64,000 bases of DNA, taken from Pedobacter roseus (GTDB taxonomy: Bacteria > Bacteroidota > Bacteroidia > Sphingobacteriales > Sphingobacteriaceae). The DNA lies in contig NZ_CP060723.1 in NCBI RefSeq assembly GCF_014395225.1, positions 5,456,001-5,520,000 of the forward strand, in the 5' to 3' direction. The notes under the pieces are model-generated. The model did not search any database and had not been told where the DNA came from. It was given only the letters and a program-made list of their open reading frames with translations. The translations under genes were made by a program, and so were the position numbers. This document shows, piece after piece, positions 1 to 64,000 of this stretch; position 1 is the first letter of the stretch; every line of letters starts with the position of its first letter.

Positions 1-945
1 GGCATAGAAACGGTTGAAGCTTATGTTTCGCAAAGTTTGGATGTAAAAGTAGGGAGCGCTACTATAGAACACATCCCAACGGCCATTTTAAAAGAAGATC
101 TTTTTAATTTATCGGGCCATTTAGGACTTAAGATTTATGGATTACTGGGCTATAGCTTTTTTAGCAGCTTTATTGTGGATATACGGTACAGCGAAAACAG
201 GTTGATTATTTACGATCGTGATGCAAAAGTTAAATACCGCGGAAAGAAAATCCCGATTGAAATCGAAAACCAGAAACCTTACATTGTTGGAAGTGTTGAA
301 CTGCCGGATGGAAAATCGATCAGCGCCAGGTTTTTAATGGATACCGGTGCAAGTCATGCGCTTTCCCTCGAAATGTTGCAGGGCAGTGAATATCCTTTGC
401 CCGAAAAAAAAATAAAGGCCAATTTGGGGATGAGCCTCAGCGGACAGATTAAAGGTTACATCGGCCGGGTGGGTAAATTTAGTTTAGGAAGTTATGTTTT
501 TAATGATGTTGTTGTCGGATTCCCGGATTTTAAAACCATTGCAGAAAAAATAGACCTATCCAAAAGGAATGGAAATTTAGGAGCCGATCTGCTGCGGAAA
601 TTCAATATCCAGTTTAATTACGAAGAAGGCTTTATTTATGTTAAACCGAACGCCTTTAGCAAGGCACCTTTTGAGCACGATATGGTGGGAATGGTCATTT
701 ATCTTGATCAAAAGGAATATAAAAGGGTAATTATTGGAGAAATTGATGAAAACAGTCCTGCTGAAAAGGCAGGCCTTTGTCCCGATGACGAAATAATTGC
801 GGTTAATTTTAAAGGTATTGAAACTTATAGCCTGAACGATCTTACCGAATTATTCAAGTCAAAGGCCGATAGAAGTTTGATTTTTGAGATTTATAGGGGT
901 AAAGAAGTTTTTTTTAAGGTAGTACATCTCGAAAAGAGGATTTAA
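1..945 (+). CDS. Aspartyl protease with C-terminal PDZ domain, 5'-truncated by the window edge
   Basis: The frame is open from base 1, so the true start lies upstream; a TTG at 37 is only an internal codon. A retropepsin-like half domain carries the motif FLMDTGASHALS, whose DTGA is the catalytic Asp loop. The sequence before it looks like the end of a first such domain. The last 80 or so residues form a PDZ domain (SPAEKAGLCPDDEIIAVN). Proteins of this design in Bacteroidota are usually exported and have two aspartyl-protease halves plus a PDZ domain. The substrate is unknown. It stands alone on the plus strand ahead of a secreted zinc protease. Confidence 0.85.
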   Translation, partial: GIETVEAYVSQSLDVKVGSATIEHIPTAILKEDLFNLSGHLGLKIYGLLGYSFFSSFIVDIRYSENRLIIYDRDAKVKYRGKKIPIEIENQKPYIVGSVELPDGKSISARFLMDTGASHALSLEMLQGSEYPLPEKKIKANLGMSLSGQIKGYIGRVGKFSLGSYVFNDVVVGFPDFKTIAEKIDLSKRNGNLGADLLRKFNIQFNYEEGFIYVKPNAFSKAPFEHDMVGMVIYLDQKEYKRVIIGEIDENSPAEKAGLCPDDEIIAVNFKGIETYSLNDLTELFKSKADRSLIFEIYRGKEVFFKVVHLEKRI

Positions 946-1037
946 ATAGCGTAATTTTCCAGTTACAAAACAATTGCTGTGTAACAAGGCTCTAACTTTA
1001 ACCTCTTATTATCAAGCAAACTAACTTTTATATACAC

Positions 1038-3551
1038 ATGAAGAAAAACTTTAGGGTACTTGCTTTGGCAGGTATCGTAGTACTTGGTGTAGCCGGATCA
1101 GGTTCGGTATATGCTCAGAAGAAATCTAAAACCACAAAAGGCGCAACTCCTGCAACGCCTGCAGCTGCTGCAGCAGCGCCCAAAAAAGAAGGCATTAAAC
1201 CATTTTCGGAAGTAATTACAGCAAAAGCAAAAACTACAAACGGTTTATTCAAAACCCACAAAGTTGATGATAAATGGTACTTTGAAATACCGGATTCGAT
1301 GATTAACCGCGAAATGCTTGTGGTTACCCGTTTGGCAAAAGTACCTGCAGGCGTAAAAGTGGGTAACCAGCAATATGGTGGTGAAGAATTAAACGAACAG
1401 GTTTGGAAATGGGAGCGTAGAGGCAAACAGGTTTACATCCGTGTACCAAGTTATGCAACCAAAGCCGATCCAAACAGCGATATGTACGAATCGGTACAAA
1501 ACTCTAACCTGGCACAGATTTTAGCCAGTTTCGAAATCAAGGCTTATAATAAAGATACCACCGGTGTGGTGATCGATGTTACCGATTTTTATAACGGCGA
1601 TGTAATGGCCATCGGTGCTACCGATCAGATCCGTAAGGCCTATAAAGTAACCATGTATGATGCTACACGTTCTTACATTGACACCGTAAAAACTTTTCCG
1701 ATCAATATTGAGGTAAAAACGGCTAAAACTTACCGTGCAGCAGAATCGCCAACGGATAACAGTAATGCTGCAGTAACTTTCGAGTTTAACACTTCGATGT
1801 TATTATTGCCAAAAATCCCTGTAAAAGCAAGGATAATGGACAGCAGAGTAGGTTTCTTCGGTCAATCGCAGATTGATTATGGGAGCAATGCACAAAAAGC
1901 AGAACGTACCGCATATATCCACCGTTGGAATCTGGTTCCAAAAGATACCAATGCCTACAAACGTGGCGAACTGGTAGAACCGGTAAAACCGATTGTAATT
2001 TACATCGATCCCGCTACACCTAAAAAATGGGTGCCGTTTTTGATTCAGGGAATTAACGATTGGCAGGTAGCTTTTGAGGCTGCAGGTTTCAAAAATGCTA
2101 TTATGGGTAAAGAAGCGCCAACCGCGCAGCAAGATCCTCAATTCAGCGTAGAAGATTCAAGATATTCTGTTGTTCGTTATTTCGCATCCGATATTGCCAA
2201 TGCCTATGGACCGCACATCAGCGATCCGCGTACCGGTCAGATTTTAGAAACACACATCGGTTGGTACCATAATGTAATGAACCTATTGCGTAACTGGTAT
2301 TTTGTGCAAACAGCAGCCATTAATCCAGAAGTGCGCAAAGCGCAGTTTAGTGATGCACAAATGGGCGAACTGATCCGTTTCGTATCATCACACGAAATTG
2401 GTCATACTTTAGGTTTACCGCACAACTTCGGTTCTAGCTACGCTTATCCTGTTGATTCGTTACGTTCTAAAACATTTACTGATAAACATGGTACTGCGCC
2501 ATCGATTATGGATTACGCCCGTTTTAACTATATCGCTCAACCTGGCGATGGTGTAACCAAACTTCACCCTCAAATTGGAGAATACGATAAATGGGTGGTA
2601 AAATGGGGCTATTCCTGGATTCCTGGCAACAAAACTGCTGAACAGGAAAAAGAGGTTTTAGATCAATGGACCTTGAAAAATGCAGGTAATCCTTTATACT
2701 TCTATGGCCGTCAGGGAACTAGTTTAGATCCGCGTTTGCAGAGCGAAGATTTAGGTGATAATGCCATGAAAGCGAGTACCTATGGTATTGCCAACTTAAA
2801 ACGCATTTTACCAAACGTAGAAAAATGGACTTACCAAAAAGGAAAAGACTATAGCGATTTAAAAGAAATCTATACCGAAATTGTAGGGCAGTTTAACCGT
2901 TACATGGGGCATGTAGCTACAAACGTTGGTGGATTAAGCGAAAACTTTAAAACTTATGAACAAAGCGGTCCGGTTTACGCTTACTTACCTAAAGCAAAAC
3001 AAAAAGAAGCTATCGCTTTCTTTAATCAGCAATTGTTTACTACACCGCTTTGGTTAATCAGTAACGAGCAGTTGAGCAAATTTGATAACGGAGTATTATT
3101 AAACCGTATTAAAGGTGTTCAAACCAATACCTTAGGCAACCTTTTATCTGCACCACGTATCGCACGTTTATTAGATAACGAAACTAAAAATGGTACGGCA
3201 AAAGCCTACACTCTACCAGAATTATTTACTGATTTAAGATCATCGGTATTTGTGGCCGGAAGAGCTGACGCCTTTAAACGGAACTTACAACGTGCGTATG
3301 TAGACCGTTTACAGGATTTAATGACCAAAGATTCAGAGCTTCCGGTTGGTTTCCCTGTAGAATATGCTGCAAGTTATGGCTTAACACCAATTAATGTTGG
3401 CTTATCAGATATCAGACCATTGGTTAGGGCAGAGCTTAAAACTTTATTGGCTACCACCAAAGCAAGAGCTGCTGCCGGCGATGCCATTACAAAAGCACAT
3501 TATGAAGATTTAAGTATCCGTATTAAAGATATTTTAGATCCGAAAAAATAA
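1038..3551 (+). CDS. Secreted zinc-dependent metalloprotease (DUF5118/DUF5117/DUF4953 type)
   Basis: This is an 837-residue protein with a signal peptide (residues 1-26, ending VYAQ) and an Ala/Pro/Lys-rich linker, so it probably acts in the periplasm or outside. The catalytic site is a full metzincin motif HExxHxxGxxH (H452, E453, H456, G459, H462), followed by a Met-turn, SIMDY, around M491. Domain order fits DUF5118 (about 50-100), DUF5117 (about 110-310), then the DUF4953 peptidase region. Length is normal for the family. The physiological substrate is not known. A hairpin terminator follows the gene, so it is probably monocistronic. Confidence 0.92.
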   Translation: MKKNFRVLALAGIVVLGVAGSGSVYAQKKSKTTKGATPATPAAAAAAPKKEGIKPFSEVITAKAKTTNGLFKTHKVDDKWYFEIPDSMINREMLVVTRLAKVPAGVKVGNQQYGGEELNEQVWKWERRGKQVYIRVPSYATKADPNSDMYESVQNSNLAQILASFEIKAYNKDTTGVVIDVTDFYNGDVMAIGATDQIRKAYKVTMYDATRSYIDTVKTFPINIEVKTAKTYRAAESPTDNSNAAVTFEFNTSMLLLPKIPVKARIMDSRVGFFGQSQIDYGSNAQKAERTAYIHRWNLVPKDTNAYKRGELVEPVKPIVIYIDPATPKKWVPFLIQGINDWQVAFEAAGFKNAIMGKEAPTAQQDPQFSVEDSRYSVVRYFASDIANAYGPHISDPRTGQILETHIGWYHNVMNLLRNWYFVQTAAINPEVRKAQFSDAQMGELIRFVSSHEIGHTLGLPHNFGSSYAYPVDSLRSKTFTDKHGTAPSIMDYARFNYIAQPGDGVTKLHPQIGEYDKWVVKWGYSWIPGNKTAEQEKEVLDQWTLKNAGNPLYFYGRQGTSLDPRLQSEDLGDNAMKASTYGIANLKRILPNVEKWTYQKGKDYSDLKEIYTEIVGQFNRYMGHVATNVGGLSENFKTYEQSGPVYAYLPKAKQKEAIAFFNQQLFTTPLWLISNEQLSKFDNGVLLNRIKGVQTNTLGNLLSAPRIARLLDNETKNGTAKAYTLPELFTDLRSSVFVAGRADAFKRNLQRAYVDRLQDLMTKDSELPVGFPVEYAASYGLTPINVGLSDIRPLVRAELKTLLATTKARAAAGDAITKAHYEDLSIRIKDILDPKK

Positions 3552-3583
3552 TTAATGATTGAATTTTGAAGGATGGAATTAAA

Positions 3584-3618
3584 GAATGATTGAATAGCGA
3601 TAGCCCATTCAATCATTC
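3584..3618. repeat. Inverted repeat, 12-nt arms (GAATGATTGAAT)
   Basis: GAATGATTGAAT at 3584-3595 is matched by its exact reverse complement ATTCAATCATTC at 3607-3618, with an 11-nt spacer. The same word family (GAATGATTG, CATTCAATCATT) recurs between groES and groEL. It lies just after the metalloprotease stop codon. Confidence 0.7.
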
Positions 3619-3639
3619 AAAATCCTCTCTTTCAGCATT

Positions 3640-3680
3640 AAAAAGCGGAGCAGATCATTAAATTGATTGCTCCGCTTTTT
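3640..3680 (+). terminator. Rho-independent terminator after the metalloprotease gene
   Basis: AAAAAGCGGAGCA (3640-3652) pairs with TGCTCCGCTTTTT (3668-3680), giving a GC-rich stem that ends in a T run about 90 nt after the stop codon. Confidence 0.8.
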
Positions 3681-3689
3681 ATTTACACC

Positions 3690-3722
3690 AAACCTCGCAG
3701 GTTTTCAAAACCTGCGAGGTTT
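3690..3722. repeat. Perfect 33-nt palindrome
   Basis: A 16-nt arm AAACCTCGCAGGTTTT (3690-3705), one central C, then its exact reverse complement (3707-3722). It lies directly behind the terminator. The near-zero loop suggests cruciform or mobile-repeat behaviour rather than a usual terminator, and there is no T run. Confidence 0.85.
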
Positions 3723-3807
3723 AGATCGCCTGTACTCCTTTGTATAATTCTTGATGCTTTAACTTAAACAACACAACTGTTTTCTAATTTTATACCAAAA
3801 CGAGGTT

Positions 3808-4683
3808 ATGCTTAAAAAACTATTCTTTGCACTTGCATTATTTACTTCCGGTTTCTCCGCCTTTGGCCAAAATGCCGATTCTATTACCCTTGTGAAAGCT
3901 AAATGGCAGAGAAACAAGATTGCTAAACAGGTAATTTTATTCAGGCACCATTTTGATCAGAAAAACCTTTTCGCTGCCAATGAAAATATTTCGTATTTAG
4001 AAATAAAAAATACCGGACGTAAAGCTGTATTTGCCATTGGTGCAGAAGAAAAGGAACTAATCACTACTAGTAATTTTGGTTTAAGAGATACGGCAATTGC
4101 TGCGGTAAATGGCAATTTCTTCGATGTAAAAAACGGAGGATCTGTAGATTTTGTCCGTGTGAACGGAAAAACAATCAATGCCAACCGCTTAGATAAAAAC
4201 GGAAACCGGGCCAGGCATCAGGAAGCAGCTATCGTAATGGATAAGGGGAAAATCTCAATAAAAAAATGGGATGGATCCGCTGATTGGGAAACAAAGTTGA
4301 GTGAACAAAATGTTTTGCTAAATGGTCCTTTATTAACCTTAAACAATATTGATGAAACTTTAGATACCGCTGGTTTTAATCGGTTGCGCCATCCCCGTAC
4401 CTGTTTGGGCTTGAAGCCGAATGGAAGGGTAATTTTATTGACCGTTGATGGTAGAAATGAAAATTCGGCAGGGATGAGTTTGTTTGAACTGACCAAATTA
4501 ATGCGCTGGTTGGGCTGTACTTCTGCTATCAATTTCGATGGCGGCGGCTCTACCACTTTATGGGTAAGTGGAATGCCTGATGGTGGCGTAATCAATTATC
4601 CAACGGACAATAAAAAATGGGATCATGAAGGGCAGCGGAAAGTGGCCAATGTTATTCTGGTAAAGAAACAAGCCAGAAGATAA
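3808..4683 (+). CDS. Phosphodiester glycosidase family protein (NAGPA/DUF2233-like), exported
   Basis: This 291-residue protein has a signal peptide (MLKKLFFALALFTSGFSAFGQ region) and the hallmarks of the phosphodiester glycosidase (NAGPA) domain: NGNFFDVKNGGS, RHPRTCLGLKPNGR, LLTVDGR and INFDGGGSTTLW. The family includes human uncovering enzyme (GlcNAc-1-phosphodiester alpha-N-acetylglucosaminidase) and bacterial exopolysaccharide-linked proteins. A periplasmic or surface role in cleaving sugar phosphodiesters is inferred; the substrate is unknown. The next gene follows after 58 nt on the same strand and may be co-transcribed. Confidence 0.88.
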   Translation: MLKKLFFALALFTSGFSAFGQNADSITLVKAKWQRNKIAKQVILFRHHFDQKNLFAANENISYLEIKNTGRKAVFAIGAEEKELITTSNFGLRDTAIAAVNGNFFDVKNGGSVDFVRVNGKTINANRLDKNGNRARHQEAAIVMDKGKISIKKWDGSADWETKLSEQNVLLNGPLLTLNNIDETLDTAGFNRLRHPRTCLGLKPNGRVILLTVDGRNENSAGMSLFELTKLMRWLGCTSAINFDGGGSTTLWVSGMPDGGVINYPTDNKKWDHEGQRKVANVILVKKQARR

Positions 4684-4741
4684 AATTCCTGCAACACAAC
4701 AAGCTTAAAAAAACTTATTTTAGCCGAAGATTTTTGTTGAA

Positions 4742-5668
4742 ATGATTAAAAATACGATATACTTTTCCTTTTTTGTGCTCCTGCTCAGTGCCTGTAAAAT
4801 GGGCACTAAAACCAGTGATCCAACACTTCGGGATTTTACTTTTGAACCTGTTAAAGGCATCCGTTATGTTGAAGTAAAACGCCGGTTTAAAGATGGCTAC
4901 TCTTTTAATCAGGAAGGTTTTATGCAAAAGCCATCGTGGATCATCGAGGTGGTTAAAGAAGACACCATGTCGGCCTGGAGCCCGCAGAAACATAGGATGC
5001 AGAATTTTTACCTGCAGTACGATCATGGAAATGTATATAATTTCGCAGCCGAATTTTTCAAGGTAAAACACATCAGCAAAGACAGTTTGGTTTTTCAACG
5101 CATCCAGGTTGACGGAAAGGTAATTGCATCAGATGTGCGCTCGGATGTAAATATGACCTTTTATGCACAGGATTACATTAAAAACAAATTAAAAGCCAAA
5201 GCCGAAGACCTGCAAAAACCGACCAAGGCCGACACCGCATTTATTGAAAAACGTTCGGCCAAAGTTAACCTGAACAGCGATAGTGCTTTTGCGGCCACAG
5301 ATCCGGTTCAGTTTATACCTAAAAGCAAAATTGCAAGGGTAGAAAAAATAAGTACAGTTGACCGTGCAAACAACCGCACAGAAGCTTACGATTACATGTT
5401 TCCGCAATATATCATCAGGATTGACAGGGCTTATAAAGATTTTGCTTACCAGGTTGCGGCCGTTGTGGATTTTCAGGGAGGTATTCACGTAAAAACCATT
5501 TACAACGTATTGCCAGAAAATGCCGCCGCGAAAAAAAAGGTGGCTCAGGGCATTGCCGATATCTATGTTAGGAACCTTTTTAATATAGCACCCGGAACTA
5601 CATTAGGCGTGCCGCATAATAGCGAAATTACCCTGACTATGATTGGGAAGGCGATTAAAAAGCCTTAA
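4742..5668 (+). CDS. Lipoprotein of unknown function
   Basis: I do not recognise the family. A signal sequence ends in a lipobox (LLSAC), so Cys is probably lipidated and the 308-residue protein anchored in the envelope. The rest is soluble and rich in charged residues with no repeated motif or catalytic signature that I can see. The 58-nt gap from the NAGPA gene suggests a shared transcript. The end is followed by an AT-rich spacer holding the cold-shock promoter. Confidence 0.8.
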   Translation: MIKNTIYFSFFVLLLSACKMGTKTSDPTLRDFTFEPVKGIRYVEVKRRFKDGYSFNQEGFMQKPSWIIEVVKEDTMSAWSPQKHRMQNFYLQYDHGNVYNFAAEFFKVKHISKDSLVFQRIQVDGKVIASDVRSDVNMTFYAQDYIKNKLKAKAEDLQKPTKADTAFIEKRSAKVNLNSDSAFAATDPVQFIPKSKIARVEKISTVDRANNRTEAYDYMFPQYIIRIDRAYKDFAYQVAAVVDFQGGIHVKTIYNVLPENAAAKKKVAQGIADIYVRNLFNIAPGTTLGVPHNSEITLTMIGKAIKKP

Positions 5669-5718
5669 TAATCTGATATTTACAAAATTTTAACGTTAAA
5701 AAAATGTTAAAATTTTAT

Positions 5719-5748
5719 TTTGATTTTAAAAATTAAAACTTACCTTGC
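5719..5748 (+). promoter_or_regulatory. Candidate Bacteroidota promoter of the cold-shock gene
   Basis: TTTG (5719-5722), an 18-nt spacer and TACCTTGC (5741-5748) approximate the TTTG/TAnnTTTG pattern of the primary sigma factor of this phylum; the second box has one mismatch. It lies 26 nt before the ATG. Confidence 0.4.
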
Positions 5749-5773
5749 GTACTTAATTTTAATATTTAATACA

Positions 5774-5965
5774 ATGCAAGAAGGCACAGTAAAATTCTTC
5801 AATGTAACTAAAGGTTTTGGCTTTATCGTTCCTGCGAATGGCGATAGCGAAATTTTTGTTCATTCAACAGGTCTTATCGACGAAATCCGTGAAAACGACA
5901 AAGTACAGTACGAAGTTGCTAACGGTAAAAAAGGCTTAAATGCCGTTAATGTGAAAGTAATTTAA
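5774..5965 (+). CDS. Cold-shock domain protein (CspA family)
   Basis: This 63-residue protein is a single OB-fold cold-shock domain that binds single-stranded RNA or DNA and acts as an RNA chaperone. RNP1 is seen as KGFGFI and RNP2 as IFVHSTG. The start is set at ATG 5774, which gives the family's usual N-terminus MQEGTVKFFN; an upstream TTG at 5720 would add 18 hydrophobic residues foreign to the family and overlaps the likely promoter. A terminator follows within 25 nt, so it is monocistronic. Confidence 0.95.
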   Translation: MQEGTVKFFNVTKGFGFIVPANGDSEIFVHSTGLIDEIRENDKVQYEVANGKKGLNAVNVKVI

Positions 5966-5988
5966 TTTATTTATCATATTTACAAATG

Positions 5989-6014
5989 GCCTCGATCACA
6001 GTCGGGGCTTTTTT
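5989..6014 (+). terminator. Rho-independent terminator after the cold-shock gene
   Basis: GCCTCGA (5989-5995) pairs with TCGGGGC (6002-6008), with one G-T pair, followed by TTTTTT. Confidence 0.75.
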
Positions 6015-6052
6015 GTTTTTAGTCGTTAACATCTATTCATTTCATACCTTTT

Positions 6053-6580
6053 ATGACTCATTATTTTATTGTTCCGGGTTTGGGCAATTCAGGCCCGGAT
6101 CATTGGCAAACTCATTTCGAAAAATCAGCAGATAATTTTATCCGCATCAGTCAAAAGGAATGGGATGCACCAGCAAATCAGGATTGGATTGAAACCATAG
6201 AATCAGCACTCGTGGGATATAATCCGGATGATGTGGTTTTAATCGGCCATAGTTTAGGTTGTACAGCCATTGCCAATTGGGCAAAAACTTATCAAAAGAA
6301 CATTAAAGGGGCTTTATTGGTTGCGCCAAGCGATATAGAAGCACCAAATTACAATTTTGATACTCCTGGTTTTGATAGCGTACCTTTGGACAAAATCAAC
6401 TTTAAAACAATTGTGGTATCTAGCACCAACGATGAGTGGGTAACGCTGGAAAGAGCTGAATTTTTTGCTAAACATTGGGGCAGCGAATCCATTAATATCG
6501 GTGAAGCCGGGCATATTAATACCGACGCAGGTTTTGGCGAATGGCCTGAAGGATTGGAGATTATGAAAAAATTGGGTTAA
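6053..6580 (+). CDS. RBBP9/YdeN-family serine hydrolase
   Basis: This 175-residue compact alpha/beta hydrolase has the family opening FIVPGLGNSGPDHWQ, the nucleophile elbow GHSLG with S67, and a late His in EAGHINTDAG. Members are small cytosolic esterase-like enzymes of poorly defined substrate. There is no signal peptide. It is a lone gene between the cold-shock terminator and a convergent anti-sigma gene. Confidence 0.9.
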   Translation: MTHYFIVPGLGNSGPDHWQTHFEKSADNFIRISQKEWDAPANQDWIETIESALVGYNPDDVVLIGHSLGCTAIANWAKTYQKNIKGALLVAPSDIEAPNYNFDTPGFDSVPLDKINFKTIVVSSTNDEWVTLERAEFFAKHWGSESINIGEAGHINTDAGFGEWPEGLEIMKKLG

Positions 6581-6669
6581 AAGTTTCCCGCAGATTGCGT
6601 AGAAAATGCAGATCAAAATAAATCTGCGTAAATCATCTTAATCTGCGGGGCATATAAATAATAGCGTTA

Positions 6670-7149
6670 TTATTTATGCATCTTTTTCCTCAAAAACTGA
6701 TCAAGAAATATCAGTCCAATCACCAGGTCGAAAAATAAGAAGCTATACAACACAGTAGACGTGATGTACTGATCTAAATTAAAGTTTAAATTAACATTAA
6801 AACCGAATTTAGGCATACTGAGGTTCGAATTGTAGAGCACATAGCCAAATAAGGCTAGCAGTGAGATCACAAAAAAGCCACCAATGCTATAAATAATCTT
6901 TTTATCAACCTGTGTTTTCATGGCTACTGGTGCCGGCACTGTGGCTACACTTTCCATTACATTCCGCGTGAAAGACATAGAGGGTTCATCCAAATCGAGT
7001 TCACCAAAAGCCGAATTAAGTTTTACCAAATCCTCATACAGCGATTTAATAACGGCATCCGATTCAATTTTTTCTTCAATGGCTTTTTTGGCCGATCCGT
7101 CTAAATTGCCATCTATATAATCCCAAAGCTGTTGTTCTATTGCATTCAT
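6670..7149 (-). CDS. Membrane protein, probable anti-sigma factor
   Basis: This 159-residue protein has an N-terminal cytosolic part (LWDYIDGNLDGSAKKAIEEK, like the short zinc-less anti-sigma domains) and two membrane segments near residues 87-107 and 130-150. Its start overlaps the stop codon of the upstream ECF sigma gene by 4 nt (ATGA at 7146-7149), which implies translational coupling. From this pairing I infer that it binds and holds that sigma factor at the membrane. No proteolysis or sensor domain is visible. Confidence 0.75.
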   Translation of the reverse strand: MNAIEQQLWDYIDGNLDGSAKKAIEEKIESDAVIKSLYEDLVKLNSAFGELDLDEPSMSFTRNVMESVATVPAPVAMKTQVDKKIIYSIGGFFVISLLALFGYVLYNSNLSMPKFGFNVNLNFNLDQYITSTVLYSFLFFDLVIGLIFLDQFLRKKMHK

Positions 7150-7727
7150 AGTAACTCCTTTACTTCATCTTTTAACAAATATTGTAATTTTTCTTTAAGC
7201 CTTTGCCTTGCCCGGTGCAATTTAACCTTTATGGTATTGGGCTCCATGTGCAAAGCTTCACCAATTTCTTCCAAACTCTGCTCACCTTTATAAAATAGAG
7301 TGATAATGGCTGCATCATCTGGCAAAAGTTGTGTGATGGCTATATTTAAAAAAGCATGACTATCCTGTTTATCGTAACCATTCGCATTAAAACCAGAAGT
7401 ATGGTTCTCGAGTTGTAAAACAGTCCCCTCATCGTGTATAGAGGAGGTATCTAAACGGTTTTTCCTCAAAAAAGTCATGGCCGTGGTATAGGTAATCGTG
7501 TACAGCCAGGTGCTAAATTTAGCGGTTTGTTTAAATGTACCTAAAGCCTTATATGCCTTTACAAAGCAATCTTGTGCAATTTCTTCAGCATCTTCCCTGT
7601 TTTTAGCAAACCTTAAAGCAAGCGTAAATACAAACCGCTGGTGGCGCTTAACCAAAAGCGCATACTGATCGGTCTGGCCGTTCAATATGTTTTGTATCAG
7701 TGCTAAATCGGTAAGTTTTTGCTCCAT
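7146..7727 (-). CDS. ECF-type RNA polymerase sigma factor
   Basis: This 193-residue protein has sigma-70 region 2 (FAKNREDAEEIAQDCFVKAY, the core-binding and -10 helix) and region 4 (QSLEEIGEALHMEPNTIKVK, a helix-turn-helix ending in HRARQRLKEKL). There is no region 1 or 3, as in ECF sigmas. It is the first gene of a two-gene unit with its likely anti-sigma factor. Its own 5' region contains a copy of the 240-260 nt repeat described separately. Target genes cannot be read from this window. Confidence 0.92.
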   Translation of the reverse strand: MEQKLTDLALIQNILNGQTDQYALLVKRHQRFVFTLALRFAKNREDAEEIAQDCFVKAYKALGTFKQTAKFSTWLYTITYTTAMTFLRKNRLDTSSIHDEGTVLQLENHTSGFNANGYDKQDSHAFLNIAITQLLPDDAAIITLFYKGEQSLEEIGEALHMEPNTIKVKLHRARQRLKEKLQYLLKDEVKELL

Positions 7728-7856
7728 GTTTAGCTGTAAGACTACATTAAAGATACGGAGGTTACACGTGGAACATAATTATGGAGGATTATTATTTATC
7801 AACCAGATTAATAGTGTAAATAGTTTAGTTTTTTGAAAACGAAAGGGCAGTTTTTC

Positions 7857-8115
7857 ATGGCGGAGGGTAGTCCTGCTTTTGGCTTAATCTTTTTGTTGCC
7901 CTTCGACTACGCTCAGGGTGACAACAAAAAGGATTTCGCCGCAATCAGGTTTATAAACATAGTGTGTGCTCCTTGCAAACCTAAAAAATGAAATACTGTT
8001 TTGGCCATCTAGCCCCGGGTGAAGCATTACCCTGCAGGCTGAGGAACGAAGCCGAAAGCGTAAAAGCAAAACACGGGAACCAACTTTGTTGCTTGCACAG
8101 GTATTGCGCTCCAAA
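7857..8115 (-). repeat. Dispersed structured repeat, copy A (about 259 nt)
   Basis: This fills most of the 466-nt gene-free stretch 7728-8193. Read on the minus strand it starts TTTTTGGAGCGCAATACCTG, passes a core GCAGGGTAATGCTTCACCC then GGGGCTAGATGGCC (about 8036-8001), and ends GCAGGACTACCCTCCGCC. Near its 3' end it carries a hairpin with 10-nt perfect arms, CTTTTTGTTG (7889-7898) and CAACAAAAAG (7922-7931), around a CCCTTCGAC/CAGGGTGA word. Related copies are at 27381-27620 and 41131-41372. The short frames inside it are not genes. Confidence 0.75.
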
Positions 8116-8193
8116 AAGAAACTTTAGCCCGCACGAAACTTGCGAAGTTTTCCTTATGCTCTGGCCTTTAAACTTCGCAAGTTGGGCAGTCTG

Positions 8194-8514
8194 CTAATGC
8201 GAAGCGAAAAACTTTAACCCTGCAATTGATCCGATAAGCGTACAGATAAAAAAGATCCGCCAAAAAGTTGCTGGTTCGTTAAAATAGGCGATTCCGATAA
8301 TTACTGTCCCAACAGCACCAATACCCGTCCAAACTGCATAAGCTGTACCCATGGGTAAAGTTTGTGTGGCCTTGTTCAGCAATAGAAAACTTAAAGCAAT
8401 GCATACAAAAAATGCAGCGCTCCATTTTATATTCGAGAAATTGTTCGATAATTTAAGACAGGTAGTAAAGCCAACTTCAAAAAGCCCGGCAATAATTAAG
8501 ATAATCCAGTTCAT
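8194..8514 (-). CDS. sugE: SMR-family exporter, SugE/Gdx (guanidinium exporter) subtype
   Basis: This 106-residue protein has four transmembrane helices, the small multidrug resistance fold. The essential membrane Glu is E13 (AGLFEVG). The motif GTAYAVWTGIGAVG is typical of the SugE/Gdx branch, whose characterised members exchange guanidinium for protons, rather than the EmrE branch. SMR proteins act as antiparallel dimers; here a single gene is present, so a homodimer is expected. A clean TAATTTTG box lies just upstream, next to a palindrome. Confidence 0.88.
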   Translation of the reverse strand: MNWIILIIAGLFEVGFTTCLKLSNNFSNIKWSAAFFVCIALSFLLLNKATQTLPMGTAYAVWTGIGAVGTVIIGIAYFNEPATFWRIFFICTLIGSIAGLKFFASH

Positions 8515-8530
8515 GATAAATGTGTTTCTG

Positions 8531-8538
8531 CAAAATTA
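8531..8538 (-). promoter_or_regulatory. Candidate -7 box for the SugE-like gene
   Basis: On the minus strand the sequence is TAATTTTG, a full match to TAnnTTTG, 16 nt before the ATG. A palindrome AACATTT-TAC-AAATGTT sits 17 nt upstream (8556-8572) over the region where the -33 box would be. Confidence 0.5.
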
Positions 8539-8583
8539 CGGCACATTTACCGGGCAACATTTTACAAATGTTAAAAAATGAGC

Positions 8584-9150
8584 TTATTTATAGGTAGCCC
8601 TGATCCGGCTCAAGGTAACCTGAGTAACGCCAAGGTAGGAGGCAATGTGTTTTAGGGCCACCCTTTTAATCAGTTCCGGCGATTGTGCTATAAACTCCTG
8701 ATAACGCTCTGCCGCACCTTTAAAAGCCCTGTCGATTAATCTCCTTTCGGTAGCAATTAATTCCTGTTCGGCTATTTTTCTGCCCCAGTTGGCAATTTCA
8801 AGATTACGTTCATAAAGCGAAAAAAGGTCTCCAAGCTTTATTTTTATTAAGCTGCTGTTTTCTAACAGCTCAATATTTTCGTAACCCGGACGGTTGTTAA
8901 TATAGCTGTTAAAAGAAAAAAGTACGGTGCCGCTTTGCCCAAACCAAAAGGTTATCTGCTGGTTTTCGCCATCGCAATACGCGCGGGCAATACCCTTTTC
9001 AAGAATATAGAAATAAGGTTCTATTTTATTGGCGCGGATAATGATCGTTCCTTTTTTGTGCTTGATATACTCAATATGCATAGCCAGCTCAAGCAATGAA
9101 TCATCACGTAATGTGCTAAAAACAGCTATATTTTTAAGTTTTTCAATCAA
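8584..9150 (-). CDS. Crp/Fnr-family transcriptional regulator
   Basis: This 188-residue protein has an N-terminal cyclic-nucleotide-binding-like beta barrel (GTIIIRANKIEPYFYILEKG) and a short C-terminal HTH, KHIASYLGVTQVTLSRIR. It has no Cys cluster like that of Fnr, so oxygen sensing by an Fe-S cluster is unlikely. Such short Crp-like regulators are common in Bacteroidota and their ligands are mostly unknown. The SugE-like gene follows 69 nt downstream on the same strand and may be a target, as an inference from neighbourhood only. Confidence 0.88.
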   Translation of the reverse strand: MIEKLKNIAVFSTLRDDSLLELAMHIEYIKHKKGTIIIRANKIEPYFYILEKGIARAYCDGENQQITFWFGQSGTVLFSFNSYINNRPGYENIELLENSSLIKIKLGDLFSLYERNLEIANWGRKIAEQELIATERRLIDRAFKGAAERYQEFIAQSPELIKRVALKHIASYLGVTQVTLSRIRATYK

Positions 9151-9167
9151 AATTTGAGGCTCTGAAA

Positions 9168-9175
9168 CAAAAATA
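9168..9175 (-). promoter_or_regulatory. Candidate -7 box for the Crp-like regulator
   Basis: The minus-strand sequence TATTTTTG matches TAnnTTTG fully and lies 17 nt upstream of the ATG at 9150. No convincing TTTG -33 box is seen. Confidence 0.45.
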
Positions 9176-9419
9176 GCAATGTTTTATCTGCTATTGATAA
9201 TTATTTAATACCGCAGGTTTTGATAATTGAATATTAGTGCCTGAATATTTTAACATTATTACTGGGACATATTGTTTTTCGTCTTGCTATTTGATCATTT
9301 AAACTGATGATTGAACATTTTTTTGCCCTAGGTGTAACCTGATTAAAAAGTATGTAGTCATAATACACAGAACACGGTTCAACAGACAAATAAATATTTA
9401 CAAATTAAAAATTATAATC

Positions 9420-9785
9420 ATGGAAGCTATATTAGTCCCAATCTCACTTTTTTTAGGCGCATTCGCAATGGTATTTGGAATCCGCTACCTATCAAATAAA
9501 GAAAAAATGGCAATGATCGAACGGGGAATCGATCCTGGAATACACAAAGCAACACCAAAACCGTTTTTAAGTTTAAAGTTCGGTTTGCTGTTGGTTGGTT
9601 TAGGAATAGGTTTGCTGGTGGCGCTATTTACTGTTAGAGGTATATTTGGTAGCAACATGACAAACGCCGAAGAAGGACAATCGGTTGCCATTTATTTCGG
9701 TTGCATCGGAATTTTCGGTGGCCTGGGCCTTATCGTTTCTTATCTGGTAGAAAAGAAATGGTTAGATAACAATAAACTGCTTTAA
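9420..9785 (+). CDS. Small membrane protein, DUF6249-like
   Basis: This 121-residue protein has three predicted membrane segments (about residues 3-23, 50-72 and 86-110) and a conserved-looking cytosolic loop EKMAMIERGIDPG. I place it in the DUF6249 family on that loop and on the helix layout; function is unknown. In other Bacteroidota such proteins often lie beside sigma-factor genes, which is not the case here. A strong terminator follows directly. Confidence 0.75.
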   Translation: MEAILVPISLFLGAFAMVFGIRYLSNKEKMAMIERGIDPGIHKATPKPFLSLKFGLLLVGLGIGLLVALFTVRGIFGSNMTNAEEGQSVAIYFGCIGIFGGLGLIVSYLVEKKWLDNNKLL

Positions 9786-9790
9786 TCAGC

Positions 9791-9844
9791 AGAGAAGTCA
9801 AGTTTTTATTGTGCGGAAGCAATTAAACTTGACTTCTCTTTTTT
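9791..9844 (+). terminator. Strong terminator between convergent genes
   Basis: AGAGAAGTCAAGTTT (9791-9805) and its exact complement AAACTTGACTTCTCT (9825-9839), followed by TTTTT. It ends the DUF6249-like gene and abuts the convergent thioesterase stop codon. Confidence 0.88.
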
Positions 9845-10265
9845 ACTGCGGCTTATTAATAATGGCAACCGTTAAGCGGCTAATGCAATTCATTTTTCCG
9901 CGTTCATCGTAAATCTTAATTTCCCAAACCTGCGTTTTGGCACCAACATGTAAAGGTTTACATATTCCTTTTACCAGGCCACTTTTTACGGGGCGCAAAT
10001 GGTTAGCATTTACTTCTAAACCTACAGCAACATATTTTTCAGGGTCGATGCACATGTAAGAGGCAATACTGCCCAGGGTTTCGGCCAAAACCACCGAAGC
10101 GCCTCCATGTAGTATGCCAGCTGGCTGGTGCGTACGTTCATCAACCGGCATGGTACCTGTAATAAAATCTTCGCCGATTTCGGTAAAACGGATATCTAGC
10201 AAAGCACCTAAATGGTTTTTAGGGCGGTTATTTAAATCCTCAACAGTAAAATTTTTAAACCACAT
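9843..10265 (-). CDS. Hotdog-fold thioesterase, MenI/YdiI-like
   Basis: This 140-residue protein has a single hotdog domain. The motif HQPAGILHGGASVVLAETLG contains the catalytic Glu (E62) at the same place as in Escherichia coli YdiI/MenI, which hydrolyses 1,4-dihydroxy-2-naphthoyl-CoA in menaquinone synthesis. Bacteroidota respire with menaquinone, so this role is plausible, but related proteins hydrolyse other acyl-CoAs and no other men gene is present here. Its start overlaps the DinB-family gene by 11 nt. Confidence 0.85.
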   Translation of the reverse strand: MWFKNFTVEDLNNRPKNHLGALLDIRFTEIGEDFITGTMPVDERTHQPAGILHGGASVVLAETLGSIASYMCIDPEKYVAVGLEVNANHLRPVKSGLVKGICKPLHVGAKTQVWEIKIYDERGKMNCISRLTVAIINKPQ

Positions 10266-10764
10266 GGTAACGTTCTTTTAAAATGGAAACATGGTGTATA
10301 ATATGCCCTCCAGCAATAAACAGAATAGATTTTACATTAATTTCCCTGCCCGAAGCAATTCCTTTTCTATCCAGTTCATCCTCATTTAAAGATTTAAAAA
10401 GGTAGAGATTGGCTTTGCGCAGTGCGATAAATTCTTCAATCAAATCTTCCAGATCGCGTTCTGCGAAGCGGGCATTCAGTACATAATCATCTTCTTCAAA
10501 GCCTGGCAAAGGCTGTTTTTCATTTCTTGCAAAACAAGTAATTCGATAGGCAAATACACGTTCAGTATCGATAATATGTCCTAGCATTTCCTTTAAAGTC
10601 CATTTGCCTTCAGCGTAGGCATAATCTGCTTTATCAGCATTTCTCCTATATAAGGCGGGGAGACTTTCTACCTGATCATTTAAAATCTCAAAAATTTCCC
10701 TGTCTACTTTGCTGATGTAGGTTTCGCCCCAAATCAGATATTCGTTAGGCTGTGGTCGGTTCAT
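10255..10764 (-). CDS. DinB-family (YfiT-like) putative metal-dependent hydrolase
   Basis: This 169-residue four-helix protein carries the three metal-binding His positions typical of the DinB/YfiT fold, seen in LGHIIDTERVF and GGHIIHHVSILKER. Family members include thiol transferases (bacillithiol or mycothiol dependent) and proteins of unknown activity. It overlaps the kinase gene before it by 20 nt and the thioesterase after it by 11 nt, so the three are translated as one coupled operon. Confidence 0.88.
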   Translation of the reverse strand: MNRPQPNEYLIWGETYISKVDREIFEILNDQVESLPALYRRNADKADYAYAEGKWTLKEMLGHIIDTERVFAYRITCFARNEKQPLPGFEEDDYVLNARFAERDLEDLIEEFIALRKANLYLFKSLNEDELDRKGIASGREINVKSILFIAGGHIIHHVSILKERYHVV

Positions 10765-11953
10765 ATCTTAAACTGCTTTTTAATATTATTCTAAAAGTGG
10801 TGCCTTTACCCAGTTCCGATTCTTTTACAAAAATTTCGCCGCTATGGTAGTTCTCCACAATACGTTTGGTAAGCGATAAACCAAGCCCCCAGCCGCGTTT
10901 ACGGGTAGTATAACCGGGTTGAAAAACCGCATCAAATTTTGATCTTGGTATCCCTTTTCCGGTATCGCTTACATCAATAAATACCTGCTCTTTGGCCAGG
11001 TTCTCGATGATGTTAACAGAAATAGATCCTTCGTTTTCGATGGCGTTAGCTGCATTTTTTAACAGGTTTTCGATCACCCAATCAAACAGTGGGACATTGA
11101 GTAAAGCCCTTACCTGTTCGTCGCCTGTAATGCTAAATTTAACCTTATCAGAGGTGCGGACTTTAAAATAGCGGATAAAATCGCTGATGACAATGTAAAC
11201 CGTATGGTCCTCGAGTATTGGTTTAGAGCCGATTTTTGAGAAACGGTCGGTAATAATCTCCAAGCGTTTAATATCATTTTCCATTTCCGCAATCAAAGGA
11301 TCATCTTCCGCATCGAATTTTGATTTCATCAGCTCCGTCCAGGCCATCAAAGATGATATGGGGGTGCCCAGTTGGTGCGCCGTCTCTTTGGCCAAACCTA
11401 CCCAAACATGGTCCTGTTCATCCCGCCGTGCCGAACTAAATGCGGCATAAGCCGTTAACAGAAAGAGGAAAATCACGGCCATCTGGATGTATGGGAAATA
11501 CCTTAGCTGTGTTAAAATAAAGGAGTCGCGATAGTAAGCTTTAAATTTTTTGCCGAAAAAATTCATCTCATCCGGTTGATGCTGTGCTTTCATCTGCCTT
11601 AGTTGACGAACGAAATATAAACTGTCGTAACTAAGTTTAGTATCAGCCGTTGGGTAATTGGTTTTGGTGCTGTCTAAACCGAAAAATGAACTGATCATGC
11701 CTGCAGAATCAATCATAATTACAGGCGTTTTGGTGTTTGCCCGTACCGTTTCTACAATTACACGATAATCATCATTATCATAAAGAAACATGGCCCGTTC
11801 CTGGATTTTAACCCAAAGGTGAAATTGGTCGGCTTCTTCACGTTCCATTTTTTTTACAAAAGAATCGGTGTAAAATACTGATGCAATGCCAATTAATATG
11901 GCAAAGATGAGGAGGAAAAACTTCCAGCGGCGTTTCTTTTGATAAGGGTTCAT
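10745..11953 (-). CDS. Membrane sensor histidine kinase
   Basis: This 402-residue protein has two membrane helices (about 12-27 and 154-174) that enclose a periplasmic sensor region of about 125 residues with no recognised fold. The phosphoacceptor H-box is ETAHQLGTPIS (H193), a variant of HELRTP common in Bacteroidota, followed by an ATPase domain with N box, DTGKGIP and GLGLSLTKRIV. No response regulator gene is adjacent, so it is an orphan kinase. It is the first gene of a coupled operon with the DinB-like and thioesterase genes. Confidence 0.92.
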   Translation of the reverse strand: MNPYQKKRRWKFFLLIFAILIGIASVFYTDSFVKKMEREEADQFHLWVKIQERAMFLYDNDDYRVIVETVRANTKTPVIMIDSAGMISSFFGLDSTKTNYPTADTKLSYDSLYFVRQLRQMKAQHQPDEMNFFGKKFKAYYRDSFILTQLRYFPYIQMAVIFLFLLTAYAAFSSARRDEQDHVWVGLAKETAHQLGTPISSLMAWTELMKSKFDAEDDPLIAEMENDIKRLEIITDRFSKIGSKPILEDHTVYIVISDFIRYFKVRTSDKVKFSITGDEQVRALLNVPLFDWVIENLLKNAANAIENEGSISVNIIENLAKEQVFIDVSDTGKGIPRSKFDAVFQPGYTTRKRGWGLGLSLTKRIVENYHSGEIFVKESELGKGTTFRIILKSSLRYEPTTA

Positions 11954-12090
11954 GCTTTAGCTAGGCAAATTACAATAACAAAACGAAAAAAACATAAAAC
12001 CATTATGCTTTTTCCAAAAGCTTAAGTAAACCTCTCAAAAGCATAATAGCTTCATTACAGATGAAAACAGTATAAAATAAATGAAAAACA

Positions 12091-12098
12091 TATCTTTG
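12091..12098 (+). promoter_or_regulatory. Candidate -7 box of gltX
   Basis: TATCTTTG is a full match to TAnnTTTG, 78 nt before the gltX ATG. The leader between them is made of CGCC/AACGCC words (12106-12170) that recur at 47129-47157. Confidence 0.45.
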
Positions 12099-12175
12099 CA
12101 GCGTCTTGCGTTTTGCGTAGTGCGGTAAGCGTTTAATCGCCCAACGCCTAACGCCAATCGCTCAACAACCCAACT

Positions 12176-13684
12176 ATGGATAAAAAAGTTAGAGTAAGAT
12201 TTGCCCCAAGCCCAACCGGAGGTTTGCATTTAGGCGGTGTGCGCACTGCTTTGTTCAATTATTTGTTTGCCAAAAAAAATAACGGAACTTTTGTACTTCG
12301 TGTAGAAGATACCGATCAGAACCGCTTTGTAGAAGGTGCTGAAGAATATATTGTAAACTGTTTAAATTGGTGTGGCATTACGCCTGATGAAAGCCCGGAC
12401 AATCCGGGTGCTTATGGTCCTTACCGTCAAAGCGAACGCAAACCAAGCTATGGTAAATTTGCCGAACAGTTAATTAGCGATGGTTATGCCTATTATGCTT
12501 TCGATACCACAGAAGAGTTGGATGCAAAACGTAAAGAAATTCCAAATTTCCAGTACGGGCAGGCTACACGCATGCAGATGCGGAATTCTTTAACACTAAC
12601 ATTAAGTGAGGTAGAAGAATTATTGGCTGCTAAAACCCCGCACGTAGTCCGCATTAAAGTACCTACAGATGAAATTGTACATTTTAACGATTTAATCCGC
12701 GGAGATGTAAGTTTCGAAACTTCGTTGGTTGATGATAAGGTATTGTTAAAAGCCGACGGGATGCCAACCTACCATTTGGCCGTTGTGGTTGATGATAAAG
12801 CAATGGAAATCAGTCACGCTTTTAGAGGAGAAGAATGGCTGCCATCAGCCCCTGTTCATATTTTATTATGGAAATATTTAGGCTGGGAGGCTGATATGCC
12901 TGTTTGGGCACATTTACCATTGATTTTAAAACCCGATGGACACGGAAAGTTAAGCAAACGCGATGGCGATCGTTTAGGTTTCCCGGTTTATGCCATGAAC
13001 TGGACAGATCCTAAAACCGGAGATGTTACCAAAGGATTCAAAGAAATGGGCTTTATGCCTGAGGCCTTTATTAATATGCTTGCCCTTTTAGGCTGGAATG
13101 ATGGAACTGACCAGGAATTATTCTCTTTAAAAGAACTGGAAGAGAAATTCTCTATAGAAAGAATCAGTAAAGCCGGAGCTAAATTCGATTTCGAAAAAGC
13201 AAAATGGTATAATCACGAGTGGATTAAATCGCAGAGCGCTGAGCGTTTGGCGCCAGGCGTTAAAAGCGAGCTTGAAAAAGCAGGAATTGAAGTTGACGAT
13301 AAGGCATTTTTAAATACAATTATCGATTTAATTAAAGACCGTTGTACTTTATTGCCCGATTTTGTGGCACAAAGCAGTTACTTTTTTGCTTCGCCGGCAG
13401 AGTACGATGTAAATTCGGTAAAACCAAAATGGACACCTGAAAAAGCAGTATTTTTTGGTGAATTTGCTGAAAGTTTGACTTTAACTGATGCCATTGCCGC
13501 AGAAGCTGCTTTTAAAGCTTTAGCCGACCAAAAAGGCTTTAAACCTGGTGAGTTGATGTTACCTTTCCGCATTATGTTGGTGGGGGGCAAATTTGGTCCT
13601 GGTGTTTTTGATATTGCCATATTATTGGGTGTGGAGGAAACCAAAGCAAGAATTGAAAAAGCGATAGCTGTTTTTAATAGTTAG
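12176..13684 (+). CDS. gltX: Glutamyl-tRNA synthetase
   Basis: This 502-residue class I aminoacyl-tRNA synthetase charges tRNA-Glu. The ATP-binding HIGH-type motif is seen in APSPTGGLHLGGVRTALF and the KMSKS-type loop as KLSKRDG near residue 260, with GEEWLPSAP between them. The C-terminal anticodon-binding region is present and the length is normal. In bacteria lacking GlnRS the same enzyme also charges tRNA-Gln for amidation by GatCAB; whether that holds here cannot be read from the window. Confidence 0.98.
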   Translation: MDKKVRVRFAPSPTGGLHLGGVRTALFNYLFAKKNNGTFVLRVEDTDQNRFVEGAEEYIVNCLNWCGITPDESPDNPGAYGPYRQSERKPSYGKFAEQLISDGYAYYAFDTTEELDAKRKEIPNFQYGQATRMQMRNSLTLTLSEVEELLAAKTPHVVRIKVPTDEIVHFNDLIRGDVSFETSLVDDKVLLKADGMPTYHLAVVVDDKAMEISHAFRGEEWLPSAPVHILLWKYLGWEADMPVWAHLPLILKPDGHGKLSKRDGDRLGFPVYAMNWTDPKTGDVTKGFKEMGFMPEAFINMLALLGWNDGTDQELFSLKELEEKFSIERISKAGAKFDFEKAKWYNHEWIKSQSAERLAPGVKSELEKAGIEVDDKAFLNTIIDLIKDRCTLLPDFVAQSSYFFASPAEYDVNSVKPKWTPEKAVFFGEFAESLTLTDAIAAEAAFKALADQKGFKPGELMLPFRIMLVGGKFGPGVFDIAILLGVEETKARIEKAIAVFNS

Positions 13685-13700
13685 TATTTAATTAAAAAAG

Positions 13701-13734
13701 AAAAAGGGTCCTTAATTTTGGCCCGCTTTTTTTT
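13701..13734 (+). terminator. Probable terminator after gltX
   Basis: GGGTC (13706-13710) pairs with GGCCC (13720-13724, one G-T pair), flanked by an A run and followed by CGCTTTTTTTT. The stem is short. Confidence 0.5.
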
Positions 13735-13777
13735 CGGCTTGTGTAAGTTGGCCTTGAGCTAATATGTTCTTATATGG

Positions 13778-13816
13778 CTTATATGGTAATCGCTCGTGTT
13801 TTTTATACCACATAAG
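13778..13816. repeat. Imperfect inverted repeat in the gltX-YpfJ spacer
   Basis: CTTATATGGTAA (13778-13789) faces TTATACCACATAAG (13803-13816); CTTATATGG also occurs as a partial direct repeat just before. The remainder of the 325-nt gene-free stretch 13685-14009 is AT-rich with no other signal that I can support. Confidence 0.45.
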
Positions 13817-14009
13817 CAATATAAATTCAGGCAAAAATGTGAGCGTTAATTTTTATTTATGATGCCTCATGAATGCCTTTTTTATATGATCGAAGACAAA
13901 GCCATTTTTTACCACAACCCAAAAGAGTAAATAACAAAAATATTTTTACATTTATTCTAACAATTGGCTTATTATTAAGGTTATTTAATAAAAATTAAAA
14001 ATATAAACT

Positions 14010-14848
14010 ATGCAGTGGTTTGGTAAAGGCAGTAATAATGTAGAAGACGGCAGAAGTGGGGTGGAGGCAAAACCGTTCTGGGTGGTGGCATTGGTATTAT
14101 CATTGTTGTACTCGGCTTAATTTTCGGAAAGGATTTAACCGGTGTGGTAAGCCAGATTCCGGCCAGCACGGGTACTGAAGAAGTAAAACAAGGCGTGCCG
14201 GCCAACGATCCGCAGGCACAGTTTGTATCCGGGGTTTTAGAATCTACTGAGCAGGTGTGGGATAAAGAATTCCAGGCCATGGGCAAGCAGTACGAGTACC
14301 CTAAATTAAGGTTATTCCGCGATGCTGTACAAACGGCATGTGGAAATGCCAGCGCCAATGTGGGTCCTTTTTATTGCCCTGGCGACCGTAAAGTATATAT
14401 CGACTTGTCATTTTACGACGAATTGAAAAACCGTTTTGGCGCTGCCGGCGATTTTGCACAAGCTTATGTAATTGCGCACGAAGTTGGCCATCACGTACAG
14501 AATTTATTGGGTATATCAGAAAAGCTAGATCAGGCCCGAGGGCAAGTGAGCGAAAAAGAATATAACCGCCTATCGGTTAAATTGGAACTACAGGCCGATT
14601 TCTTTGCCGGACTTTGGGCACACAATGCACAAAATCTTAAAGATTTTAAATTAGACGCGGGAGATATAGAAGAAGCCCTTACAGCAGCCAATGCCATTGG
14701 CGATGATAAATTGCAAAAACAGGCTACAGGCGATGTACAGCCAGATTCTTTTACCCATGGTACCTCAGCGCAACGCATGTACTGGTTTAAAAAAGGTTTC
14801 GAAACCGGGGATATTAAACAAGGCGATACCTTCAATTCAAATAATTAA
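14010..14848 (+). CDS. YpfJ-family neutral zinc metallopeptidase, frame interrupted
   Basis: The family N-terminus MQWFGKGSNNVEDGRSG reads from ATG 14010 and then leaves frame; the rest of the protein continues in another frame from about 14062 (GGGKTVLGGGIG, a membrane anchor) to 14848. Adding one G to the GGGG at 14058-14061 joins the two parts into a protein of about 279 residues. The catalytic part is intact: YVIAHEVGHHVQN supplies HExxH, with LELQADFFAGLWA as the third-ligand region. Family members are inner-membrane-anchored proteases of unknown substrate. Without frame repair only a soluble part from an internal GTG at 14144 (234 residues) could be made. Confidence 0.85.
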
Positions 14849-14958
14849 TAAAAAAAAATTAAAACTTTTTTCAATCAATATTGTTTGTTTACAGTTAATG
14901 AGATTTTTGTCTCAAAACCAAACATAATTATCCCGGCTTCTTATTTGTTTTAATAAAG

Positions 14959-16092
14959 ATGATCCTTATAGTTGATGACAGGCCTGAAAACCTGATCTCG
15001 TTACAAAAAGTACTCCAAGCACATAATTTTGAGGTTGATACCGCATCATCTGGCGAAGAAGCGCTAAAAAAAGTTCTTAAAAATAATTACGTCCTGATTA
15101 TTCTCGACGTGCAGATGCCCGATATGGACGGTTTCGAGGTGGCAGAAGCCATTTCAGGTTTCAGTAAAGCAAAAGATACCGCCATTATTTTTCTTTCAGC
15201 CGTAAATACAGAGCTAAAATTTATTACCAAAGGATACCTCAGCGGTGGATTGGACTATATTACCAAACCTGTTGATATTAATGTTTTATTGCTTAAAATA
15301 AAAACATTTTACCGCATTTACGAGCAGAACAGAAAACTAAACGAAGTACAGGAAAAACTGCTGGAAGAAATTGAATTCCGAAAGCAGGCCGAACATAAAA
15401 AAGACGAATTTATCAGTATTGCCAGTCACGAGTTAAAAACTCCTTTAACCAGTGTAAAAGGTTACATCCAGTTATTACAGCGCAGCTTAAACAGGGATGA
15501 TAAAACCATGGCACAAAATCACCTCGAAAAAGCCAGCATCCAGCTCGAAAAACTGAACGACCTTATTGTTGACCTGCTTGATATTTCTAAAATAGAAAGC
15601 GGCAAGATGAAGTTTAACATGAAAAGCTTTTGTGCCGATAACATGGTAAACAACGCCATCGAGATGTTGCAGCAGTCTAACCCTGATTTCAAGATCACCA
15701 AACTCGGCAAAACAGAAGAGATGATTTTTGGTGATGAAATGCGCCTCGAACAGGTAGTGATTAATTTTATTACCAACGCCATCAAATATGCGCCGGGTAC
15801 CAATCAGGTTAATGTAACCATCAATATTAAAGATGGAAAACTTTATCTGGCTGTGAAAGATTTTGGAATAGGTATTTCTAAGGAACAGCAGCATAAAATA
15901 TTTGATAAATTTTACCGGGTAGAAGAAAACAGCAACCGCTTTAACGGCCTGGGCATCGGTTTGTACATCTGCTCCGAAATCATTAACCGCCATGGCGGTA
16001 CCATTGGCGTAAATAGTGTTCCCGATGAAGGATCGGAGTTTTACTTTATCGTTCCCACTACCGAAGAAGAAATCCTTAAAAATCAGATCTAA
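14959..16092 (+). CDS. Response regulator-histidine kinase (REC-HisKA-HATPase), soluble
   Basis: This 377-residue protein begins directly with a REC domain (acidic pocket VDDRPEN, phospho-acceptor D50 in LDVQMPDMDG), then a short coiled linker, a HisKA domain with H157 (ASHELKTPLTS) and an ATPase domain (DFGIGI, GLGIGLYIC). There is no membrane segment, so its own REC domain is presumably the input, taking phosphate from another kinase. It heads a same-strand set with a hybrid kinase 18 nt downstream. Confidence 0.93.
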   Translation: MILIVDDRPENLISLQKVLQAHNFEVDTASSGEEALKKVLKNNYVLIILDVQMPDMDGFEVAEAISGFSKAKDTAIIFLSAVNTELKFITKGYLSGGLDYITKPVDINVLLLKIKTFYRIYEQNRKLNEVQEKLLEEIEFRKQAEHKKDEFISIASHELKTPLTSVKGYIQLLQRSLNRDDKTMAQNHLEKASIQLEKLNDLIVDLLDISKIESGKMKFNMKSFCADNMVNNAIEMLQQSNPDFKITKLGKTEEMIFGDEMRLEQVVINFITNAIKYAPGTNQVNVTINIKDGKLYLAVKDFGIGISKEQQHKIFDKFYRVEENSNRFNGLGIGLYICSEIINRHGGTIGVNSVPDEGSEFYFIVPTTEEEILKNQI

Positions 16093-16110
16093 TTATCCTT
16101 AATCCATATA

Positions 16111-19100
16111 ATGAAAACAACTCTTAAAAATAATTTACGTTTGGGCCTTGGCCTGTCGCTAATTATTCTATTTATCAGTTCTTTGGCTTCCTATATCAGC
16201 ATCACCAACCTGATTAAAAGTACCGAACTGGTGAAACATAGCGATGAAGTGATTTTAACTACTGAAGGTGTAATTTCTACCTTAAAAGATGCTGAAACCG
16301 GACAACGCGGTTACCTTTTAACGGGAAACAAAATATTTCTGCAGCCTTATTACGGCTCTACCGACACGGCAATGGCTGCTTTAAACAGGATAGAGGCACA
16401 AACGAAAGACAATGCCAATCAGCAGAAAAATGTTGCTGAATTAAGAAATATCCTGTCCCGCAGACTGAATATCATTTCTTCAACAATAGAGATTAAATCA
16501 TTGGGCGGACAGATCGATCCAACGGTACTTTTAGAAGGTAAAACCTATATGGATCAGGCCCGCAACGTTGTTAACCGTATGGTTAAAGAAGAGCGTACGC
16601 TACTCGAAAGACGAACCGTAGAACTGAACAAACTGACCTCTTATACCCCGATTCTGATTTTAATAGCTGCGGTTCTTGCCATACTCATTACCCTGTTCTT
16701 TTACAGAAAAGTATCTATCGATTTTGATGAACGTGTTAAGCTTCAAAAAGAAATTGAGGATAAGAAGTATGAGATGGAGAAACGTATTGCGGCCATTAAA
16801 GAAATTGCGCAACAGATTTCTAATGGTAATTATGGTGTAAAACTCGATAGCCAAAGCCAGGATGATATTGGTGAACTGTCAGAATCGCTGAATACTATGT
16901 CATATTCATTGAAAAAATCTTTCGATACTTTGGAAGAGAACGAATGGATACAAACTGGTGTGGCCAACCTGAATGTGAAAATGGTTGGTGAAAAAGATGT
17001 TTTCCATTTAGCAGAAGATATTATCGAATTTTTGGCCAATTATACCAGGAGCCAGATTGGGGCCTTATATTTATTTAAAGATGATGGTTACCTGCATTTA
17101 AAAGGTCAATATGCTTTAAAAGGTCAGAACTTAACCGAAACCTTAGAAATTGGTCAGGGTTTAATTGGTCAGGTAGTTAAAACGGGCAAATCTATCTTGT
17201 TAGAGGATGTGCCACAAAATGAATTATCCATTACACACGCTACCGGGAACATTAGGCCAGCCCAGTTAATCGTATTGCCGATTGTTAGAAACGAAATTTC
17301 CATCGGTGGTTTGGAGTTGGGTTCTATAACCAAATATACAGATCTGCAGTTGCACTTTTTAAACCTGGTTTTATCTGATGTGGGTACCGCATTATTAGGT
17401 GCACAGAACCGTCAGAAATTACAGCAGCTATTAGAAGAAACCCAGGCACAATCAGAAGAATTACAGGTTCAGCACAGCGAACTTGAAGGGTTAAACGCAG
17501 AACTTGAAGCACAGGCACAGAAACTTCAGGCCAGTGAAGAAGAGCTTCGCGTACAACAGGAAGAACTGTTACAGAGCAACCAGGAGCTTGAAGAAAGAAG
17601 CAGTTTGCTGGAAGAGAAAAATGAACTGATTGAAGAAAGAAATATCGAAATTCAGCAGAAAGCAGAAGCTTTAGAGTTGAGTACAAGGTATAAATCGGAG
17701 TTTTTGGCCAACATGTCGCACGAGCTAAGAACACCGCTAAATTCGATCTTATTGTTATCGCGTTTAATGGCCGAAAACGAAGCCATGGACCGCGAACATC
17801 AGGAATATGCAGAGGTGATTCAAAGTTCGGGCCAGGGCTTATTGAGCTTAATCGACGAGATTCTGGATCTTTCTAAAATTGAAGCCGGTAAAATGGAGCT
17901 GGATAGGATGAACATTAAAGTTGACGACATCGTCTTCAACATGCGTTCGTTATTTAATCCATTGGCAAAAGAGCGGAACCTCAACTTTGTGATTGATAAA
18001 ACAGCAGATGTTCCGGAGTTTTTCCATACCGATAAAATGCGTTTAGAGCAGATCATCAAGAACCTGTTATCAAATGCCATTAAATTTACAACGGTTGGTT
18101 CGGTAACCTTAAACATCAGTAAAAATGATAAACTGGGCGCCCTGGTATTCAAAGTTACCGATACCGGTGTGGGTATTGCGCCAGAGAAACAGGCCATGGT
18201 ATTTGAAGCCTTTCAGCAGGCAGATGGCTCTACCCGACGTAAATTTGGAGGTACAGGCCTGGGGCTTTCCATCAGTAGGGAGCTGGCCAAATTACTAGGT
18301 GGTTACATCGATCTAAAAAGTACAGAGGGCGAAGGAAGTATTTTTACCTTAACCCTGCCTATTGATAAAAATAAAGGTTTTGATGGCGCAATTGCCAATT
18401 TGGAACAACCAGAAATAGTGGCTCCTGCAGAACCTGTTGTTAAAAAAGTAAACCACTTAACGGTTGATAATATTCCACAGGAGATTGACGACGACCGCAA
18501 TAACATCCAGCCGGATGATAAGGTGATTTTAATTGTGGAAGATGATACCCCATTTGCCAAAACACTTTTAGATTTTACCCGTAAAAGACATTATAAAGGC
18601 CTGGTTGCCGTTCGTGGCGATGTGGGGATCGAAATGGCGAAAACCTTTAAACCACTTGCCATTTTACTCGATATCCAGTTGCCTATTAAAGATGGCTGGC
18701 AGGTAATGGAAGAGTTGAAGTCAGATCCATCAACGCGCCCCATTCCGGTGCACATTATGTCGTCGTTGCAGGTTAAAAAAGAAAGTTTATTAAAAGGAGC
18801 AGTCGATTTTATCAATAAACCTTTTGCTTTTGAGCACATGCAGGAGATTTTTTCTAAACTCGAACATGCCTTAAGCCGTCATCCTAAAAAAGTACTCATT
18901 GTTGAAGAAAATGAGCAACATGCCAAAGCTTTAAGTTACTTTTTAAGCAATTTTAATATCCAGACAGAAATTGTAACGCAGGTGCAGGAAGGTGTTTCGG
19001 CTTTACACAAACCAGAGGTTAACTGCGTAATTCTGGACATGGGTATCCCGGATAAACATGCTTACGAAACACTGGAAGTGGTAAAGAAAACCCCTGGACT

Positions 19101-19701
19101 GGAAAATCTTCCGATTATTATTTTTACAGGTAAAAACCTTTCAAAAGGTGAAGAAAACCGCATTAAACAATATGCTGATTCGATTGTGGTAAAAACGGCG
19201 CATTCTTACCAGCGCATTTTAGACGAAGCAGGTTTATTCCTTCACCTGGTGGAAGAAAAAAGTAAGGAAAAAGACAAAGCGCCTAAAAAATTCTCAGAAT
19301 TACAGGATGTACTGGTCGGAAAAACGGTTCTTGTTGCCGATGATGATGTACGCAATATCTTCTCGCTCACCAAAATGTTAGAACAGCACCAGATGAAGGT
19401 AATCGCTGCCACTGATGGAAAAGAGGCGCTTAAGTTGTTGAACGAAAGTCCTGAAGTTGATGTGGTTTTAATGGACATGATGATGCCTGAACTGGACGGT
19501 TACGAAACAACAACTGCCATCAGACAGGATATTAAATACCGTAACCTCCCTGTTTTGGCTGTAACAGCCAAAGCCATGATGGGCGACAGGGAGAAATGTA
19601 TTGCCGCAGGTGCTTCTGATTATATCAGTAAACCGGTGGATATGGACCAGTTGATCTCGCTTTTACGCGTTTGGCTTTACGAAAATCATCATAAATCATA
19701 A
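16111..19701 (+). CDS. Hybrid sensor histidine kinase: CHASE3-HAMP-GAF-kinase-three REC
   Basis: This 1196-residue protein has membrane helices near 13-32 and 176-200 around a CHASE3 sensor (AETGQRGYLLTGN), a HAMP linker, a GAF domain (about 300-430), a long Gln/Glu-rich coiled coil (about 434-526), HisKA with H537 (MSHELRTPLNS) and an ATPase domain. Three REC domains follow, with Asp at 854, 976 and 1122. The middle one is unusual: its acidic pocket reads VEENEQ instead of DD. The ligand is unknown. It lies between a REC-kinase and a single REC gene. Confidence 0.94.
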   Translation: MKTTLKNNLRLGLGLSLIILFISSLASYISITNLIKSTELVKHSDEVILTTEGVISTLKDAETGQRGYLLTGNKIFLQPYYGSTDTAMAALNRIEAQTKDNANQQKNVAELRNILSRRLNIISSTIEIKSLGGQIDPTVLLEGKTYMDQARNVVNRMVKEERTLLERRTVELNKLTSYTPILILIAAVLAILITLFFYRKVSIDFDERVKLQKEIEDKKYEMEKRIAAIKEIAQQISNGNYGVKLDSQSQDDIGELSESLNTMSYSLKKSFDTLEENEWIQTGVANLNVKMVGEKDVFHLAEDIIEFLANYTRSQIGALYLFKDDGYLHLKGQYALKGQNLTETLEIGQGLIGQVVKTGKSILLEDVPQNELSITHATGNIRPAQLIVLPIVRNEISIGGLELGSITKYTDLQLHFLNLVLSDVGTALLGAQNRQKLQQLLEETQAQSEELQVQHSELEGLNAELEAQAQKLQASEEELRVQQEELLQSNQELEERSSLLEEKNELIEERNIEIQQKAEALELSTRYKSEFLANMSHELRTPLNSILLLSRLMAENEAMDREHQEYAEVIQSSGQGLLSLIDEILDLSKIEAGKMELDRMNIKVDDIVFNMRSLFNPLAKERNLNFVIDKTADVPEFFHTDKMRLEQIIKNLLSNAIKFTTVGSVTLNISKNDKLGALVFKVTDTGVGIAPEKQAMVFEAFQQADGSTRRKFGGTGLGLSISRELAKLLGGYIDLKSTEGEGSIFTLTLPIDKNKGFDGAIANLEQPEIVAPAEPVVKKVNHLTVDNIPQEIDDDRNNIQPDDKVILIVEDDTPFAKTLLDFTRKRHYKGLVAVRGDVGIEMAKTFKPLAILLDIQLPIKDGWQVMEELKSDPSTRPIPVHIMSSLQVKKESLLKGAVDFINKPFAFEHMQEIFSKLEHALSRHPKKVLIVEENEQHAKALSYFLSNFNIQTEIVTQVQEGVSALHKPEVNCVILDMGIPDKHAYETLEVVKKTPGLENLPIIIFTGKNLSKGEENRIKQYADSIVVKTAHSYQRILDEAGLFLHLVEEKSKEKDKAPKKFSELQDVLVGKTVLVADDDVRNIFSLTKMLEQHQMKVIAATDGKEALKLLNESPEVDVVLMDMMMPELDGYETTTAIRQDIKYRNLPVLAVTAKAMMGDREKCIAAGASDYISKPVDMDQLISLLRVWLYENHHKS

Positions 19702-19718
19702 CCCATTTTTATTAAAAT

Positions 19719-20090
19719 ATGCCTCAAAAATTAATTCTCATTATTGATGATGATAACCGAAACATTTTTGCCTTAAAAGCTGTTTTAAAGGCCAAAGGTT
19801 TTGATTGTTTATCTGCCATAAGTGCTCAGGAAGGTTTTTCCATTATGGAAAAGCACGATAACGTTGCCATTGTTTTAATGGATATGATGATGCCCGATAT
19901 GGATGGTTACCAGGCCATTGCGGCCATGAAAAAATCGGCCAAAATGCAGAATATACCCGTATTGGCGGTAACTGCACAAGCTATGGTGGGCGATAAAGAG
20001 CGTTGCTTATCTGCCGGTGCCTCGGGTTACGTATCGAAACCGATAAATGTTGATGAATTATTGTTACAGATAGAAAATTTTACAAAATAA
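19719..20090 (+). CDS. Single-domain response regulator
   Basis: This 123-residue protein is only a REC domain: acidic pocket IIDDDNRN, phospho-acceptor D55 (VLMDMMMPDMDG), T in VTAQAM and K in YVSKPIN. There is no output domain, so it works as a phosphate shuttle or by binding a partner. Its sequence is close to the third REC domain of the hybrid kinase 17 nt upstream, suggesting a domain duplication and a relay between the two. Confidence 0.93.
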   Translation: MPQKLILIIDDDNRNIFALKAVLKAKGFDCLSAISAQEGFSIMEKHDNVAIVLMDMMMPDMDGYQAIAAMKKSAKMQNIPVLAVTAQAMVGDKERCLSAGASGYVSKPINVDELLLQIENFTK

Positions 20091-20093
20091 CAG

Positions 20094-20912
20094 GTGATAG
20101 GTGATGCGATAGATAACTACCAGGTTGAACTCCTGTTAAATGATGTGCTTGAAACTCATGGTTATGATTTTCTTGAATATTCGCATGCATCAATAAAAAG
20201 GAGGATTACACGTCTTTACGCACTGGATAATTTTGTAAGCTTTGCGGAGTTCCGCTATACCATTAAATCAGATAAGCAGTATTTTAAACGGTTTTTAGAA
20301 GAAATTACCGTTAACGTTACCGAAATGTTCCGCGATCCTTCTTTTTATAAGGCCCTGCGGAATGATGTACTTCCTGTTTTGGGTACTTATCCATTTATCA
20401 GGATCTGGGTAGCAGGCTGCTCTACCGGTGAAGAAGCGTATTCGCTTGCTATTGTATTAAAGGAACTAAACCTGCTTAACAAATCGCTTATTTATGCAAC
20501 AGATATTAATCCATCTGTTTTGGAAAAGGCAAAAAAAGGCATGTTCCCCTTAAATTACCTGAAACAATATTCCGAAAATTACCTGCAATCGGGTGGTTTG
20601 AAAGATTTTTCTACCTATTACACGGCAAACTATTCGCTGGCCAAATTTGATGAAACGTTAAACAGTAAAATGATATTTTCTACCCATAACCTGGTTTCTG
20701 ATCACTCATTTAACGAATTTCAGCTTATTTTATGTAGAAATGTGTTAATTTATTTCGATAAAGAGCTGCAACACAAAGTATTTAACCTATTTGACGGAAG
20801 CATCGAAAAATTAGGTTACCTTGCTTTGGGTAGTAAGGAAAGTTTGGAGTTTTGGCCAAAAGCCAAAGAGTACAAACGCGTAAAAATGGAGAAAATATGG
20901 CGCAAACTGTAA
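20094..20912 (+). CDS. CheR-type protein-glutamate methyltransferase
   Basis: This 272-residue protein has the CheR N-terminal helical domain and an S-adenosylmethionine fold (IWVAGCSTGEEAYSLAI, then ATDINPSVL and LILCRNVLIYF). CheR methylates Glu side chains on chemoreceptors. The start is GTG 20094, four bases after the previous stop; no ATG fits. The 3' end overlaps the CheB gene by 16 nt. No receptor, CheA or CheW gene is in the window, so the substrate is open. Confidence 0.92.
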   Translation: MIGDAIDNYQVELLLNDVLETHGYDFLEYSHASIKRRITRLYALDNFVSFAEFRYTIKSDKQYFKRFLEEITVNVTEMFRDPSFYKALRNDVLPVLGTYPFIRIWVAGCSTGEEAYSLAIVLKELNLLNKSLIYATDINPSVLEKAKKGMFPLNYLKQYSENYLQSGGLKDFSTYYTANYSLAKFDETLNSKMIFSTHNLVSDHSFNEFQLILCRNVLIYFDKELQHKVFNLFDGSIEKLGYLALGSKESLEFWPKAKEYKRVKMEKIWRKL

Positions 20913-21481
20913 ATTCTATTCCATGCGCAGCATTAATTATCGGCGGATCTGCCGGTAGTTTGGATGTGCTGCTCGAAATTTTCCCTAATTTAAAGAAAGA
21001 TCTTGGTTTTCCGATCGTGTTGGTGATACACCGTAAGGCCAGTAACGAATCGCTTTTAACCGACCTGTTGCAAAGCCGTACAACATTAAAAGTTGGAGAG
21101 GCAGAAGAAAAAGAGCTTTTAACCGCAGGGAAAGTTTTTATAGCCCCTGCAGATTATCACACATTAATAGAAGATGATTGCAGTATTTCTTTAGATTATT
21201 CGGAAAAAGTAAATTATTCCCGGCCATCTATTGATGTTACCTTTCAATCAGCCGCTGAGGTATTTAAAGAAAAACTGGTCTGCATTTTGCTTTCAGGTTC
21301 AAACGCTGATGGGGTAGAAGGATTAAAAAGTGTAAACAATTATGGGGGGAAAGTGGTTATACAAAATCCAAATACCGCCATCATGCCGTATATGCCACAG
21401 CAAGCGGTATTAGGGGTAAAACCAAATGTGGTGTTGGACAGCTATGATATGGCTGATTTTATAAATAATTTAAATAATTAA
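20897..21481 (+). CDS. CheB-type protein-glutamate methylesterase, catalytic domain only
   Basis: This 194-residue protein matches the CheB catalytic domain with a triad that can be read: S18 (GGSAGS), H45 (VIHRKAS) and D138 (GSNADGVEG). It lacks the REC domain that normally inhibits and activates CheB, so control must come from a separate protein, perhaps the REC gene that follows. ATG 20897 is chosen because the family motif starts soon after; an earlier in-frame start at 20852 would add 15 residues read through the CheR end. Confidence 0.92.
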   Translation: MAQTVNSIPCAALIIGGSAGSLDVLLEIFPNLKKDLGFPIVLVIHRKASNESLLTDLLQSRTTLKVGEAEEKELLTAGKVFIAPADYHTLIEDDCSISLDYSEKVNYSRPSIDVTFQSAAEVFKEKLVCILLSGSNADGVEGLKSVNNYGGKVVIQNPNTAIMPYMPQQAVLGVKPNVVLDSYDMADFINNLNN

Positions 21482-21500
21482 TTTGCTTTCGGAGGTTAAT

Positions 21501-21866
21501 ATGACAGTTGCAAAAAAAGTATTTGTTTTTGATGATAACAGGGATATCCTTGATCTATGTACATTTATTTTGGAAGATGCCGGATATGAGATAAAAACAT
21601 CTGAAAATGCCAATAATATAGAAAAACAGGTGGCAGAGTATATGCCCGACCTGATATTTATGGATAACTGGCTGCCCGATTTAGGCGGCATACAAGCTAC
21701 CAGGGCATTAAAAAGCCATCCTGACCTAAAACATATTCCTGTAATCTATTTTTCGGCAAATAACGATATTTCTTCGCTTGCAGATGAGGCAGGGGCTGAT
21801 AGTTATTTATCGAAACCTTTTGATATTGCTGCGTTGGAAGAAATTGTTAAAAAACATTTAAGCTAG
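21501..21866 (+). CDS. Single-domain response regulator
   Basis: This 121-residue REC-only protein has acidic residues FDDNRD, D55 in FMDNWLPDLGG, and the signature K in YLSKPFD. A GGAGGT ribosome-binding site 5 nt before ATG 21501 decides the start over an upstream TTG at 21483. It is the last gene of the signalling set, directly behind the REC-less CheB, so it could supply the missing receiver. Confidence 0.92.
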   Translation: MTVAKKVFVFDDNRDILDLCTFILEDAGYEIKTSENANNIEKQVAEYMPDLIFMDNWLPDLGGIQATRALKSHPDLKHIPVIYFSANNDISSLADEAGADSYLSKPFDIAALEEIVKKHLS

Positions 21867-21913
21867 CGCATGCCTTTGTTAAATATGTGAAGTTTTTAGT
21901 GGCTGTGAAAGTT

Positions 21914-22020
21914 CGTCATTTCCAGCGGACCCGATAATTATCGGGTGCAACGAAGTTGAGAACCACGGAGTGCTCAGCAAAGCTAAATCTATCCATTCCA
22001 CTAAATTCGAGTTGAGATGA
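21914..22020. repeat. Dispersed CGTCAT...ATGAC repeat
   Basis: The element starts CGTCAT (21914), contains a hairpin ACCCGATAATTATCGGGT (21929-21946) and ends GAGATGAC. Its reverse complement closely matches the element at 46986-47110, including GAGCACTCCGTGGTTCTC. It lies between convergent genes. Confidence 0.7.
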
Positions 22021-22042
22021 CTACTTTTTTATTTCAAATCTA

Positions 22043-22996
22043 TTAGTTCTTCCCCCAAATCCTCGTATTCAGGTCAAGCTCCTTCACAATATCGTACATA
22101 AATTTAATTGCGGTGATATCTTCATCCATAATAGCTGGATCCAATAAGGATTTAAAAACAGGAGCTTCGAAATAATTTCTTGCCAGCGGAAAACCGATAT
22201 ACATTCTTGATTCGATAAACGATAAACTGATGGAATATTTCGATTGATGATTAAGGTTTAAAATTCTTTCCATCATTGCCGGAGTAAGGATGTACCTTGC
22301 TTCAATCTGATCTGATCCGTAGGTTACAAAAGTTTTATCAAAATCGGCATTTTCCAGTTTAACTACATCATTGCTGCCGATGGAAAACAGGTTTTTTGAA
22401 AACCACGCACCAAAAGCGGATCCAAAATCTTTTGGCCTTATTATGGTAATGCCGTTAAAGTTTTTATTAAAATCAGCTACAAAAATAATCCCTTTAAAAA
22501 TTTCATGCCATTCGGTTCTGGTTCCTTCTTTCGTACGTTCAACCGTTTTATATTCAGCATGTACTTCTGCGAAGTAAAAACCTGTTCTGCCAGCCCTGCC
22601 CATCACTAAATCTTCAGTTTTATAACGGTCGGGATCGGTGTTAAAAAGCTGGCAGTGCCTAAACTCGTTTTCCCCAATACCATTATTCGGCTCAATGGTA
22701 AGGCTTGGATCTATAAATTTAAGCGCAGTGCCTATCACGTTACGCTTGTACTTATCGCTATAAATACGCTGTGCTGAATAAGCACCTGAGAGTTTTATAC
22801 CTCCAAATATGCCTAAAGCTAAAATGCCAATAAAACCTGGAATTGGAAAACCCAAAACAAAGGCCAGAATTAGTATGGCTATTCCGCCTGCAATGATGAA
22901 GTAGCCTTTTTTCTGACCGGCAGCAATGTTTTTTCGTTGCTCTTCCAATGCAGCCAAAACTTGCTGTAAGGCTACATTGCTTTCAGTATTAAACAT
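22043..22996 (-). CDS. DUF3137-family membrane protein
   Basis: This 317-residue protein has a coiled N-terminus, two close membrane segments (about 33-70) and a soluble C-terminal region (RAGRTGFYFAEVHAEYK and GIIFVADFNKN). DUF3137 proteins are commonly encoded beside LemA, as here, where the LemA stop and this start share one base. The function of the pair is unknown; a membrane-linked role is inferred. Confidence 0.87.
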   Translation of the reverse strand: MFNTESNVALQQVLAALEEQRKNIAAGQKKGYFIIAGGIAILILAFVLGFPIPGFIGILALGIFGGIKLSGAYSAQRIYSDKYKRNVIGTALKFIDPSLTIEPNNGIGENEFRHCQLFNTDPDRYKTEDLVMGRAGRTGFYFAEVHAEYKTVERTKEGTRTEWHEIFKGIIFVADFNKNFNGITIIRPKDFGSAFGAWFSKNLFSIGSNDVVKLENADFDKTFVTYGSDQIEARYILTPAMMERILNLNHQSKYSISLSFIESRMYIGFPLARNYFEAPVFKSLLDPAIMDEDITAIKFMYDIVKELDLNTRIWGKN

Positions 22997-23550
22997 TAAT
23001 TATTGAAAAGTTCTTTGGCGCTGATGTTTTTACGTTCTTCTGCAGCAGTTTCCAGTACAGCAATAGGCTGGAAGTTTAATATGCCGGCAAATAAGCTGCC
23101 GGGAAACATCATAATCGAATTATTATAATCTGTTACCGACGAATTGTAAGTTCTTCTTGCTGCTGCAATCTGTTCTTCGCTTTCTGTCCAGGTAGTTTGC
23201 AGGTTGATAAAGTTGGTATTGGCTTTTAAATCGGGATAGTTTTCTACGTTTACCATTAAGCCTTTTATACTGCTACTCAATTGGGCATCCAGTTCGGCTT
23301 TTTCTGCATTGTTTACATTCCCGGAAATTGCTTTTGCCCTTAGCTCAACAATCTTGGTTAAGGTACCCTGCTCATAAGTAGTATATTGTTTTACCACTTC
23401 AACAAGGTTTGGGATAAGATCAAAACGTTTTTTAAGCATTACATCTATAGCTGAGAATGCATTGGTGACCTGATTTTTCTTTGCAATTAGCGAATTGTAG
23501 AAAAAAATGCCGATTAGAAGTATAACTACAATAATAATAACGATGATCAT
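22996..23550 (-). CDS. LemA family protein
   Basis: This 184-residue protein has one N-terminal membrane helix (MIIVIIIVVILLIGIFFYNS) with a coiled-coil helical body holding the LemA signature KKRFDLIPNLVEVVKQY. LemA proteins are widely conserved with undefined roles, often beside TPM-domain or DUF3137 proteins. It is the first gene of a coupled pair. Confidence 0.94.
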   Translation of the reverse strand: MIIVIIIVVILLIGIFFYNSLIAKKNQVTNAFSAIDVMLKKRFDLIPNLVEVVKQYTTYEQGTLTKIVELRAKAISGNVNNAEKAELDAQLSSSIKGLMVNVENYPDLKANTNFINLQTTWTESEEQIAAARRTYNSSVTDYNNSIMMFPGSLFAGILNFQPIAVLETAAEERKNISAKELFNN

Positions 23551-23599
23551 AATTTAGATTTAGGAATTAGAGAATAAATATAAGAAAAGGTTACAAAAT

Positions 23600-25413
23600 C
23601 TACCTTTTTTCATTTTGTTCTCGTTCCCTTTGCAGCCTGCGCTCTAATCTTTTTTGTACCCGTAAGTTATGACTGGCCCGCATGGCTTTAAAACGTGCGA
23701 TATGCTCCTGCACTTCTTTTTGTTTTTCTTCGGTAATGCCAATGCTGTATTTTATGCCGGTAAAAAGGCTTCTCCAGATCAGGTTAAAAAATGAGGTGTT
23801 TGATGGCCGGCTGTAATTAACAGCTACAGCAACCAGTTTTCCATTTGCACCAGGATTTTCGGATTTGATGATGAGCGCATTGGCCAAAAACGAAAGAAAT
23901 CCACGGGTAACCAGATGATCTTTTTCAGGGTCGTTTTTCATCAGTGCCACAGAAAGATCGTAATAAGAAAAGGCCACCGTGCCTTTTGCACCTGAATCGT
24001 TCGCTTTAAAGTTGAATTTCAATTGATCAACGTTGCCCCGGTTAATGCGTACCAGACCAAGTGGTTTGGTAATCTGGTTTAATACCCTGGCGTTAAAATT
24101 ATGTAAAACCCCATTGTAAGAAAATTCACCATCTTTTGCGGTGAGGTTAAATTTGAAATTTACATCGAGTTTTCCCTGGCCAAACAGGTAAGTATTCAGG
24201 TTAACCTCCATAATTGGATTTATGGCCTTAATATTATCCAGGTTGGTGGCGTTTTTTATAATTCCAGAGGTGTTTTCAAAACTGATCCGCCCCTCTGGTT
24301 GCTCTCGCTATTAAAAACTGAATAATTTACATTTACATCTTTCAGCTGGATTTTCTGTACCAGTATCGGCGCTTTAAGCAACTGTAAAAGCTGGTGCGGA
24401 AATTTACCGATCTTATTTTCCTGTGGTTTATTTGGGAGGCCGTTTTGGTTAAAAACGGATATAAAACCATTAGAAATAGCCATTTCTTTTGCCCAGAGCT
24501 CCTGTTTGCTGATGTAAAGCGGTAAATCGATGCCATTGAGTATAATATCGCGCATGCCAATATCAAAGCGTTCTCTCGCGTATCCCGCAACCTTGCCGAA
24601 TTTCATTTCATCATACAATGGAACCAACGCAAAGCTATTAACCCTTAGTTTACCTGTAGTAGCCCTAAAATCAAGCTGATCAAGCTTAATGTCGTACATT
24701 TTATCAGGTGTATGGTACACATAGTTATTGAGGTTGATAACAATATCTTTTAACAGGTAAAATCGGCTTGGGTCATCAGCAGAGGTAGAGTCGACTAAAA
24801 GATCGGTTAAGGTAATATTAAGGTCGTCAATATCGAAGGGTACCGAATTGGGCACATTTTTATTCACATATTTAAAGCTTACATCTTTAAAACGGATGCT
24901 TTTAATGCTAAACTCCTTCAGGTTTTTGGAAATGATATCGTAAGGCGATTTAATTGGCCTTGGTGCACGCCCTTCGTTAAATGCGAACTGCCGGTTAACC
25001 ATGGTTACCTCTGGCTTATCAAAAATGATCTCTTCCAGCTGTAGCTTTTTTTCGCGGTATAAGGTTAAAGGGTGAAAATGTTTCACCACCAGTTTTTTTA
25101 ATGAAACGGTATAAAGGTTGTTAGGTGCTCTTTTTAAGGCAATAAGCTGTTTAAAACGGTTAGTATCGGGCGTTATTTTTACATTTTGTAAAGTAGCATT
25201 GCCCGTAATTACATTGGTTGATACCTTGGTAAAACTTATCGTATATAAACTGTCAGTCGATTTGTAAAGGAGTGTTTTTATTCTATCGGTTAATATTGGC
25301 CGCGATTTTATATTTAAAAACCAGGTTAAACCGGCGAGTACGATAAAAATACCGAGTAATGTACCCGCAATCCATTTCAAAGCTTTATAACGGTATCTTT
25401 TTGTATCAGGCAT
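23600..25413 (-). pseudogene. AsmA-like membrane-anchored protein, broken by a single-base frameshift
   Basis: Two minus-strand pieces belong to one gene: residues 1-385 (25413 down to 24256) and a 203-residue remainder (24211 down to 23600). Together they align along their length with the intact 595-residue neighbour. The first frame ends a few codons after NSESNQRGG; adding one G to the minus-strand GGGG (plus-strand CCCC, 24290-24293) gives RGRISFENTSGIIKNATN, which matches TGSVDFKAVTGNIFNVTN of the paralogue. There is an N-terminal membrane helix, a long beta-rich body and a basic Arg/Glu tail. Function unknown; AsmA/TamB-like by general look only. Confidence 0.8.
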
Positions 25414-25480
25414 TAAAAAAGGGTAGGCTGTGTTTTTATCAGCAATATACGCTTATAACATAAATTACAGAAATGTGCGC

Positions 25481-27268
25481 TTAGTTTTTTTCCCTTCTCG
25501 CTTTTCTTGCCGCTTTCCTGTCAGAGCGTTTTTGTTCCCTTATTTTCTTGGCAATTACTTTTTGCTGTTTTACCGGATTTTTTTCGGGTACAATGCCAAC
25601 ACCTACAATATCTTTTATGCCCACAAAAACGGTCTTCCACATCAGGTTAAAAAACGAGGCCGAATTAATCCTGTTATTGGTCATCGTTGCTGTTCTTGGT
25701 GCCTCACCTTTTAGTGGATTTTCATCTTTAACCAGGATCGCGTTCGCTAAAAAAGATAAAAATCCTTTTTCCTTGGTGCCTTCCCCATCAATATTATCCG
25801 ATAACAGTTTAACTTTTAAATTGGTGTACAGCATATTCATCGATCCTGTTGCCGATCTTAAATTACCATTCGCCTTAAAATCAATGTGCTGGATGTCGCC
25901 GCTTTCAATTTCGACCAATCCCAATGATTTTGATAGCGGATTTAAGTTTTTAAGGTAGAATTTGCCCAAATTTCCGCTATAACTGAAAGCACCATTCTTA
26001 TCGGTAAGGTTAAAATCAATTTTTACGTTCAGTTTCCCCGATCCCATTAAAAGTGTGTTTAAATCAGCCACTGCATGGTTCTTTTTGCTGAGTTGCAGGC
26101 TATCATTGGTTACATTAAAGATATTTCCGGTAACTGCTTTAAAATCAACTGAACCGGTTTTTTTGCTCGCTGGATTAAATTCCGAATATTTTACGCTTAC
26201 ATTTCTCAGCTTCACGGTATCTATTAACACTGGCATGTTTAACCTTTTCAGCGCCAGGTGTGGGTAATTTTGACCTTTATCAAAACCCGGTGGCGGTGGC
26301 GATTCGCGGCTCATAAATACTTCAACATTGGCCGGTCCGATCCTTAGCGATTTTGCGTATAGTTTCTGATTAGTATTTAAGCCAATAAAATCGACTCCAT
26401 TAAATTCTATCTTTTCAAAACCTAAATTATAGCGGTCTTTCTGTACCTTATATTTGCGCGCAAAAGTCAGTTTGTCATATAGGGGGGTAAGTTTAAAGCC
26501 TTTAACCGTAATTTTTTTTGATGAAGTAGAACCTTTAATTGTATCAACCTTCATCGAGTACATTTTATCTTTAGTGACCGATTTACAACCAGCCAGCTGA
26601 AAAGAGACATCTTTGGTATAATAAAACCTCGTGGTATCATTGCCGGATAGAGAATCCAACAAAAAGTCTTTCACGGTAATATCCAGGTGTTTAATAGAGT
26701 TTTTGGTCTTTTTAGCCGAGGATTTATTGATGTAATCGAAATCAGCATCTACAATTTTAATGCTTTTAACATGTACCGATTTAAAGGTTTTCGAAATCTG
26801 CTCATAAAGCGATTTTTCATCTTTTATGGTATCGGGTTTCCTGGTAACCTTATTAAAAATCATGTTGATGGAGGGTTGCTGTAAAAGAATTTCATTTACA
26901 TCTATCCGCTTTTTAAAGTAGGCCGTTAATATTCCAACCCTCGTAATCTGCAGTTTTTTTAATTTAAGTTCGAAAGTATGGGCGGGTGCCAGTTGTTTTT
27001 TCTTCAGGCTGTCGAAAACCGAAGTATCCGGCATTAGCGTAACGTCCCTTAAGGCCAAACTGCCTGTAATTACATTCAAGTTAATGCTTTTAAAATCGAT
27101 CCGGTACAAATGGTGAGAGCCATTGTAAACGCCCTCTTTTATTTTTTCGCTAAGTATAGGTTTCCATCTGGCGCTTAAAAGCATGGCGCCAAACGCTACA
27201 ATTAATACCAGTATGCCGAATATACTTCCTATCCAGGTCCAAATTTTATTTCTATTCTGCGTGTTCAT
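25481..27268 (-). CDS. AsmA-like membrane-anchored protein of unknown function
   Basis: This 595-residue protein has one N-terminal membrane helix (about 11-31), then a long beta-rich body of short repeated modules (DVTLMPD, VSVKYSEFN, GKLNVKIDFNLTDKNG), a conserved block GFLSFLANAILVKDENP, a late FFNLMWKTVFVGIKD and a very basic tail. The layout resembles AsmA/DUF748-like envelope proteins of Gram-negative bacteria that help lipid transport or outer-membrane assembly, but I cannot assign a family with certainty. The next gene downstream is its frameshifted paralogue. Confidence 0.8.
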   Translation of the reverse strand: MNTQNRNKIWTWIGSIFGILVLIVAFGAMLLSARWKPILSEKIKEGVYNGSHHLYRIDFKSINLNVITGSLALRDVTLMPDTSVFDSLKKKQLAPAHTFELKLKKLQITRVGILTAYFKKRIDVNEILLQQPSINMIFNKVTRKPDTIKDEKSLYEQISKTFKSVHVKSIKIVDADFDYINKSSAKKTKNSIKHLDITVKDFLLDSLSGNDTTRFYYTKDVSFQLAGCKSVTKDKMYSMKVDTIKGSTSSKKITVKGFKLTPLYDKLTFARKYKVQKDRYNLGFEKIEFNGVDFIGLNTNQKLYAKSLRIGPANVEVFMSRESPPPPGFDKGQNYPHLALKRLNMPVLIDTVKLRNVSVKYSEFNPASKKTGSVDFKAVTGNIFNVTNDSLQLSKKNHAVADLNTLLMGSGKLNVKIDFNLTDKNGAFSYSGNLGKFYLKNLNPLSKSLGLVEIESGDIQHIDFKANGNLRSATGSMNMLYTNLKVKLLSDNIDGEGTKEKGFLSFLANAILVKDENPLKGEAPRTATMTNNRINSASFFNLMWKTVFVGIKDIVGVGIVPEKNPVKQQKVIAKKIREQKRSDRKAARKARREKN

Positions 27269-27380
27269 AAGGGGATGGCTTATCGATAGGTAACAGATGG
27301 AAACGCGAAAGGTTTTTTGATAGAAAGCGAAAAGACTAAAGGGCAGCGTATTGTTAAATTATTTTATTGTTAAAATTGCT

Positions 27381-27620
27381 TTTGGAGCGCAGAGGCGGTA
27401 TAAGTAACATTGTTTGCTCCTTTGCTTCGCTTGTAAGCTTTGGCCGTCGTGCCTAATGGCCTGCAGGGTACCGCTTCGCCAAGGGCTAATTTGGTTAGGC
27501 TTGTGGCATGGAAACCCCTCATAGCCGCAAGAACAGTTGTAACGTAACCCGACCGTAGCGGGATGCCACAATTTTTTCAATTGGGGCAGAAGCGGTGGCG
27601 GGACTGAAGTCCGCCATTAA
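27381..27620 (+). repeat. Dispersed structured repeat, copy B (about 240 nt)
   Basis: This fills most of the 523-nt space between divergent genes. It opens TTTGGAGCGCAGAGG, holds the core GCAGGGTACCGCTTCGCC (27463-27480) then AAGGGCTAA, a small hairpin CCCGACCGTAGCGGG (27548-27562), and closes with the hairpin GGCGGGACTGAAGTCCGCC (27597-27615). It is the most diverged of the three copies. The rest of the gap is the miaB promoter region. Confidence 0.65.
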
Positions 27621-27736
27621 CAACGAACCTTACATTTCCAAAAACTTTTTATCTCAGTCCGTAAGAATGGGAAACCATAATGTCGCTAACCGCAGATCAT
27701 AATCCCACTGTAAACATTTAAACAAAATATGTCAAA

Positions 27737-27768
27737 TTGTCACTTTTAATTAAATTTATGTATTTTTG
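27737..27768 (+). promoter_or_regulatory. Probable promoter of the miaB operon
   Basis: TTG (27737-27739), a 21-nt spacer and TATTTTTG (27761-27768), a full match to TAnnTTTG, 23 nt before the miaB ATG. Confidence 0.65.
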
Positions 27769-27791
27769 CAATCCCCAAAAGTTTTTAAATA

Positions 27792-29207
27792 ATGATTGAT
27801 TTACAAGTTCCAGATAAGACGCATGATGAAGCCAGACAAGGTGAAGCTTTAATTTTAGATGCGCCAGTAAAAGCCGATGCCCGTAAATTATATATCGAAA
27901 GTTATGGCTGCGCCATGAATTTTGCTGATAGCGAGATTGTTGCTTCTATTCTTTCGGAAACTGGATTTGAAACCACCGGGGATTACCATCAGGCAGATGT
28001 GATCTTCATTAATACCTGCTCTATCCGCGAAAACGCCGAAACCAGGGTAAGAAATCGTTTATCGCAATTTGGGGTAGAAAAACGCCGTAACCCGAAATTA
28101 ATTGTTGGGGTATTGGGCTGTATGGCCGAGCGCTTAAAATCTAAATTTTTAGAAGAAGAACGTTTGGTTGATGTAGTGGTTGGGCCAGATGCTTACCGCG
28201 ACTTGCCTAATTTAATTGAACAGGTAGAAAGCGGGCATAAAGCTGTTAACGTGTTGTTATCACGCGAAGAAACTTATGCAGATATCAGTCCGGTTCGTTT
28301 AAACAGCAACGGAATCACTGCATTTATTTCCATCACCAGAGGTTGCAATAATATGTGCTCTTTCTGTGTGGTGCCTTTTACCCGTGGCCGCGAACGTAGC
28401 CGCGATGCCCATTCGATTGTGGAAGAAGCAAAAGGATTGTTTGAAGCAGGCTACCGTGAAGTGACGCTTTTAGGTCAGAATGTGGATTCGTATACCTGGA
28501 CCTCTGAAGATGGAACAGAAACCGTAAACTTTGCCCAATTGTTGGAGCAAACTGCTTTGGTTAGCCCTGATTTAAGGGTGCGTTTCTCTACTTCACATCC
28601 AAAAGATATTACTGACGAGGTTTTATATACCATCGCCAAATACGATAACATCTGTAATTACATTCACTTGCCCGTTCAATCTGGTAATACCCGTGTGTTG
28701 GAATTAATGAACAGGACTTATACCCGTGAGTGGTACATTAACCGCATTGATGCCATCCGAAATATTATTCCTGGTTGTGCAATTTCTACCGATATTATCG
28801 CAGGTTTCTGCACCGAAACGGAAGAAGAGCACCAGGAAACCCTGAGCATGATGGATTATGTGCAATATGATTTTGCCTATAATTTCACCTATTCGGAAAG
28901 ACCGGGAACTTTAGCGGCCCGTAAACTGGAAGATGATATTCCTGAAGAGGTGAAAAAACGCCGTTTAGCCGAAATTTTGGCCAAACAACAGGCACATTCG
29001 TTAATGCGTTTACAGGAATGGGTAGGTAAAACCGTGCGCGTACTGATTGAAGGCACTTCTAAAAAATCAGATCTTGATTATTGCGGAAGGGGCGACAGTG
29101 GCGCAATGGCTATTTTTCCTGCCATCGAAGGTGTTAAACCTGGTGAATACGCCAATGTATTGATCGAAAAATGTACTTCAGCTACGCTGATCGGGAAAAT
29201 AGTTTAA
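27792..29207 (+). CDS. miaB: tRNA-2-methylthio-N6-dimethylallyladenosine synthase
   Basis: This 471-residue radical SAM methylthiotransferase converts i6A37 of tRNA to ms2i6A. The N-terminal UPF0004 domain holds three Cys for the second Fe-S cluster ([26 protein letters not shown]). The radical SAM cluster is CxxxCxxC at C185, C189 and C192, followed by [13 protein letters not shown]-terminal TRAM domain ends the protein. It heads a plus-strand run with a sigma54 activator, lptE, a TPR-like gene and secG. Confidence 0.97.
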
Positions 29208-29276
29208 GAAAGGTTGAGGGTAGAGGTAGTGGACATAAGGTCTGATATCTCAAATCTCAATACTCAAATCTAAAGA

Positions 29277-30524
29277 ATGGATACACAAAATATTAAACAG
29301 CGGTTCGGTATAATTGGCAATTCGCCTTTACTTAACCGTGCCATAGATATTGCAAGCCAGGTAGCACCAACCGATATGTCGGTATTAATTACCGGTGAAA
29401 GTGGTAGTGGTAAGGAGGTTTTCTCGCAGATTATCCATCAAATGAGTGCCCGTAAACACGGTGCCTTTATTGCGGTAAACTGCGGTGCTATTCCCGAAGG
29501 AACAATAGATTCTGAGCTTTTTGGTCACGAAAAAGGATCCTTTACCGGTGCGCACGAAGCCCGTAAAGGATATTTTGAGGTGGCAAATGGCGGTACCATC
29601 TTTTTAGATGAAGTAGCCGAACTGCCTCTAGGTACTCAGGCCCGTTTATTGCGTATTTTGGAAAGCGGCGAATATTTACGCGTAGGTTCATCTAAGGTGC
29701 AGAAAACTGATGTCCGCATTATTGCCGCCACCAATGTTGATGTATACAACCGTGTTAAAAACGGAAAATTCCGCGAGGATTTATATTACAGGTTAAATAC
29801 CGTTCCATTGCGCATACCGGCTTTGCAAGAGCGTAAAGAAGATATTTACCTGTTGTTCAGAAAATTCGCTGCCGATTTTAGCGATAAATACCGTAGTCCG
29901 GCTTTACACCTGGAGCCTGATGCCATTCAGATTTTAACCAATTACAGCTGGCCAGGTAATGTTCGTCAGTTAAAAAACATTGCCGAGCAGATCTGTGTGT
30001 TAGAAAAAGAGCGCAATGTTACCGGCCAGGCCATATTAAACTATATCCCTAATGAGGCTGGCAGTAACCTGCCTATGGCCATCAACTCGCAGTCGAAAGA
30101 AGATTTTACAGAACGTGATATTTTGTATAAAGTGCTTTTCGATATGAAAAAGGACATGGTTGAGCTTAAAAAACTCGTTGCCGAAATTATCCAGCATGGT
30201 GGTAATACCGCTACTGTTTTAGCTGATAATCCGCAGTATATTAATCAATTGTACCGTGATGTAGAATTGCCGGTGGGGCAGGAGCATGCTTTTACCATCC
30301 AGCATCCAAACCCTGTAAATAACAACGCTAACAATAATAACAATAACGATTATTTTGCGCACGAGGCAGAAGAGGTTGAAGAATCGCTCTCGCTGGTTGA
30401 TAAAGAATCGGATCTGATAAAAAAAGCACTTAAAAAGCATAAAGGCAAACGCAAATTTGCAGCTCAGGAGCTGGGTATATCAGAACGTACCTTGTACAGG
30501 AAGATTAAAGAATTAAATCTGTAA
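29277..30524 (+). CDS. Sigma54-dependent transcriptional activator without receiver domain
   Basis: This 415-residue protein has the AAA+ sigma54-interaction domain from its first residues: Walker A GESGSGKE, the sigma54 loop GSFTGAHEA, Walker B GGTIFLDEV, and an arginine-finger region. The C-terminus is a Fis-type HTH (FAAQELGISERTLYRKIKEL). There is no REC, GAF or PAS input domain, so it may be constitutively active or controlled by a partner. An Asn-rich stretch precedes the HTH. It sits 69 nt after miaB. Confidence 0.95.
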   Translation: MDTQNIKQRFGIIGNSPLLNRAIDIASQVAPTDMSVLITGESGSGKEVFSQIIHQMSARKHGAFIAVNCGAIPEGTIDSELFGHEKGSFTGAHEARKGYFEVANGGTIFLDEVAELPLGTQARLLRILESGEYLRVGSSKVQKTDVRIIAATNVDVYNRVKNGKFREDLYYRLNTVPLRIPALQERKEDIYLLFRKFAADFSDKYRSPALHLEPDAIQILTNYSWPGNVRQLKNIAEQICVLEKERNVTGQAILNYIPNEAGSNLPMAINSQSKEDFTERDILYKVLFDMKKDMVELKKLVAEIIQHGGNTATVLADNPQYINQLYRDVELPVGQEHAFTIQHPNPVNNNANNNNNNDYFAHEAEEVEESLSLVDKESDLIKKALKKHKGKRKFAAQELGISERTLYRKIKELNL

Positions 30525-30595
30525 TTTCCCCAACAGCTGATATCAATCTCCACCAAAAGCACGTTTTCCATAATTTAGATAACATTTTTTCAATC

Positions 30596-31111
30596 ATGAT
30601 GAAAATTAAAATATTTGCCTTAATCCTGCTTGCTTCGGTTTTTAGCGCCTGTTCTTATAAATTTAGCGGAGCCTCTACAACAGGATTAAAAACGGTGGTG
30701 GTGCGTGTATTCGAAAACAATGCGCCGCTTGTGGTACCTACCCTGAGCAACCAGATTACCGAATCGTTAAAAACCCGTATCCGTAATCAAACCAAATTGA
30801 TTATTTCGCCAACTGGTGAAGGCGATGCATCATTTGAGGGTAAAATAACAGGTTATGATATCAAACCCGTAGCCCTTCAAAACAGTGCTACACCTACTTC
30901 AGGAGCAAACAGGTTAACCATTACGGTTTCTGTAAAGTATAAAAACAACCTAAAAGAACACGAAAAAGAAAGTTTTGAAGAAAGCTTTACCAAATTTTTC
31001 GATTTCCCGATAAATGGCGCACCGATCCAAACCCTGTTGCCGGGTGCTATCGAAAACATTAACAAGCAATTATCGGAAGATATTTTTAACCGTGCCTTTG
31101 CGCAGTGGTAA
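30596..31111 (+). CDS. LptE-like lipoprotein (LPS transport)
   Basis: This 171-residue protein has a signal sequence and lipobox VFSAC followed by YKFSGAS, the usual start of Bacteroidota LptE-like lipoproteins. LptE plugs the outer-membrane LptD barrel and helps deliver LPS to the surface. The body is alpha/beta with the features of the family (TSGANRLTITVSVKYK). Two ATGs lie side by side at the start; the first is used. It lies between the sigma54 activator and a TPR-like gene. Confidence 0.88.
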   Translation: MMKIKIFALILLASVFSACSYKFSGASTTGLKTVVVRVFENNAPLVVPTLSNQITESLKTRIRNQTKLIISPTGEGDASFEGKITGYDIKPVALQNSATPTSGANRLTITVSVKYKNNLKEHEKESFEESFTKFFDFPINGAPIQTLLPGAIENINKQLSEDIFNRAFAQW

Positions 31112-31185
31112 ATAAAGCAGGATTGTAAGAGACAAAATTTTAAAAACCCGGCTACATTTTTTTAACTTAGCGGCAAACCTCGATA

Positions 31186-32334
31186 ATGGATAACAAAAAG
31201 CTACTGGCAGATTTACTTGCGCAACCTGGAAAGGTTAGGCCAGAGCATGCATCCATGTTGCAGGAAATGGTTCAGCAATTTCCGTATTCACAGCCCATCC
31301 ATTTACTTTTAGCCAAGGCCAATGCATCGTTTGTGCCTAAGGCCGCATTATATGGTCAGGGACATGTATTGTTCCATGTGTTAAATATGGTTCCTGTTTA
31401 TGATGAAGAGGAATTGCCGGTTAGCAATAACGGGGCAACTGTAGCTCATGATGCTGATGAGCAAGAGGTTATTGAGGAAGTTATTGAGCCTGCAATTGAA
31501 AATCCGGTTCAATTAGCTGAAACTGATCCTACTGTTGCCGAAGATAATCATGATGAACAGGAAGTTTTTGAAGAGATTGGTGAAATTAGTCCTGGTGAAA
31601 CCTCTCCTTTAAAATCAATAGCTGAGGTAGAAATGCCAGATTACCTTCCGGTCACCGATCAATTAATGGATTGGCCTGCTGTAGATGATTCGTTTATAGA
31701 AAGTGTTGCCGCTGTAGATTTTTTTGCGTTTGAGCAGAAAATGAGTACCGATGTGGTAACAGAGGCACCACAAATAGAAACGGTCATACCTGACGATCCG
31801 GAACACAGTTTTGTTTCGCAGTATAACGACGATAAACTTCCATATACCTTTTTATGGTGGCTGGCTAAAACACGTAAAGAGCATGAGCAGATTTTTCAGC
31901 CTTATGCGCCAGCTAAACAAGGGCCATTAAAACCACAGCCACAAAATAATCAGCAACAGGATCGTGCCGAGTTTCAGCAGCAATACGTGGAGCATATTTT
32001 CCATATCCAAACCCCTTTTGAGGTGGCAGATCATTTGGCCGAATATCCTGCTGCCGAAGTTAAAGATGCTAAGGGTGCAGAAATTATTGAGCGCTTTTTA
32101 AAAGAAGACCCAACCATTAGGCCGCCAAAACCAGAGCAGATTGATAGTGAAAACAAAGCAAAGAAGAGTGCAGAAGACAATTACGACCTCGTTTCGGAGA
32201 CTTTAGCCAAAATTTATATCGAACAGATGCTTTACCACAAAGCCATAGATACTTATAAAAAATTAAGTTTGAAATATCCGGAAAAAAGCCGTTACTTTGC
32301 CGACCTTATCCAATCTATAGAAAAGAAATTTTAA
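31186..32334 (+). CDS. Conserved protein with TPR-like C-terminus, function unknown
   Basis: This 382-residue soluble protein has three parts: a helical N-terminus (QQFPYSQPIHLLLAKANAS), a long acidic low-complexity middle rich in Glu, Asp, Pro and Val, and a C-terminal helical pair (ETLAKIYIEQMLYHKAIDTY) like a tetratricopeptide repeat. I do not know a function. Its place between lptE and secG suggests a link to envelope biogenesis or only to growth-related transcription. Confidence 0.8.
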   Translation: MDNKKLLADLLAQPGKVRPEHASMLQEMVQQFPYSQPIHLLLAKANASFVPKAALYGQGHVLFHVLNMVPVYDEEELPVSNNGATVAHDADEQEVIEEVIEPAIENPVQLAETDPTVAEDNHDEQEVFEEIGEISPGETSPLKSIAEVEMPDYLPVTDQLMDWPAVDDSFIESVAAVDFFAFEQKMSTDVVTEAPQIETVIPDDPEHSFVSQYNDDKLPYTFLWWLAKTRKEHEQIFQPYAPAKQGPLKPQPQNNQQQDRAEFQQQYVEHIFHIQTPFEVADHLAEYPAAEVKDAKGAEIIERFLKEDPTIRPPKPEQIDSENKAKKSAEDNYDLVSETLAKIYIEQMLYHKAIDTYKKLSLKYPEKSRYFADLIQSIEKKF

Positions 32335-32350
32335 AAAATATAATATTACC

Positions 32351-32713
32351 ATGGTAACCTTTTTAATCATTTTATTAATTATTGCGTGTGTAGCCTTAGG
32401 CTTGTTTGTTTTAATACAAAACCCTAAAGGTGGAGGTTTAGCTACAGGCGGTGGCACCAGCAACATGTTTGGTGTACAACGTACTGGCGATGTTTTGGAA
32501 AAAGGATCGTGGGTATTGTTAACCGTAATCGTTGTATTAACCCTTGCTGTTACTACAATTGCTAAAACCAGTGGTGGTTCTGCGGCAGTTGGAAACTCAG
32601 CTATTCAGGAACGTTTAGATAAAACGCCATCACCATCTCCAATTGGCGGAAGTTTGAACAGCACTAAACCGGCAGCTCCTGCTCCAGCTAAAAGCGATTC
32701 TACAAAGAAATAA
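32351..32713 (+). CDS. secG: Preprotein translocase subunit SecG
   Basis: This 120-residue protein has two membrane helices joined by the SecG loop LIQNPKGGGLATGGG and NMFGVQRTGD. SecG associates with SecYE and aids protein export. The C-terminus is extended by a Pro/Ser/Ala/Lys-rich tail, common in Bacteroidota. It starts 17 nt after the TPR-like gene and is followed by a terminator, so it ends the miaB-secG run. Confidence 0.95.
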   Translation: MVTFLIILLIIACVALGLFVLIQNPKGGGLATGGGTSNMFGVQRTGDVLEKGSWVLLTVIVVLTLAVTTIAKTSGGSAAVGNSAIQERLDKTPSPSPIGGSLNSTKPAAPAPAKSDSTKK

Positions 32714-32732
32714 TTTATAATCAACTTATTTT

Positions 32733-32763
32733 AAAAGCTTTCCTCAAAAGGGAAAGCTTTTTT
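32733..32763 (+). terminator. Rho-independent terminator after secG
   Basis: AAAAGCTTTCC (32733-32743) pairs with GGAAAGCTTTT (32751-32761), followed by TTTG. Confidence 0.82.
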
Positions 32764-32832
32764 GTTTTCGGCATTTATTGCAATAGAAATGGTTGTTAAC
32801 ACACATTTAACATAAAAATCTTAAATTGCAAC

Positions 32833-33858
32833 ATGAAATTAAGTGTGCTGGTTTTATTTACTGCTCTTGCCGTGGGCCTATCCATCGGGATGGTTAATTT
32901 TTATTTTCAGCATAGCTGGTATTACCTGGCTATTTCTTTTGGTGTATCGTTTCTGTGTAGTTTTCTGGTTTTTTATTACCTGCTCGAAAAATACATTTAC
33001 ACTAAAATCAAACTGATTTACAAGCTGATCCATAACCTTAAATTAGGTAAAGATTTAAAGGATGCACTGGGCGAATATGTAAGCGCTGATCCGATTAACG
33101 ATGTAGAACATGAGGTGAAAGAATGGGCCGGAGCCAAGAAAAAAGAAATAGATCTTTTAAAAAAACAGGAACAATTTAGGAGGGAATTTCTTTCCAATGT
33201 TTCACACGAGTTCAAAACACCTTTATTTGCGATCCAGGGATATATCGAAACCCTGCAGGATTGTTTAGTGGATGATCCTGATCAGGCCGTGCTGTTTTTA
33301 AAAAAGGCAGAAAACAATGTAGAGCGATTAAGTTACCTGATCAACGATCTGGATGTGATTTCGAAACTCGAAACCGGCGAATCGCCCATTAACTATCAAA
33401 AATTCGACTTTGTGCAACTGGCTAAAGAGGTGATGGAAAACCTCGAAGACCGTGCACAGGCAAAACACATTAAGCTTTTCTTTAAAGATAAATATACTGC
33501 ACTAACCCCTGTGTTAGCCGATAGGGAAAAAGTACGTCAGGTGTTGATTAACCTGATCGTAAACAGCATTAAATATGGTGTGGATGGTGGCGAAACAGCC
33601 ATCAAAATTTTCGAACTTCATGATCAGGTTTTAATTGAGGTTACCGATAATGGTATTGGGATTGAAGAAAAACACCTGCTGCGCTTGTTTGAGCGTTTTT
33701 ACCGCATCGATACCCATAGAGCAAGAGAAGTGGGTGGGACGGGTTTAGGATTGGCGATTGTGAAGCACATTTTAGAAGCCCATCAGCAAACCATTTCAGT
33801 AAGAAGTACGCCTGGCATTGGTACAACCTTTGCATTTACGTTGCAAAAGGGGGGATAG
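32833..33858 (+). CDS. Sensor histidine kinase, PhoR-like
   Basis: This 341-residue protein has two N-terminal membrane helices (about 4-24 and 30-50) with almost no periplasmic loop, then a linker, HisKA with H125 ([11 protein letters not shown]) and an ATPase domain ([17 protein letters not shown]). The HEFKTP box and layout are those of PhoR-like kinases of Bacteroidota. No response regulator is adjacent. The DUF47-PiT phosphate pair follows after 630 nt, a suggestive but not decisive context for phosphate sensing. Confidence 0.92.
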
Positions 33859-33867
33859 CTCGGAATT

Positions 33868-34242
33868 TTACCACAGAGTGAAAGAGAAAAGGCACGAAGA
33901 ACACTGAGTGAAGGTCTTCATTTCTTTGCGGTGGTTCGTGTCTCCACGAAACACTTTTTGCCTTCGCGAGTGATATAAATAAATAACCACAAATAAAAAA
34001 GGATGCAAAAAGGTATATCCGTGTTTATCTGTGTGCATCTGTGGTTAATAATTAAAATGCCGTGGTTCGTATACTTCACGAACCTTTTTTTTCGCCACGG
34101 AAACACAGAAGCACGGAAAGAGATGTACCAGGATGTCTTCCATAGCCGTGGTTCGTGTCTCCACGAACAACTTTTTGTTTTTGCGAGTGAATATAATTTA
34201 ATCGCAGGTATAAAATCCGTGTTTATCTGTGGCTAAAAATTC
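33868..34242. repeat. Tangle of ACCACAGAG and GTGGTTCGTG repeats
   Basis: The 633-nt gap 33859-34491 holds no credible gene. TTACCACAGAG begins at 33868. GTGGTTCGTG-TCTCCACGAA occurs at 33931 and again at 34148 (period 217), with a third partial copy near 34062. TCCGTGTTTATCTGTG occurs at 34018 and 34216. The layout is that of a duplicated unit of about 200 nt. The remainder up to the promoter is AT-rich. Confidence 0.65.
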
Positions 34243-34464
34243 TTCAGTAGCAACGTTCTCCATAGTCCAGCGGAAGTTGCTGCGTGTTTCTATTTCACGG
34301 ATCACCTCAAAACCATTCCGAATTACCTTTATTATTTTCCTAAACCTTTATCGGTTTCATTATCAAATACCTAAAAGAAAGTTGAAAGCAATAAAATGTA
34401 ACGAAAACAGGTAATAATTTCTTAATATAATTAATGAATTAACATTAACTTAACATTGGGCTTG

Positions 34465-34472
34465 TAGCTTTG
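34465..34472 (+). promoter_or_regulatory. Candidate -7 box of the DUF47-PiT operon
   Basis: TAGCTTTG fully matches TAnnTTTG and lies 19 nt before the ATG. No clear -33 box is seen; the upstream bases are TTAACAT-rich. Confidence 0.5.
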
Positions 34473-34491
34473 CAACATATTAAAAATTAAC

Positions 34492-35133
34492 ATGAACAAT
34501 ATTTTTAAGTTCTTTACGCCTCAGGACAAAAAGTTTCATCCACTTTTCGAACAAGCTGGTAGCAATGCATTAAAGATTGCCGAAACCCTTTTAGAAATGG
34601 TTAGTACAGGTGATGCTGAAAGCAGAAAAACAATTTTTAAAGAGATTGAACGCTTAGAGCACGTTGGTGACGATATTACCCATTCGATTTTTCTTGAGCT
34701 TAGCAGGAACTTTATCACTCCATTTGATAGAGAAGACATTCACCAACTGGCTACTGCTGTTGATGATGTTGCCGATTATATTTACGGAACTGCAAACCGT
34801 ATGCAAATGTATAATATGAATACCATTAACGAGCCGATTGTTAAAATCGCCGAACTTTTGGTAGAGATGTGTACTGATATTGATAAAGCCATTAAAGAAT
34901 TACGCAGTTTCAAAAACATCCGTGTAATTGCTGATGCCTGTATCCGCATTAACAGTGGCGAAAACCAGGCCGATTATGTATTTACATTAGCGGTTGCCCG
35001 TTTATTTGAATACGAAACCAATGCGATTGAATTAATTAAACAAAAAGAGGTTTTACAAACGATAGAAAAAGCGACAGATAAGTGTGAGGATGTGGCGAAT
35101 GTGCTTGAAACTATCTTGGTTAAAAACGCTTAA
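34492..35133 (+). CDS. DUF47-family PhoU-like protein
   Basis: This 213-residue all-helical protein carries the DUF47/PhoU-like pattern (IERLEHVGDDITHSIFLEL, FDREDIHQLATAVDDVADYI). These proteins are encoded beside PiT-type phosphate transporters and are thought to regulate them. The PiT gene starts 12 nt downstream, so they form one operon. Confidence 0.95.
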   Translation: MNNIFKFFTPQDKKFHPLFEQAGSNALKIAETLLEMVSTGDAESRKTIFKEIERLEHVGDDITHSIFLELSRNFITPFDREDIHQLATAVDDVADYIYGTANRMQMYNMNTINEPIVKIAELLVEMCTDIDKAIKELRSFKNIRVIADACIRINSGENQADYVFTLAVARLFEYETNAIELIKQKEVLQTIEKATDKCEDVANVLETILVKNA

Positions 35134-35145
35134 TAAAAAATAAAC

Positions 35146-36150
35146 ATGGTCTTATTGGTTATTGTTGTAATTCTGGCTATTGCTTTCGATTACATTAACG
35201 GCTTTCACGATGCCGCTAACTCGATCGCAACAGTTGTTTCTACGAAAGTTCTTACGCCTTTTCAGGCGGTTTTGTGGGCTGCGCTTTTTAATTTCGCGGC
35301 TTACTTTTACTTTACCGACCACAAAGTGGCCAATACGGTTGCAAAAACAGTAATTGAAAGTTATATCACATTAGAAGTTATCCTGGCAGGTTTAATCGCC
35401 GCAATTATCTGGAACCTTTTAACATGGTGGTATGGTATCCCGTCAAGTTCATCTCACACGCTTATTGGTGGTTTTGCCGGTGCGGGTATGACACATGCCT
35501 TGTTAATCGGAGCGAGTCCGCTTGCTGCTGTAGAAATGGGTTATGTAATTAAAATCGTTTCATTTATTGTACTTGCGCCAGTAATCGGATTGGTCATTTC
35601 AGTTGTTTTAACACTTATTATTATTAATATCTGTCGTAATGCTAAACCTGCAACAGCAGAGAAATGGTTTAAACGTTTGCAGCTGATCTCATCTGCAGCA
35701 TTAAGTTTCTTCCATGGTGGTAACGACGCCCAAAAAGTTATGGGTATTATTGCAACAGCATTAATCGCCGCTAAGGTTATTCCAAATTTCGAGGCCATGC
35801 CTTGGTGGGTTCCGGTATCTTGTTATTCGGCAATATCGTTAGGTACCATGAGTGGCGGTTGGAAAATCGTTAAAACAATGGGATCGAAAATCACCAAGGT
35901 AACCGCATTGGAAGGTGTAGCTGCCGAGGGTGCAGGTGCCATTACATTGGGAATCACAGAGCATTTCGGTATTCCGGTTTCTACTACACACACCATTACA
36001 GGTTCGATTGTTGGGGTAGGCGTGGTAAAAAGTGTTTCGGCAGTTCGTTGGGGGGTAACCATCAACTTAATCTGGGCATGGATATTAACCATCCCGGTTT
36101 CAGCTACATTAGCAGCCATTATTTATGCTGCAATCCACTTCTTTAAATAA
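35146..36150 (+). CDS. Low-affinity inorganic phosphate transporter (PiT family)
   Basis: This 334-residue membrane protein of about ten helices imports phosphate, as a metal-phosphate complex, with protons. The duplicated family signatures are GFHDAANSIATVVSTKVL near the start and FFHGGNDAQKVMGII in the middle, with GIPVSTTHTITGSI near the end. It is co-transcribed with the DUF47 gene and followed by a terminator. Confidence 0.96.
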   Translation: MVLLVIVVILAIAFDYINGFHDAANSIATVVSTKVLTPFQAVLWAALFNFAAYFYFTDHKVANTVAKTVIESYITLEVILAGLIAAIIWNLLTWWYGIPSSSSHTLIGGFAGAGMTHALLIGASPLAAVEMGYVIKIVSFIVLAPVIGLVISVVLTLIIINICRNAKPATAEKWFKRLQLISSAALSFFHGGNDAQKVMGIIATALIAAKVIPNFEAMPWWVPVSCYSAISLGTMSGGWKIVKTMGSKITKVTALEGVAAEGAGAITLGITEHFGIPVSTTHTITGSIVGVGVVKSVSAVRWGVTINLIWAWILTIPVSATLAAIIYAAIHFFK

Positions 36151-36171
36151 AAACAAAATCCTTTATATATT

Positions 36172-36203
36172 CGAAGACCGAGGCATTAGCTTTGGTCTTT
36201 TTT
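36172..36203 (+). terminator. Terminator after the phosphate transporter gene
   Basis: AAGACCGA (36174-36181) pairs with TTGGTCTT (36192-36199), followed by a T run. Confidence 0.72.
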
Positions 36204-36259
36204 CGTTTTCACATTTTTTAACGCAAAGAACGCTAAGTTTTTCGCAAAGCGACTTTGTA

Positions 36260-36472
36260 TTACCACAGAGGCCACGGAATTTTACACCGAGTAACACAGA
36301 GAAGGTCATCCCAACTGCAGCGCATTCCCGAACTTTGGGAGAGAGCTCAATAAGCGAAAACTACTCCGTGTTAATCTGTGTCTCCGTGGCTAGTCTTCGA
36401 CTCCGCTCAGACACTGACATAGATCGCTTCTCAGCGCCCTCTGTGCCTTTTCTTGGTGTGACTCGGTGGTAA
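36260..36472. repeat. TTACCACAGAG...CTCGGTGGTAA repeat element
   Basis: The ends are near-perfect inverted repeats, TTACCACAGAG (36260-36270) and CTCGGTGGTAA (36462-36472, one mismatch). Inside are further CCACGGA / TCCGTGG and CTTCGACTCCGCTCAG words. It fills the 336-nt gap between PiT and the PaiB-like gene; the frame through it is not a gene. Confidence 0.65.
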
Positions 36473-36486
36473 AATAATAGACTTAC

Positions 36487-37101
36487 TTACAAATTTTTAT
36501 TCATCTCTTTCGCTACTTCCTTTGCAAATATATCATCACTTTTCTCCAGATTTGCCACAATACTTTCCTGGTTTTTAGCTGAATGGTTCTGGCTCATTTT
36601 GAAAACATGATCAATATGCTTCACTAAAACTTCAAAGCCAGTAATCGCTTTTAAATGTTTCTGGATATAGTCCTCATCCATTTTATTAAATGCAGCCGGA
36701 CTTGTCTCCGGATCTTCATATTTATTGGTCAGCTCTTTTATGGCCTGGTAGGTTTCTTCCGGGCTCATCAGCCTGATAATGCCTTTAGCCTGAACAGTTT
36801 TGTAATTCCAGGTGGATACCGAAGCCGGCTTTTCATAAACGGAGGCGCTGATGTAAGCATGGGCACCAGTAAAAATGGCCATTACATTTGGGTTTTGTTC
36901 AAAGGCCTTACAATGGTCGGTTTTGGTCATAACGTGGCCAATCAGTTTTATCGATTCACCATCAATTACCGTTTTAACCGGTACTTGTGTAGCAACAGGA
37001 TATTCGCCATCGAAACCAATTAAGGTTACAAAAGTATTCTGGTGCATAAATTCAAGAATTTCATCTTGATTATTAGCTGTAAAATGTGGGAGCTTGTACA
37101 T
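36487..37101 (-). CDS. PaiB-family FMN-binding protein
   Basis: This 204-residue protein begins MYKLPHFTANNQDEILEFM, with the split-barrel flavin-binding fold of PaiB (GEYPVATQVPV, STWNYKTVQAKG, HLKAITGFEV). PaiB was named in Bacillus as a negative regulator of protease synthesis, but its biochemical action is unclear. It stands alone between two repeat elements. Confidence 0.9.
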   Translation of the reverse strand: MYKLPHFTANNQDEILEFMHQNTFVTLIGFDGEYPVATQVPVKTVIDGESIKLIGHVMTKTDHCKAFEQNPNVMAIFTGAHAYISASVYEKPASVSTWNYKTVQAKGIIRLMSPEETYQAIKELTNKYEDPETSPAAFNKMDEDYIQKHLKAITGFEVLVKHIDHVFKMSQNHSAKNQESIVANLEKSDDIFAKEVAKEMNKNL

Positions 37102-37113
37102 TGGTTGTAATTT

Positions 37114-37203
37114 TTACCACAGAGAAAAGAAGGTTTCACCGGGAACACTAAGCTGATATTATCCTCTGTGTTCTTTGTGTAACTCTTCGTGTACTCAGTG
37201 GTT
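37114..37203. repeat. TTACCACAGAG...CTCAGTGGTT repeat element (90 nt)
   Basis: A second, shorter member of the ACCACAGAG family, with TTACCACAGAG at 37114-37124 and CTCAGTGGTT at 37194-37203. It lies 13 nt upstream of the PaiB-like start codon, so it could affect that gene's transcription. Confidence 0.65.
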
Positions 37204-37216
37204 GAATAAAGGGAAG

Positions 37217-38521
37217 TTAAAACTTAACGCTGATTTCTACTAAATCAGTTCCTTTTTTGGGTAGCACCCAATCCGGACCGACCCGGATAAGCCGGACCGC
37301 TTCTGCATCGGCTTTTTTATTAAGCGATTTTATAACGACGATGTTACTGGGCCGGCCGTTCTTTTTTACCTTGAAACTTAAAATAACAAATTGCTCAGGG
37401 CCTTTTGGGTTGTAGAGCTTATTATTGTTCTCCAGGTACTGGGTATAGTTTATCGTCGAAACCGGAACGGGTTTGGTAATTTCACCTGTTGCTTTTCCGT
37501 CGAGGTTTTGTTCTGCGCGGAGCGTGATTTTTGGCGCTGGAATATTTTCTTTCTTTTGTCCGTTTGATCCTGTAATCAACGCAATTTCATTTAATGACTT
37601 ATTCCCGCTTAATGCACTTTTAATAGCATTTGGGTCTTGTATGCCAACAACAGGCGCTTCTTTAAAACCGATTGCATTAATCAGCAGATCTTTATCTTTT
37701 GCATTACTATCGGCAGGTAAGTAAAAATAACCTTTGGCATCTGTTGCGGTTACATTTTTAGAACCAGCCAATTTTACCACAGCTCCTTGAATGGGTTGAC
37801 CATTGCTTTGATCGACCACATTTCCAGTAAATGCAATTTTATTTGAGGCAATGGCAGGAGCCGCTGCAACTTTAACTTCATTTAATACACTTTGATCCGC
37901 TTTTGCTTTTTCAGCATAAGTGTTCATCTTTTCAGCTTTCGCCAATTTTGCGCGGTTATAGCCAATTGTTGGTTTTGCAGCAACAATCTCTTGTGGAGCT
38001 GGTTGTATAATGGTATTAGTCTTCGTATTTTTAGCCAGATCAGTATTTTTCGCATCGGCTATGGCTTTATCTACCAAAGCAGTTTGAGTTGCGCTTTGTA
38101 CTGCAGTATCCGTTTTTGGCTGAGTTGAAGCAACAGCTGTACTGCTATCCAGCCTAACAATCACTCCGTCCTTTTTACGTGCTGCAACTTCTGCATTTCT
38201 GCGGTTGGTTTCGCGCATAAAGAACAGAATACTTACAGCAATAAAAGCAACGGTAGCGGTTGCTGCAATACTTAACCTTTGTGTGGTAATACCCCAAAGT
38301 TTACGTTTTATCGGTTTTTCCGAAACGCGGTCGTAAAGTTGTTTTTGTAAAATAGAAAGCGTTTGTTTGCGTTTTGGCGATTGTTTAAGTCCTTCCAATG
38401 CTTCGGCCACAAAAGGATCTTCCAAAGCCTGCCTTTCTACAAAGTGCATGGCTTTGGCATCAAGCTTACCGTCAAGGTAATCTTCCAGCACATCAATATC
38501 TAACCAGTCGTTATTCACCAC
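37217..38521 (-). CDS. Anti-sigma/TonB-like protein with carboxypeptidase regulatory domain
   Basis: This 434-residue protein is a fusion. A cytosolic N-terminus of anti-sigma type (LEDYLDGKLDAKAMHFVER) is followed by a membrane helix (about 92-110), an Ala/Lys/Thr-rich linker, a CarboxypepD_reg-like beta sandwich (DQSNGQPIQGAVVKLAG) and a TonB C-terminal-like domain (LSFKVKKNGRPSNIVVIKSL). The start overlaps the sigma-factor stop by 11 nt. The design suggests a sigma regulator that also contacts an outer-membrane partner; this is inference. Confidence 0.85.
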   Translation of the reverse strand: MVNNDWLDIDVLEDYLDGKLDAKAMHFVERQALEDPFVAEALEGLKQSPKRKQTLSILQKQLYDRVSEKPIKRKLWGITTQRLSIAATATVAFIAVSILFFMRETNRRNAEVAARKKDGVIVRLDSSTAVASTQPKTDTAVQSATQTALVDKAIADAKNTDLAKNTKTNTIIQPAPQEIVAAKPTIGYNRAKLAKAEKMNTYAEKAKADQSVLNEVKVAAAPAIASNKIAFTGNVVDQSNGQPIQGAVVKLAGSKNVTATDAKGYFYLPADSNAKDKDLLINAIGFKEAPVVGIQDPNAIKSALSGNKSLNEIALITGSNGQKKENIPAPKITLRAEQNLDGKATGEITKPVPVSTINYTQYLENNNKLYNPKGPEQFVILSFKVKKNGRPSNIVVIKSLNKKADAEAVRLIRVGPDWVLPKKGTDLVEISVKF

Positions 38522-39089
38522 TATTTTTTTCTATACAAATCTTTAAATTCCGCTTTCCGTTTTGGATGTAACTCTTTACCTTAAGCATATCGTAGCCGGT
38601 AATATCGGCTACCTCTTTGTAGCATTTTTCTTGTAAATAAAATAAATCTACGCTTTTTCGCTGTTCTTCGGGCAAAGTTTCCATACACTTTTCCATAATG
38701 GTAAGCTGCGTTTCTTTTGTGTTGTCTATATCCAGATGCACAAACTCGCTGTTTTCCACAAAAGTATCATCTATCGAAACGTTATTTTGCTTTGCTGATT
38801 TTCTCAGCGCCATTAAACAATGGTTCCGCGTTAAAACATGAAGCCAGCTTTTAAAATTCTGTACCTCATGCACTTTTAATTTGGTTACCAGTTCTTCGAA
38901 AATCTGCATTACAGCATCTTTGCTCTGCTCTTCATCTTTAAAGTAGTTGAGGCAAACCCCGAAAACCAGGTGCATGTATTTATTATAAAGCGTACCCAAT
39001 GCATCTAAGTCGCCGGTATTTTTATACTCAGCAATCAATTTGGCATCATCCTGCTGGTTGTTTCCAGCTGTGTTTTTTATAAATCTCAA
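38511..39089 (-). CDS. ECF-type RNA polymerase sigma factor
   Basis: This 192-residue protein has sigma region 2 (YKNTGDLDALGTLYNKYM, FKDEEQSKDAVMQIFEEL) and region 4 (LPEEQRKSVDLFYLQEKCYKE then VADITGYDMLKVKSYIQNG). It is paired by overlap with the anti-sigma/TonB-like gene. A near-match TATACTTG box lies about 31 nt upstream (39120-39127). Confidence 0.92.
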   Translation of the reverse strand: MRFIKNTAGNNQQDDAKLIAEYKNTGDLDALGTLYNKYMHLVFGVCLNYFKDEEQSKDAVMQIFEELVTKLKVHEVQNFKSWLHVLTRNHCLMALRKSAKQNNVSIDDTFVENSEFVHLDIDNTKETQLTIMEKCMETLPEEQRKSVDLFYLQEKCYKEVADITGYDMLKVKSYIQNGKRNLKICIEKNSGE

Positions 39090-39214
39090 AAAAAATGGTA
39101 GCTATTTCGAATTATCTTTCAAGTATAAAAAATATTTCTGAGTGATGGCACATAAACTAATTATTTAGGGATTATTGGGCATTATTAATTCCCGATTAGC
39201 AGCACACAAACACT

Positions 39215-39222
39215 TATATTTG
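39215..39222 (+). promoter_or_regulatory. Candidate -7 box of the DUF4197 gene
   Basis: TATATTTG is a full match to TAnnTTTG, about 54 nt before the ATG; no clear -33 box. Confidence 0.45.
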
Positions 39223-39275
39223 AAACATCAATAAATTATGGCAGTTGTTTTGCTAACCATCACTAAACACACAAA

Positions 39276-40037
39276 ATGAAAAGGATCAATATTTTAGCTA
39301 CATCGATAGTGCTGCTATCCATCAGCATTAACGCAAATGCGCAGATTAAACTGAGCGATATTTTTAAAAAAGTAACTGAAAAGCAAGGTGCCACCTCAAC
39401 AAGTGCCACCGGAACCCCATCTACTTTCGAAATTGGTCAGGGAATTAAAGAAGCATTACAGATTGGAGTTTCGGCCGGTGCCGACAGGCTTTCGGTTAAA
39501 GATGGATTTTTAGGCAACCTTGCTGTTAAAATATTAATGCCACCTGAAGCACAAAAAGTGGAAAAAACACTGCGAGGCATAGGTTTGAACAAACTTTGTG
39601 ATAATGTAATTGTAAGCTTAAACCGTGCTGCAGAAGATGCCGCTACGGAAGCGAAACCTATTTTTATTTCTGCCATTAAACAAATGACTTTAACTGATGC
39701 CACTAATATTCTGCTGGGCAATAACAATGCAGCTACTGAATATTTTAAAAGGGTAACTACATCGCAACTGATGGAAAAATTCAGCCCGATTGTAACCACC
39801 AGTTTAAGCAAAGTAAATGCTACCAAATATTACAGCGATTTAACCTCTCAATATAACCGTTTACCTTTGGTAAAACCTGTAAATACCAACTTAACAGAAT
39901 ATGTTACCCAAAAAGCAATAGATGGCTTATTTGTTGAAGTAGCCAAAGAAGAATTGAAAATAAGGGGTAACCTAAACTCAAGAAGCACAACCCTATTGCA
40001 GAAAGTTTTCGGTTATGCGGATAAGAAAAAGATTTAG
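39276..40037 (+). CDS. DUF4197-family exported protein
   Basis: This 253-residue protein has a signal peptide (ending NANAQ) and a helical body with the DUF4197 features GIKEALQIGVSAGADRLS, VKILMPPEAQKVEKTLR and MTLTDATNILLG. It is expected in the periplasm. The function of the family is not known. It is a single gene, divergent from the sigma gene. Confidence 0.9.
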   Translation: MKRINILATSIVLLSISINANAQIKLSDIFKKVTEKQGATSTSATGTPSTFEIGQGIKEALQIGVSAGADRLSVKDGFLGNLAVKILMPPEAQKVEKTLRGIGLNKLCDNVIVSLNRAAEDAATEAKPIFISAIKQMTLTDATNILLGNNNAATEYFKRVTTSQLMEKFSPIVTTSLSKVNATKYYSDLTSQYNRLPLVKPVNTNLTEYVTQKAIDGLFVEVAKEELKIRGNLNSRSTTLLQKVFGYADKKKI

Positions 40038-40044
40038 TTTAGAT

Positions 40045-40075
40045 GTGGTTCGTGGCGACACGAACCATGGCCACT
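40045..40075. repeat. GTGGTTCGTG hairpin after the DUF4197 gene
   Basis: TGGTTCGTG (40046-40054) pairs with CACGAACCA (40059-40067) around a GCGA loop. The arms are the same word found several times in 33930-34170. There is no T run, so it need not be a terminator. Confidence 0.55.
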
Positions 40076-40156
40076 GATTAAGTTTATTTTAAGTAAAATA
40101 TCGTCCGATCGCAGGTTTCTAATGAACAGAAACAAAAACTATTTGTAAAATTGTGC

Positions 40157-41092
40157 ATGACGAAAATCAGTATCAGATTAGTTTCTGTTTTAATTCCCTG
40201 TGTGGCGTTAATCACCGCTTGTAATAACAATAAATCAGGTAAGGAAAGTACCAAAGCCGTTTTAGATACCGTTTCTTTAAGCAATAAAAATTTCGCACTG
40301 GCTTATCAGGATGGCGATAAAATTGTAGCGACTAGCATTGATACCATGAAACAGATTTCGTTCGGTGGTGCTAGCGATCCGGCAATTTCACCTGATGGAA
40401 ATAAACTGGCTTATACGCTTAATGATTCTGTAGGGAACAGATCGATCTGGATTGCAGATATGGAAAATAAAAGCCAGGGCAAATTGCAGGTAAATAGCAA
40501 CAACTATTACGGTGCGGTGTGGTCGGCAGATGGAAGCAATATTGCTTTTAGTATTTTTAACAAAAATAGTATCTGGAAAATAGGTTTAATTAAAGCTGAT
40601 AATTCGGGTTATATAATGTTAGATAGTGCATCGAAAATAAATGTTTATGGGCCTGCCTGGAAAAATGAAAAAGAAATCATTGCACATGACCTGGATAACC
40701 TTTACACATTTAATCTTGCTGGAAAACTGATAGATACAAAATCTATTAAAGCGCTAATCGGAAATGCATATTACATATCAAGTAGCAACAATTTCTTCTA
40801 CAGCAGAGATGGCAAAAAATTAATCTTTAATGCCAGTAATGGTGAGGTGCTGGATGGCTTACATGATAGGGCCGAGGCTGCTTATATTCTTGATGTTGCC
40901 AGTAAAAAAGTATTACCAATCTCACCCAAAGGCGTTCATGTGCCTTTCCTATTTGTTACTGCCGACGACCGTATTTTTTATAGCGGTGAAGAAAAGCCGT
41001 ATACACAGAGCAAAATTTATGTGTCAGATTTAAGCGGAAACATTAAAACGGTGGTTGATAAAGGGACTAACCCAACTGGTGCGCTAAAGTAG
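40157..41092 (+). CDS. TolB-like beta-propeller lipoprotein
   Basis: This 311-residue protein has a signal sequence with lipobox ALITAC, then repeated PD40/WD40-like blades (DPAISPDGNKLAYTL, GAVWSADGSNIAFS, FYSRDGKKLIFNAS). Such propellers bind other proteins or polymers at the envelope. ATG 40157 is chosen over a TTG two codons earlier. It is a single gene followed by copy C of the structured repeat. Confidence 0.85.
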   Translation: MTKISIRLVSVLIPCVALITACNNNKSGKESTKAVLDTVSLSNKNFALAYQDGDKIVATSIDTMKQISFGGASDPAISPDGNKLAYTLNDSVGNRSIWIADMENKSQGKLQVNSNNYYGAVWSADGSNIAFSIFNKNSIWKIGLIKADNSGYIMLDSASKINVYGPAWKNEKEIIAHDLDNLYTFNLAGKLIDTKSIKALIGNAYYISSSNNFFYSRDGKKLIFNASNGEVLDGLHDRAEAAYILDVASKKVLPISPKGVHVPFLFVTADDRIFYSGEEKPYTQSKIYVSDLSGNIKTVVDKGTNPTGALK

Positions 41093-41130
41093 GAGAGTCT
41101 TCGTAAGCCTGAAAAGGATTAATTCTGTTT

Positions 41131-41372
41131 TTTGGAGCGCAATGCCTGTACAAAAAAATAAGCTGGTTCCCGTGTTCCGCTTATACGCTGCCCCGCTACC
41201 CGGGATGCAGGGTAGCGCTTCACCCGGGGCTAGGTGGCCAAAATAGCATTTCATTTTAGAGTTTGCAGGGTGCACACACTTTGTTAATAAACCTGATGGC
41301 AGCGGCAGCTCCCGACTTTACGTCGGGACTATAGCAAAAAGCAGGGCTGCAGTCTGCCAGGACCATCCTCCT
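41131..41372 (+). repeat. Dispersed structured repeat, copy C (about 242 nt)
   Basis: This occupies over half of the 460-nt gene-free stretch 41093-41552. It opens TTTGGAGCGCAATGCCTG, has the core GCAGGGTAGCGCTTCACCC and GGGGCTAGGTGGCC (41207-41240), a hairpin CCCGAC-TTTAC-GTCGGG (41311-41327), and closes near GCAGGGCTGCAGTCTGCC. It is the closest relative of copy A. Downstream, to 41552, an ACTTTCGAAGTTTGCC / CTTCGAAAGTTTGCC repeated word is all I see. Confidence 0.75.
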
Positions 41373-41552
41373 TTCATTTTCAAAAAAAGAGAATGAAAAC
41401 CTTATCCTTTCTGCACACAAGGCCTTTAAATACTTTCGAAGTTTGCCCTGCTCTTTCCCAACATCACACTTCGAAAGTTTGCCGAAAAAAATAACAAAAA
41501 TTTAAAGTAATATTGAGTTTCATCCGTCTACTGAATTATTAAACAAAATTTA

Positions 41553-42104
41553 GTGCCAACAAACGAACCTCAAAATATCATTTCAACCGTTGCCAATTAT
41601 GGTAAGCGCCTGTTCAGTTTCATCCGCGGGAGGGTGAATACCGATGAGGACGCGGAAGATATTTTGCAGGATGTTTGGTTCCAGTTGAGCAATCAGCCCG
41701 AAGTAGGAACGATTGAGCAGATTAGTGGTTGGCTTTACCGCGTAGCCAGAAATAAGATTACCGATAAATACCGGAAACAAAAGGAAGAATCGCTGGAAGA
41801 TTTCAGTTTCGAAGGGGAAGATGGCGAAATTAACTTCAAAGAAATTTTATTGGCCGAAACCTACTCGCCGGAAGAAGAAAGTTTAAAAAAATTATTCTGG
41901 GACCAGCTGTTTTTAGCGCTCGAAGAACTGCCTGAAAATCAACGCTATGTATTTGTGCAGAATGAACTTGAAGAACGTACTTTTCAGGAACTGGCAGATG
42001 AAAGCGGCGAAAATATAAAAACATTAATATCAAGAAAAGGTTATGCGGTGAAACACCTGCGTAACCGCTTACAAAATTTATATCAGGAATTTATTAACTA
42101 TTAA
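41553..42104 (+). CDS. ECF-type RNA polymerase sigma factor
   Basis: This 183-residue protein starts at GTG 41553. Region 2 is VNTDEDAEDILQDVWFQL with VARNKITDKYRK; region 4 is LPENQRYVFVQNELEERTFQELA followed by an HTH. It is followed at 10 nt by a small membrane protein that could act as its regulator, as is common for such pairs. It opens the stress-like group that ends with Hsp20. Confidence 0.92.
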   Translation: MPTNEPQNIISTVANYGKRLFSFIRGRVNTDEDAEDILQDVWFQLSNQPEVGTIEQISGWLYRVARNKITDKYRKQKEESLEDFSFEGEDGEINFKEILLAETYSPEEESLKKLFWDQLFLALEELPENQRYVFVQNELEERTFQELADESGENIKTLISRKGYAVKHLRNRLQNLYQEFINY

Positions 42105-42114
42105 ATTTGCAGAC

Positions 42115-42468
42115 ATGATGAATAGAAATTTTAATCGGCGCAAGAAATTTATTTTCTTTTTACCCGTAGCGGTGCTTATTGCAGCGGTACTGGGTTATGT
42201 GGTTATGTTTTTATGGAACTGGATTTTACCTGAGGTGGCGCATGCAGGCAAACTAAATTATTGGCAGGCGCTGGGCTTACTGGTACTTTGCCGGTTGCTC
42301 TTCGGCAATTTTAAAAAAGGCGGTCATGAGGGCCATAATGGTTTCCGTGAGCGGGCGAGGAGCATGCGTGCCAAATGGGAAACCATGGATGATGAGGAAC
42401 GGGTAAAATTTAAAGAAGAGTATAAGCGAAGGTGTGGCGGATGGGGCCACCACCGCAATAAAGAATAG
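42115..42468 (+). CDS. Small membrane protein, possibly regulator of the adjacent sigma factor
   Basis: This 117-residue protein has two membrane helices (about 12-34 and 46-64) and a charged C-terminal tail ending CGGWGHHRNKE, with KKGGHEGHNGF before it. I do not recognise a family. It begins 10 nt after the sigma gene and is followed at once by a terminator, so the two form an operon. The His-rich tail could bind a metal. Confidence 0.8.
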   Translation: MMNRNFNRRKKFIFFLPVAVLIAAVLGYVVMFLWNWILPEVAHAGKLNYWQALGLLVLCRLLFGNFKKGGHEGHNGFRERARSMRAKWETMDDEERVKFKEEYKRRCGGWGHHRNKE

Positions 42469-42470
42469 TT

Positions 42471-42500
42471 AAAAGCTCCGGAGAAATTCGGAGCTTTTTT
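42471..42500 (+). terminator. Terminator of the sigma-membrane protein operon
   Basis: AAAGCTCCG (42472-42480) pairs with CGGAGCTTT (42489-42497) and runs into TTTTTT. Confidence 0.85.
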
Positions 42501-42530
42501 GTTTTATTACCCGATCATTCTGAGAGGTAT

Positions 42531-42619
42531 CGTCATTGCTAGGAGGAACGACGAAGCAATCTTACAACGATCGCTGCTATAACTAAAGCATTAAGATTGC
42601 TTCGTGCCTCGCAATGACG
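42531..42619. repeat. CGTCATTGC...GCAATGACG inverted repeat (89 nt)
   Basis: The outer arms CGTCATTGC and GCAATGACG are followed inward by GACGAAGCAATCTTA and TAAGATTGCTTCG. It is the first of three different palindromic repeats in the 609-nt gene-free stretch 42469-43077. Confidence 0.75.
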
Positions 42620-42705
42620 ACCTATTTATTGTCTCACTAATCAACAAGTTAATCTACTAAAAAGATCCTCACTACACTACAATAGACAGAATTCATTAGC
42701 AAGGC

Positions 42706-42730
42706 CGTCATTCCCGCGCAGGCGGGAATC
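42706..42730. repeat. CGTCATTCCCGC hairpin repeat
   Basis: ATTCCCGC-GCAG-GCGGGAAT (42710-42729) forms a perfect 8-bp hairpin headed by CGTC. Confidence 0.65.
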
Positions 42731-42786
42731 TTAAAGCGCTTGCATTACGATTATTCATAAGTTTTTCTTTTTTCAGAGGCATTCAT

Positions 42787-42841
42787 GAGCACTCCGTGGT
42801 TCCCAATCGACCCGATAGCTATCGGGTTGGGAATGACGATC
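42787..42841. repeat. GAGCACTCCGTGGTTC...ATGACG repeat
   Basis: A shorter relative of the elements at 21914-22020 and 46986-47110, with the hairpin ACCCGATAGCTATCGGGT and an ATGACG end. The rest of the gap to 43077 is AT-rich leader. Confidence 0.65.
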
Positions 42842-43077
42842 TCACGCAGCCTATCATTTTGCCAAAAAGCACGGTCTTTTATATTGATTTTATGAAATAA
42901 TTATTCCTCAGGATGACATAACTACGGGATATTCCTCAATAAATAAAAAAAAAATCAAAATAATTTAAAGTAAAAATAAAGCTGCTCCGTCTTCCTATAT
43001 AAATAACAAAAACAACAGTGTTGGTGCTTCAACTCATTTAAAGTGAATTGCTTACCAATCTTTAAAAAGATAAGAAA

Positions 43078-43344
43078 ATGAAAAAAATATTAAAAGCTAT
43101 AGGATTTGGGATCGTACTAGGTGCAGCCGCTTTCTTTATCCCGTTTGTATTCAAATTTATATTAGCCTTCGTGCTAATCGGTTTTATGTTCAGGGTATTT
43201 GCCGGCAGAAGACGCCATTATTTTCACAACCGCTATAATGGTTTCGAAAACCATTTCAACCCGATTGTGCCGATCGATAATCAGTGGTACAAGCCAAATG
43301 TACAAAGCAATGGAACCGTTAACAACATCAACGTAAATTATTAG
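43078..43344 (+). CDS. Small membrane protein of unknown function
   Basis: This 88-residue protein has one long hydrophobic stretch (about 5-40), possibly two helices, then a basic, aromatic and His-rich segment (RRRHYFHNRYNGFENHF). No family is recognised. It is followed after 2 nt by another small gene, which makes translation of both as one unit likely. Confidence 0.72.
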   Translation: MKKILKAIGFGIVLGAAAFFIPFVFKFILAFVLIGFMFRVFAGRRRHYFHNRYNGFENHFNPIVPIDNQWYKPNVQSNGTVNNINVNY

Positions 43345-43346
43345 CG

Positions 43347-43580
43347 ATGAGAACATTTAGAATATTACTGGCATTGGCTGTTGCCGCAGGAACTTTTTAC
43401 AGCTTAAATGTATTGGCTGTTCAAAACGGATACTGCGATCGCCTGGATTTTAAAAACAGGAACTATACCGAAGATTGCCAGCACGAATACAGCAGACATC
43501 ATGGTTTCAGCCATCACAATAGAAAGGCTACTGAGGCCGTGATCACCCCAATTGATAGTGTAAACACCCTAAACAGATAA
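43347..43580 (+). CDS. Small exported His-rich protein of unknown function
   Basis: This 77-residue protein has an N-terminal signal or anchor helix, two Cys (NGYCDRLDF, EDCQHEY) that could form a disulfide outside the cytoplasm, and a His-rich part RHHGFSHHNRK. No family is recognised. It lies 2 nt after its upstream neighbour and 4 nt before the glycosyltransferase remnant. Confidence 0.7.
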   Translation: MRTFRILLALAVAAGTFYSLNVLAVQNGYCDRLDFKNRNYTEDCQHEYSRHHGFSHHNRKATEAVITPIDSVNTLNR

Positions 43581-43584
43581 GGTT

Positions 43585-43974
43585 ATGTCGCAAGTACTTT
43601 TTTTGAGTGATCCATCCCAGGCAGATGTAAGTCCGATTTTGGGTATGGCCAATGAGCTGATTACCCGTGGGGAAAAGGTTACCTTTTTTAGTTCTGATGT
43701 GTTTAAGGGGCCTATAGAAGAAATCGGGGCTGAATTTAAAGCCTACAATCGGGAGGTGGATGTTTTTCAGCAGAGAAATGAAAGCGATGAAGAAAAACCG
43801 AAATCGGGATTAATCAGCGCCTTACTCGAACCCATGAAATTTATCGATGATATTTTGGTGCAGATAAGGGGTTTAAAATTTGATTATGCCGTTTTTTCGC
43901 CAGCTTATCCTTATGCAAACATCATTACCCAGCTTTTGGGTATACCAAAAACCGAACAGGCGGTTATCAATTAA
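43585..43974 (+). pseudogene. MGT-type glycosyltransferase, N-terminal fragment only
   Basis: The 129 residues match the N-terminal Rossmann half of macrolide-type (MGT) UDP-glycosyltransferases (LGMANELITRGEKVTFFSSD, EIGAEFKAYN, FDYAVFSPAYPYANIIT). Complete enzymes have about 400 residues with a C-terminal nucleotide-sugar domain, and no trace of it is found in any frame before the Hsp20 gene 55 nt away. This suggests a deletion. It may still be translated, given tight packing with the gene before it. Confidence 0.7.
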
Positions 43975-44028
43975 CGATTGGTTAAAACCTGTGAATTAAC
44001 AAAATAAATAACAATAAGATTAAATAAC

Positions 44029-44481
44029 ATGTACAAAGAACATAGATGCCACTCGGGCAGGATGCACGGCCGTTACGGCGCAGGAGAAGGAAGATTTGGA
44101 GGTCACTTTGGTGGACATTTTGGGCACCACAAATTTGGGATGTTTAACCAGGGATTTAGAAAAGTACCGGTTAATATCGAAGAAACAGAAAACAGTTTCA
44201 TCATCGAACTTTATGCGCCAGCACTGGTTAAAGAACACTTAAAAGTAGTGACCAAAGATGATGTATTAACCATCTCTTACCAGCCTAAAGAAGAAGCTGA
44301 ATCGGCTAAAAAATACAGCAGGAGAGAATACAGTAATGGAACTTTTGAAAGGGCTTTTGCCTTAAACGGAAAGGTTTTATCAGATAATATTTCGGCGCAC
44401 TACGCTGATGGAATTTTAAAGGTTACCCTACCTAAAAACCCCGAAACGAATACACCCGAAAAAGATATTCAGGTTCACTAA
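44029..44481 (+). CDS. Small heat-shock protein (Hsp20/alpha-crystallin family)
   Basis: This 150-residue protein has an alpha-crystallin domain from VPVNIEETENSFIIELYAP to ILKVTLPKNPE, with FERAFALNG in the middle; such proteins hold unfolding proteins in an ATP-independent way. The N-terminus is unusual: the first 45 or so residues contain many His and Gly (GGHFGGHFGHHKFG) in place of the usual hydrophobic arm, suggesting metal binding. A terminator follows. Confidence 0.93.
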   Translation: MYKEHRCHSGRMHGRYGAGEGRFGGHFGGHFGHHKFGMFNQGFRKVPVNIEETENSFIIELYAPALVKEHLKVVTKDDVLTISYQPKEEAESAKKYSRREYSNGTFERAFALNGKVLSDNISAHYADGILKVTLPKNPETNTPEKDIQVH

Positions 44482-44503
44482 GTTTCGTCTATTATAATTT
44501 CCA

Positions 44504-44542
44504 AGCCTCAATTGTTCAGTACAATTGGGGCTATTTTATTTT
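44504..44542 (+). terminator. Terminator after the hsp20 gene
   Basis: AGCCTCAATTGT (44504-44515) pairs over 12 positions with ACAATTGGGGCT (44521-44532), followed by ATTTTATTTT. Confidence 0.8.
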
Positions 44543-44589
44543 GGCATTGGCTTACATAATGGGTTTGTTGAAGCGATATTGAAATGCCG

Positions 44590-44621
44590 TTTGCTATTGG
44601 CGGTATTTTAAGGTACTTTTG
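44590..44621 (+). promoter_or_regulatory. Probable promoter of the DEAD-box helicase gene
   Basis: TTTG (44590-44593), a 20-nt spacer and TACTTTTG (44614-44621): both boxes match the Bacteroidota consensus fully. The start codon follows 23 nt later. Confidence 0.72.
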
Positions 44622-44644
44622 CTAAAAGACATAAATACAATAGA

Positions 44645-45865
44645 TTGAATTTTAACGACTTTAATTTTAACCCAGATTTATACGAAGGCTTAATGGCCAT
44701 GGGGTATAAAAGCGCTACTCCAATACAAGAACAAGCCATACCGGTAATTTTAGATAACCATGATCTGATTGCCTGCGCCCAAACCGGTACAGGGAAAACG
44801 GCCAGCTATCTTTTGCCCGTAATGGATAAGATCAGCAAAGCTACCGACAGGCATAACAATACCTTGATCCTGGCTCCAACCCGCGAACTGGCTCAACAGA
44901 TTGATTTACAGGTTGAAGCATTGGCTTATTTTACCAACATCAGCTCTTTAGCGGTATATGGTGGGGGAGATGGAATTGCTTATGAACAGCAAAAACGCTC
45001 TATGCGCGAAGGTGTAGATGTCATTATCGCTACGCCGGGCAGGTTAATGGCCCATTTATCCTCGGGTGTGTTAAAACTGGAGCATTTACGGCATTTAATC
45101 CTGGATGAAGCCGACAGGATGTTGGATATGGGTTTTTATGACGATATTATCCGGATCATCAGCTACCTGCCAAAGAAAAGGCAAACGCTTTTATTTTCGG
45201 CCACCATGGCACCAAAAATAAGGACGATGGCCGGCAAAATCCTGCACGAACCCAAGCAAATTACCATTTCGATAGCTAAACCTGCCGAAGGTATTGATCA
45301 GCAGGCTTACAATATCCATGATCAGCAGAAACAGGCTTTGTTGAGTGAGATTTTCAAAAGCGGACAATATAAAAGCAGTATCATTTTTGTTTCTACCAAA
45401 GAAAAAGTAAAAGCTTTATACAAGACTTTTAAAGGCTTAGGCATTAAAGCAGAAGCTTTCCATTCAGATCTGGGACAAAAAGAACGTGAAGATATTTTAT
45501 TGGCCTTTAAAAACAGAAGATTGCCTATTTTAATCGGTACCGATGTTTTATCACGAGGAATTGATGTGGAAGGTATTGATTTAGTAATCAATTATGATGT
45601 TCCCGGCGATCCTGCTGATTATGTACACCGCATTGGTCGTACCGCAAGGGCGGCCACTAAAGGCACAGCCATTACACTGGTTAACGGAAGGGATAAGCGT
45701 AAGTTCGATAACATAGAGAAACTAATTGAAAAGCCTGTTCCCCGCATGCCGTTGCCAGAAAGCATTGCTGCAATGGAAATTACACATGTGGAAGAAAAAA
45801 GGCCTCAGCATAATGGCAAGAAAAAGGTTTGGCATAAAAAGAAAAAACCGAAACCTTCAGCTTAA
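44645..45865 (+). CDS. DEAD-box ATP-dependent RNA helicase
   Basis: This 406-residue RNA helicase has the motifs in order: Q motif (YKSATPIQEQAIPVIL), Walker A AQTGTGKT (45-52), PTRELAQQ, TPGRLMAHL, DEAD, SAT, and HRIGRTARA. A basic Lys-rich tail (KKVWHKKKKPKP) should help RNA binding. TTG 44645 is taken as start: it gives the family's N-terminus and fits the promoter, while the first ATG would cut the Q-motif lead. Likely roles are ribosome assembly or cold growth. Confidence 0.95.
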   Translation: MNFNDFNFNPDLYEGLMAMGYKSATPIQEQAIPVILDNHDLIACAQTGTGKTASYLLPVMDKISKATDRHNNTLILAPTRELAQQIDLQVEALAYFTNISSLAVYGGGDGIAYEQQKRSMREGVDVIIATPGRLMAHLSSGVLKLEHLRHLILDEADRMLDMGFYDDIIRIISYLPKKRQTLLFSATMAPKIRTMAGKILHEPKQITISIAKPAEGIDQQAYNIHDQQKQALLSEIFKSGQYKSSIIFVSTKEKVKALYKTFKGLGIKAEAFHSDLGQKEREDILLAFKNRRLPILIGTDVLSRGIDVEGIDLVINYDVPGDPADYVHRIGRTARAATKGTAITLVNGRDKRKFDNIEKLIEKPVPRMPLPESIAAMEITHVEEKRPQHNGKKKVWHKKKKPKPSA

Positions 45866-45952
45866 AATGTAAAAAGGAAGATGTAAAATGGATGATTTAG
45901 CTAGCGATAGGAAATTCATCCATTTTCTTTTATCGCTTAACTTTGTTATTCA

Positions 45953-46864
45953 ATGGCAAATTTCATCCTTATCGGTTTATGCATTTTGGCAGGTATTCTT
46001 TTCAGAAAGAGCAAATCGTTGCCTAAAGATGCACACAAAGGTATTAACGCCTGGATTATTTACATTGCCTTACCAGCAGTTTCGTTTAAGTACCTGCCAC
46101 ATATTACCTGGACAAATGATTTGCTTTTCCCGGCGTTGGCACCAGTTTGTGTATGGCTGTTCGGTTGGTTATTCATCACGGTTTATAGTCGTATCAGGAA
46201 CATCAGCAAAGCAAGCTCAGGTGGTTTAAAATTAACAAGCTCCTTAAGTAATACTTCTTTTGTAGGTTTTCCTTTAATTGTGGCCTATTTTAGTGAAAAG
46301 GAATTGGGAATCGCCATTATCTGCGATCAGGTTACTTTTACGCTGCTATCGACTATTGGGGTGATTGTGGCCATCCGATCCTCACAGAACCAGGAATTAA
46401 GCGCCAAACTGGTGCTTAAAAAAGTATTAACCTTTCCGCCGCTGATCGGTTGTGTATTGGCTTTAACCATTCCACGTTTTATCGATGTTTCTGTTCTTGA
46501 TCCATTGTTTGATAAGCTTGCCGGAACGGTTGGTCCGTTGGCCTTGTTTTCAATTGGTTTGCAGCTCAAGTTTGGGGGCTGGTTTAGTGAATTGAAGCAT
46601 ATCAGTTTTGCTTTGTTATATAAGTTGATTTTAGCTCCTTTGGTGGTGATGCTGATTGCTGTAGTTTTAGGGATGAGCGGAACAATTACCAAAATAACCA
46701 TTTTCGAAATGGCCATGCCAACTTTATTAACGGCAGGGGTAGTGGCTGATCAGTATAACCTTAACCCAAAACTTTCCAATTTAGTAGTGGGGATCGGGAT
46801 ATTGCTTTCATTTATCACCACGGGTTTATGGTGGTTGGTACTGACTTATTCAGGGTTGGTTTAA
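45953..46864 (+). CDS. AEC-family transporter (auxin efflux carrier-like)
   Basis: This 303-residue membrane protein of about ten helices opens MANFILIGLCILAGILFR. It has the family pattern of two five-helix halves with ALPAVSFKYL, SLSNTSFVGFPLIVAYF and MAMPTLLTAGVVADQYNLN. Characterised bacterial members export organic acids or related solutes; the substrate here is unknown. It is a single gene. Confidence 0.9.
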   Translation: MANFILIGLCILAGILFRKSKSLPKDAHKGINAWIIYIALPAVSFKYLPHITWTNDLLFPALAPVCVWLFGWLFITVYSRIRNISKASSGGLKLTSSLSNTSFVGFPLIVAYFSEKELGIAIICDQVTFTLLSTIGVIVAIRSSQNQELSAKLVLKKVLTFPPLIGCVLALTIPRFIDVSVLDPLFDKLAGTVGPLALFSIGLQLKFGGWFSELKHISFALLYKLILAPLVVMLIAVVLGMSGTITKITIFEMAMPTLLTAGVVADQYNLNPKLSNLVVGIGILLSFITTGLWWLVLTYSGLV

Positions 46865-46880
46865 TTTACCTCGTTTTTTT

Positions 46881-46920
46881 ACCACAGAGGCCACGGAGAA
46901 AATCACAGAGAACACAGAGG
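46881..46920. repeat. ACCACAGAGG-type repeat
   Basis: ACCACAGAGGCCACGGAG then CACAGAGAACACAGAGG, the same word family as 33868, 36260 and 37114. It opens the 357-nt gene-free stretch 46865-47221. Confidence 0.6.
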
Positions 46921-46985
46921 CTTTTTTGCCAAGATGCACTGATTAACACGGGGAAGTTGATTTATCGCGACAAGTAGCGTAAAAT

Positions 46986-47110
46986 CGTCATCTCGACCGA
47001 ATCACCGCGGATTGGAGAGATCTGTCTCGAGATAGATTTAGCTTTGCTGAGCACTCCGTGGTTCTCGACTTCGTTGCACCCGATAGCTGTCGGGTCCGCT
47101 CGAATTGACG
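46986..47110. repeat. Dispersed CGTCAT...TTGACG repeat (125 nt)
   Basis: It starts CGTCATCTCGACC, contains TAGCTTTGCTGAGCACTCCG and the hairpin ACCCGATAGCTGTCGGGT, and ends TTGACG. It closely matches the reverse complement of 21914-22020. After it, 47129-47157 carries CCGCCAATCGCTTAGCGCC words like those in the gltX leader. Confidence 0.75.
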
Positions 47111-47168
47111 TATTGGAGGAATTTCGCCTACCGCCAATCGCTTAGCGCCCTATGCGGTTACAACCAAC

Positions 47169-47203
47169 AAAAAGAGCCGCAAAATTTCTTCTACGGCTCT
47201 TTT
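47169..47203 (-). terminator. Terminator after the C1 peptidase gene
   Basis: On the minus strand AAAGAGCCG is followed by a loop, CGGCTCTTT and TTG; as a plus-strand structure it is nearly symmetric. Confidence 0.75.
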
Positions 47204-47221
47204 AAACTAATTTAACTTCCT

Positions 47222-48415
47222 TTACAAGGCTAATTTCTTAGAAATTGCTGCCGGAATACCTGCTTTGTTTAATAAAATGGCTGTCGTTTTATATTTAACG
47301 TAGTTTTTGGTTACGTATAAATAACCTTTATAATCGTTTGTAGCACCCCAGGAGTTTTTTACGATATAATATTCTTTACCATTCTGATCTTTTGCTAAAC
47401 CAACGATATGCATCCCATGGTCATCAGTGGTTTGGTAATTATCAAATGCCAATTGACGGTTTTCCTGAGTAATTTCCATCTCTGGCTGTGGGCCGTTAAA
47501 CATCTCCGCTTTTTGTTTCATCGTCATATCAGCAAAAGGTGTCTGCGGAACAAAAGCAACACCATTTTTCCAGCTAAAGGTTTTTTCGCTCACATCTGTA
47601 GCCCATGCAACAGTATAACCACCTTTTAAGGCATTATCAATAATGTCTGTCAATTCGTTTACCTTAACATTGTAAACCTGATCAAATGACCAGTTATCGG
47701 GTACCAGCAAAGTAAATTTGCTGTAGAAAGGATGATCATTAAAAGAAGATAATTCTACATAGTTGTCTGGATTTAAACCTACAACTTCCTTGGCAAAAGT
47801 TTGTGGGGTATATTTTTTACCGTTATAGGTGAAATTTTCTGGCACAGCACCTAAATAAGCATCAATTACGCCCGTATAAGCTTTTAACCAGTTTGGTGTT
47901 AACTCGCCGTTCGAATTTTTTACTACTGCGTCTAAAACACCTTTTTCGATATCGCCAAGCTCGGCAGTTTTGTTGATTTTAGTACCATAGTTTAAACCAG
48001 TGTACACCTCTTGCGGAACCGCACCGTATTTTCTGTACATGTTGATTACATCATGCAAAGCACCACCATCGCCTAATGAAACTGCACCATGCATGCGTAC
48101 ATAATTTTTTCCTTTTTCTACGTAAGCATTGCGGGCAGAAAAAAGTTGGGATAAGGTTACAGGTTGTTTACCTGCTTTGATCATTTCTGATTCTAAAAAT
48201 GAATTGGTTGAATAGCTCCAGCAAGTGCCCGAAGAGCCTTGGTTTTGAACCGGTGTATTGGCCAGGTTAATTACTTCTGTGAATTTGAAAGAAGCTGCAC
48301 TGTTTTCACTTTGGTTGTTTTTTAAAGAATTAACAAGATTGTCTTGACCATAAACTGCCGATATAGATAACGACAAAGCCAAACCAATCACACTGATTTT
48401 TGTGTAGTTGATCAT
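47222..48415 (-). CDS. Exported C1B-type cysteine peptidase (bleomycin hydrolase-like)
   Basis: This 397-residue protein has a signal peptide (MINYTKISVIGLALSLSISA, ending YGQ) and the papain-fold active site: oxyanion Q59 and nucleophile C65 in VQNQGSSGTCWSYST, a late His in DDHGMHIVGL and Asn in YYIVKNSWGA. The arrangement is that of the PepC/bleomycin hydrolase branch, here exported. ATG 48415 is chosen because it puts the signal peptide at the N-terminus; an upstream start would add 29 residues ahead of it. Confidence 0.92.
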   Translation of the reverse strand: MINYTKISVIGLALSLSISAVYGQDNLVNSLKNNQSENSAASFKFTEVINLANTPVQNQGSSGTCWSYSTNSFLESEMIKAGKQPVTLSQLFSARNAYVEKGKNYVRMHGAVSLGDGGALHDVINMYRKYGAVPQEVYTGLNYGTKINKTAELGDIEKGVLDAVVKNSNGELTPNWLKAYTGVIDAYLGAVPENFTYNGKKYTPQTFAKEVVGLNPDNYVELSSFNDHPFYSKFTLLVPDNWSFDQVYNVKVNELTDIIDNALKGGYTVAWATDVSEKTFSWKNGVAFVPQTPFADMTMKQKAEMFNGPQPEMEITQENRQLAFDNYQTTDDHGMHIVGLAKDQNGKEYYIVKNSWGATNDYKGYLYVTKNYVKYKTTAILLNKAGIPAAISKKLAL

Positions 48416-48529
48416 TTTTTTATGAATAATTATTAAAAAGTCAGCGAATGTAGAAATACTTGATGATTTGGGGTCAAAAAGTTTGTAATAAATCGATAAC
48501 ATTAGTCATTTAAATGCAACAAAGTTGAT

Positions 48530-49957
48530 TTAACATTCTGGCAAACTGATCGGAATATTGGTTGCCAGGCCTCCATCAGAGGTTTCTTTGTATTTGGCAT
48601 TCATATCTAGAGCCGTTTCCCACATGGTATTTACCACGGCATCGAGACTCACTTTTGCTTTATCGGGATTGCTTTGTAAAGCCAACTGACTGGCCGTAAT
48701 GGCTTTAATTGCGCCCATGGTATTCCGTTCGATACAAGGAATTTGTACCAAACCACCAATCGGATCGCAGGTTAAACCTAAATGATGTTCCATGGCAATT
48801 TCTGCAGCCATTAAAACCTGCCTTTGCGAGCCGCCCAGGCATTCTGTAAGCGCTGCTGCAGCCATGGCTGAGGAAACGCCAATTTCGGCCTGACAGCCAC
48901 CCATTGCTGCGGATATGGTAGCACCTTTTTTGAAAATACTGCCTATTTCGGAAGCGCAGGCAATAAACTGGATGATTTTTTCTTCACTATAACCATCGCA
49001 AAAGGTTATAAAATATTGGAGTACGGCCGGAATTACCCCGGCAGCACCATTTGTAGGGGCAGTTACTACCCTGCCAAATGAGGCATTTTCTTCATTTACG
49101 GCCAGCGCAAAACAGCTTACCCAATCTAAAGTATAATTAAATCCGTTACCACCTTTCCTGATGGCTTCTACCCAAGTATTATAATTGGAATATTCACTTT
49201 TACTAATTAAGCGTTTATTTAAGGGGAAAGCCCTTCTGGCTACATTTAAACCACCCGGTAAAAAGCCAGTGGTATGGCAGCCACGATAAATACAATCGCG
49301 CATGACGGCGAAATGTTGTAAAATACCTTTTTTGGTCTCAGCTTCGGTACGCCAGGCCAGTTCGTTCTCCATTACGATTTCGCTCACTTTTAAACCGGTA
49401 GACAGACACCAGTGCAACAGTTCTTTTGCTTTTTCTACCGGAAATGGCAGATCAACCTGGGCTTTTTTACTGTTATCTTCTCCTTCTTTCACCACAAAAC
49501 CACCACCAATAGAGTAATAGGTTTCGGAAAAAGCCTTTCCGTTATTTAAAAATGCCTGAAAAGTAACTGCATTAGGGTGAAAAGGTAAACTTTCGGCAAA
49601 AAGAAAGAGTAAATCTTGATTATAATCGAAATTGATGGTTAAATGACCAGCAAGGTTCAGTTTTTTATCCCGTTGGATGCCTTCGAAAGTGGGTGTAACT
49701 GCATCTACATCAAAAGTTACGGGATCGGCTCCGGTTAAACCCAATAAAATGGCTACATCAGTTCCGTGGCCCTTGCCTGTTTTGGCAAGAGAGCCATACA
49801 GCAATATTTTAATGCCTTCAACATCGTTAAGCAGGTTTTGCTGTGCAAGTGAAGCGGTAAATTGTTGGGCAGCACGCCAGGGACCTAAAGTATGTGAACT
49901 TGACGGGCCAATGCCTATTTTAAAAATATCGAAAACTGAAATTTGTTCCTTGATCAT
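48530..49957 (-). CDS. sdaA: L-serine dehydratase, iron-sulfur dependent, single chain
   Basis: This 475-residue enzyme deaminates L-serine to pyruvate and ammonia with a [4Fe-4S] cluster. The beta (ACT-like) domain opens [20 protein letters not shown] and carries [10 protein letters not shown]; the alpha domain holds the cluster Cys in GGCQAEIG (about 354), LTCDPIGG (about 396) and QIPCIERN (about 407). It is a single fused chain as in E. coli SdaA. A TAGCTTTG promoter box lies just upstream, divergent from the RDD gene. Confidence 0.96.
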
Positions 49958-49974
49958 TTATGAATATAGTTACA

Positions 49975-49982
49975 CAAAGCTA
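49975..49982 (-). promoter_or_regulatory. Candidate -7 box of the serine dehydratase gene
   Basis: The minus-strand sequence TAGCTTTG is a full match to TAnnTTTG, 17 nt before the start codon, predicting a very short leader. Confidence 0.5.
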
Positions 49983-50012
49983 TGATTGTTTTATGATTTT
50001 GGCTAAATTAAT

Positions 50013-50043
50013 TTTGACTGAACATCAAAATATTTTACCTTAG
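50013..50043 (+). promoter_or_regulatory. Candidate promoter of the RDD gene
   Basis: TTTG (50013-50016), a 19-nt spacer and TACCTTAG (50036-50043, one mismatch), 26 nt before the ATG. Confidence 0.4.
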
Positions 50044-50069
50044 GAAAATCTAATCCAAACGCTCCAAAA

Positions 50070-50561
50070 ATGGACTTTAACAACAATTATCAAGAAATTG
50101 ATTTAAACTACTGCCGTGCCAGCTCGGGCAAAAGATTCGCTAATTACATCATCGACGTTATTGTTTTTTACATCATTCTTTTTGGCATTTACATCTTTAT
50201 CGGAATTTTAATTCCTGGTATTTTAGACGGAATCAATGATCTTTTAGATAGGTTGATCGCGATGGTTTGTTATGGCTTTATTATGTGTTTAATAGAAGCC
50301 GTTTCACGTGGAAAATCGATCGGGAAACTCATTACAGGAACAAAGGCCGTAAACTTAGATGGTAGCGAGATTGATTTTGGAAAAGCGTTTACGCGAAATA
50401 TGATCCGTGTAATTCCTTTTAATGCAATTAGTGCGCTCAGTAATCCTTGTGATCCCTGGCATGATCGCTGGTCGGATACCATGGTGATTGACGAGAAAAA
50501 AATGGCCTTGCAAACCCAAAGGGTAGATCTGTTTGATTCGGTTAAAAATCAAATTCAATAA
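50070..50561 (+). CDS. RDD-family membrane protein
   Basis: This 163-residue protein has the RDD signature (ASSGKRFANYIIDVIVFYII), two or three membrane helices and the typical late motif GKSIGKLITGTKAVNLDG and DPWHDRWSDTMVI. RDD proteins are small membrane proteins of unclear function, some linked to ion exchange. Its 3' end overlaps the convergent MgtC gene by 20 nt. Confidence 0.9.
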   Translation: MDFNNNYQEIDLNYCRASSGKRFANYIIDVIVFYIILFGIYIFIGILIPGILDGINDLLDRLIAMVCYGFIMCLIEAVSRGKSIGKLITGTKAVNLDGSEIDFGKAFTRNMIRVIPFNAISALSNPCDPWHDRWSDTMVIDEKKMALQTQRVDLFDSVKNQIQ

Positions 50562-51201
50562 TATCATCGTCTTTTAACATGCGCTCCACAAACTTCTGAT
50601 GGTTTTGTGGCGTTCCTGTCGCTACCCAGTTTCCGGTAATGATATTATCAACCAATTGATGTTTGCCGCGTTGAGGTTTGAGTTTACTTTCTCTAAAAAC
50701 TTCTTCGTAGCTTTCTAAATTGCCATGGGTATGTTGTCTTTTAACAATGCGGTAAACCCGTTTGGTAAAGCGGCGGTCGCCGATTTCTTCTAAAAATGGA
50801 AAAATAATCAGGGCCAATAATACCACAATGGTAACGCCAATGGCCTGTTCGTAATAACCAGAGCCTATGGCCATGCCAATGGCGGCCACAATCCAAATGA
50901 TACAGGCTGTAGTTAGCCCTTTAACGCGGTTTTCTTCTTTAAAAATTACGCCTGCACCAAGAAAACCAATACCGGTAACAATGTTCGAGGCAATACGATC
51001 CTGACTGGTAGGCCCGATTTTTATGGATAAAATGGTGAATAGGGTAGCGCCCAAACCGATCATCATCATGGTTTTTAAACCAGCAGATTTACTTCTATAT
51101 TCGCGTTCGGCACCGATGATGCCACAAAGCAGGGTAGCCAATAGAAATTTATTGATCTCACTTTGTGTAATGAAATGGTTTTGATCTAAGATGTCGTTCA
51201 T
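50542..51201 (-). CDS. MgtC/SapB-family membrane protein
   Basis: This 219-residue protein has about five helices with the MgtC signature LLCGIIGAEREYRSKSAGLKT and NIVTGIGFLGAGVIFKE, plus a soluble C-terminal part (VYRIVKRQHTHGNL). The family is tied to growth at low magnesium and acid tolerance, though its molecular action is debated. It starts 23 nt after the PorP/SprF gene on the same strand and may share its transcript. Confidence 0.93.
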   Translation of the reverse strand: MNDILDQNHFITQSEINKFLLATLLCGIIGAEREYRSKSAGLKTMMMIGLGATLFTILSIKIGPTSQDRIASNIVTGIGFLGAGVIFKEENRVKGLTTACIIWIVAAIGMAIGSGYYEQAIGVTIVVLLALIIFPFLEEIGDRRFTKRVYRIVKRQHTHGNLESYEEVFRESKLKPQRGKHQLVDNIITGNWVATGTPQNHQKFVERMLKDDDIIEFDF

Positions 51202-51224
51202 TGCCCGGGGTTATCAGAGGCAAA

Positions 51225-52244
51225 TTAATAAAAATCGTAACATCTTAGGCCATTTGCACGGCCACCATTGGAACTATTTGGAAAATATTTTTCGTAACCT
51301 ACGCCAATTTCGGATGTTCCGCCTGTATTGCTGTAGTTGATTTTAGAGGTTGTGGCATCGTGACTGATGCCTAATCTGAATTTTTCGCCGTTGGTGCGCC
51401 TGTTGAAAATGTCAAAAATCACCGAAAAAACAACAGCATCATTTCCGTTAGAATTACCATCGTTGCGGTACCAGATACCTGCGTTGATGCCCGCATATTT
51501 ATATTGCATGCCCACGCTGAACGATTTTACGTTGCCCTGTTTGTAGGCAACAATAGACGGGATGAGGTAATTGCCATCGCGATCGTACTCATCAGGCACC
51601 AGGGTTAACTTGTAACTTAAATTACCTGAGATGCGCATCGGCAATTTGGCCTGAAAACCCGATAAGGATTCATCCGGACGGTTAAGGTGATGCACGGCCA
51701 GTCCCATCATAAATTTCCCCACCACGAGATTGGCACCAGCATTGGAGTCGAAATAATACCGGCTATCTACGCTTGGCCTTTCGGCGCCAGAAACACTACC
51801 CGGAATATAACCAGTACTGATATCGATCTGATCACCAAAAACAAGTTTATCCCAGTTTAACTTTTGGTTGGTAATGCCTCCCTGTAAGCCAAATGATAAA
51901 GCAAAATCGTCTCCACCGATAATATAAGAATAACTTAGGGCAACATTGTTCTTCACCAGGTAAGCAGTACCCTCACTGCTGCGGTTAAAAATAATCCCAA
52001 TACCACTGTTTAATCTCCTTAGGTTGAGGTCGCCGGAAGCCGTCATGTATGAAAAATCACTCGCCAACCCCGTCCACTGGTTGCGGTATAAGGCATTAAA
52101 CCTGATGTCGCCTTCAAACTGCCCGGTTAAAGCGGGATTTAAGTAAATCGGCGCATTGTAAAACTGCGAATAAATATGGTCCTGCGCCAACGAAACCATT
52201 GGCAGCAACCAAAACAAAAATAATATTACCCTTCTCCTCATCAT
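51225..52244 (-). CDS. PorP/SprF-family outer-membrane protein (type IX secretion)
   Basis: This 339-residue protein has a signal peptide (MMRRRVILFLFWLLPMVSLA) and the family opening DHIYSQFYNAPIYLNPALTG; the rest is a beta barrel (YNQW-like and NLSYKL strands, GNVKSFSVGMQYKYAGINAG). Such proteins assist secretion of large type B substrates of the type IX system. ATG 52244 fits the signal peptide and overlaps the preceding gene's stop by 4 nt (ATGA). The coupled gene upstream is the likely partner. Confidence 0.94.
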   Translation of the reverse strand: MMRRRVILFLFWLLPMVSLAQDHIYSQFYNAPIYLNPALTGQFEGDIRFNALYRNQWTGLASDFSYMTASGDLNLRRLNSGIGIIFNRSSEGTAYLVKNNVALSYSYIIGGDDFALSFGLQGGITNQKLNWDKLVFGDQIDISTGYIPGSVSGAERPSVDSRYYFDSNAGANLVVGKFMMGLAVHHLNRPDESLSGFQAKLPMRISGNLSYKLTLVPDEYDRDGNYLIPSIVAYKQGNVKSFSVGMQYKYAGINAGIWYRNDGNSNGNDAVVFSVIFDIFNRRTNGEKFRLGISHDATTSKINYSNTGGTSEIGVGYEKYFPNSSNGGRANGLRCYDFY

Positions 52245-55200
52245 CTTATTAAATATATTACGCCCGTTTTCTTTGGAGGAGATGAATCGTAAGTCATTCC
52301 TTTCCAATCGCTGCCATTAATAAATTTTATCTCTATTTTCCAATAATACACGCCCTGTGGCTGCTCTTGTCCGTTATAGGTACCATCCCAGCCCTCTAAA
52401 GGCGCCCCGTCATCCAATTTGGTCGTTGTCCATAACTGTTGTCCCCATTTATTGAAAACAGACATCTGCCACTCTTTTATGCCACGGCCTTTCGCCTTAA
52501 AAATCTTGATTTCGTTTTTAGCACTGGCGGGCATAAATGAATTTGGAATATTCAGAAACCCTGGTACTCCAATAATCCTTACGGATTGGAAAGTGGTAGA
52601 AGAACAACCTTCTTTATTTAATACTTTAAGGGTTACGTTGTAATTGCCCTCATTGGCATAAGTGTGGGTTGGATTTTGCAGGGTAGAAACGGCGCCATCG
52701 CCAAAGGTCCACTGCCAGCTCACTGCATCGGTACTAATATCCTTAAAGCCAAATGAATAATTTGGGATCGAAATTTCGTTACCCGGAGTAACTGTAAAGC
52801 TAGCTACCGGTGGGGCCACAACACGAATATAATCGGCTATGGTAGTACTGTTTGTACAGCCCAATGCATTGGTTGCTGTTAGGGTAACTGCATAATTTTT
52901 ACCCGGACCATTAAAGGTGTGCGTGGGTTCTATGGTATTTGATGTTGGCGAACCATCTCCAAAATCCCAAACATAACCTATTGCACCGGTACTGGTGTTT
53001 TTAAATTTTACGGTAACTCCGTCACAACCACTTGTTTTGTCTGCGGTGAAACTTACGCTGGGTTGTGGCAAAACTTCAACGGTTTCGGTTGTTGAAGCGT
53101 TGGAGCAATTGTTTGATGCGTATAAAGTAATGGTATATTTCCCAGGCTGGGTAAAGGTATGCGATATGGTTTCGGGAGCGGTATGGGTAACCGTAGTGCT
53201 GCCATCACCAAAATCATAAACAAAAGTGCTGGCGCCTTTGGTATTGTTAAAGAAATCGACTTTTAAAGGTGCACAACCTTTAAGCTGATTGCTGTTGACC
53301 ACCAATTCCGGAGTAATGTCGTTAGGTGCCACACGAATTGAATATTGTGATTCATTGCTTCCGCACTCATTGGTCGCGGTCATTTTTACCACATAATCCC
53401 TAACCGCCAACGTGGTGTAAGTGTGGCTTACGCTGTTTTTATCGGTTACAGTTAAAGGTGCTGAGCCATCCCCAAAATCGTAAGTATAACTGGTATAATT
53501 TCCTGGTGAGGTATTGCTAAATGCCACCGCCAGAGGTGAGCAGCCTGTTGTTTTATCTGGAGAAAAAACGGAAACCGGTTTTGCTTTTACCAATACCGTT
53601 GAAGTTTGTGTAGTGGTGCCGCAGGCGGTAGTTGCCTTTAATGTGACCGTATAAGTCAGGTCTTTTCCTGTTGGATCTGCCTGGTAGGTAACCGCTGGTG
53701 GTTGCGCTAAATTTGAAGTGGTACCGTTTCCGAAATCCCAGTTGAAGGTTGCCGCCGTTAATGAATTGGAAGTATTGGTGAAAACAACATTTAACGGTCC
53801 GCAGCCCGATATTGCACTCTGTGTATAAGCAGCGGTTACACTTTGTATGGTACTAAAAGTATGACTGGTTTCATCACTACTACATCCCAGGCTGCTCGTT
53901 ACCACCAGTTTGATCACAACACTTTCGTTATCATTTGCAATGGTATAACCTGGAAAAGTAATCCCTGTGCCAATCTGTATGCCGTTAGCAAACCAGGTAT
54001 ATGTACTGTTGCGGTCGGTATAAGGTGTTGCAGATATGTTGGATGCCGTTAAAATGAAAGGTGGACAACCTTTGTCGGTATTAAAAACCAACCCGGCTTT
54101 AGCAGGAGGGTTAACCGTTATTTTAACCTGGTTACTTAAATTGTTACTGCAAGCGCCGCTGGTTACCGATCGCCTGTAATAAATGGTTGCGGTAGGGGCT
54201 GGAGGCGTAAAACTAACACCGGTTGCTCCCAATACATCACTCCACACCGTTCCGTTAGTGCTTGATTGCCATTGATAGGTATAACTACCGCTACCTCCGC
54301 CTGGTACTGAGCCTGTAAGCGGTGCTGCAGCTGTACCAATACAGATGGTTTGATCGGCTGAAATGGTGTTGTTGGTTAATCCCGGTAACACGGTAACCTG
54401 AACTGAGTTGCTGATCGACGTACAGATGGTGCTGTTCACCAGCCGCCTGAAATAAGTTGATGAACTTACAATTAAGGTTAAATCTTTATTGGTTGCCGAT
54501 GGAACATTGGTCCAGGTATTTCCATCTGCGCTGCTTTGCCATTGATAGGCAAATGTTCCCGTACCACCAGTGGGAGTGTCGCCCGTAATGGTAATGCTCT
54601 GGCTTGCGCAAACCGGGGCAGTTGATGCTGAAATGTTATTGGTAACAGGTGAATAATAAGTAACCGTTATTTCATCTACAGAGGGCGGGCAACCATTAAA
54701 ACCTGCAATGGTCCACCTGAAGATATAAGTTTGTCCTGGCACCAAACCCGTAACAGTGGTATTATATAACGTGGGATCGGTGATGGTAACGCCCGTTTGT
54801 GCGGAGGTTAAAGTCCAGTTACCACTGTTTGGTGCAGGATTATTCCCGTTTAAGGTAATTCCATTTCCGCTACATAAATTTTGATCTGAGCCAGCGTTCG
54901 CAGCTACCGTTCCGGGATTTACCGTGATGGTGGTTGCCGTTGAAATGGCTTCTGCGCAGCTACCACTTTGTACTACTGCCCGGAATTTAGTGCTAATACC
55001 AAGGTTAGAAAATACGTAAGGATTGGCTGTTGAAGTAATGGTGGCCCAGGTTACGCCGTTATCAATAGAACGTTCCCAGCGGATGAGATTTCCAACCTGT
55101 CCGCTTAGCGTAATATTACCGCCATTGGCGCCTGCACAAACATCTACATCTCCGGCAGTGGTTCCGCCTATACTCAATGGATTAACGGTAATTTGAACAT

Positions 55201-58174
55201 CATCACTTGAGGTAGAGCAGTTGGCGTCTGCAATCGTCCACCTTAAAATATAGGCGTTACCGGGCACTAAGCCGCTGATGTCGGTTGTAGCCTGTGTATC
55301 ATCCGTAAAAGTTATAGCGGTGGGGGCCGAAACAATGGCCCATTTACCCGTACCTACTAAAGGAGCATTTCCTTTTAGGGTATAAGTAGTTGCGTTACAT
55401 ATTGCATCATCAGGACCAGCATTTGCCAATGTTGCGCTTGGCAATACCGTAATGGTAACGCTTGTGGCTACACCCGGACAACCATTTGAAGATACTGGTG
55501 TAATGGTATAAGTTACTGTGCCTGATGTAGTGCCCGAATTGGTTAAAATATCATTAATCTGTGTGCCTGCCGATGCAACAGCCCTGGTGGTATTTCCGGT
55601 TATGTTACCAGTTACTGTGCTGGTATAGGTATAATTTACTGCTGTTAAATTGGCCGATAGGGTAATGGCTGATGATGTTTTATTACAAATGGTTGGGTTA
55701 GCAGCCGTTGCCGTTACCATTGGGGTTGGTTTAACCGTAACCACCAAATTAAATGGCGTGCCATCGCAACCATCTAAATGTGGGATAATGGTATAGGTTA
55801 CCGTGGCATCAGCACTGAGATCTGTATTGGTTAATACATCATTAATATTTCCGGTTCCGTTTGTGGTGTAGCCGCTAGCTGAGGCTGTTCCTGTAGCTGT
55901 CCAGGTGTAAGTTACATCAGTAGCTGCAGATGCTGGCGTATAGGCGACGTTATTGCCTGTACAGATGGTTTTGGTAGACGCGCTGGTTAAGCTGATGTCA
56001 GGTTTTATTTTTAAGATGATATCGTCATCGATCTGGTTACATGGTGGCGCAAGTGAGGTGGTTACCCTTAAGGTTAAAGTAACCGTACCTGCAGCTTTTT
56101 CAGCTGCAGTTGGTGTGTAAACAGCATTTAAAACGTTTCTGCCTGGAGTAAACGCTCCTGCGCCGCCTATCCAGGTTTGTGTAGCGGTTGTGCCTGTTAT
56201 GCTTGCGCTTAAAGCGAAACTGGGGTCATTAAAGCAGATGCTCTGATCAGCACCGGCATTAACTACGGGTGCTGTACTGAAAGTGAGCACCTGGGTATCA
56301 GTTGCTGTTCCGCAGTTGTTTTTGTGTGTAACGGTTATGGCATAAGTATCGTAGCTATCAAATTTAATGGATGGGTATTTCGAATTCGCCGTTGTACCCC
56401 CTGCAAAACTATAAGTCCCGGCACCCGATGGAACAACCGTCCACGTATAAGTATCTGGTAAATCTTTTGATGTTCCGCTGATAGTCGTTTTGGTTGGCCC
56501 GGTGGTGGTATTGTTAAAATCGTAGGTAGAGAGGTTGCAAAGTGTAATGTCAGGAGAAAGGGTAGCCTTTGGACTTTCGTTTACCACAACAGTTTGTGGC
56601 AGGCTTAACACCGGACCGCAAGATGGGGTAGAGATGCTTAGCGTAATGGTATAAGTGCCGGGGTTAGTAAAGCTGAACTGCGGTTCTTTACTGGTTGCAC
56701 TTGTACCGCCGGCATAACCTACTGAAGGTGTGACTGACCAAAAATAGTTATTAGCAGCATTGCAAATATTATCCAAAACGGAAAGATCTGTAGGCTTTAA
56801 GGTTGTTCCGGAGCAGATGGTGGTAGACGGTAAACTAAAAGCAGGTTTCGGGGGATCCTGGATACAGATTTTCATTTCAACCGGATCAGCATTACACGAA
56901 CCCGAACTATTGGATTCCAGCCGGATCGTATGCTCACCATTTGTTGGGAATTTATAAACGAGGTTATAAGATCTTGGCTGGTTTGCCTTAACGGGTACAC
57001 CATCAACGTACCAGTTATAAGTTACCTCATTCGGTGTGCAGCCCAGTGTGTTGGTATTTGGGTTTTCTCCCAAAGTAGAGGTATTTACAAAAGTAATGTC
57101 AGTATTGGTACATCCTGGATTGTTATAAACAAAAGAGTTTACCGGTTTTACCACAACTTTGGCTGATGAAGATACCGGGGTACCGATTATCCCGCAAAAA
57201 GTATTCGATACATTGATGGAAACATCAAAAGCATTAAAAATTGTTCCGGCGCTTGAGGTAGAAACACTTCCGCATGAAGATTTGATGTAAGAGTGCGCTA
57301 CAATCCCACCATTGTTAATGATTTCGCAAAGGGTGTAAGTGGTTGTGGTCTGGTCGCCCCAGGTAATGGTATAAATATCGCCTGGAAAGTTGTTTTGAAT
57401 ACCAGAGGCTGAAGTCACATCCACATTAAAAGTTAATGCCCCTAATGGCAAACAAACTACTGTGTTTCCTGTATTGGCGAAAGCAGTTACCGTTTTATTA
57501 TTAATGAGCAGATAAGCCTTTGTGGCAACCGTACCATCAGGCATCACGGCTTTGGTGTAAATGGTATAGTGTGATTGTTGAGCAGTAAAACTTTGTATTG
57601 CTGTAGCGAAACTAATGGCAGTAGTACCTCCTCCGCTTCCTTCATTGGTTACAGTGGCCGTAACGGTACTGTTTGCGGTAGATTCATTAGTGAGCAAAAA
57701 GGCATTATTGGGCTTGCTGGTGCAGGTACCAAAAGTCTCTTTATTATTGTTGTTTAGATAAGCTGAGGTAAGTTTTGCCTCAACGGATGGACCAGCCTTA
57801 ACTTCAAAAGCGCTGGATGCAGCACTTACGGAGCTAGGAGTAGTTGTTTTTACCCGAACCCGGTAACCTGTGCCGGGGGCTAATGTGGCAGGAAGTAATC
57901 CGTTAATGTATGTGCTGTAAAAACCTGCATAGGTACCGATGAGTGTTTCGGTGCCGAAATTTCCATTTTGATCGGAGAGGTATAGTTGAAATTGATTTCC
58001 CTGCGTTGAACAACTTGATGGTACGGTGAAGGGAACGGCAATGGTACTGCGTGGGGTAAATGGGCCGGGATCTACCGTGCCAATACTAACCTGGGCGAAA
58101 CCTGCTGACGTACACAAAAATGCCCCAAAAAATAGGACAAGAAAAAGCCATTTCCTTTTACAACGAATCTTCAT
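52241..58174 (-). CDS. Giant T9SS type B surface protein with PKD domains
   Basis: This 1977-residue protein has a signal peptide (ending AGFAQ), then Ig-like and PKD-like repeats. Five clear PKD domains carry WDFGNGT (about 1480), YDFGDGS (about 1566 and 1655), WDFGDGS (about 1738) and WTFGDGA (about 1823). The last 100 residues are the gliding-motility C-terminal domain (IFKAKGRGIKEWQMSVFNKWG then PQGVYYWKIEI), a type B sorting signal for type IX secretion. Mid-protein Ig-like modules repeat YQWQSS and YFRR/YYRR. A surface adhesin or matrix role is inferred. Confidence 0.94.
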   Translation of the reverse strand: MKIRCKRKWLFLVLFFGAFLCTSAGFAQVSIGTVDPGPFTPRSTIAVPFTVPSSCSTQGNQFQLYLSDQNGNFGTETLIGTYAGFYSTYINGLLPATLAPGTGYRVRVKTTTPSSVSAASSAFEVKAGPSVEAKLTSAYLNNNNKETFGTCTSKPNNAFLLTNESTANSTVTATVTNEGSGGGTTAISFATAIQSFTAQQSHYTIYTKAVMPDGTVATKAYLLINNKTVTAFANTGNTVVCLPLGALTFNVDVTSASGIQNNFPGDIYTITWGDQTTTTYTLCEIINNGGIVAHSYIKSSCGSVSTSSAGTIFNAFDVSINVSNTFCGIIGTPVSSSAKVVVKPVNSFVYNNPGCTNTDITFVNTSTLGENPNTNTLGCTPNEVTYNWYVDGVPVKANQPRSYNLVYKFPTNGEHTIRLESNSSGSCNADPVEMKICIQDPPKPAFSLPSTTICSGTTLKPTDLSVLDNICNAANNYFWSVTPSVGYAGGTSATSKEPQFSFTNPGTYTITLSISTPSCGPVLSLPQTVVVNESPKATLSPDITLCNLSTYDFNNTTTGPTKTTISGTSKDLPDTYTWTVVPSGAGTYSFAGGTTANSKYPSIKFDSYDTYAITVTHKNNCGTATDTQVLTFSTAPVVNAGADQSICFNDPSFALSASITGTTATQTWIGGAGAFTPGRNVLNAVYTPTAAEKAAGTVTLTLRVTTSLAPPCNQIDDDIILKIKPDISLTSASTKTICTGNNVAYTPASAATDVTYTWTATGTASASGYTTNGTGNINDVLTNTDLSADATVTYTIIPHLDGCDGTPFNLVVTVKPTPMVTATAANPTICNKTSSAITLSANLTAVNYTYTSTVTGNITGNTTRAVASAGTQINDILTNSGTTSGTVTYTITPVSSNGCPGVATSVTITVLPSATLANAGPDDAICNATTYTLKGNAPLVGTGKWAIVSAPTAITFTDDTQATTDISGLVPGNAYILRWTIADANCSTSSDDVQITVNPLSIGGTTAGDVDVCAGANGGNITLSGQVGNLIRWERSIDNGVTWATITSTANPYVFSNLGISTKFRAVVQSGSCAEAISTATTITVNPGTVAANAGSDQNLCSGNGITLNGNNPAPNSGNWTLTSAQTGVTITDPTLYNTTVTGLVPGQTYIFRWTIAGFNGCPPSVDEITVTYYSPVTNNISASTAPVCASQSITITGDTPTGGTGTFAYQWQSSADGNTWTNVPSATNKDLTLIVSSSTYFRRLVNSTICTSISNSVQVTVLPGLTNNTISADQTICIGTAAAPLTGSVPGGGSGSYTYQWQSSTNGTVWSDVLGATGVSFTPPAPTATIYYRRSVTSGACSNNLSNQVKITVNPPAKAGLVFNTDKGCPPFILTASNISATPYTDRNSTYTWFANGIQIGTGITFPGYTIANDNESVVIKLVVTSSLGCSSDETSHTFSTIQSVTAAYTQSAISGCGPLNVVFTNTSNSLTAATFNWDFGNGTTSNLAQPPAVTYQADPTGKDLTYTVTLKATTACGTTTQTSTVLVKAKPVSVFSPDKTTGCSPLAVAFSNTSPGNYTSYTYDFGDGSAPLTVTDKNSVSHTYTTLAVRDYVVKMTATNECGSNESQYSIRVAPNDITPELVVNSNQLKGCAPLKVDFFNNTKGASTFVYDFGDGSTTVTHTAPETISHTFTQPGKYTITLYASNNCSNASTTETVEVLPQPSVSFTADKTSGCDGVTVKFKNTSTGAIGYVWDFGDGSPTSNTIEPTHTFNGPGKNYAVTLTATNALGCTNSTTIADYIRVVAPPVASFTVTPGNEISIPNYSFGFKDISTDAVSWQWTFGDGAVSTLQNPTHTYANEGNYNVTLKVLNKEGCSSTTFQSVRIIGVPGFLNIPNSFMPASAKNEIKIFKAKGRGIKEWQMSVFNKWGQQLWTTTKLDDGAPLEGWDGTYNGQEQPQGVYYWKIEIKFINGSDWKGMTYDSSPPKKTGVIYLIR

Positions 58175-58399
58175 AAATCTCTAACACTAGGGAATGATTT
58201 TATTGCGTTCTGGAAGCGTTGTTTTGAACCTGCTTTAACCACTACTCAGGAGTGAGTACCCGGCCTAAGACGCGCCAATAAATATTCAGGAACAAAGGAC
58301 GTAATTTTTGGATTACATTTCCTAAATTTTTACACCAATAATAACTAAATGAGCAGGTTATAAGCAGATGGAATTTCGTTTGTAAGCGTAAAAAGGCAT

Positions 58400-58431
58400 A
58401 AAAAACCCCCAGAGCACAAATGCCCTGAGGG
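58400..58431 (-). terminator. Terminator of the groESL operon
   Basis: On the minus strand CCCTCAGGGCA pairs over 11 positions (two G-T) with TGCTCTGGGGG, followed by TTTTT. The other 225 or so bases up to the giant gene's start show nothing further that I can support. Confidence 0.85.
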
Positions 58432-58470
58432 AATATTTTTACACGAAATAGTTTCGCTATGGTGGTGATA

Positions 58471-60105
58471 TTACATCATACCACCCATACCGCCGCCGCC
58501 CATTGGAGGCATTGGAGAACCACCTTCTTCAGGTTCGTCTGCTAAAACAACTTCTGTAGTTAATAACATCGCTGCGATTGAAGCTGCGTTTTCTAATGCT
58601 ACACGACTTACTTTAGTTGGATCGATAACACCTGCACCAATTAAGTTTTCGTAAACATCAGTACGTGCATTATAACCGAAATCGGCAGTACCTTCTTTAA
58701 CTTTTTGAACTACGATAGAACCTTCAATACCTGCGTTTTCGCAAATTTGACGTAATGGCTCTTCAATAGCACGACGGATGATCTGGATACCTGTGTTTTC
58801 ATCTTCGTTAGCACCTTTTAGGTTAGCTAAAGCCTCAACTGCACGGATAAAAGCAACACCACCACCAGCAACGATACCTTCTTCTACAGCCGCACGGGTT
58901 GCATGTAAAGCATCATCAACACGGTCTTTTTTCTCTTTCATTTCAACCTCACTTGCTGCACCTACGTAAAGAACTGCAACACCGCCAGCTAATTTAGCCA
59001 AACGCTCTTGTAATTTTTCTTTATCGTAATCAGATGTAGTCGTTTCGATCTGAGATTTAATCTGACTTACGCGAGATTTAATATCATCTGAGTTACCAGC
59101 ACCGTTAATTACAGTTGTATTGTCTTTATCAACAACAACTTTCTCAGCAGAACCTAAATAAGTTAAATCAGCATTTTCTAATTTATATCCTCTTTCTTCT
59201 GAAACAACGATACCGCCAGTTAAGATTGCGATGTCTTCTAACATTGCTTTTCTTCTGTCGCCAAAACCTGGTGCCTTAACAGCAACAACTTTTAACGAAC
59301 CACGGATTTTATTTACTACCAAAGTAGCTAAAGCTTCGCCATCTAAATCTTCAGAAATGATTACCAATGGTTTACCAGTTTGAACCGTTTTTTCTAAAAC
59401 AGGCAACAATTCTTTCATGTTGCTGATTTTTTTGTCGTAGATTAAAATGTAAGGATTTTCTAATTCAGCTTCCATTTTATCTGCGTTAGTTACAAAATAT
59501 GGAGATAAATAACCTCTGTCAAATTGCATACCTTCAACTGTTTTTACTTCAGTTTCAGTACCTTTTGCTTCTTCAACAGTAATTACTCCATCTTTACCAA
59601 CTTTGCTCATTGCTTCCGCAATTAATGAACCAATAACCTCGTCGTTATTTGCTGAGATAGATGCAACTTGTTTAATTTTATTGTTATCATCACCAACCGC
59701 TTGTGATTGAGATTTTAAGTTTTCTACAACAGCAGCAACTGCTTTATCAATACCACGTTTTAAATCCATTGGGTTTGCACCTGCAGCAACGTTTTTAATA
59801 CCGGTTGTAATAATCGCCTGAGCCAATACAGTAGCAGTAGTCGTACCATCACCAGCAATATCAGCTGTTTTTGAAGCTACTTCTTTAACCATTTGAGCAC
59901 CCATGTTCTCAACTGCATCTTTCAATTCGATTTCTTTAGCCACAGTAACACCATCTTTGGTGATTGCTGGTGAACCGAATTTTTTATCGATAATTACGTT
60001 ACGACCTTTTGGACCTAAAGTTACTTTTACTGCATTTGCAAGAATATCAACACCTCTTTTCAGGGCGTCGCGTGCTTCTACGTTATATTTTACTTGTTTT
60101 GACAT
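58471..60105 (-). CDS. groEL: Chaperonin GroEL (60 kDa)
   Basis: This 544-residue protein forms the tetradecameric ATP-driven folding chamber that works with GroES. The nucleotide motif [13 protein letters not shown], the signature [15 protein letters not shown] and the Gly-Gly-Met tail (GGGGMGGMM) are all seen. The length is normal. It follows groES after a 134-nt spacer that contains a long imperfect inverted repeat. Confidence 0.99.
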
Positions 60106-60121
60106 TTCTTTTTTGAATTTT

Positions 60122-60233
60122 GAATGATTGTATGAGAGAATGATTCAATTTATTTCTTCTCATTCTAACATTATGATTTTATTTGTTGATTGATGCTGAA
60201 TTCTCTCATTTGAAATTCAGTCATTCAATCATT
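60122..60233. repeat. Long imperfect inverted repeat between groES and groEL
   Basis: GAATGATTG (60122-60130) with TGAGAGAAT (60133-60141) on one side face ATTCTCTCA (60200-60208) and CAATCATT (60226-60233) on the other. The spacer could fold into a large hairpin in the groESL messenger. Confidence 0.55.
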
Positions 60234-60239
60234 AATTAT

Positions 60240-60530
60240 TTACCCAACAACAGCGTAGATATCAGTTTCACGCATAATAAGGTAATCTTTGCCTTCGTAA
60301 GGGAATTCGGTACCACCGTATTTACCATAAATTACAACATCGCCAACTTTTACGCTGGCTTTTTTACCTTCAGAATCTTCTTCAGAAACAGAAACTACAG
60401 TTCCTTTAGATGGTTTTTCTTTAGCAGTATCAGGGATATACAAACCCGATGCAGTTTTTTCTTCTGCCGCAGCCGGTTCAACTATTACTCTGTTCGAACT
60501 GCCAGCAATTGGTTTAAGGTTTAACGCCAT
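60240..60530 (-). CDS. groES: Co-chaperonin GroES
   Basis: This 96-residue protein caps GroEL. It shows the family opening LKPIAGSSNRVIVEPAAAEE, a mobile loop with TASGLYIPDTAKEKPSKG and the beta barrel core VGDVVIYGKYGGTEF. It is the first gene of the operon. A classical CIRCE operator is not seen upstream. Confidence 0.98.
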   Translation of the reverse strand: MALNLKPIAGSSNRVIVEPAAAEEKTASGLYIPDTAKEKPSKGTVVSVSEEDSEGKKASVKVGDVVIYGKYGGTEFPYEGKDYLIMRETDIYAVVG

Positions 60531-60784
60531 AACTTTTATTATTTTTTATTTTGATTTTAAGTTTTTTAACTATCCATACATTTAACACTTTTTGTGCCAA
60601 GTGGTTTGGAGGGACAAATTTTCACCAAATTGTCAATTTTTTTACCCGAATGGAGAATGTGGGTGTCAGCATGGCAGTAAGTTTTCATTTTTTTAGCCAG
60701 ATTATTGTTGTTTTTATTAGTGCTTCAGCGATGACAACTTTACCGGCCTTATGCCCATTATGTTTTCAATGCTGAAAAAAACTT

Positions 60785-61546
60785 TTATATGGCCTTTTCT
60801 GTTAAATATTTCCAGTACCTTTTAGGTACATGCTGCAAGTGCAGTTTTGTGTTTTTGCGGGCCACAATGTTGGCACTTTTAAAATAATCTTTCCAAAGCG
60901 TGGCATACAACGCTTCGCCTTCGCCCATTAAAACCGGAGCAGGATTTTGCTTATTTACGCCATTGCTAAAACTGATGGTGATTTCTTCAACCGTATTTAA
61001 ATTATAATGCAAACCATATTTACGTTTCAAATCATAAATTACCCATTGTTGATCGGCGTAACGGTTTTTAAAGTGATTGGATATTAAGGGCAGTACATTG
61101 AAATCAGGATCAATACCTGCATAAAAAATCCCATCGCCTGTTTTTTGAAAACGAATAAAGGCTTCCATGCGGTGTTTTTCGCGCTCTACACTTTTGGCAT
61201 ATTTGGCAAGTGCAATTACATGTTCATTGCCATAATTGTTTTCGGCACCGGCCGGATGCTGAAAAATATAGATGCTAAATTGAAAGAGGTGATGATATGC
61301 TTCCGGAATTTCTGACAAATAACTGCAATAATATTTGCGCAGCCAATCCTTTCTCAGTTTCTTTTCCAATCCCGCCCAAACCCGTTCTGCTTTTTCTGCA
61401 TCAGTGTTCACGGTAAAGCTTTCTACAAAAGCTTCAGGCTGGAAAATTTCAGTCGATTTTAACACAACTTTTCCCGGTTTGCGCTCAAACCACTCGAAAA
61501 CAGCTGTTAAAAGGCCCTGAAGGGAGCCATCGAAAATGTAAGTCAT
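60785..61546 (-). CDS. TIGR03915-family putative DNA-repair protein
   Basis: This 253-residue protein has the opening TYIFDGSLQGLLTAVFEWF and the late motif HYNLNTVEEITISF, with a C-terminus PKRYWKYLTEKAI, as in the TIGR03915 family. That family is found almost always next to the radical SAM TIGR03916 family and is predicted to be linked to uracil-DNA-glycosylase-like repair. The activity is unproved. The partner gene lies 104 nt upstream, with a dispersed repeat between them. Confidence 0.87.
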   Translation of the reverse strand: MTYIFDGSLQGLLTAVFEWFERKPGKVVLKSTEIFQPEAFVESFTVNTDAEKAERVWAGLEKKLRKDWLRKYYCSYLSEIPEAYHHLFQFSIYIFQHPAGAENNYGNEHVIALAKYAKSVEREKHRMEAFIRFQKTGDGIFYAGIDPDFNVLPLISNHFKNRYADQQWVIYDLKRKYGLHYNLNTVEEITISFSNGVNKQNPAPVLMGEGEALYATLWKDYFKSANIVARKNTKLHLQHVPKRYWKYLTEKAI

Positions 61547-61562
61547 TAGTTGTTTGTTAAAT

Positions 61563-61643
61563 CGTCATCTCGACTGAAGCGCAGCGAAATGGAGAGATCT
61601 ATGATAGATTTCTCGACTGCGTTGCACTCCGCTCGAAATGACG
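61563..61643. repeat. CGTCAT...ATGACG repeat (81 nt) between the repair-pair genes
   Basis: It starts CGTCATCTCGACTGAAGCG and ends CTCGAAATGACG; CGTCAT and ATGACG are perfect inverted ends. It almost fills the spacer of an otherwise compact gene pair. Confidence 0.75.
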
Positions 61644-61650
61644 AGCGCTT

Positions 61651-62907
61651 TTAAAACAAAATCATCTGGTTACTATCCGTTTTTAAATATTTACTCTGGC
61701 TTTCGGCCAAAATAAAAGCTTTAATCTGTGTGCCCTGATAATCTTTCAATTGGTATGGACTATCTAAACAGGTGATAAAGTGTTTTGCCCGGTTATAAGC
61801 CACACCGATTTTCTTTAACTGATCAATCCTTAGTTTGCCGAATTTCCGGGCCTGCACAATTTTTTTGGCAGACATTACGCCAATACCCGGAATACGGAGA
61901 ATCATGTTATAATCGGCAGTATTAATATCTATCGGGAAATGCTGCATGTTGCGGATCGCCCAGCTTAGTTTTGGATCAATATCCACATCCAGGTTTGGGT
62001 TGGCATCATTTAAAATTTCCTGCACCTTAAAACCGTAAAAGCGCATTAACCAATCGGTTTGGTATAATCGGTTTTCTCTTAATAATGGTGGCTGGGTTCC
62101 CAAAATTGGCATCCGTGTATCGTTACTAATGGGTACATAACCCGAATAATAAACCCTTTTGAGCGCAAAATTTTTATAAAAGGCATTGGCCGTGTACATA
62201 ATGTCTTTATCACTTTCGGGTGTTGCGCCAATTACCATTTGTGTGCTTTGACCAGCAGGTACAAATTTGGGCACATGTTTAATCAGTTTTTTATCTGCGG
62301 TAAACTGCGTAATCTGTTGCTGTACAAAGCCCAGTGGTTTAATCACATCTGCGTGGTTTTTTTCAGGTGCCAAAAGTTTTAAACCCGCTTCGGTAGGCAT
62401 TTCTAAATTAATACTCATCCTGTCAGCGTAAAGGCCAGCCTCTTTAATCAGCTCATCGCTGGCTCCCGGAATGGTTTTCAGGTGGATGTAACCATTGTAA
62501 TTCTGCTCCAGCCTTAATTTTTTTACCACTAAAAGCAAACGCTCCATGGTAAAATCGGCATTTTTGAAAATCCCCGAACTTAAAAACAGCCCTTCAATAT
62601 AATTGCGGCGGTAAAAGTTCATGGTAAGGTCTACCACTTCATCTACCGTAAAGGCCGCACGTTTAATGTCGTTGCTTTTCCGCGATACACAGAACAAACA
62701 ATCGTATATACAATGGTTGGTTAAGAGGATTTTTAAAAGCGAAACACAACGTCCATCTTCGGTATAAGTATGGCAAATGCCGGAAGAGTGACTGTCGCCC
62801 AGCCCTTTAGTAGTGTTTTTTCTTGTGCCGCCGCTTGATGAACAAGAAACATCGTATTTAGCGGCGTCAGCAAGAATATTAAGTTTTTCACGAATTCGAT
62901 CAGACAT
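61651..62907 (-). CDS. Radical SAM protein with helix-hairpin-helix, TIGR03916 family (putative DNA modification/repair)
   Basis: This 418-residue protein begins with the family block LNILADAAKYDVSCSSSGG and has the radical SAM cluster CxxxCxxC at C66, C70 and C73 (NHCIYDCLFC). A helix-hairpin-helix (ILRIPGIGVMSAKKIVQ) near the C-terminus should bind DNA. Family members are predicted to modify or repair DNA with a TIGR03915 partner. ATG 62907 is chosen over a TTG seven codons earlier that falls in the promoter box. Confidence 0.92.
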   Translation of the reverse strand: MSDRIREKLNILADAAKYDVSCSSSGGTRKNTTKGLGDSHSSGICHTYTEDGRCVSLLKILLTNHCIYDCLFCVSRKSNDIKRAAFTVDEVVDLTMNFYRRNYIEGLFLSSGIFKNADFTMERLLLVVKKLRLEQNYNGYIHLKTIPGASDELIKEAGLYADRMSINLEMPTEAGLKLLAPEKNHADVIKPLGFVQQQITQFTADKKLIKHVPKFVPAGQSTQMVIGATPESDKDIMYTANAFYKNFALKRVYYSGYVPISNDTRMPILGTQPPLLRENRLYQTDWLMRFYGFKVQEILNDANPNLDVDIDPKLSWAIRNMQHFPIDINTADYNMILRIPGIGVMSAKKIVQARKFGKLRIDQLKKIGVAYNRAKHFITCLDSPYQLKDYQGTQIKAFILAESQSKYLKTDSNQMILF

Positions 62908-62925
62908 AGGGGGAATATTTACTAA

Positions 62926-62933
62926 CAAATATA
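62926..62933 (-). promoter_or_regulatory. Candidate -7 box of the repair-pair operon
   Basis: The minus-strand sequence TATATTTG fully matches TAnnTTTG and lies 18 nt before the chosen ATG. Confidence 0.5.
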
Positions 62934-63000
62934 GCTTAATAACTAAAAATATTAGTAAATAGATTTGTTAAATCTATTCGTTTAAGGAATAATCGTAATC

Positions 63001-63519
63001 TTAACTAAAACTGTTTGAAGGATTAAAGGGCAACTGATGAACCATTTGATAGTTTGCCTGATAGTATTGTAATGCTGAAAAAAATCGGTCTGCTTCAGTT
63101 TCATGATTTTTAAGCGGACTGAAATTGGCCACAAAATCAGGATTGTTAAATGCAATTTGATAAAAATAACCACCATTAAAGTTGTCAAACATTTCGGTTA
63201 CGCTCGTTACATTTTCCCAACTGCAAAAAAAATCTGTTCTTCGGTACAAGAAAGAAGTACTTTTTAGTTTAATGCTGATTCCGTTTTCGTTGATCAGCAC
63301 TGTACTGTGCACAAATATTTGCGTTCTGGTTATCCATAATAAAAACAGCGCCATCGAAATCATTGCTGTAGCAACTAAAAATAAGGTGCTAAGTTCTGAA
63401 AGTGAAGTGGGTAAATTAAAAAGGCAATACAACATTAAGGATATAAAAATCGCGGGTATGCCAACCATTGCGATTAATAACACACTATTTTTGTGGTATT
63501 TTAATTTATAGGAATGCAT
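63001..63519 (-). CDS. Small membrane protein of unknown function
   Basis: This 172-residue protein has two membrane helices (about 12-35 and 42-63) and a soluble C-terminus with strands (FVHSTVLINENGISIKLKS, DFFCSWENVTSV) resembling a PH-like fold of bacterial membrane proteins. I do not assign a family. It is a single gene upstream of the repair pair on the same strand, about 70 nt from its promoter box. Confidence 0.75.
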   Translation of the reverse strand: MHSYKLKYHKNSVLLIAMVGIPAIFISLMLYCLFNLPTSLSELSTLFLVATAMISMALFLLWITRTQIFVHSTVLINENGISIKLKSTSFLYRRTDFFCSWENVTSVTEMFDNFNGGYFYQIAFNNPDFVANFSPLKNHETEADRFFSALQYYQANYQMVHQLPFNPSNSFS

Positions 63520-63606
63520 AAGGATTAATTTTTTATAAAATTAAGGCCTTATAAATTGTTCTGAAATACTGATTAATAGGTAATTCTTGACAGACCGGCT
63601 GTAGGT

Positions 63607-64000
63607 TTAATTACCCTCCCATTCTTTGTAAAACTGATCAAGGTACAATAACATAAAATTATGCCTTTCTATCGCTATTTTTTTACCTGCCACGGTATTC
63701 ATCATATCTTTAAGCAATAGCAGTTTTTCGTAAAAGTGGTTAATGGTTGGGGCAGTGGTATTTTTGTAACTTTCTTTGTTCAGGTGCTCTTCCGGTAGGA
63801 TGGCTGGATCATAAAGCACCCTGTTCTTAAATCCGCCATAAGTAAATGCCCTGGCAATACCAATGGCACCAATGGCATCCAGGCGATCGGCATCCTGAAC
63901 GATTTGCATTTCTTTTGAAGTAAAACCTGCTCCATCAAAACTATTTTTGAACGACATGTGCTGAATAATCAGCTTAACATGTTCAATAGTCTCTGCATCA
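63607..64000 (-). CDS. HD-domain phosphohydrolase (YedJ/YpgQ-like), 5'-truncated by the window edge
   Basis: The frame runs open to the window end: before the ATG at 63957 the codons read DAETIEHVKLIIQH, which fits the family, so that ATG is internal. Visible are the C-terminal family features VQDADRLDAIGAIGIARAF (metal-binding Asp) and TYGG. Full-length relatives have about 215 residues and hydrolyse nucleotides or related phosphoesters; the HD motif itself lies outside the window. Confidence 0.88.
   Translation of the reverse strand, partial: DAETIEHVKLIIQHMSFKNSFDGAGFTSKEMQIVQDADRLDAIGAIGIARAFTYGGFKNRVLYDPAILPEEHLNKESYKNTTAPTINHFYEKLLLLKDMMNTVAGKKIAIERHNFMLLYLDQFYKEWEGN

Follow-up and report, generated by a model that had tools for sequence, protein, structure and literature searches.

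Two protein families, the radical SAM proteins TIGR03916 (rSAM_link_UDG) and their partners TIGR03915 (SAM_7_link_chp), have been defined by NCBIfam, and the name of the first model already records a linkage with UDG. The chemistry of this pair was called not established in a preliminary description of the locus studied here, in agreement with our literature search, in which no paper naming TIGR03915 or TIGR03916 and no chemistry for a radical SAM/DUF4130 pair were found. Judging from its COG name, that of a helix-hairpin-helix (HhH) protein, COG4277 presumably corresponds to TIGR03916. The two-gene operon COG1573-COG4277, which the available excerpts of PMC8565304 predict to be SOS-controlled and name 'UDG base excision', is here taken to be the TIGR03916/TIGR03915 pair. 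Since this operon had been predicted, the expectation of an undescribed enzymatic system was half right: it holds for the chemistry, but not for the SOS-controlled operon as such. In the same excerpts CTAA-N5-TTAG and GGA-N5-TCC are given as the alternative binding sites of non-canonical LexA proteins (S24) of Bacteroidetes; Sphingobacteriaceae are reported to be among the groups with large CTAA regulons, and other families to use GGA-N5-TCC or diverged motifs.

Further relatives are known from other phyla. In Clostridium acetobutylicum the operon CAC3343-CAC3344 comprises a radical SAM protein of the same name and, after it, a protein to which no function is assigned, and is under putative LexA control, as far as the excerpts of PMC3828012 go; it belongs to another phylum and is likened to our locus by name and order, not by alignment. 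An Acinetobacter gene of the same name was upregulated at 8% humidity (PMC13130816, in the part available). UdgX, the present NCBI name for TIGR03914, excises uracil and then forms a covalent bond to the abasic site via a loop histidine; in the excerpts of PMC10359453 its precise physiological role is called largely unknown, and RecA-dependent or proteolytic resolution is proposed. A full-text literature search found UdgX together with 'radical SAM' in no paper.

The gene pair and its distribution

The window, i.e. the whole analysed stretch of 64,000 nucleotides of Pedobacter roseus, contains the pair on its minus strand, with the following features:

61651-62907, minus strand: TIGR03916 radical SAM/helix-hairpin-helix gene, 418 aa (NCBIfam 676.5 bits; Pfam Radical_SAM and HHH_3)
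60785-61546, minus strand: TIGR03915/DUF4130 partner gene, 253 aa (NCBIfam 268 bits; Pfam DUF4130)
62943-62955, no strand assigned: predicted SOS operator CTAA-N5-TTAG, CTAATATTTTTAG as minus-strand reading (motif as in the excerpts of PMC8565304)
62926-62933, minus strand: likely -7 promoter element TATATTTG (from the sequence and a by-eye likeness in L039, L043, L061 and L068)
61563-61643, no strand assigned: 81-nt palindromic dispersed repeat in the spacer (genome matches, hairpin, copies mostly outside ORFs)
62746-62844, minus strand: codons 22-54 with the extra invariant Cys22, Cys45, (His46) and Cys54 (127/127 sequences)
62689-62712, minus strand: radical SAM motif Cys66-x3-Cys70-x2-Cys73 (127/127 sequences)
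61810-61935, minus strand: helix-hairpin-helix, residues 325-366 (Pfam HHH_3; weak ComEA-like match 2duy, E 0.014)

Both ORFs of the pair at 60785-62907 were recovered exactly as first described, and both proteins scored far above the curated NCBIfam cut-offs of their families (343.5 bits for TIGR03916 and 112.25 bits for TIGR03915). DUF4130 (170.5 bits) was the sole Pfam match of the partner at E 0.1, and HHH_3 reached 30.3 bits in the radical SAM protein against a Pfam cut-off of 27. The ATG at 62907 gives the 418 aa of the radical SAM protein; a TTG start giving 425 aa is also open, and homologues such as L143 begin at the ATG position. The radical SAM gene is followed by a spacer of 104 nt and the partner gene, and further downstream on the same strand by a GroES gene and an ORF that was judged GroEL-like by eye. 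Thus, the locus shares order and strand with the known NCBIfam pair and differs in its spacer, which is commonly short and here carries a dispersed repeat. The closest named relative found was Pedobacter psychrotolerans (L061) with 94% identity. The pair in the window is a further member of two families already known, the chemistry of which is undescribed.

That the two genes form a widely co-occurring pair was borne out in both phyla sampled. Among 247 genomes of Bacteroidota 80 possessed TIGR03916, 82 TIGR03915 over cut-off and 78 both. Of the 80 genomes with TIGR03916, 73 had the two genes side by side in the same orientation and no more than 600 nt apart; in three they were 778-1390 nt apart, in two they lay on another contig or strand, and in the two genomes lacking TIGR03915 the TIGR03916 match reached the contig end. 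TIGR03915 alone was present in four genomes, two of which (G052 and G060) have a split or truncated TIGR03916. At the loci from named genomes the partner was situated downstream on the same strand in 79 of 80 cases, at distances of -4 to 4552 nt, which exceeded 1 kb in four cases; at the remaining locus (L140) no downstream partner was found within 5.9 kb. In Pseudomonadota, 53 of 299 genomes carried TIGR03916, and each of the 53 had TIGR03915 on that strand not more than 6 kb downstream, 49 of them within 600 nt; three genomes had TIGR03915 over cut-off without TIGR03916. Searches of viral and phage sequences yielded two viral contigs (one of them partial) and ten phage records with the system, eight of the latter being unannotated faecal 'Bacteriophage sp.' scaffolds, and gave no indication of a viral system.

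Predicted SOS control

Bacteroidota promoters have a -7 consensus TAnnTTTG. In the window CTAATATTTTTAG (62955-62943, minus strand) ends 35 nt ahead of the ATG and directly before TATATTTG, so that the putative operator would lie in the promoter. On its own the box is no more than chance would give: the window contains two matches against 1.55 expected (equalled in 45 of 100 shuffles), and the extended box has seven sites in the own genome, searched as one contig of 6.33 Mb, against six for a reversed control. Therefore, the claim of a regulon rests on position, homologues and neighbours.

Regarding the homologues, CTAA-N5-TTAG was present in 33 of 110 upstream regions of at most 150 nt each (the window, 29 loci and 80 loci of contig collections, a few of the latter from outside Bacteroidota), compared with 0.62 on average and three at most in 50 dinucleotide shuffles. 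The other motif, GGA-N5-TCC, occurred in 12 regions (shuffle mean 1.26, maximum 4), and TTAC-N5-GTAA in none of the 110. The CTAA box was absent from 77 of the 110 regions, which is a result against the generality of CTAA control. As to the neighbours of boxes in the own genome, the 13-mer recurs unchanged at -41 before a gene read from its sequence as UmuD-like. An S24 LexA-like regulator (L252; 258 aa, S24 29.5 bits, HTH part assigned by eye) is preceded by boxes at -110 and -44, so that an HTH-S24 regulator putatively autoregulated through such boxes is present. Another box precedes a homologue of ImuA (62.3 bits, under the cut-off of 150), and further boxes lie beside a DUF763 gene and a gene with HEAT repeats, the AlkD-type match of which stays below threshold. 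Nothing evidently connects the other three extended sites with repair: a search around the first (L246) yielded no long ORF, the gene at the second (L248) matched no family and the third (L249) adjoins a gene of 2'-5' RNA ligase type.

LexA-type boxes were also found in Pseudomonadota, where 40 of the 53 loci were fetched, 30 with and ten without the fusion described below, and scanned up to 200 nt from the radical SAM start. Boxes preceded the operon in 34 of these 40 loci, GTTC-N7-GTTC in either direction in 28 and CTGT-N8-ACAG in six, with mononucleotide shuffles of the three LexA patterns giving 0.075, 0.155 and 0.12 loci. The Gram-positive pattern GAAC-N4-GTTC was found in 0/40 loci, and six loci (L216, L229, L234, L235, L242 and L243) showed none of the boxes tried. 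Judged from these sequences, the pair is very likely an SOS-controlled operon with a predicted operator in its promoter. The suggestion that it serves DNA repair has good support from operators of SOS type in two phyla and predicted LexA control elsewhere, together with the HhH domain and a fusion to UdgX, and we regard an SOS-induced action on DNA as highly probable.

The two proteins and the link to UdgX

Cysteines of the radical SAM protein were compared in 127 sequences, comprising 80 loci, 40 Pseudomonadota loci, six plasmid loci and the window (L138 and L142 were dropped as too short, and L031-L060 were not used). Cys22, Cys45, His46, Cys54, Cys66, Cys70, Cys73 and His142 were invariant in all 127, and the protein from the window combines the CX3CX2C motif (C66/C70/C73) with a C-terminal HhH. 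Its cysteines beyond C73 are not invariant (C380 in 57/127). In lipoyl synthase and MiaB N-terminal cysteines ligate a second cluster. Three further invariant cysteines make a second iron-sulfur cluster plausible in TIGR03916 as well, and Cys22, Cys45 and Cys54 may plausibly bind an auxiliary 4Fe-4S cluster. The AlphaFold model has a mean pLDDT of 73.8 and is poor in the cluster region (pLDDT under 50 in segments 18-31, 34-79 and 100-113). Foldseek and VIA lists for it contained generic radical SAM folds, headed by lipoyl synthases (8trw, Z 13.2, rmsd 3.6, 210 aligned), with HydE and biotin synthase following about 1 lower in Z; a sequence search of solved structures returned just the weak HhH match listed above.

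Among alternative functions, direct reversal of UV dimers in the manner of spore photoproduct lyase (SPL), with DUF4130 as lesion binder, is rated highest, with the radical SAM domain, the DNA-binding HhH and the predicted SOS control in its favour. SPL requires a Cys as H donor beyond the cluster motif. No conserved Cys follows that motif here, whereas three are added at the N-terminus, and the domain fused to the partner in other bacteria is UdgX. Like TIGR03916, SplB is a radical SAM enzyme within SOS regulons, but it constitutes a separate family, and the excerpts of PMC8565304 list SplB (COG1533) as an SOS gene separate from COG4277. The absence of SPL from the structural matches listed for the model proves nothing, and on the other grounds we consider this alternative unlikely. 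Still less probable is a modification of DNA instead of its repair, e.g. sulfur insertion or hypermodification at the expense of a sacrificial auxiliary cluster: the extra cysteines ahead of CX3CX2C resemble those of lipoyl synthase and MiaB-type enzymes, and lipoyl synthases top the structural list, but generic radical SAM folds score almost equally, and damage-type control in several phyla suits repair better.

The partner shows no uracil-glycosylase domain in NCBIfam and Pfam searches. In 58 partners DUF4130 was the sole family common to more than three members, among the best 25 of 42 families by member number, and no coherent second family emerged in Pfam at E up to 10. The DUF4130 model (mean pLDDT 88.3, pTM 0.82) is good to about residue 190 and lower thereafter. 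Its best four PDB rows in Foldseek were 8a8k (twice), 7d62 and 5yh1, all of which we take to be DHH-family proteins, and of these only 8a8k fell under E 0.001 (E 5.5e-4, TMq 0.43). VIA-align gave Z 8.6 for 8a8k (rmsd 5.7, 194 aligned), 7.8 for RecJ 2zxo (rmsd 5.1, 189 aligned) and 7.2 for a replisome chain (rmsd 6.3, 195 aligned), presumably Cdc45, values under 8 being common without kinship. At the sequence level no DHH tripeptide was found in the window partner, no Pfam DHH match in the 58 members among the best 25 of 42 families, and no convincing solved structure (best E 1.1). Comparing 63 DUF4130 sequences with RecJ (25) and NrnA (5) alignments in hhalign gave scores like those of five column shuffles; this test has little power, given that the control of RecJ against NrnA reached just 12.7% probability. 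That DUF4130 might be an inactive, DNA-holding DHH relative resembling Cdc45 is thus a weak lead from the model.

Evidence of another kind comes from Pseudomonadota, the operons of which share the radical SAM family, the DUF4130 domain and, before most of them, LexA boxes with the locus from the window. They differ in that UdgX (TIGR03914) is fused directly to the TIGR03915 partner, as found in 38 of 53 genomes. In one genome (G445) a contig end cuts the locus and another contig opens with a UdgX match, and in the remaining 14 no UdgX match exceeded the cut-off. Seen from the side of UdgX, 40 of 54 matches have DUF4130 over cut-off attached; the other 14 include G445 and G322, in the latter of which UdgX stands beside a DUF4130 remnant below cut-off. 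On plasmids of Pseudomonadota the gene after TIGR03916 encodes a DUF4130-TIGR03914 fusion in five of six records opened and DUF4130 alone in the sixth, from Acinetobacter baumannii; by annotation, a plasmid of Spirosoma (Bacteroidota) also carries DUF4130 alone. Control searches gave matches to TIGR03916, TIGR03915 and TIGR03914 alike in Caulobacter vibrioides. GEQPG was kept in all 30 fusions read and the histidine of the crosslinking loop in 29, strictly as [KR][RK]R[ILVM]H in 21 and as R-[IL]-H with one change in eight, with one fusion (L231) lacking the loop. The solved structures nearest to a representative fusion (L145) were UdgX entries, the best being PDB 6ajo (E 2.4e-44), which we take to be UdgX of Mycobacterium smegmatis. 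This domain has no counterpart in the window pair; the NCBIfam profile of UdgX, a UDG-fold domain with GEQPG and KRRIH motifs, matched neither the window partner nor the own genome.

The fusion of partner and UdgX hints at the function of an otherwise uncharacterised pair, and the own genome, in which UdgX was not found, indicates that UdgX is dispensable for the presence of the core pair. The fusion could also speak for a conventional uracil base-excision system, as the COG1573-COG4277 operon is named in the excerpts of PMC8565304. The operon from the window is of the same kind and has the same CTAA-N5-TTAG operator as that in the excerpts, but its partner consists of DUF4130 without a glycosylase domain, so that the 'UDG base excision' label misfits this copy from Bacteroidota. 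Moreover, DUF4130 is the one family common to more than three of the 58 partners among the best 25 of 42 families, TIGR03914 found no match in the own genome and a glycosylase pathway needs no radical SAM enzyme, all of which renders this explanation improbable.

The spacer repeat and the proposed function

The 81-nt element CGTCAT...ATGACG noted in the preliminary description was found at 61563-61643, where it fills most of the 104-nt spacer. Allowing up to three mismatches, the window contains the first 38 nt of the element a single time, but the element is dispersed in the genome, with at least 47 BLAST matches (some of which represent fragments of a single copy or the two strands of a single site) and 40 of 158 first-look candidates scored; 29 of 30 copies fetched sit outside ORFs of at least 120 aa. 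The spacer folds into a strong hairpin (-42.5 kcal/mol, z -6.2), and the element resembles REP sequences in being a short palindrome with many intergenic copies. Speaking of a pair split by the repeat is apt with regard to spacers of 19 nt (L043) and 25 nt (L039) in the same genus and of 5-14 nt at four more Pedobacter loci, yet Pedobacter chitinilyticus (L068) has a spacer of 145 nt without such a palindrome. Of 104 spacers, 73 measure at most 60 nt, 30 of these with abutting or overlapping genes, and 31 are longer; a GTCAT...ATGAC palindrome was present in six, namely in the window, L034 and four loci of Chryseobacterium or Epilithonimonas (L103, L109, L114 and L119). A scan of the spacer, the coverage of which does not extend to Bacteroidota promoters, detected no terminator and no sigma-70-type promoter, and a function of the spacer as terminator was dropped.

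The supposition that the repeat separates the expression of the two genes hence found no support, there being similar palindromes or longer spacers at the corresponding place in other loci. Its recruitment as a decoupling device, for which the strong hairpin and the palindromes in five other spacers might speak, is hardly probable in view of a genome-wide repeat located mostly outside ORFs, the failure to find a terminator in the spacer and the predominance of short, abutting or overlapping spacers. The preferred reading of the element is an ordinary dispersed repeat that entered an operon already formed.

Our preferred reading, to which as a whole we assign a probability of roughly 0.5, is an SOS-induced two-gene DNA-repair operon under a LexA-like operator. 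The HhH domain and DUF4130 would hold damaged DNA, probably single-stranded or gapped, and the three extra cysteines would bind an auxiliary 4Fe-4S cluster. A 5'-deoxyadenosyl radical could then attack a lesion in a base or sugar, belonging to the uracil or abasic-site type, in a direct reversal or a processing step. In Pseudomonadota UdgX would provide recognition or capture of the lesion, whereas in Bacteroidota the core pair would act without it; the 81-nt repeat, as a later insertion, may tune the mRNA and would stand outside the enzyme system. The chances that the radical chemistry is directed at a lesion of a base or sugar, with the auxiliary cluster suggested by the conserved residues, are about even. 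A substrate of the uracil or abasic-site class is a tentative assignment that we would sooner doubt than accept, and this specificity is a guess, as UdgX is missing from the own genome and from 14 of 53 Pseudomonadota genomes.

With regard to UdgX, the pair and this glycosylase appear as two orphans meeting in one SOS operon. A bolder and quite unlikely extension would make the pair the missing partner of UdgX, acting on the same uracil or abasic lesions: in fused operons the radical chemistry would release or rebuild the crosslink between UdgX and the abasic site, and UdgX-free pairs would be an ancestral or stripped form with direct action. The link to UdgX offers a testable entry to the chemistry of the pair, and an SOS operon containing both, together with a possible second cluster of invariant cysteines, guides the choice of substrates, proteins and induction conditions. 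If the extension were true, the crosslink of UdgX to the abasic site would change from a dead-end adduct to a repair intermediate.

Identity across phyla and split or truncated radical SAM genes

The radical SAM protein encoded in the window was compared with copies from Pseudomonadota (fetched loci L080, L082 and L143) and from phage records (H41 and H42), and 69% identity was found for the copies of Acinetobacter and 60-63% for those of Moraxella, Brachymonas and Psychrobacter. Because these values exceed the 47-51% of the other Pseudomonadota plasmid copies listed, a transfer of the gene between phyla is possible. H41 and H42 are 240-kb records which are both named Acinetobacter phage and may be plasmids.

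Within the 247-genome sample of the phylum, the DUF4130 partner was kept in two genomes (G052 and G060) whose radical SAM gene is present in split or truncated form:
G052:C1:118044-119254, split or truncated radical SAM gene
G060:C21:33701-34039, split or truncated radical SAM gene

Repeat clusters and small reading frames

The dispersed repeat, one copy of which lies in the spacer of the pair, also occurs in clusters:
G000:C1:422055-422618, four partial copies at intervals of about 174 nt
G000:C1:1536241-1537324, three partial copies inside 1.1 kb

Upstream of the operon one further reading frame is located, for which no NCBIfam match and no Pfam match above its cut-off was obtained:
63001-63519, minus strand, ORF of 172 aa

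In the spacers of several Flavobacteriaceae (L085, L093, L094, L095, L098, L105) a small ORF, roughly 50 codons long, was seen by eye after the radical SAM gene, with a common pattern resembling LGY-x3-FKS-x2-KK, and it possibly encodes a small SOS protein. By the same visual inspection, spacers of the Hymenobacteraceae type (L038, L121, L127) hold a different small ORF, containing Cys, between radical SAM gene and partner.

Candidate SOS-type genes elsewhere in the genome

In the P. roseus genome itself, a gene for a 258-aa HTH and S24 protein (L252), a candidate non-canonical LexA, possesses two CTAA-N5-TTAG boxes. The 13-mer of the operator in the window recurs at a UmuD-like gene (L251). 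An SOS-type box is directly adjoined by a DUF763 gene (L247) and likewise by a HEAT-repeat gene (L245), the latter with an AlkD-type match below threshold; both may be further SOS genes.
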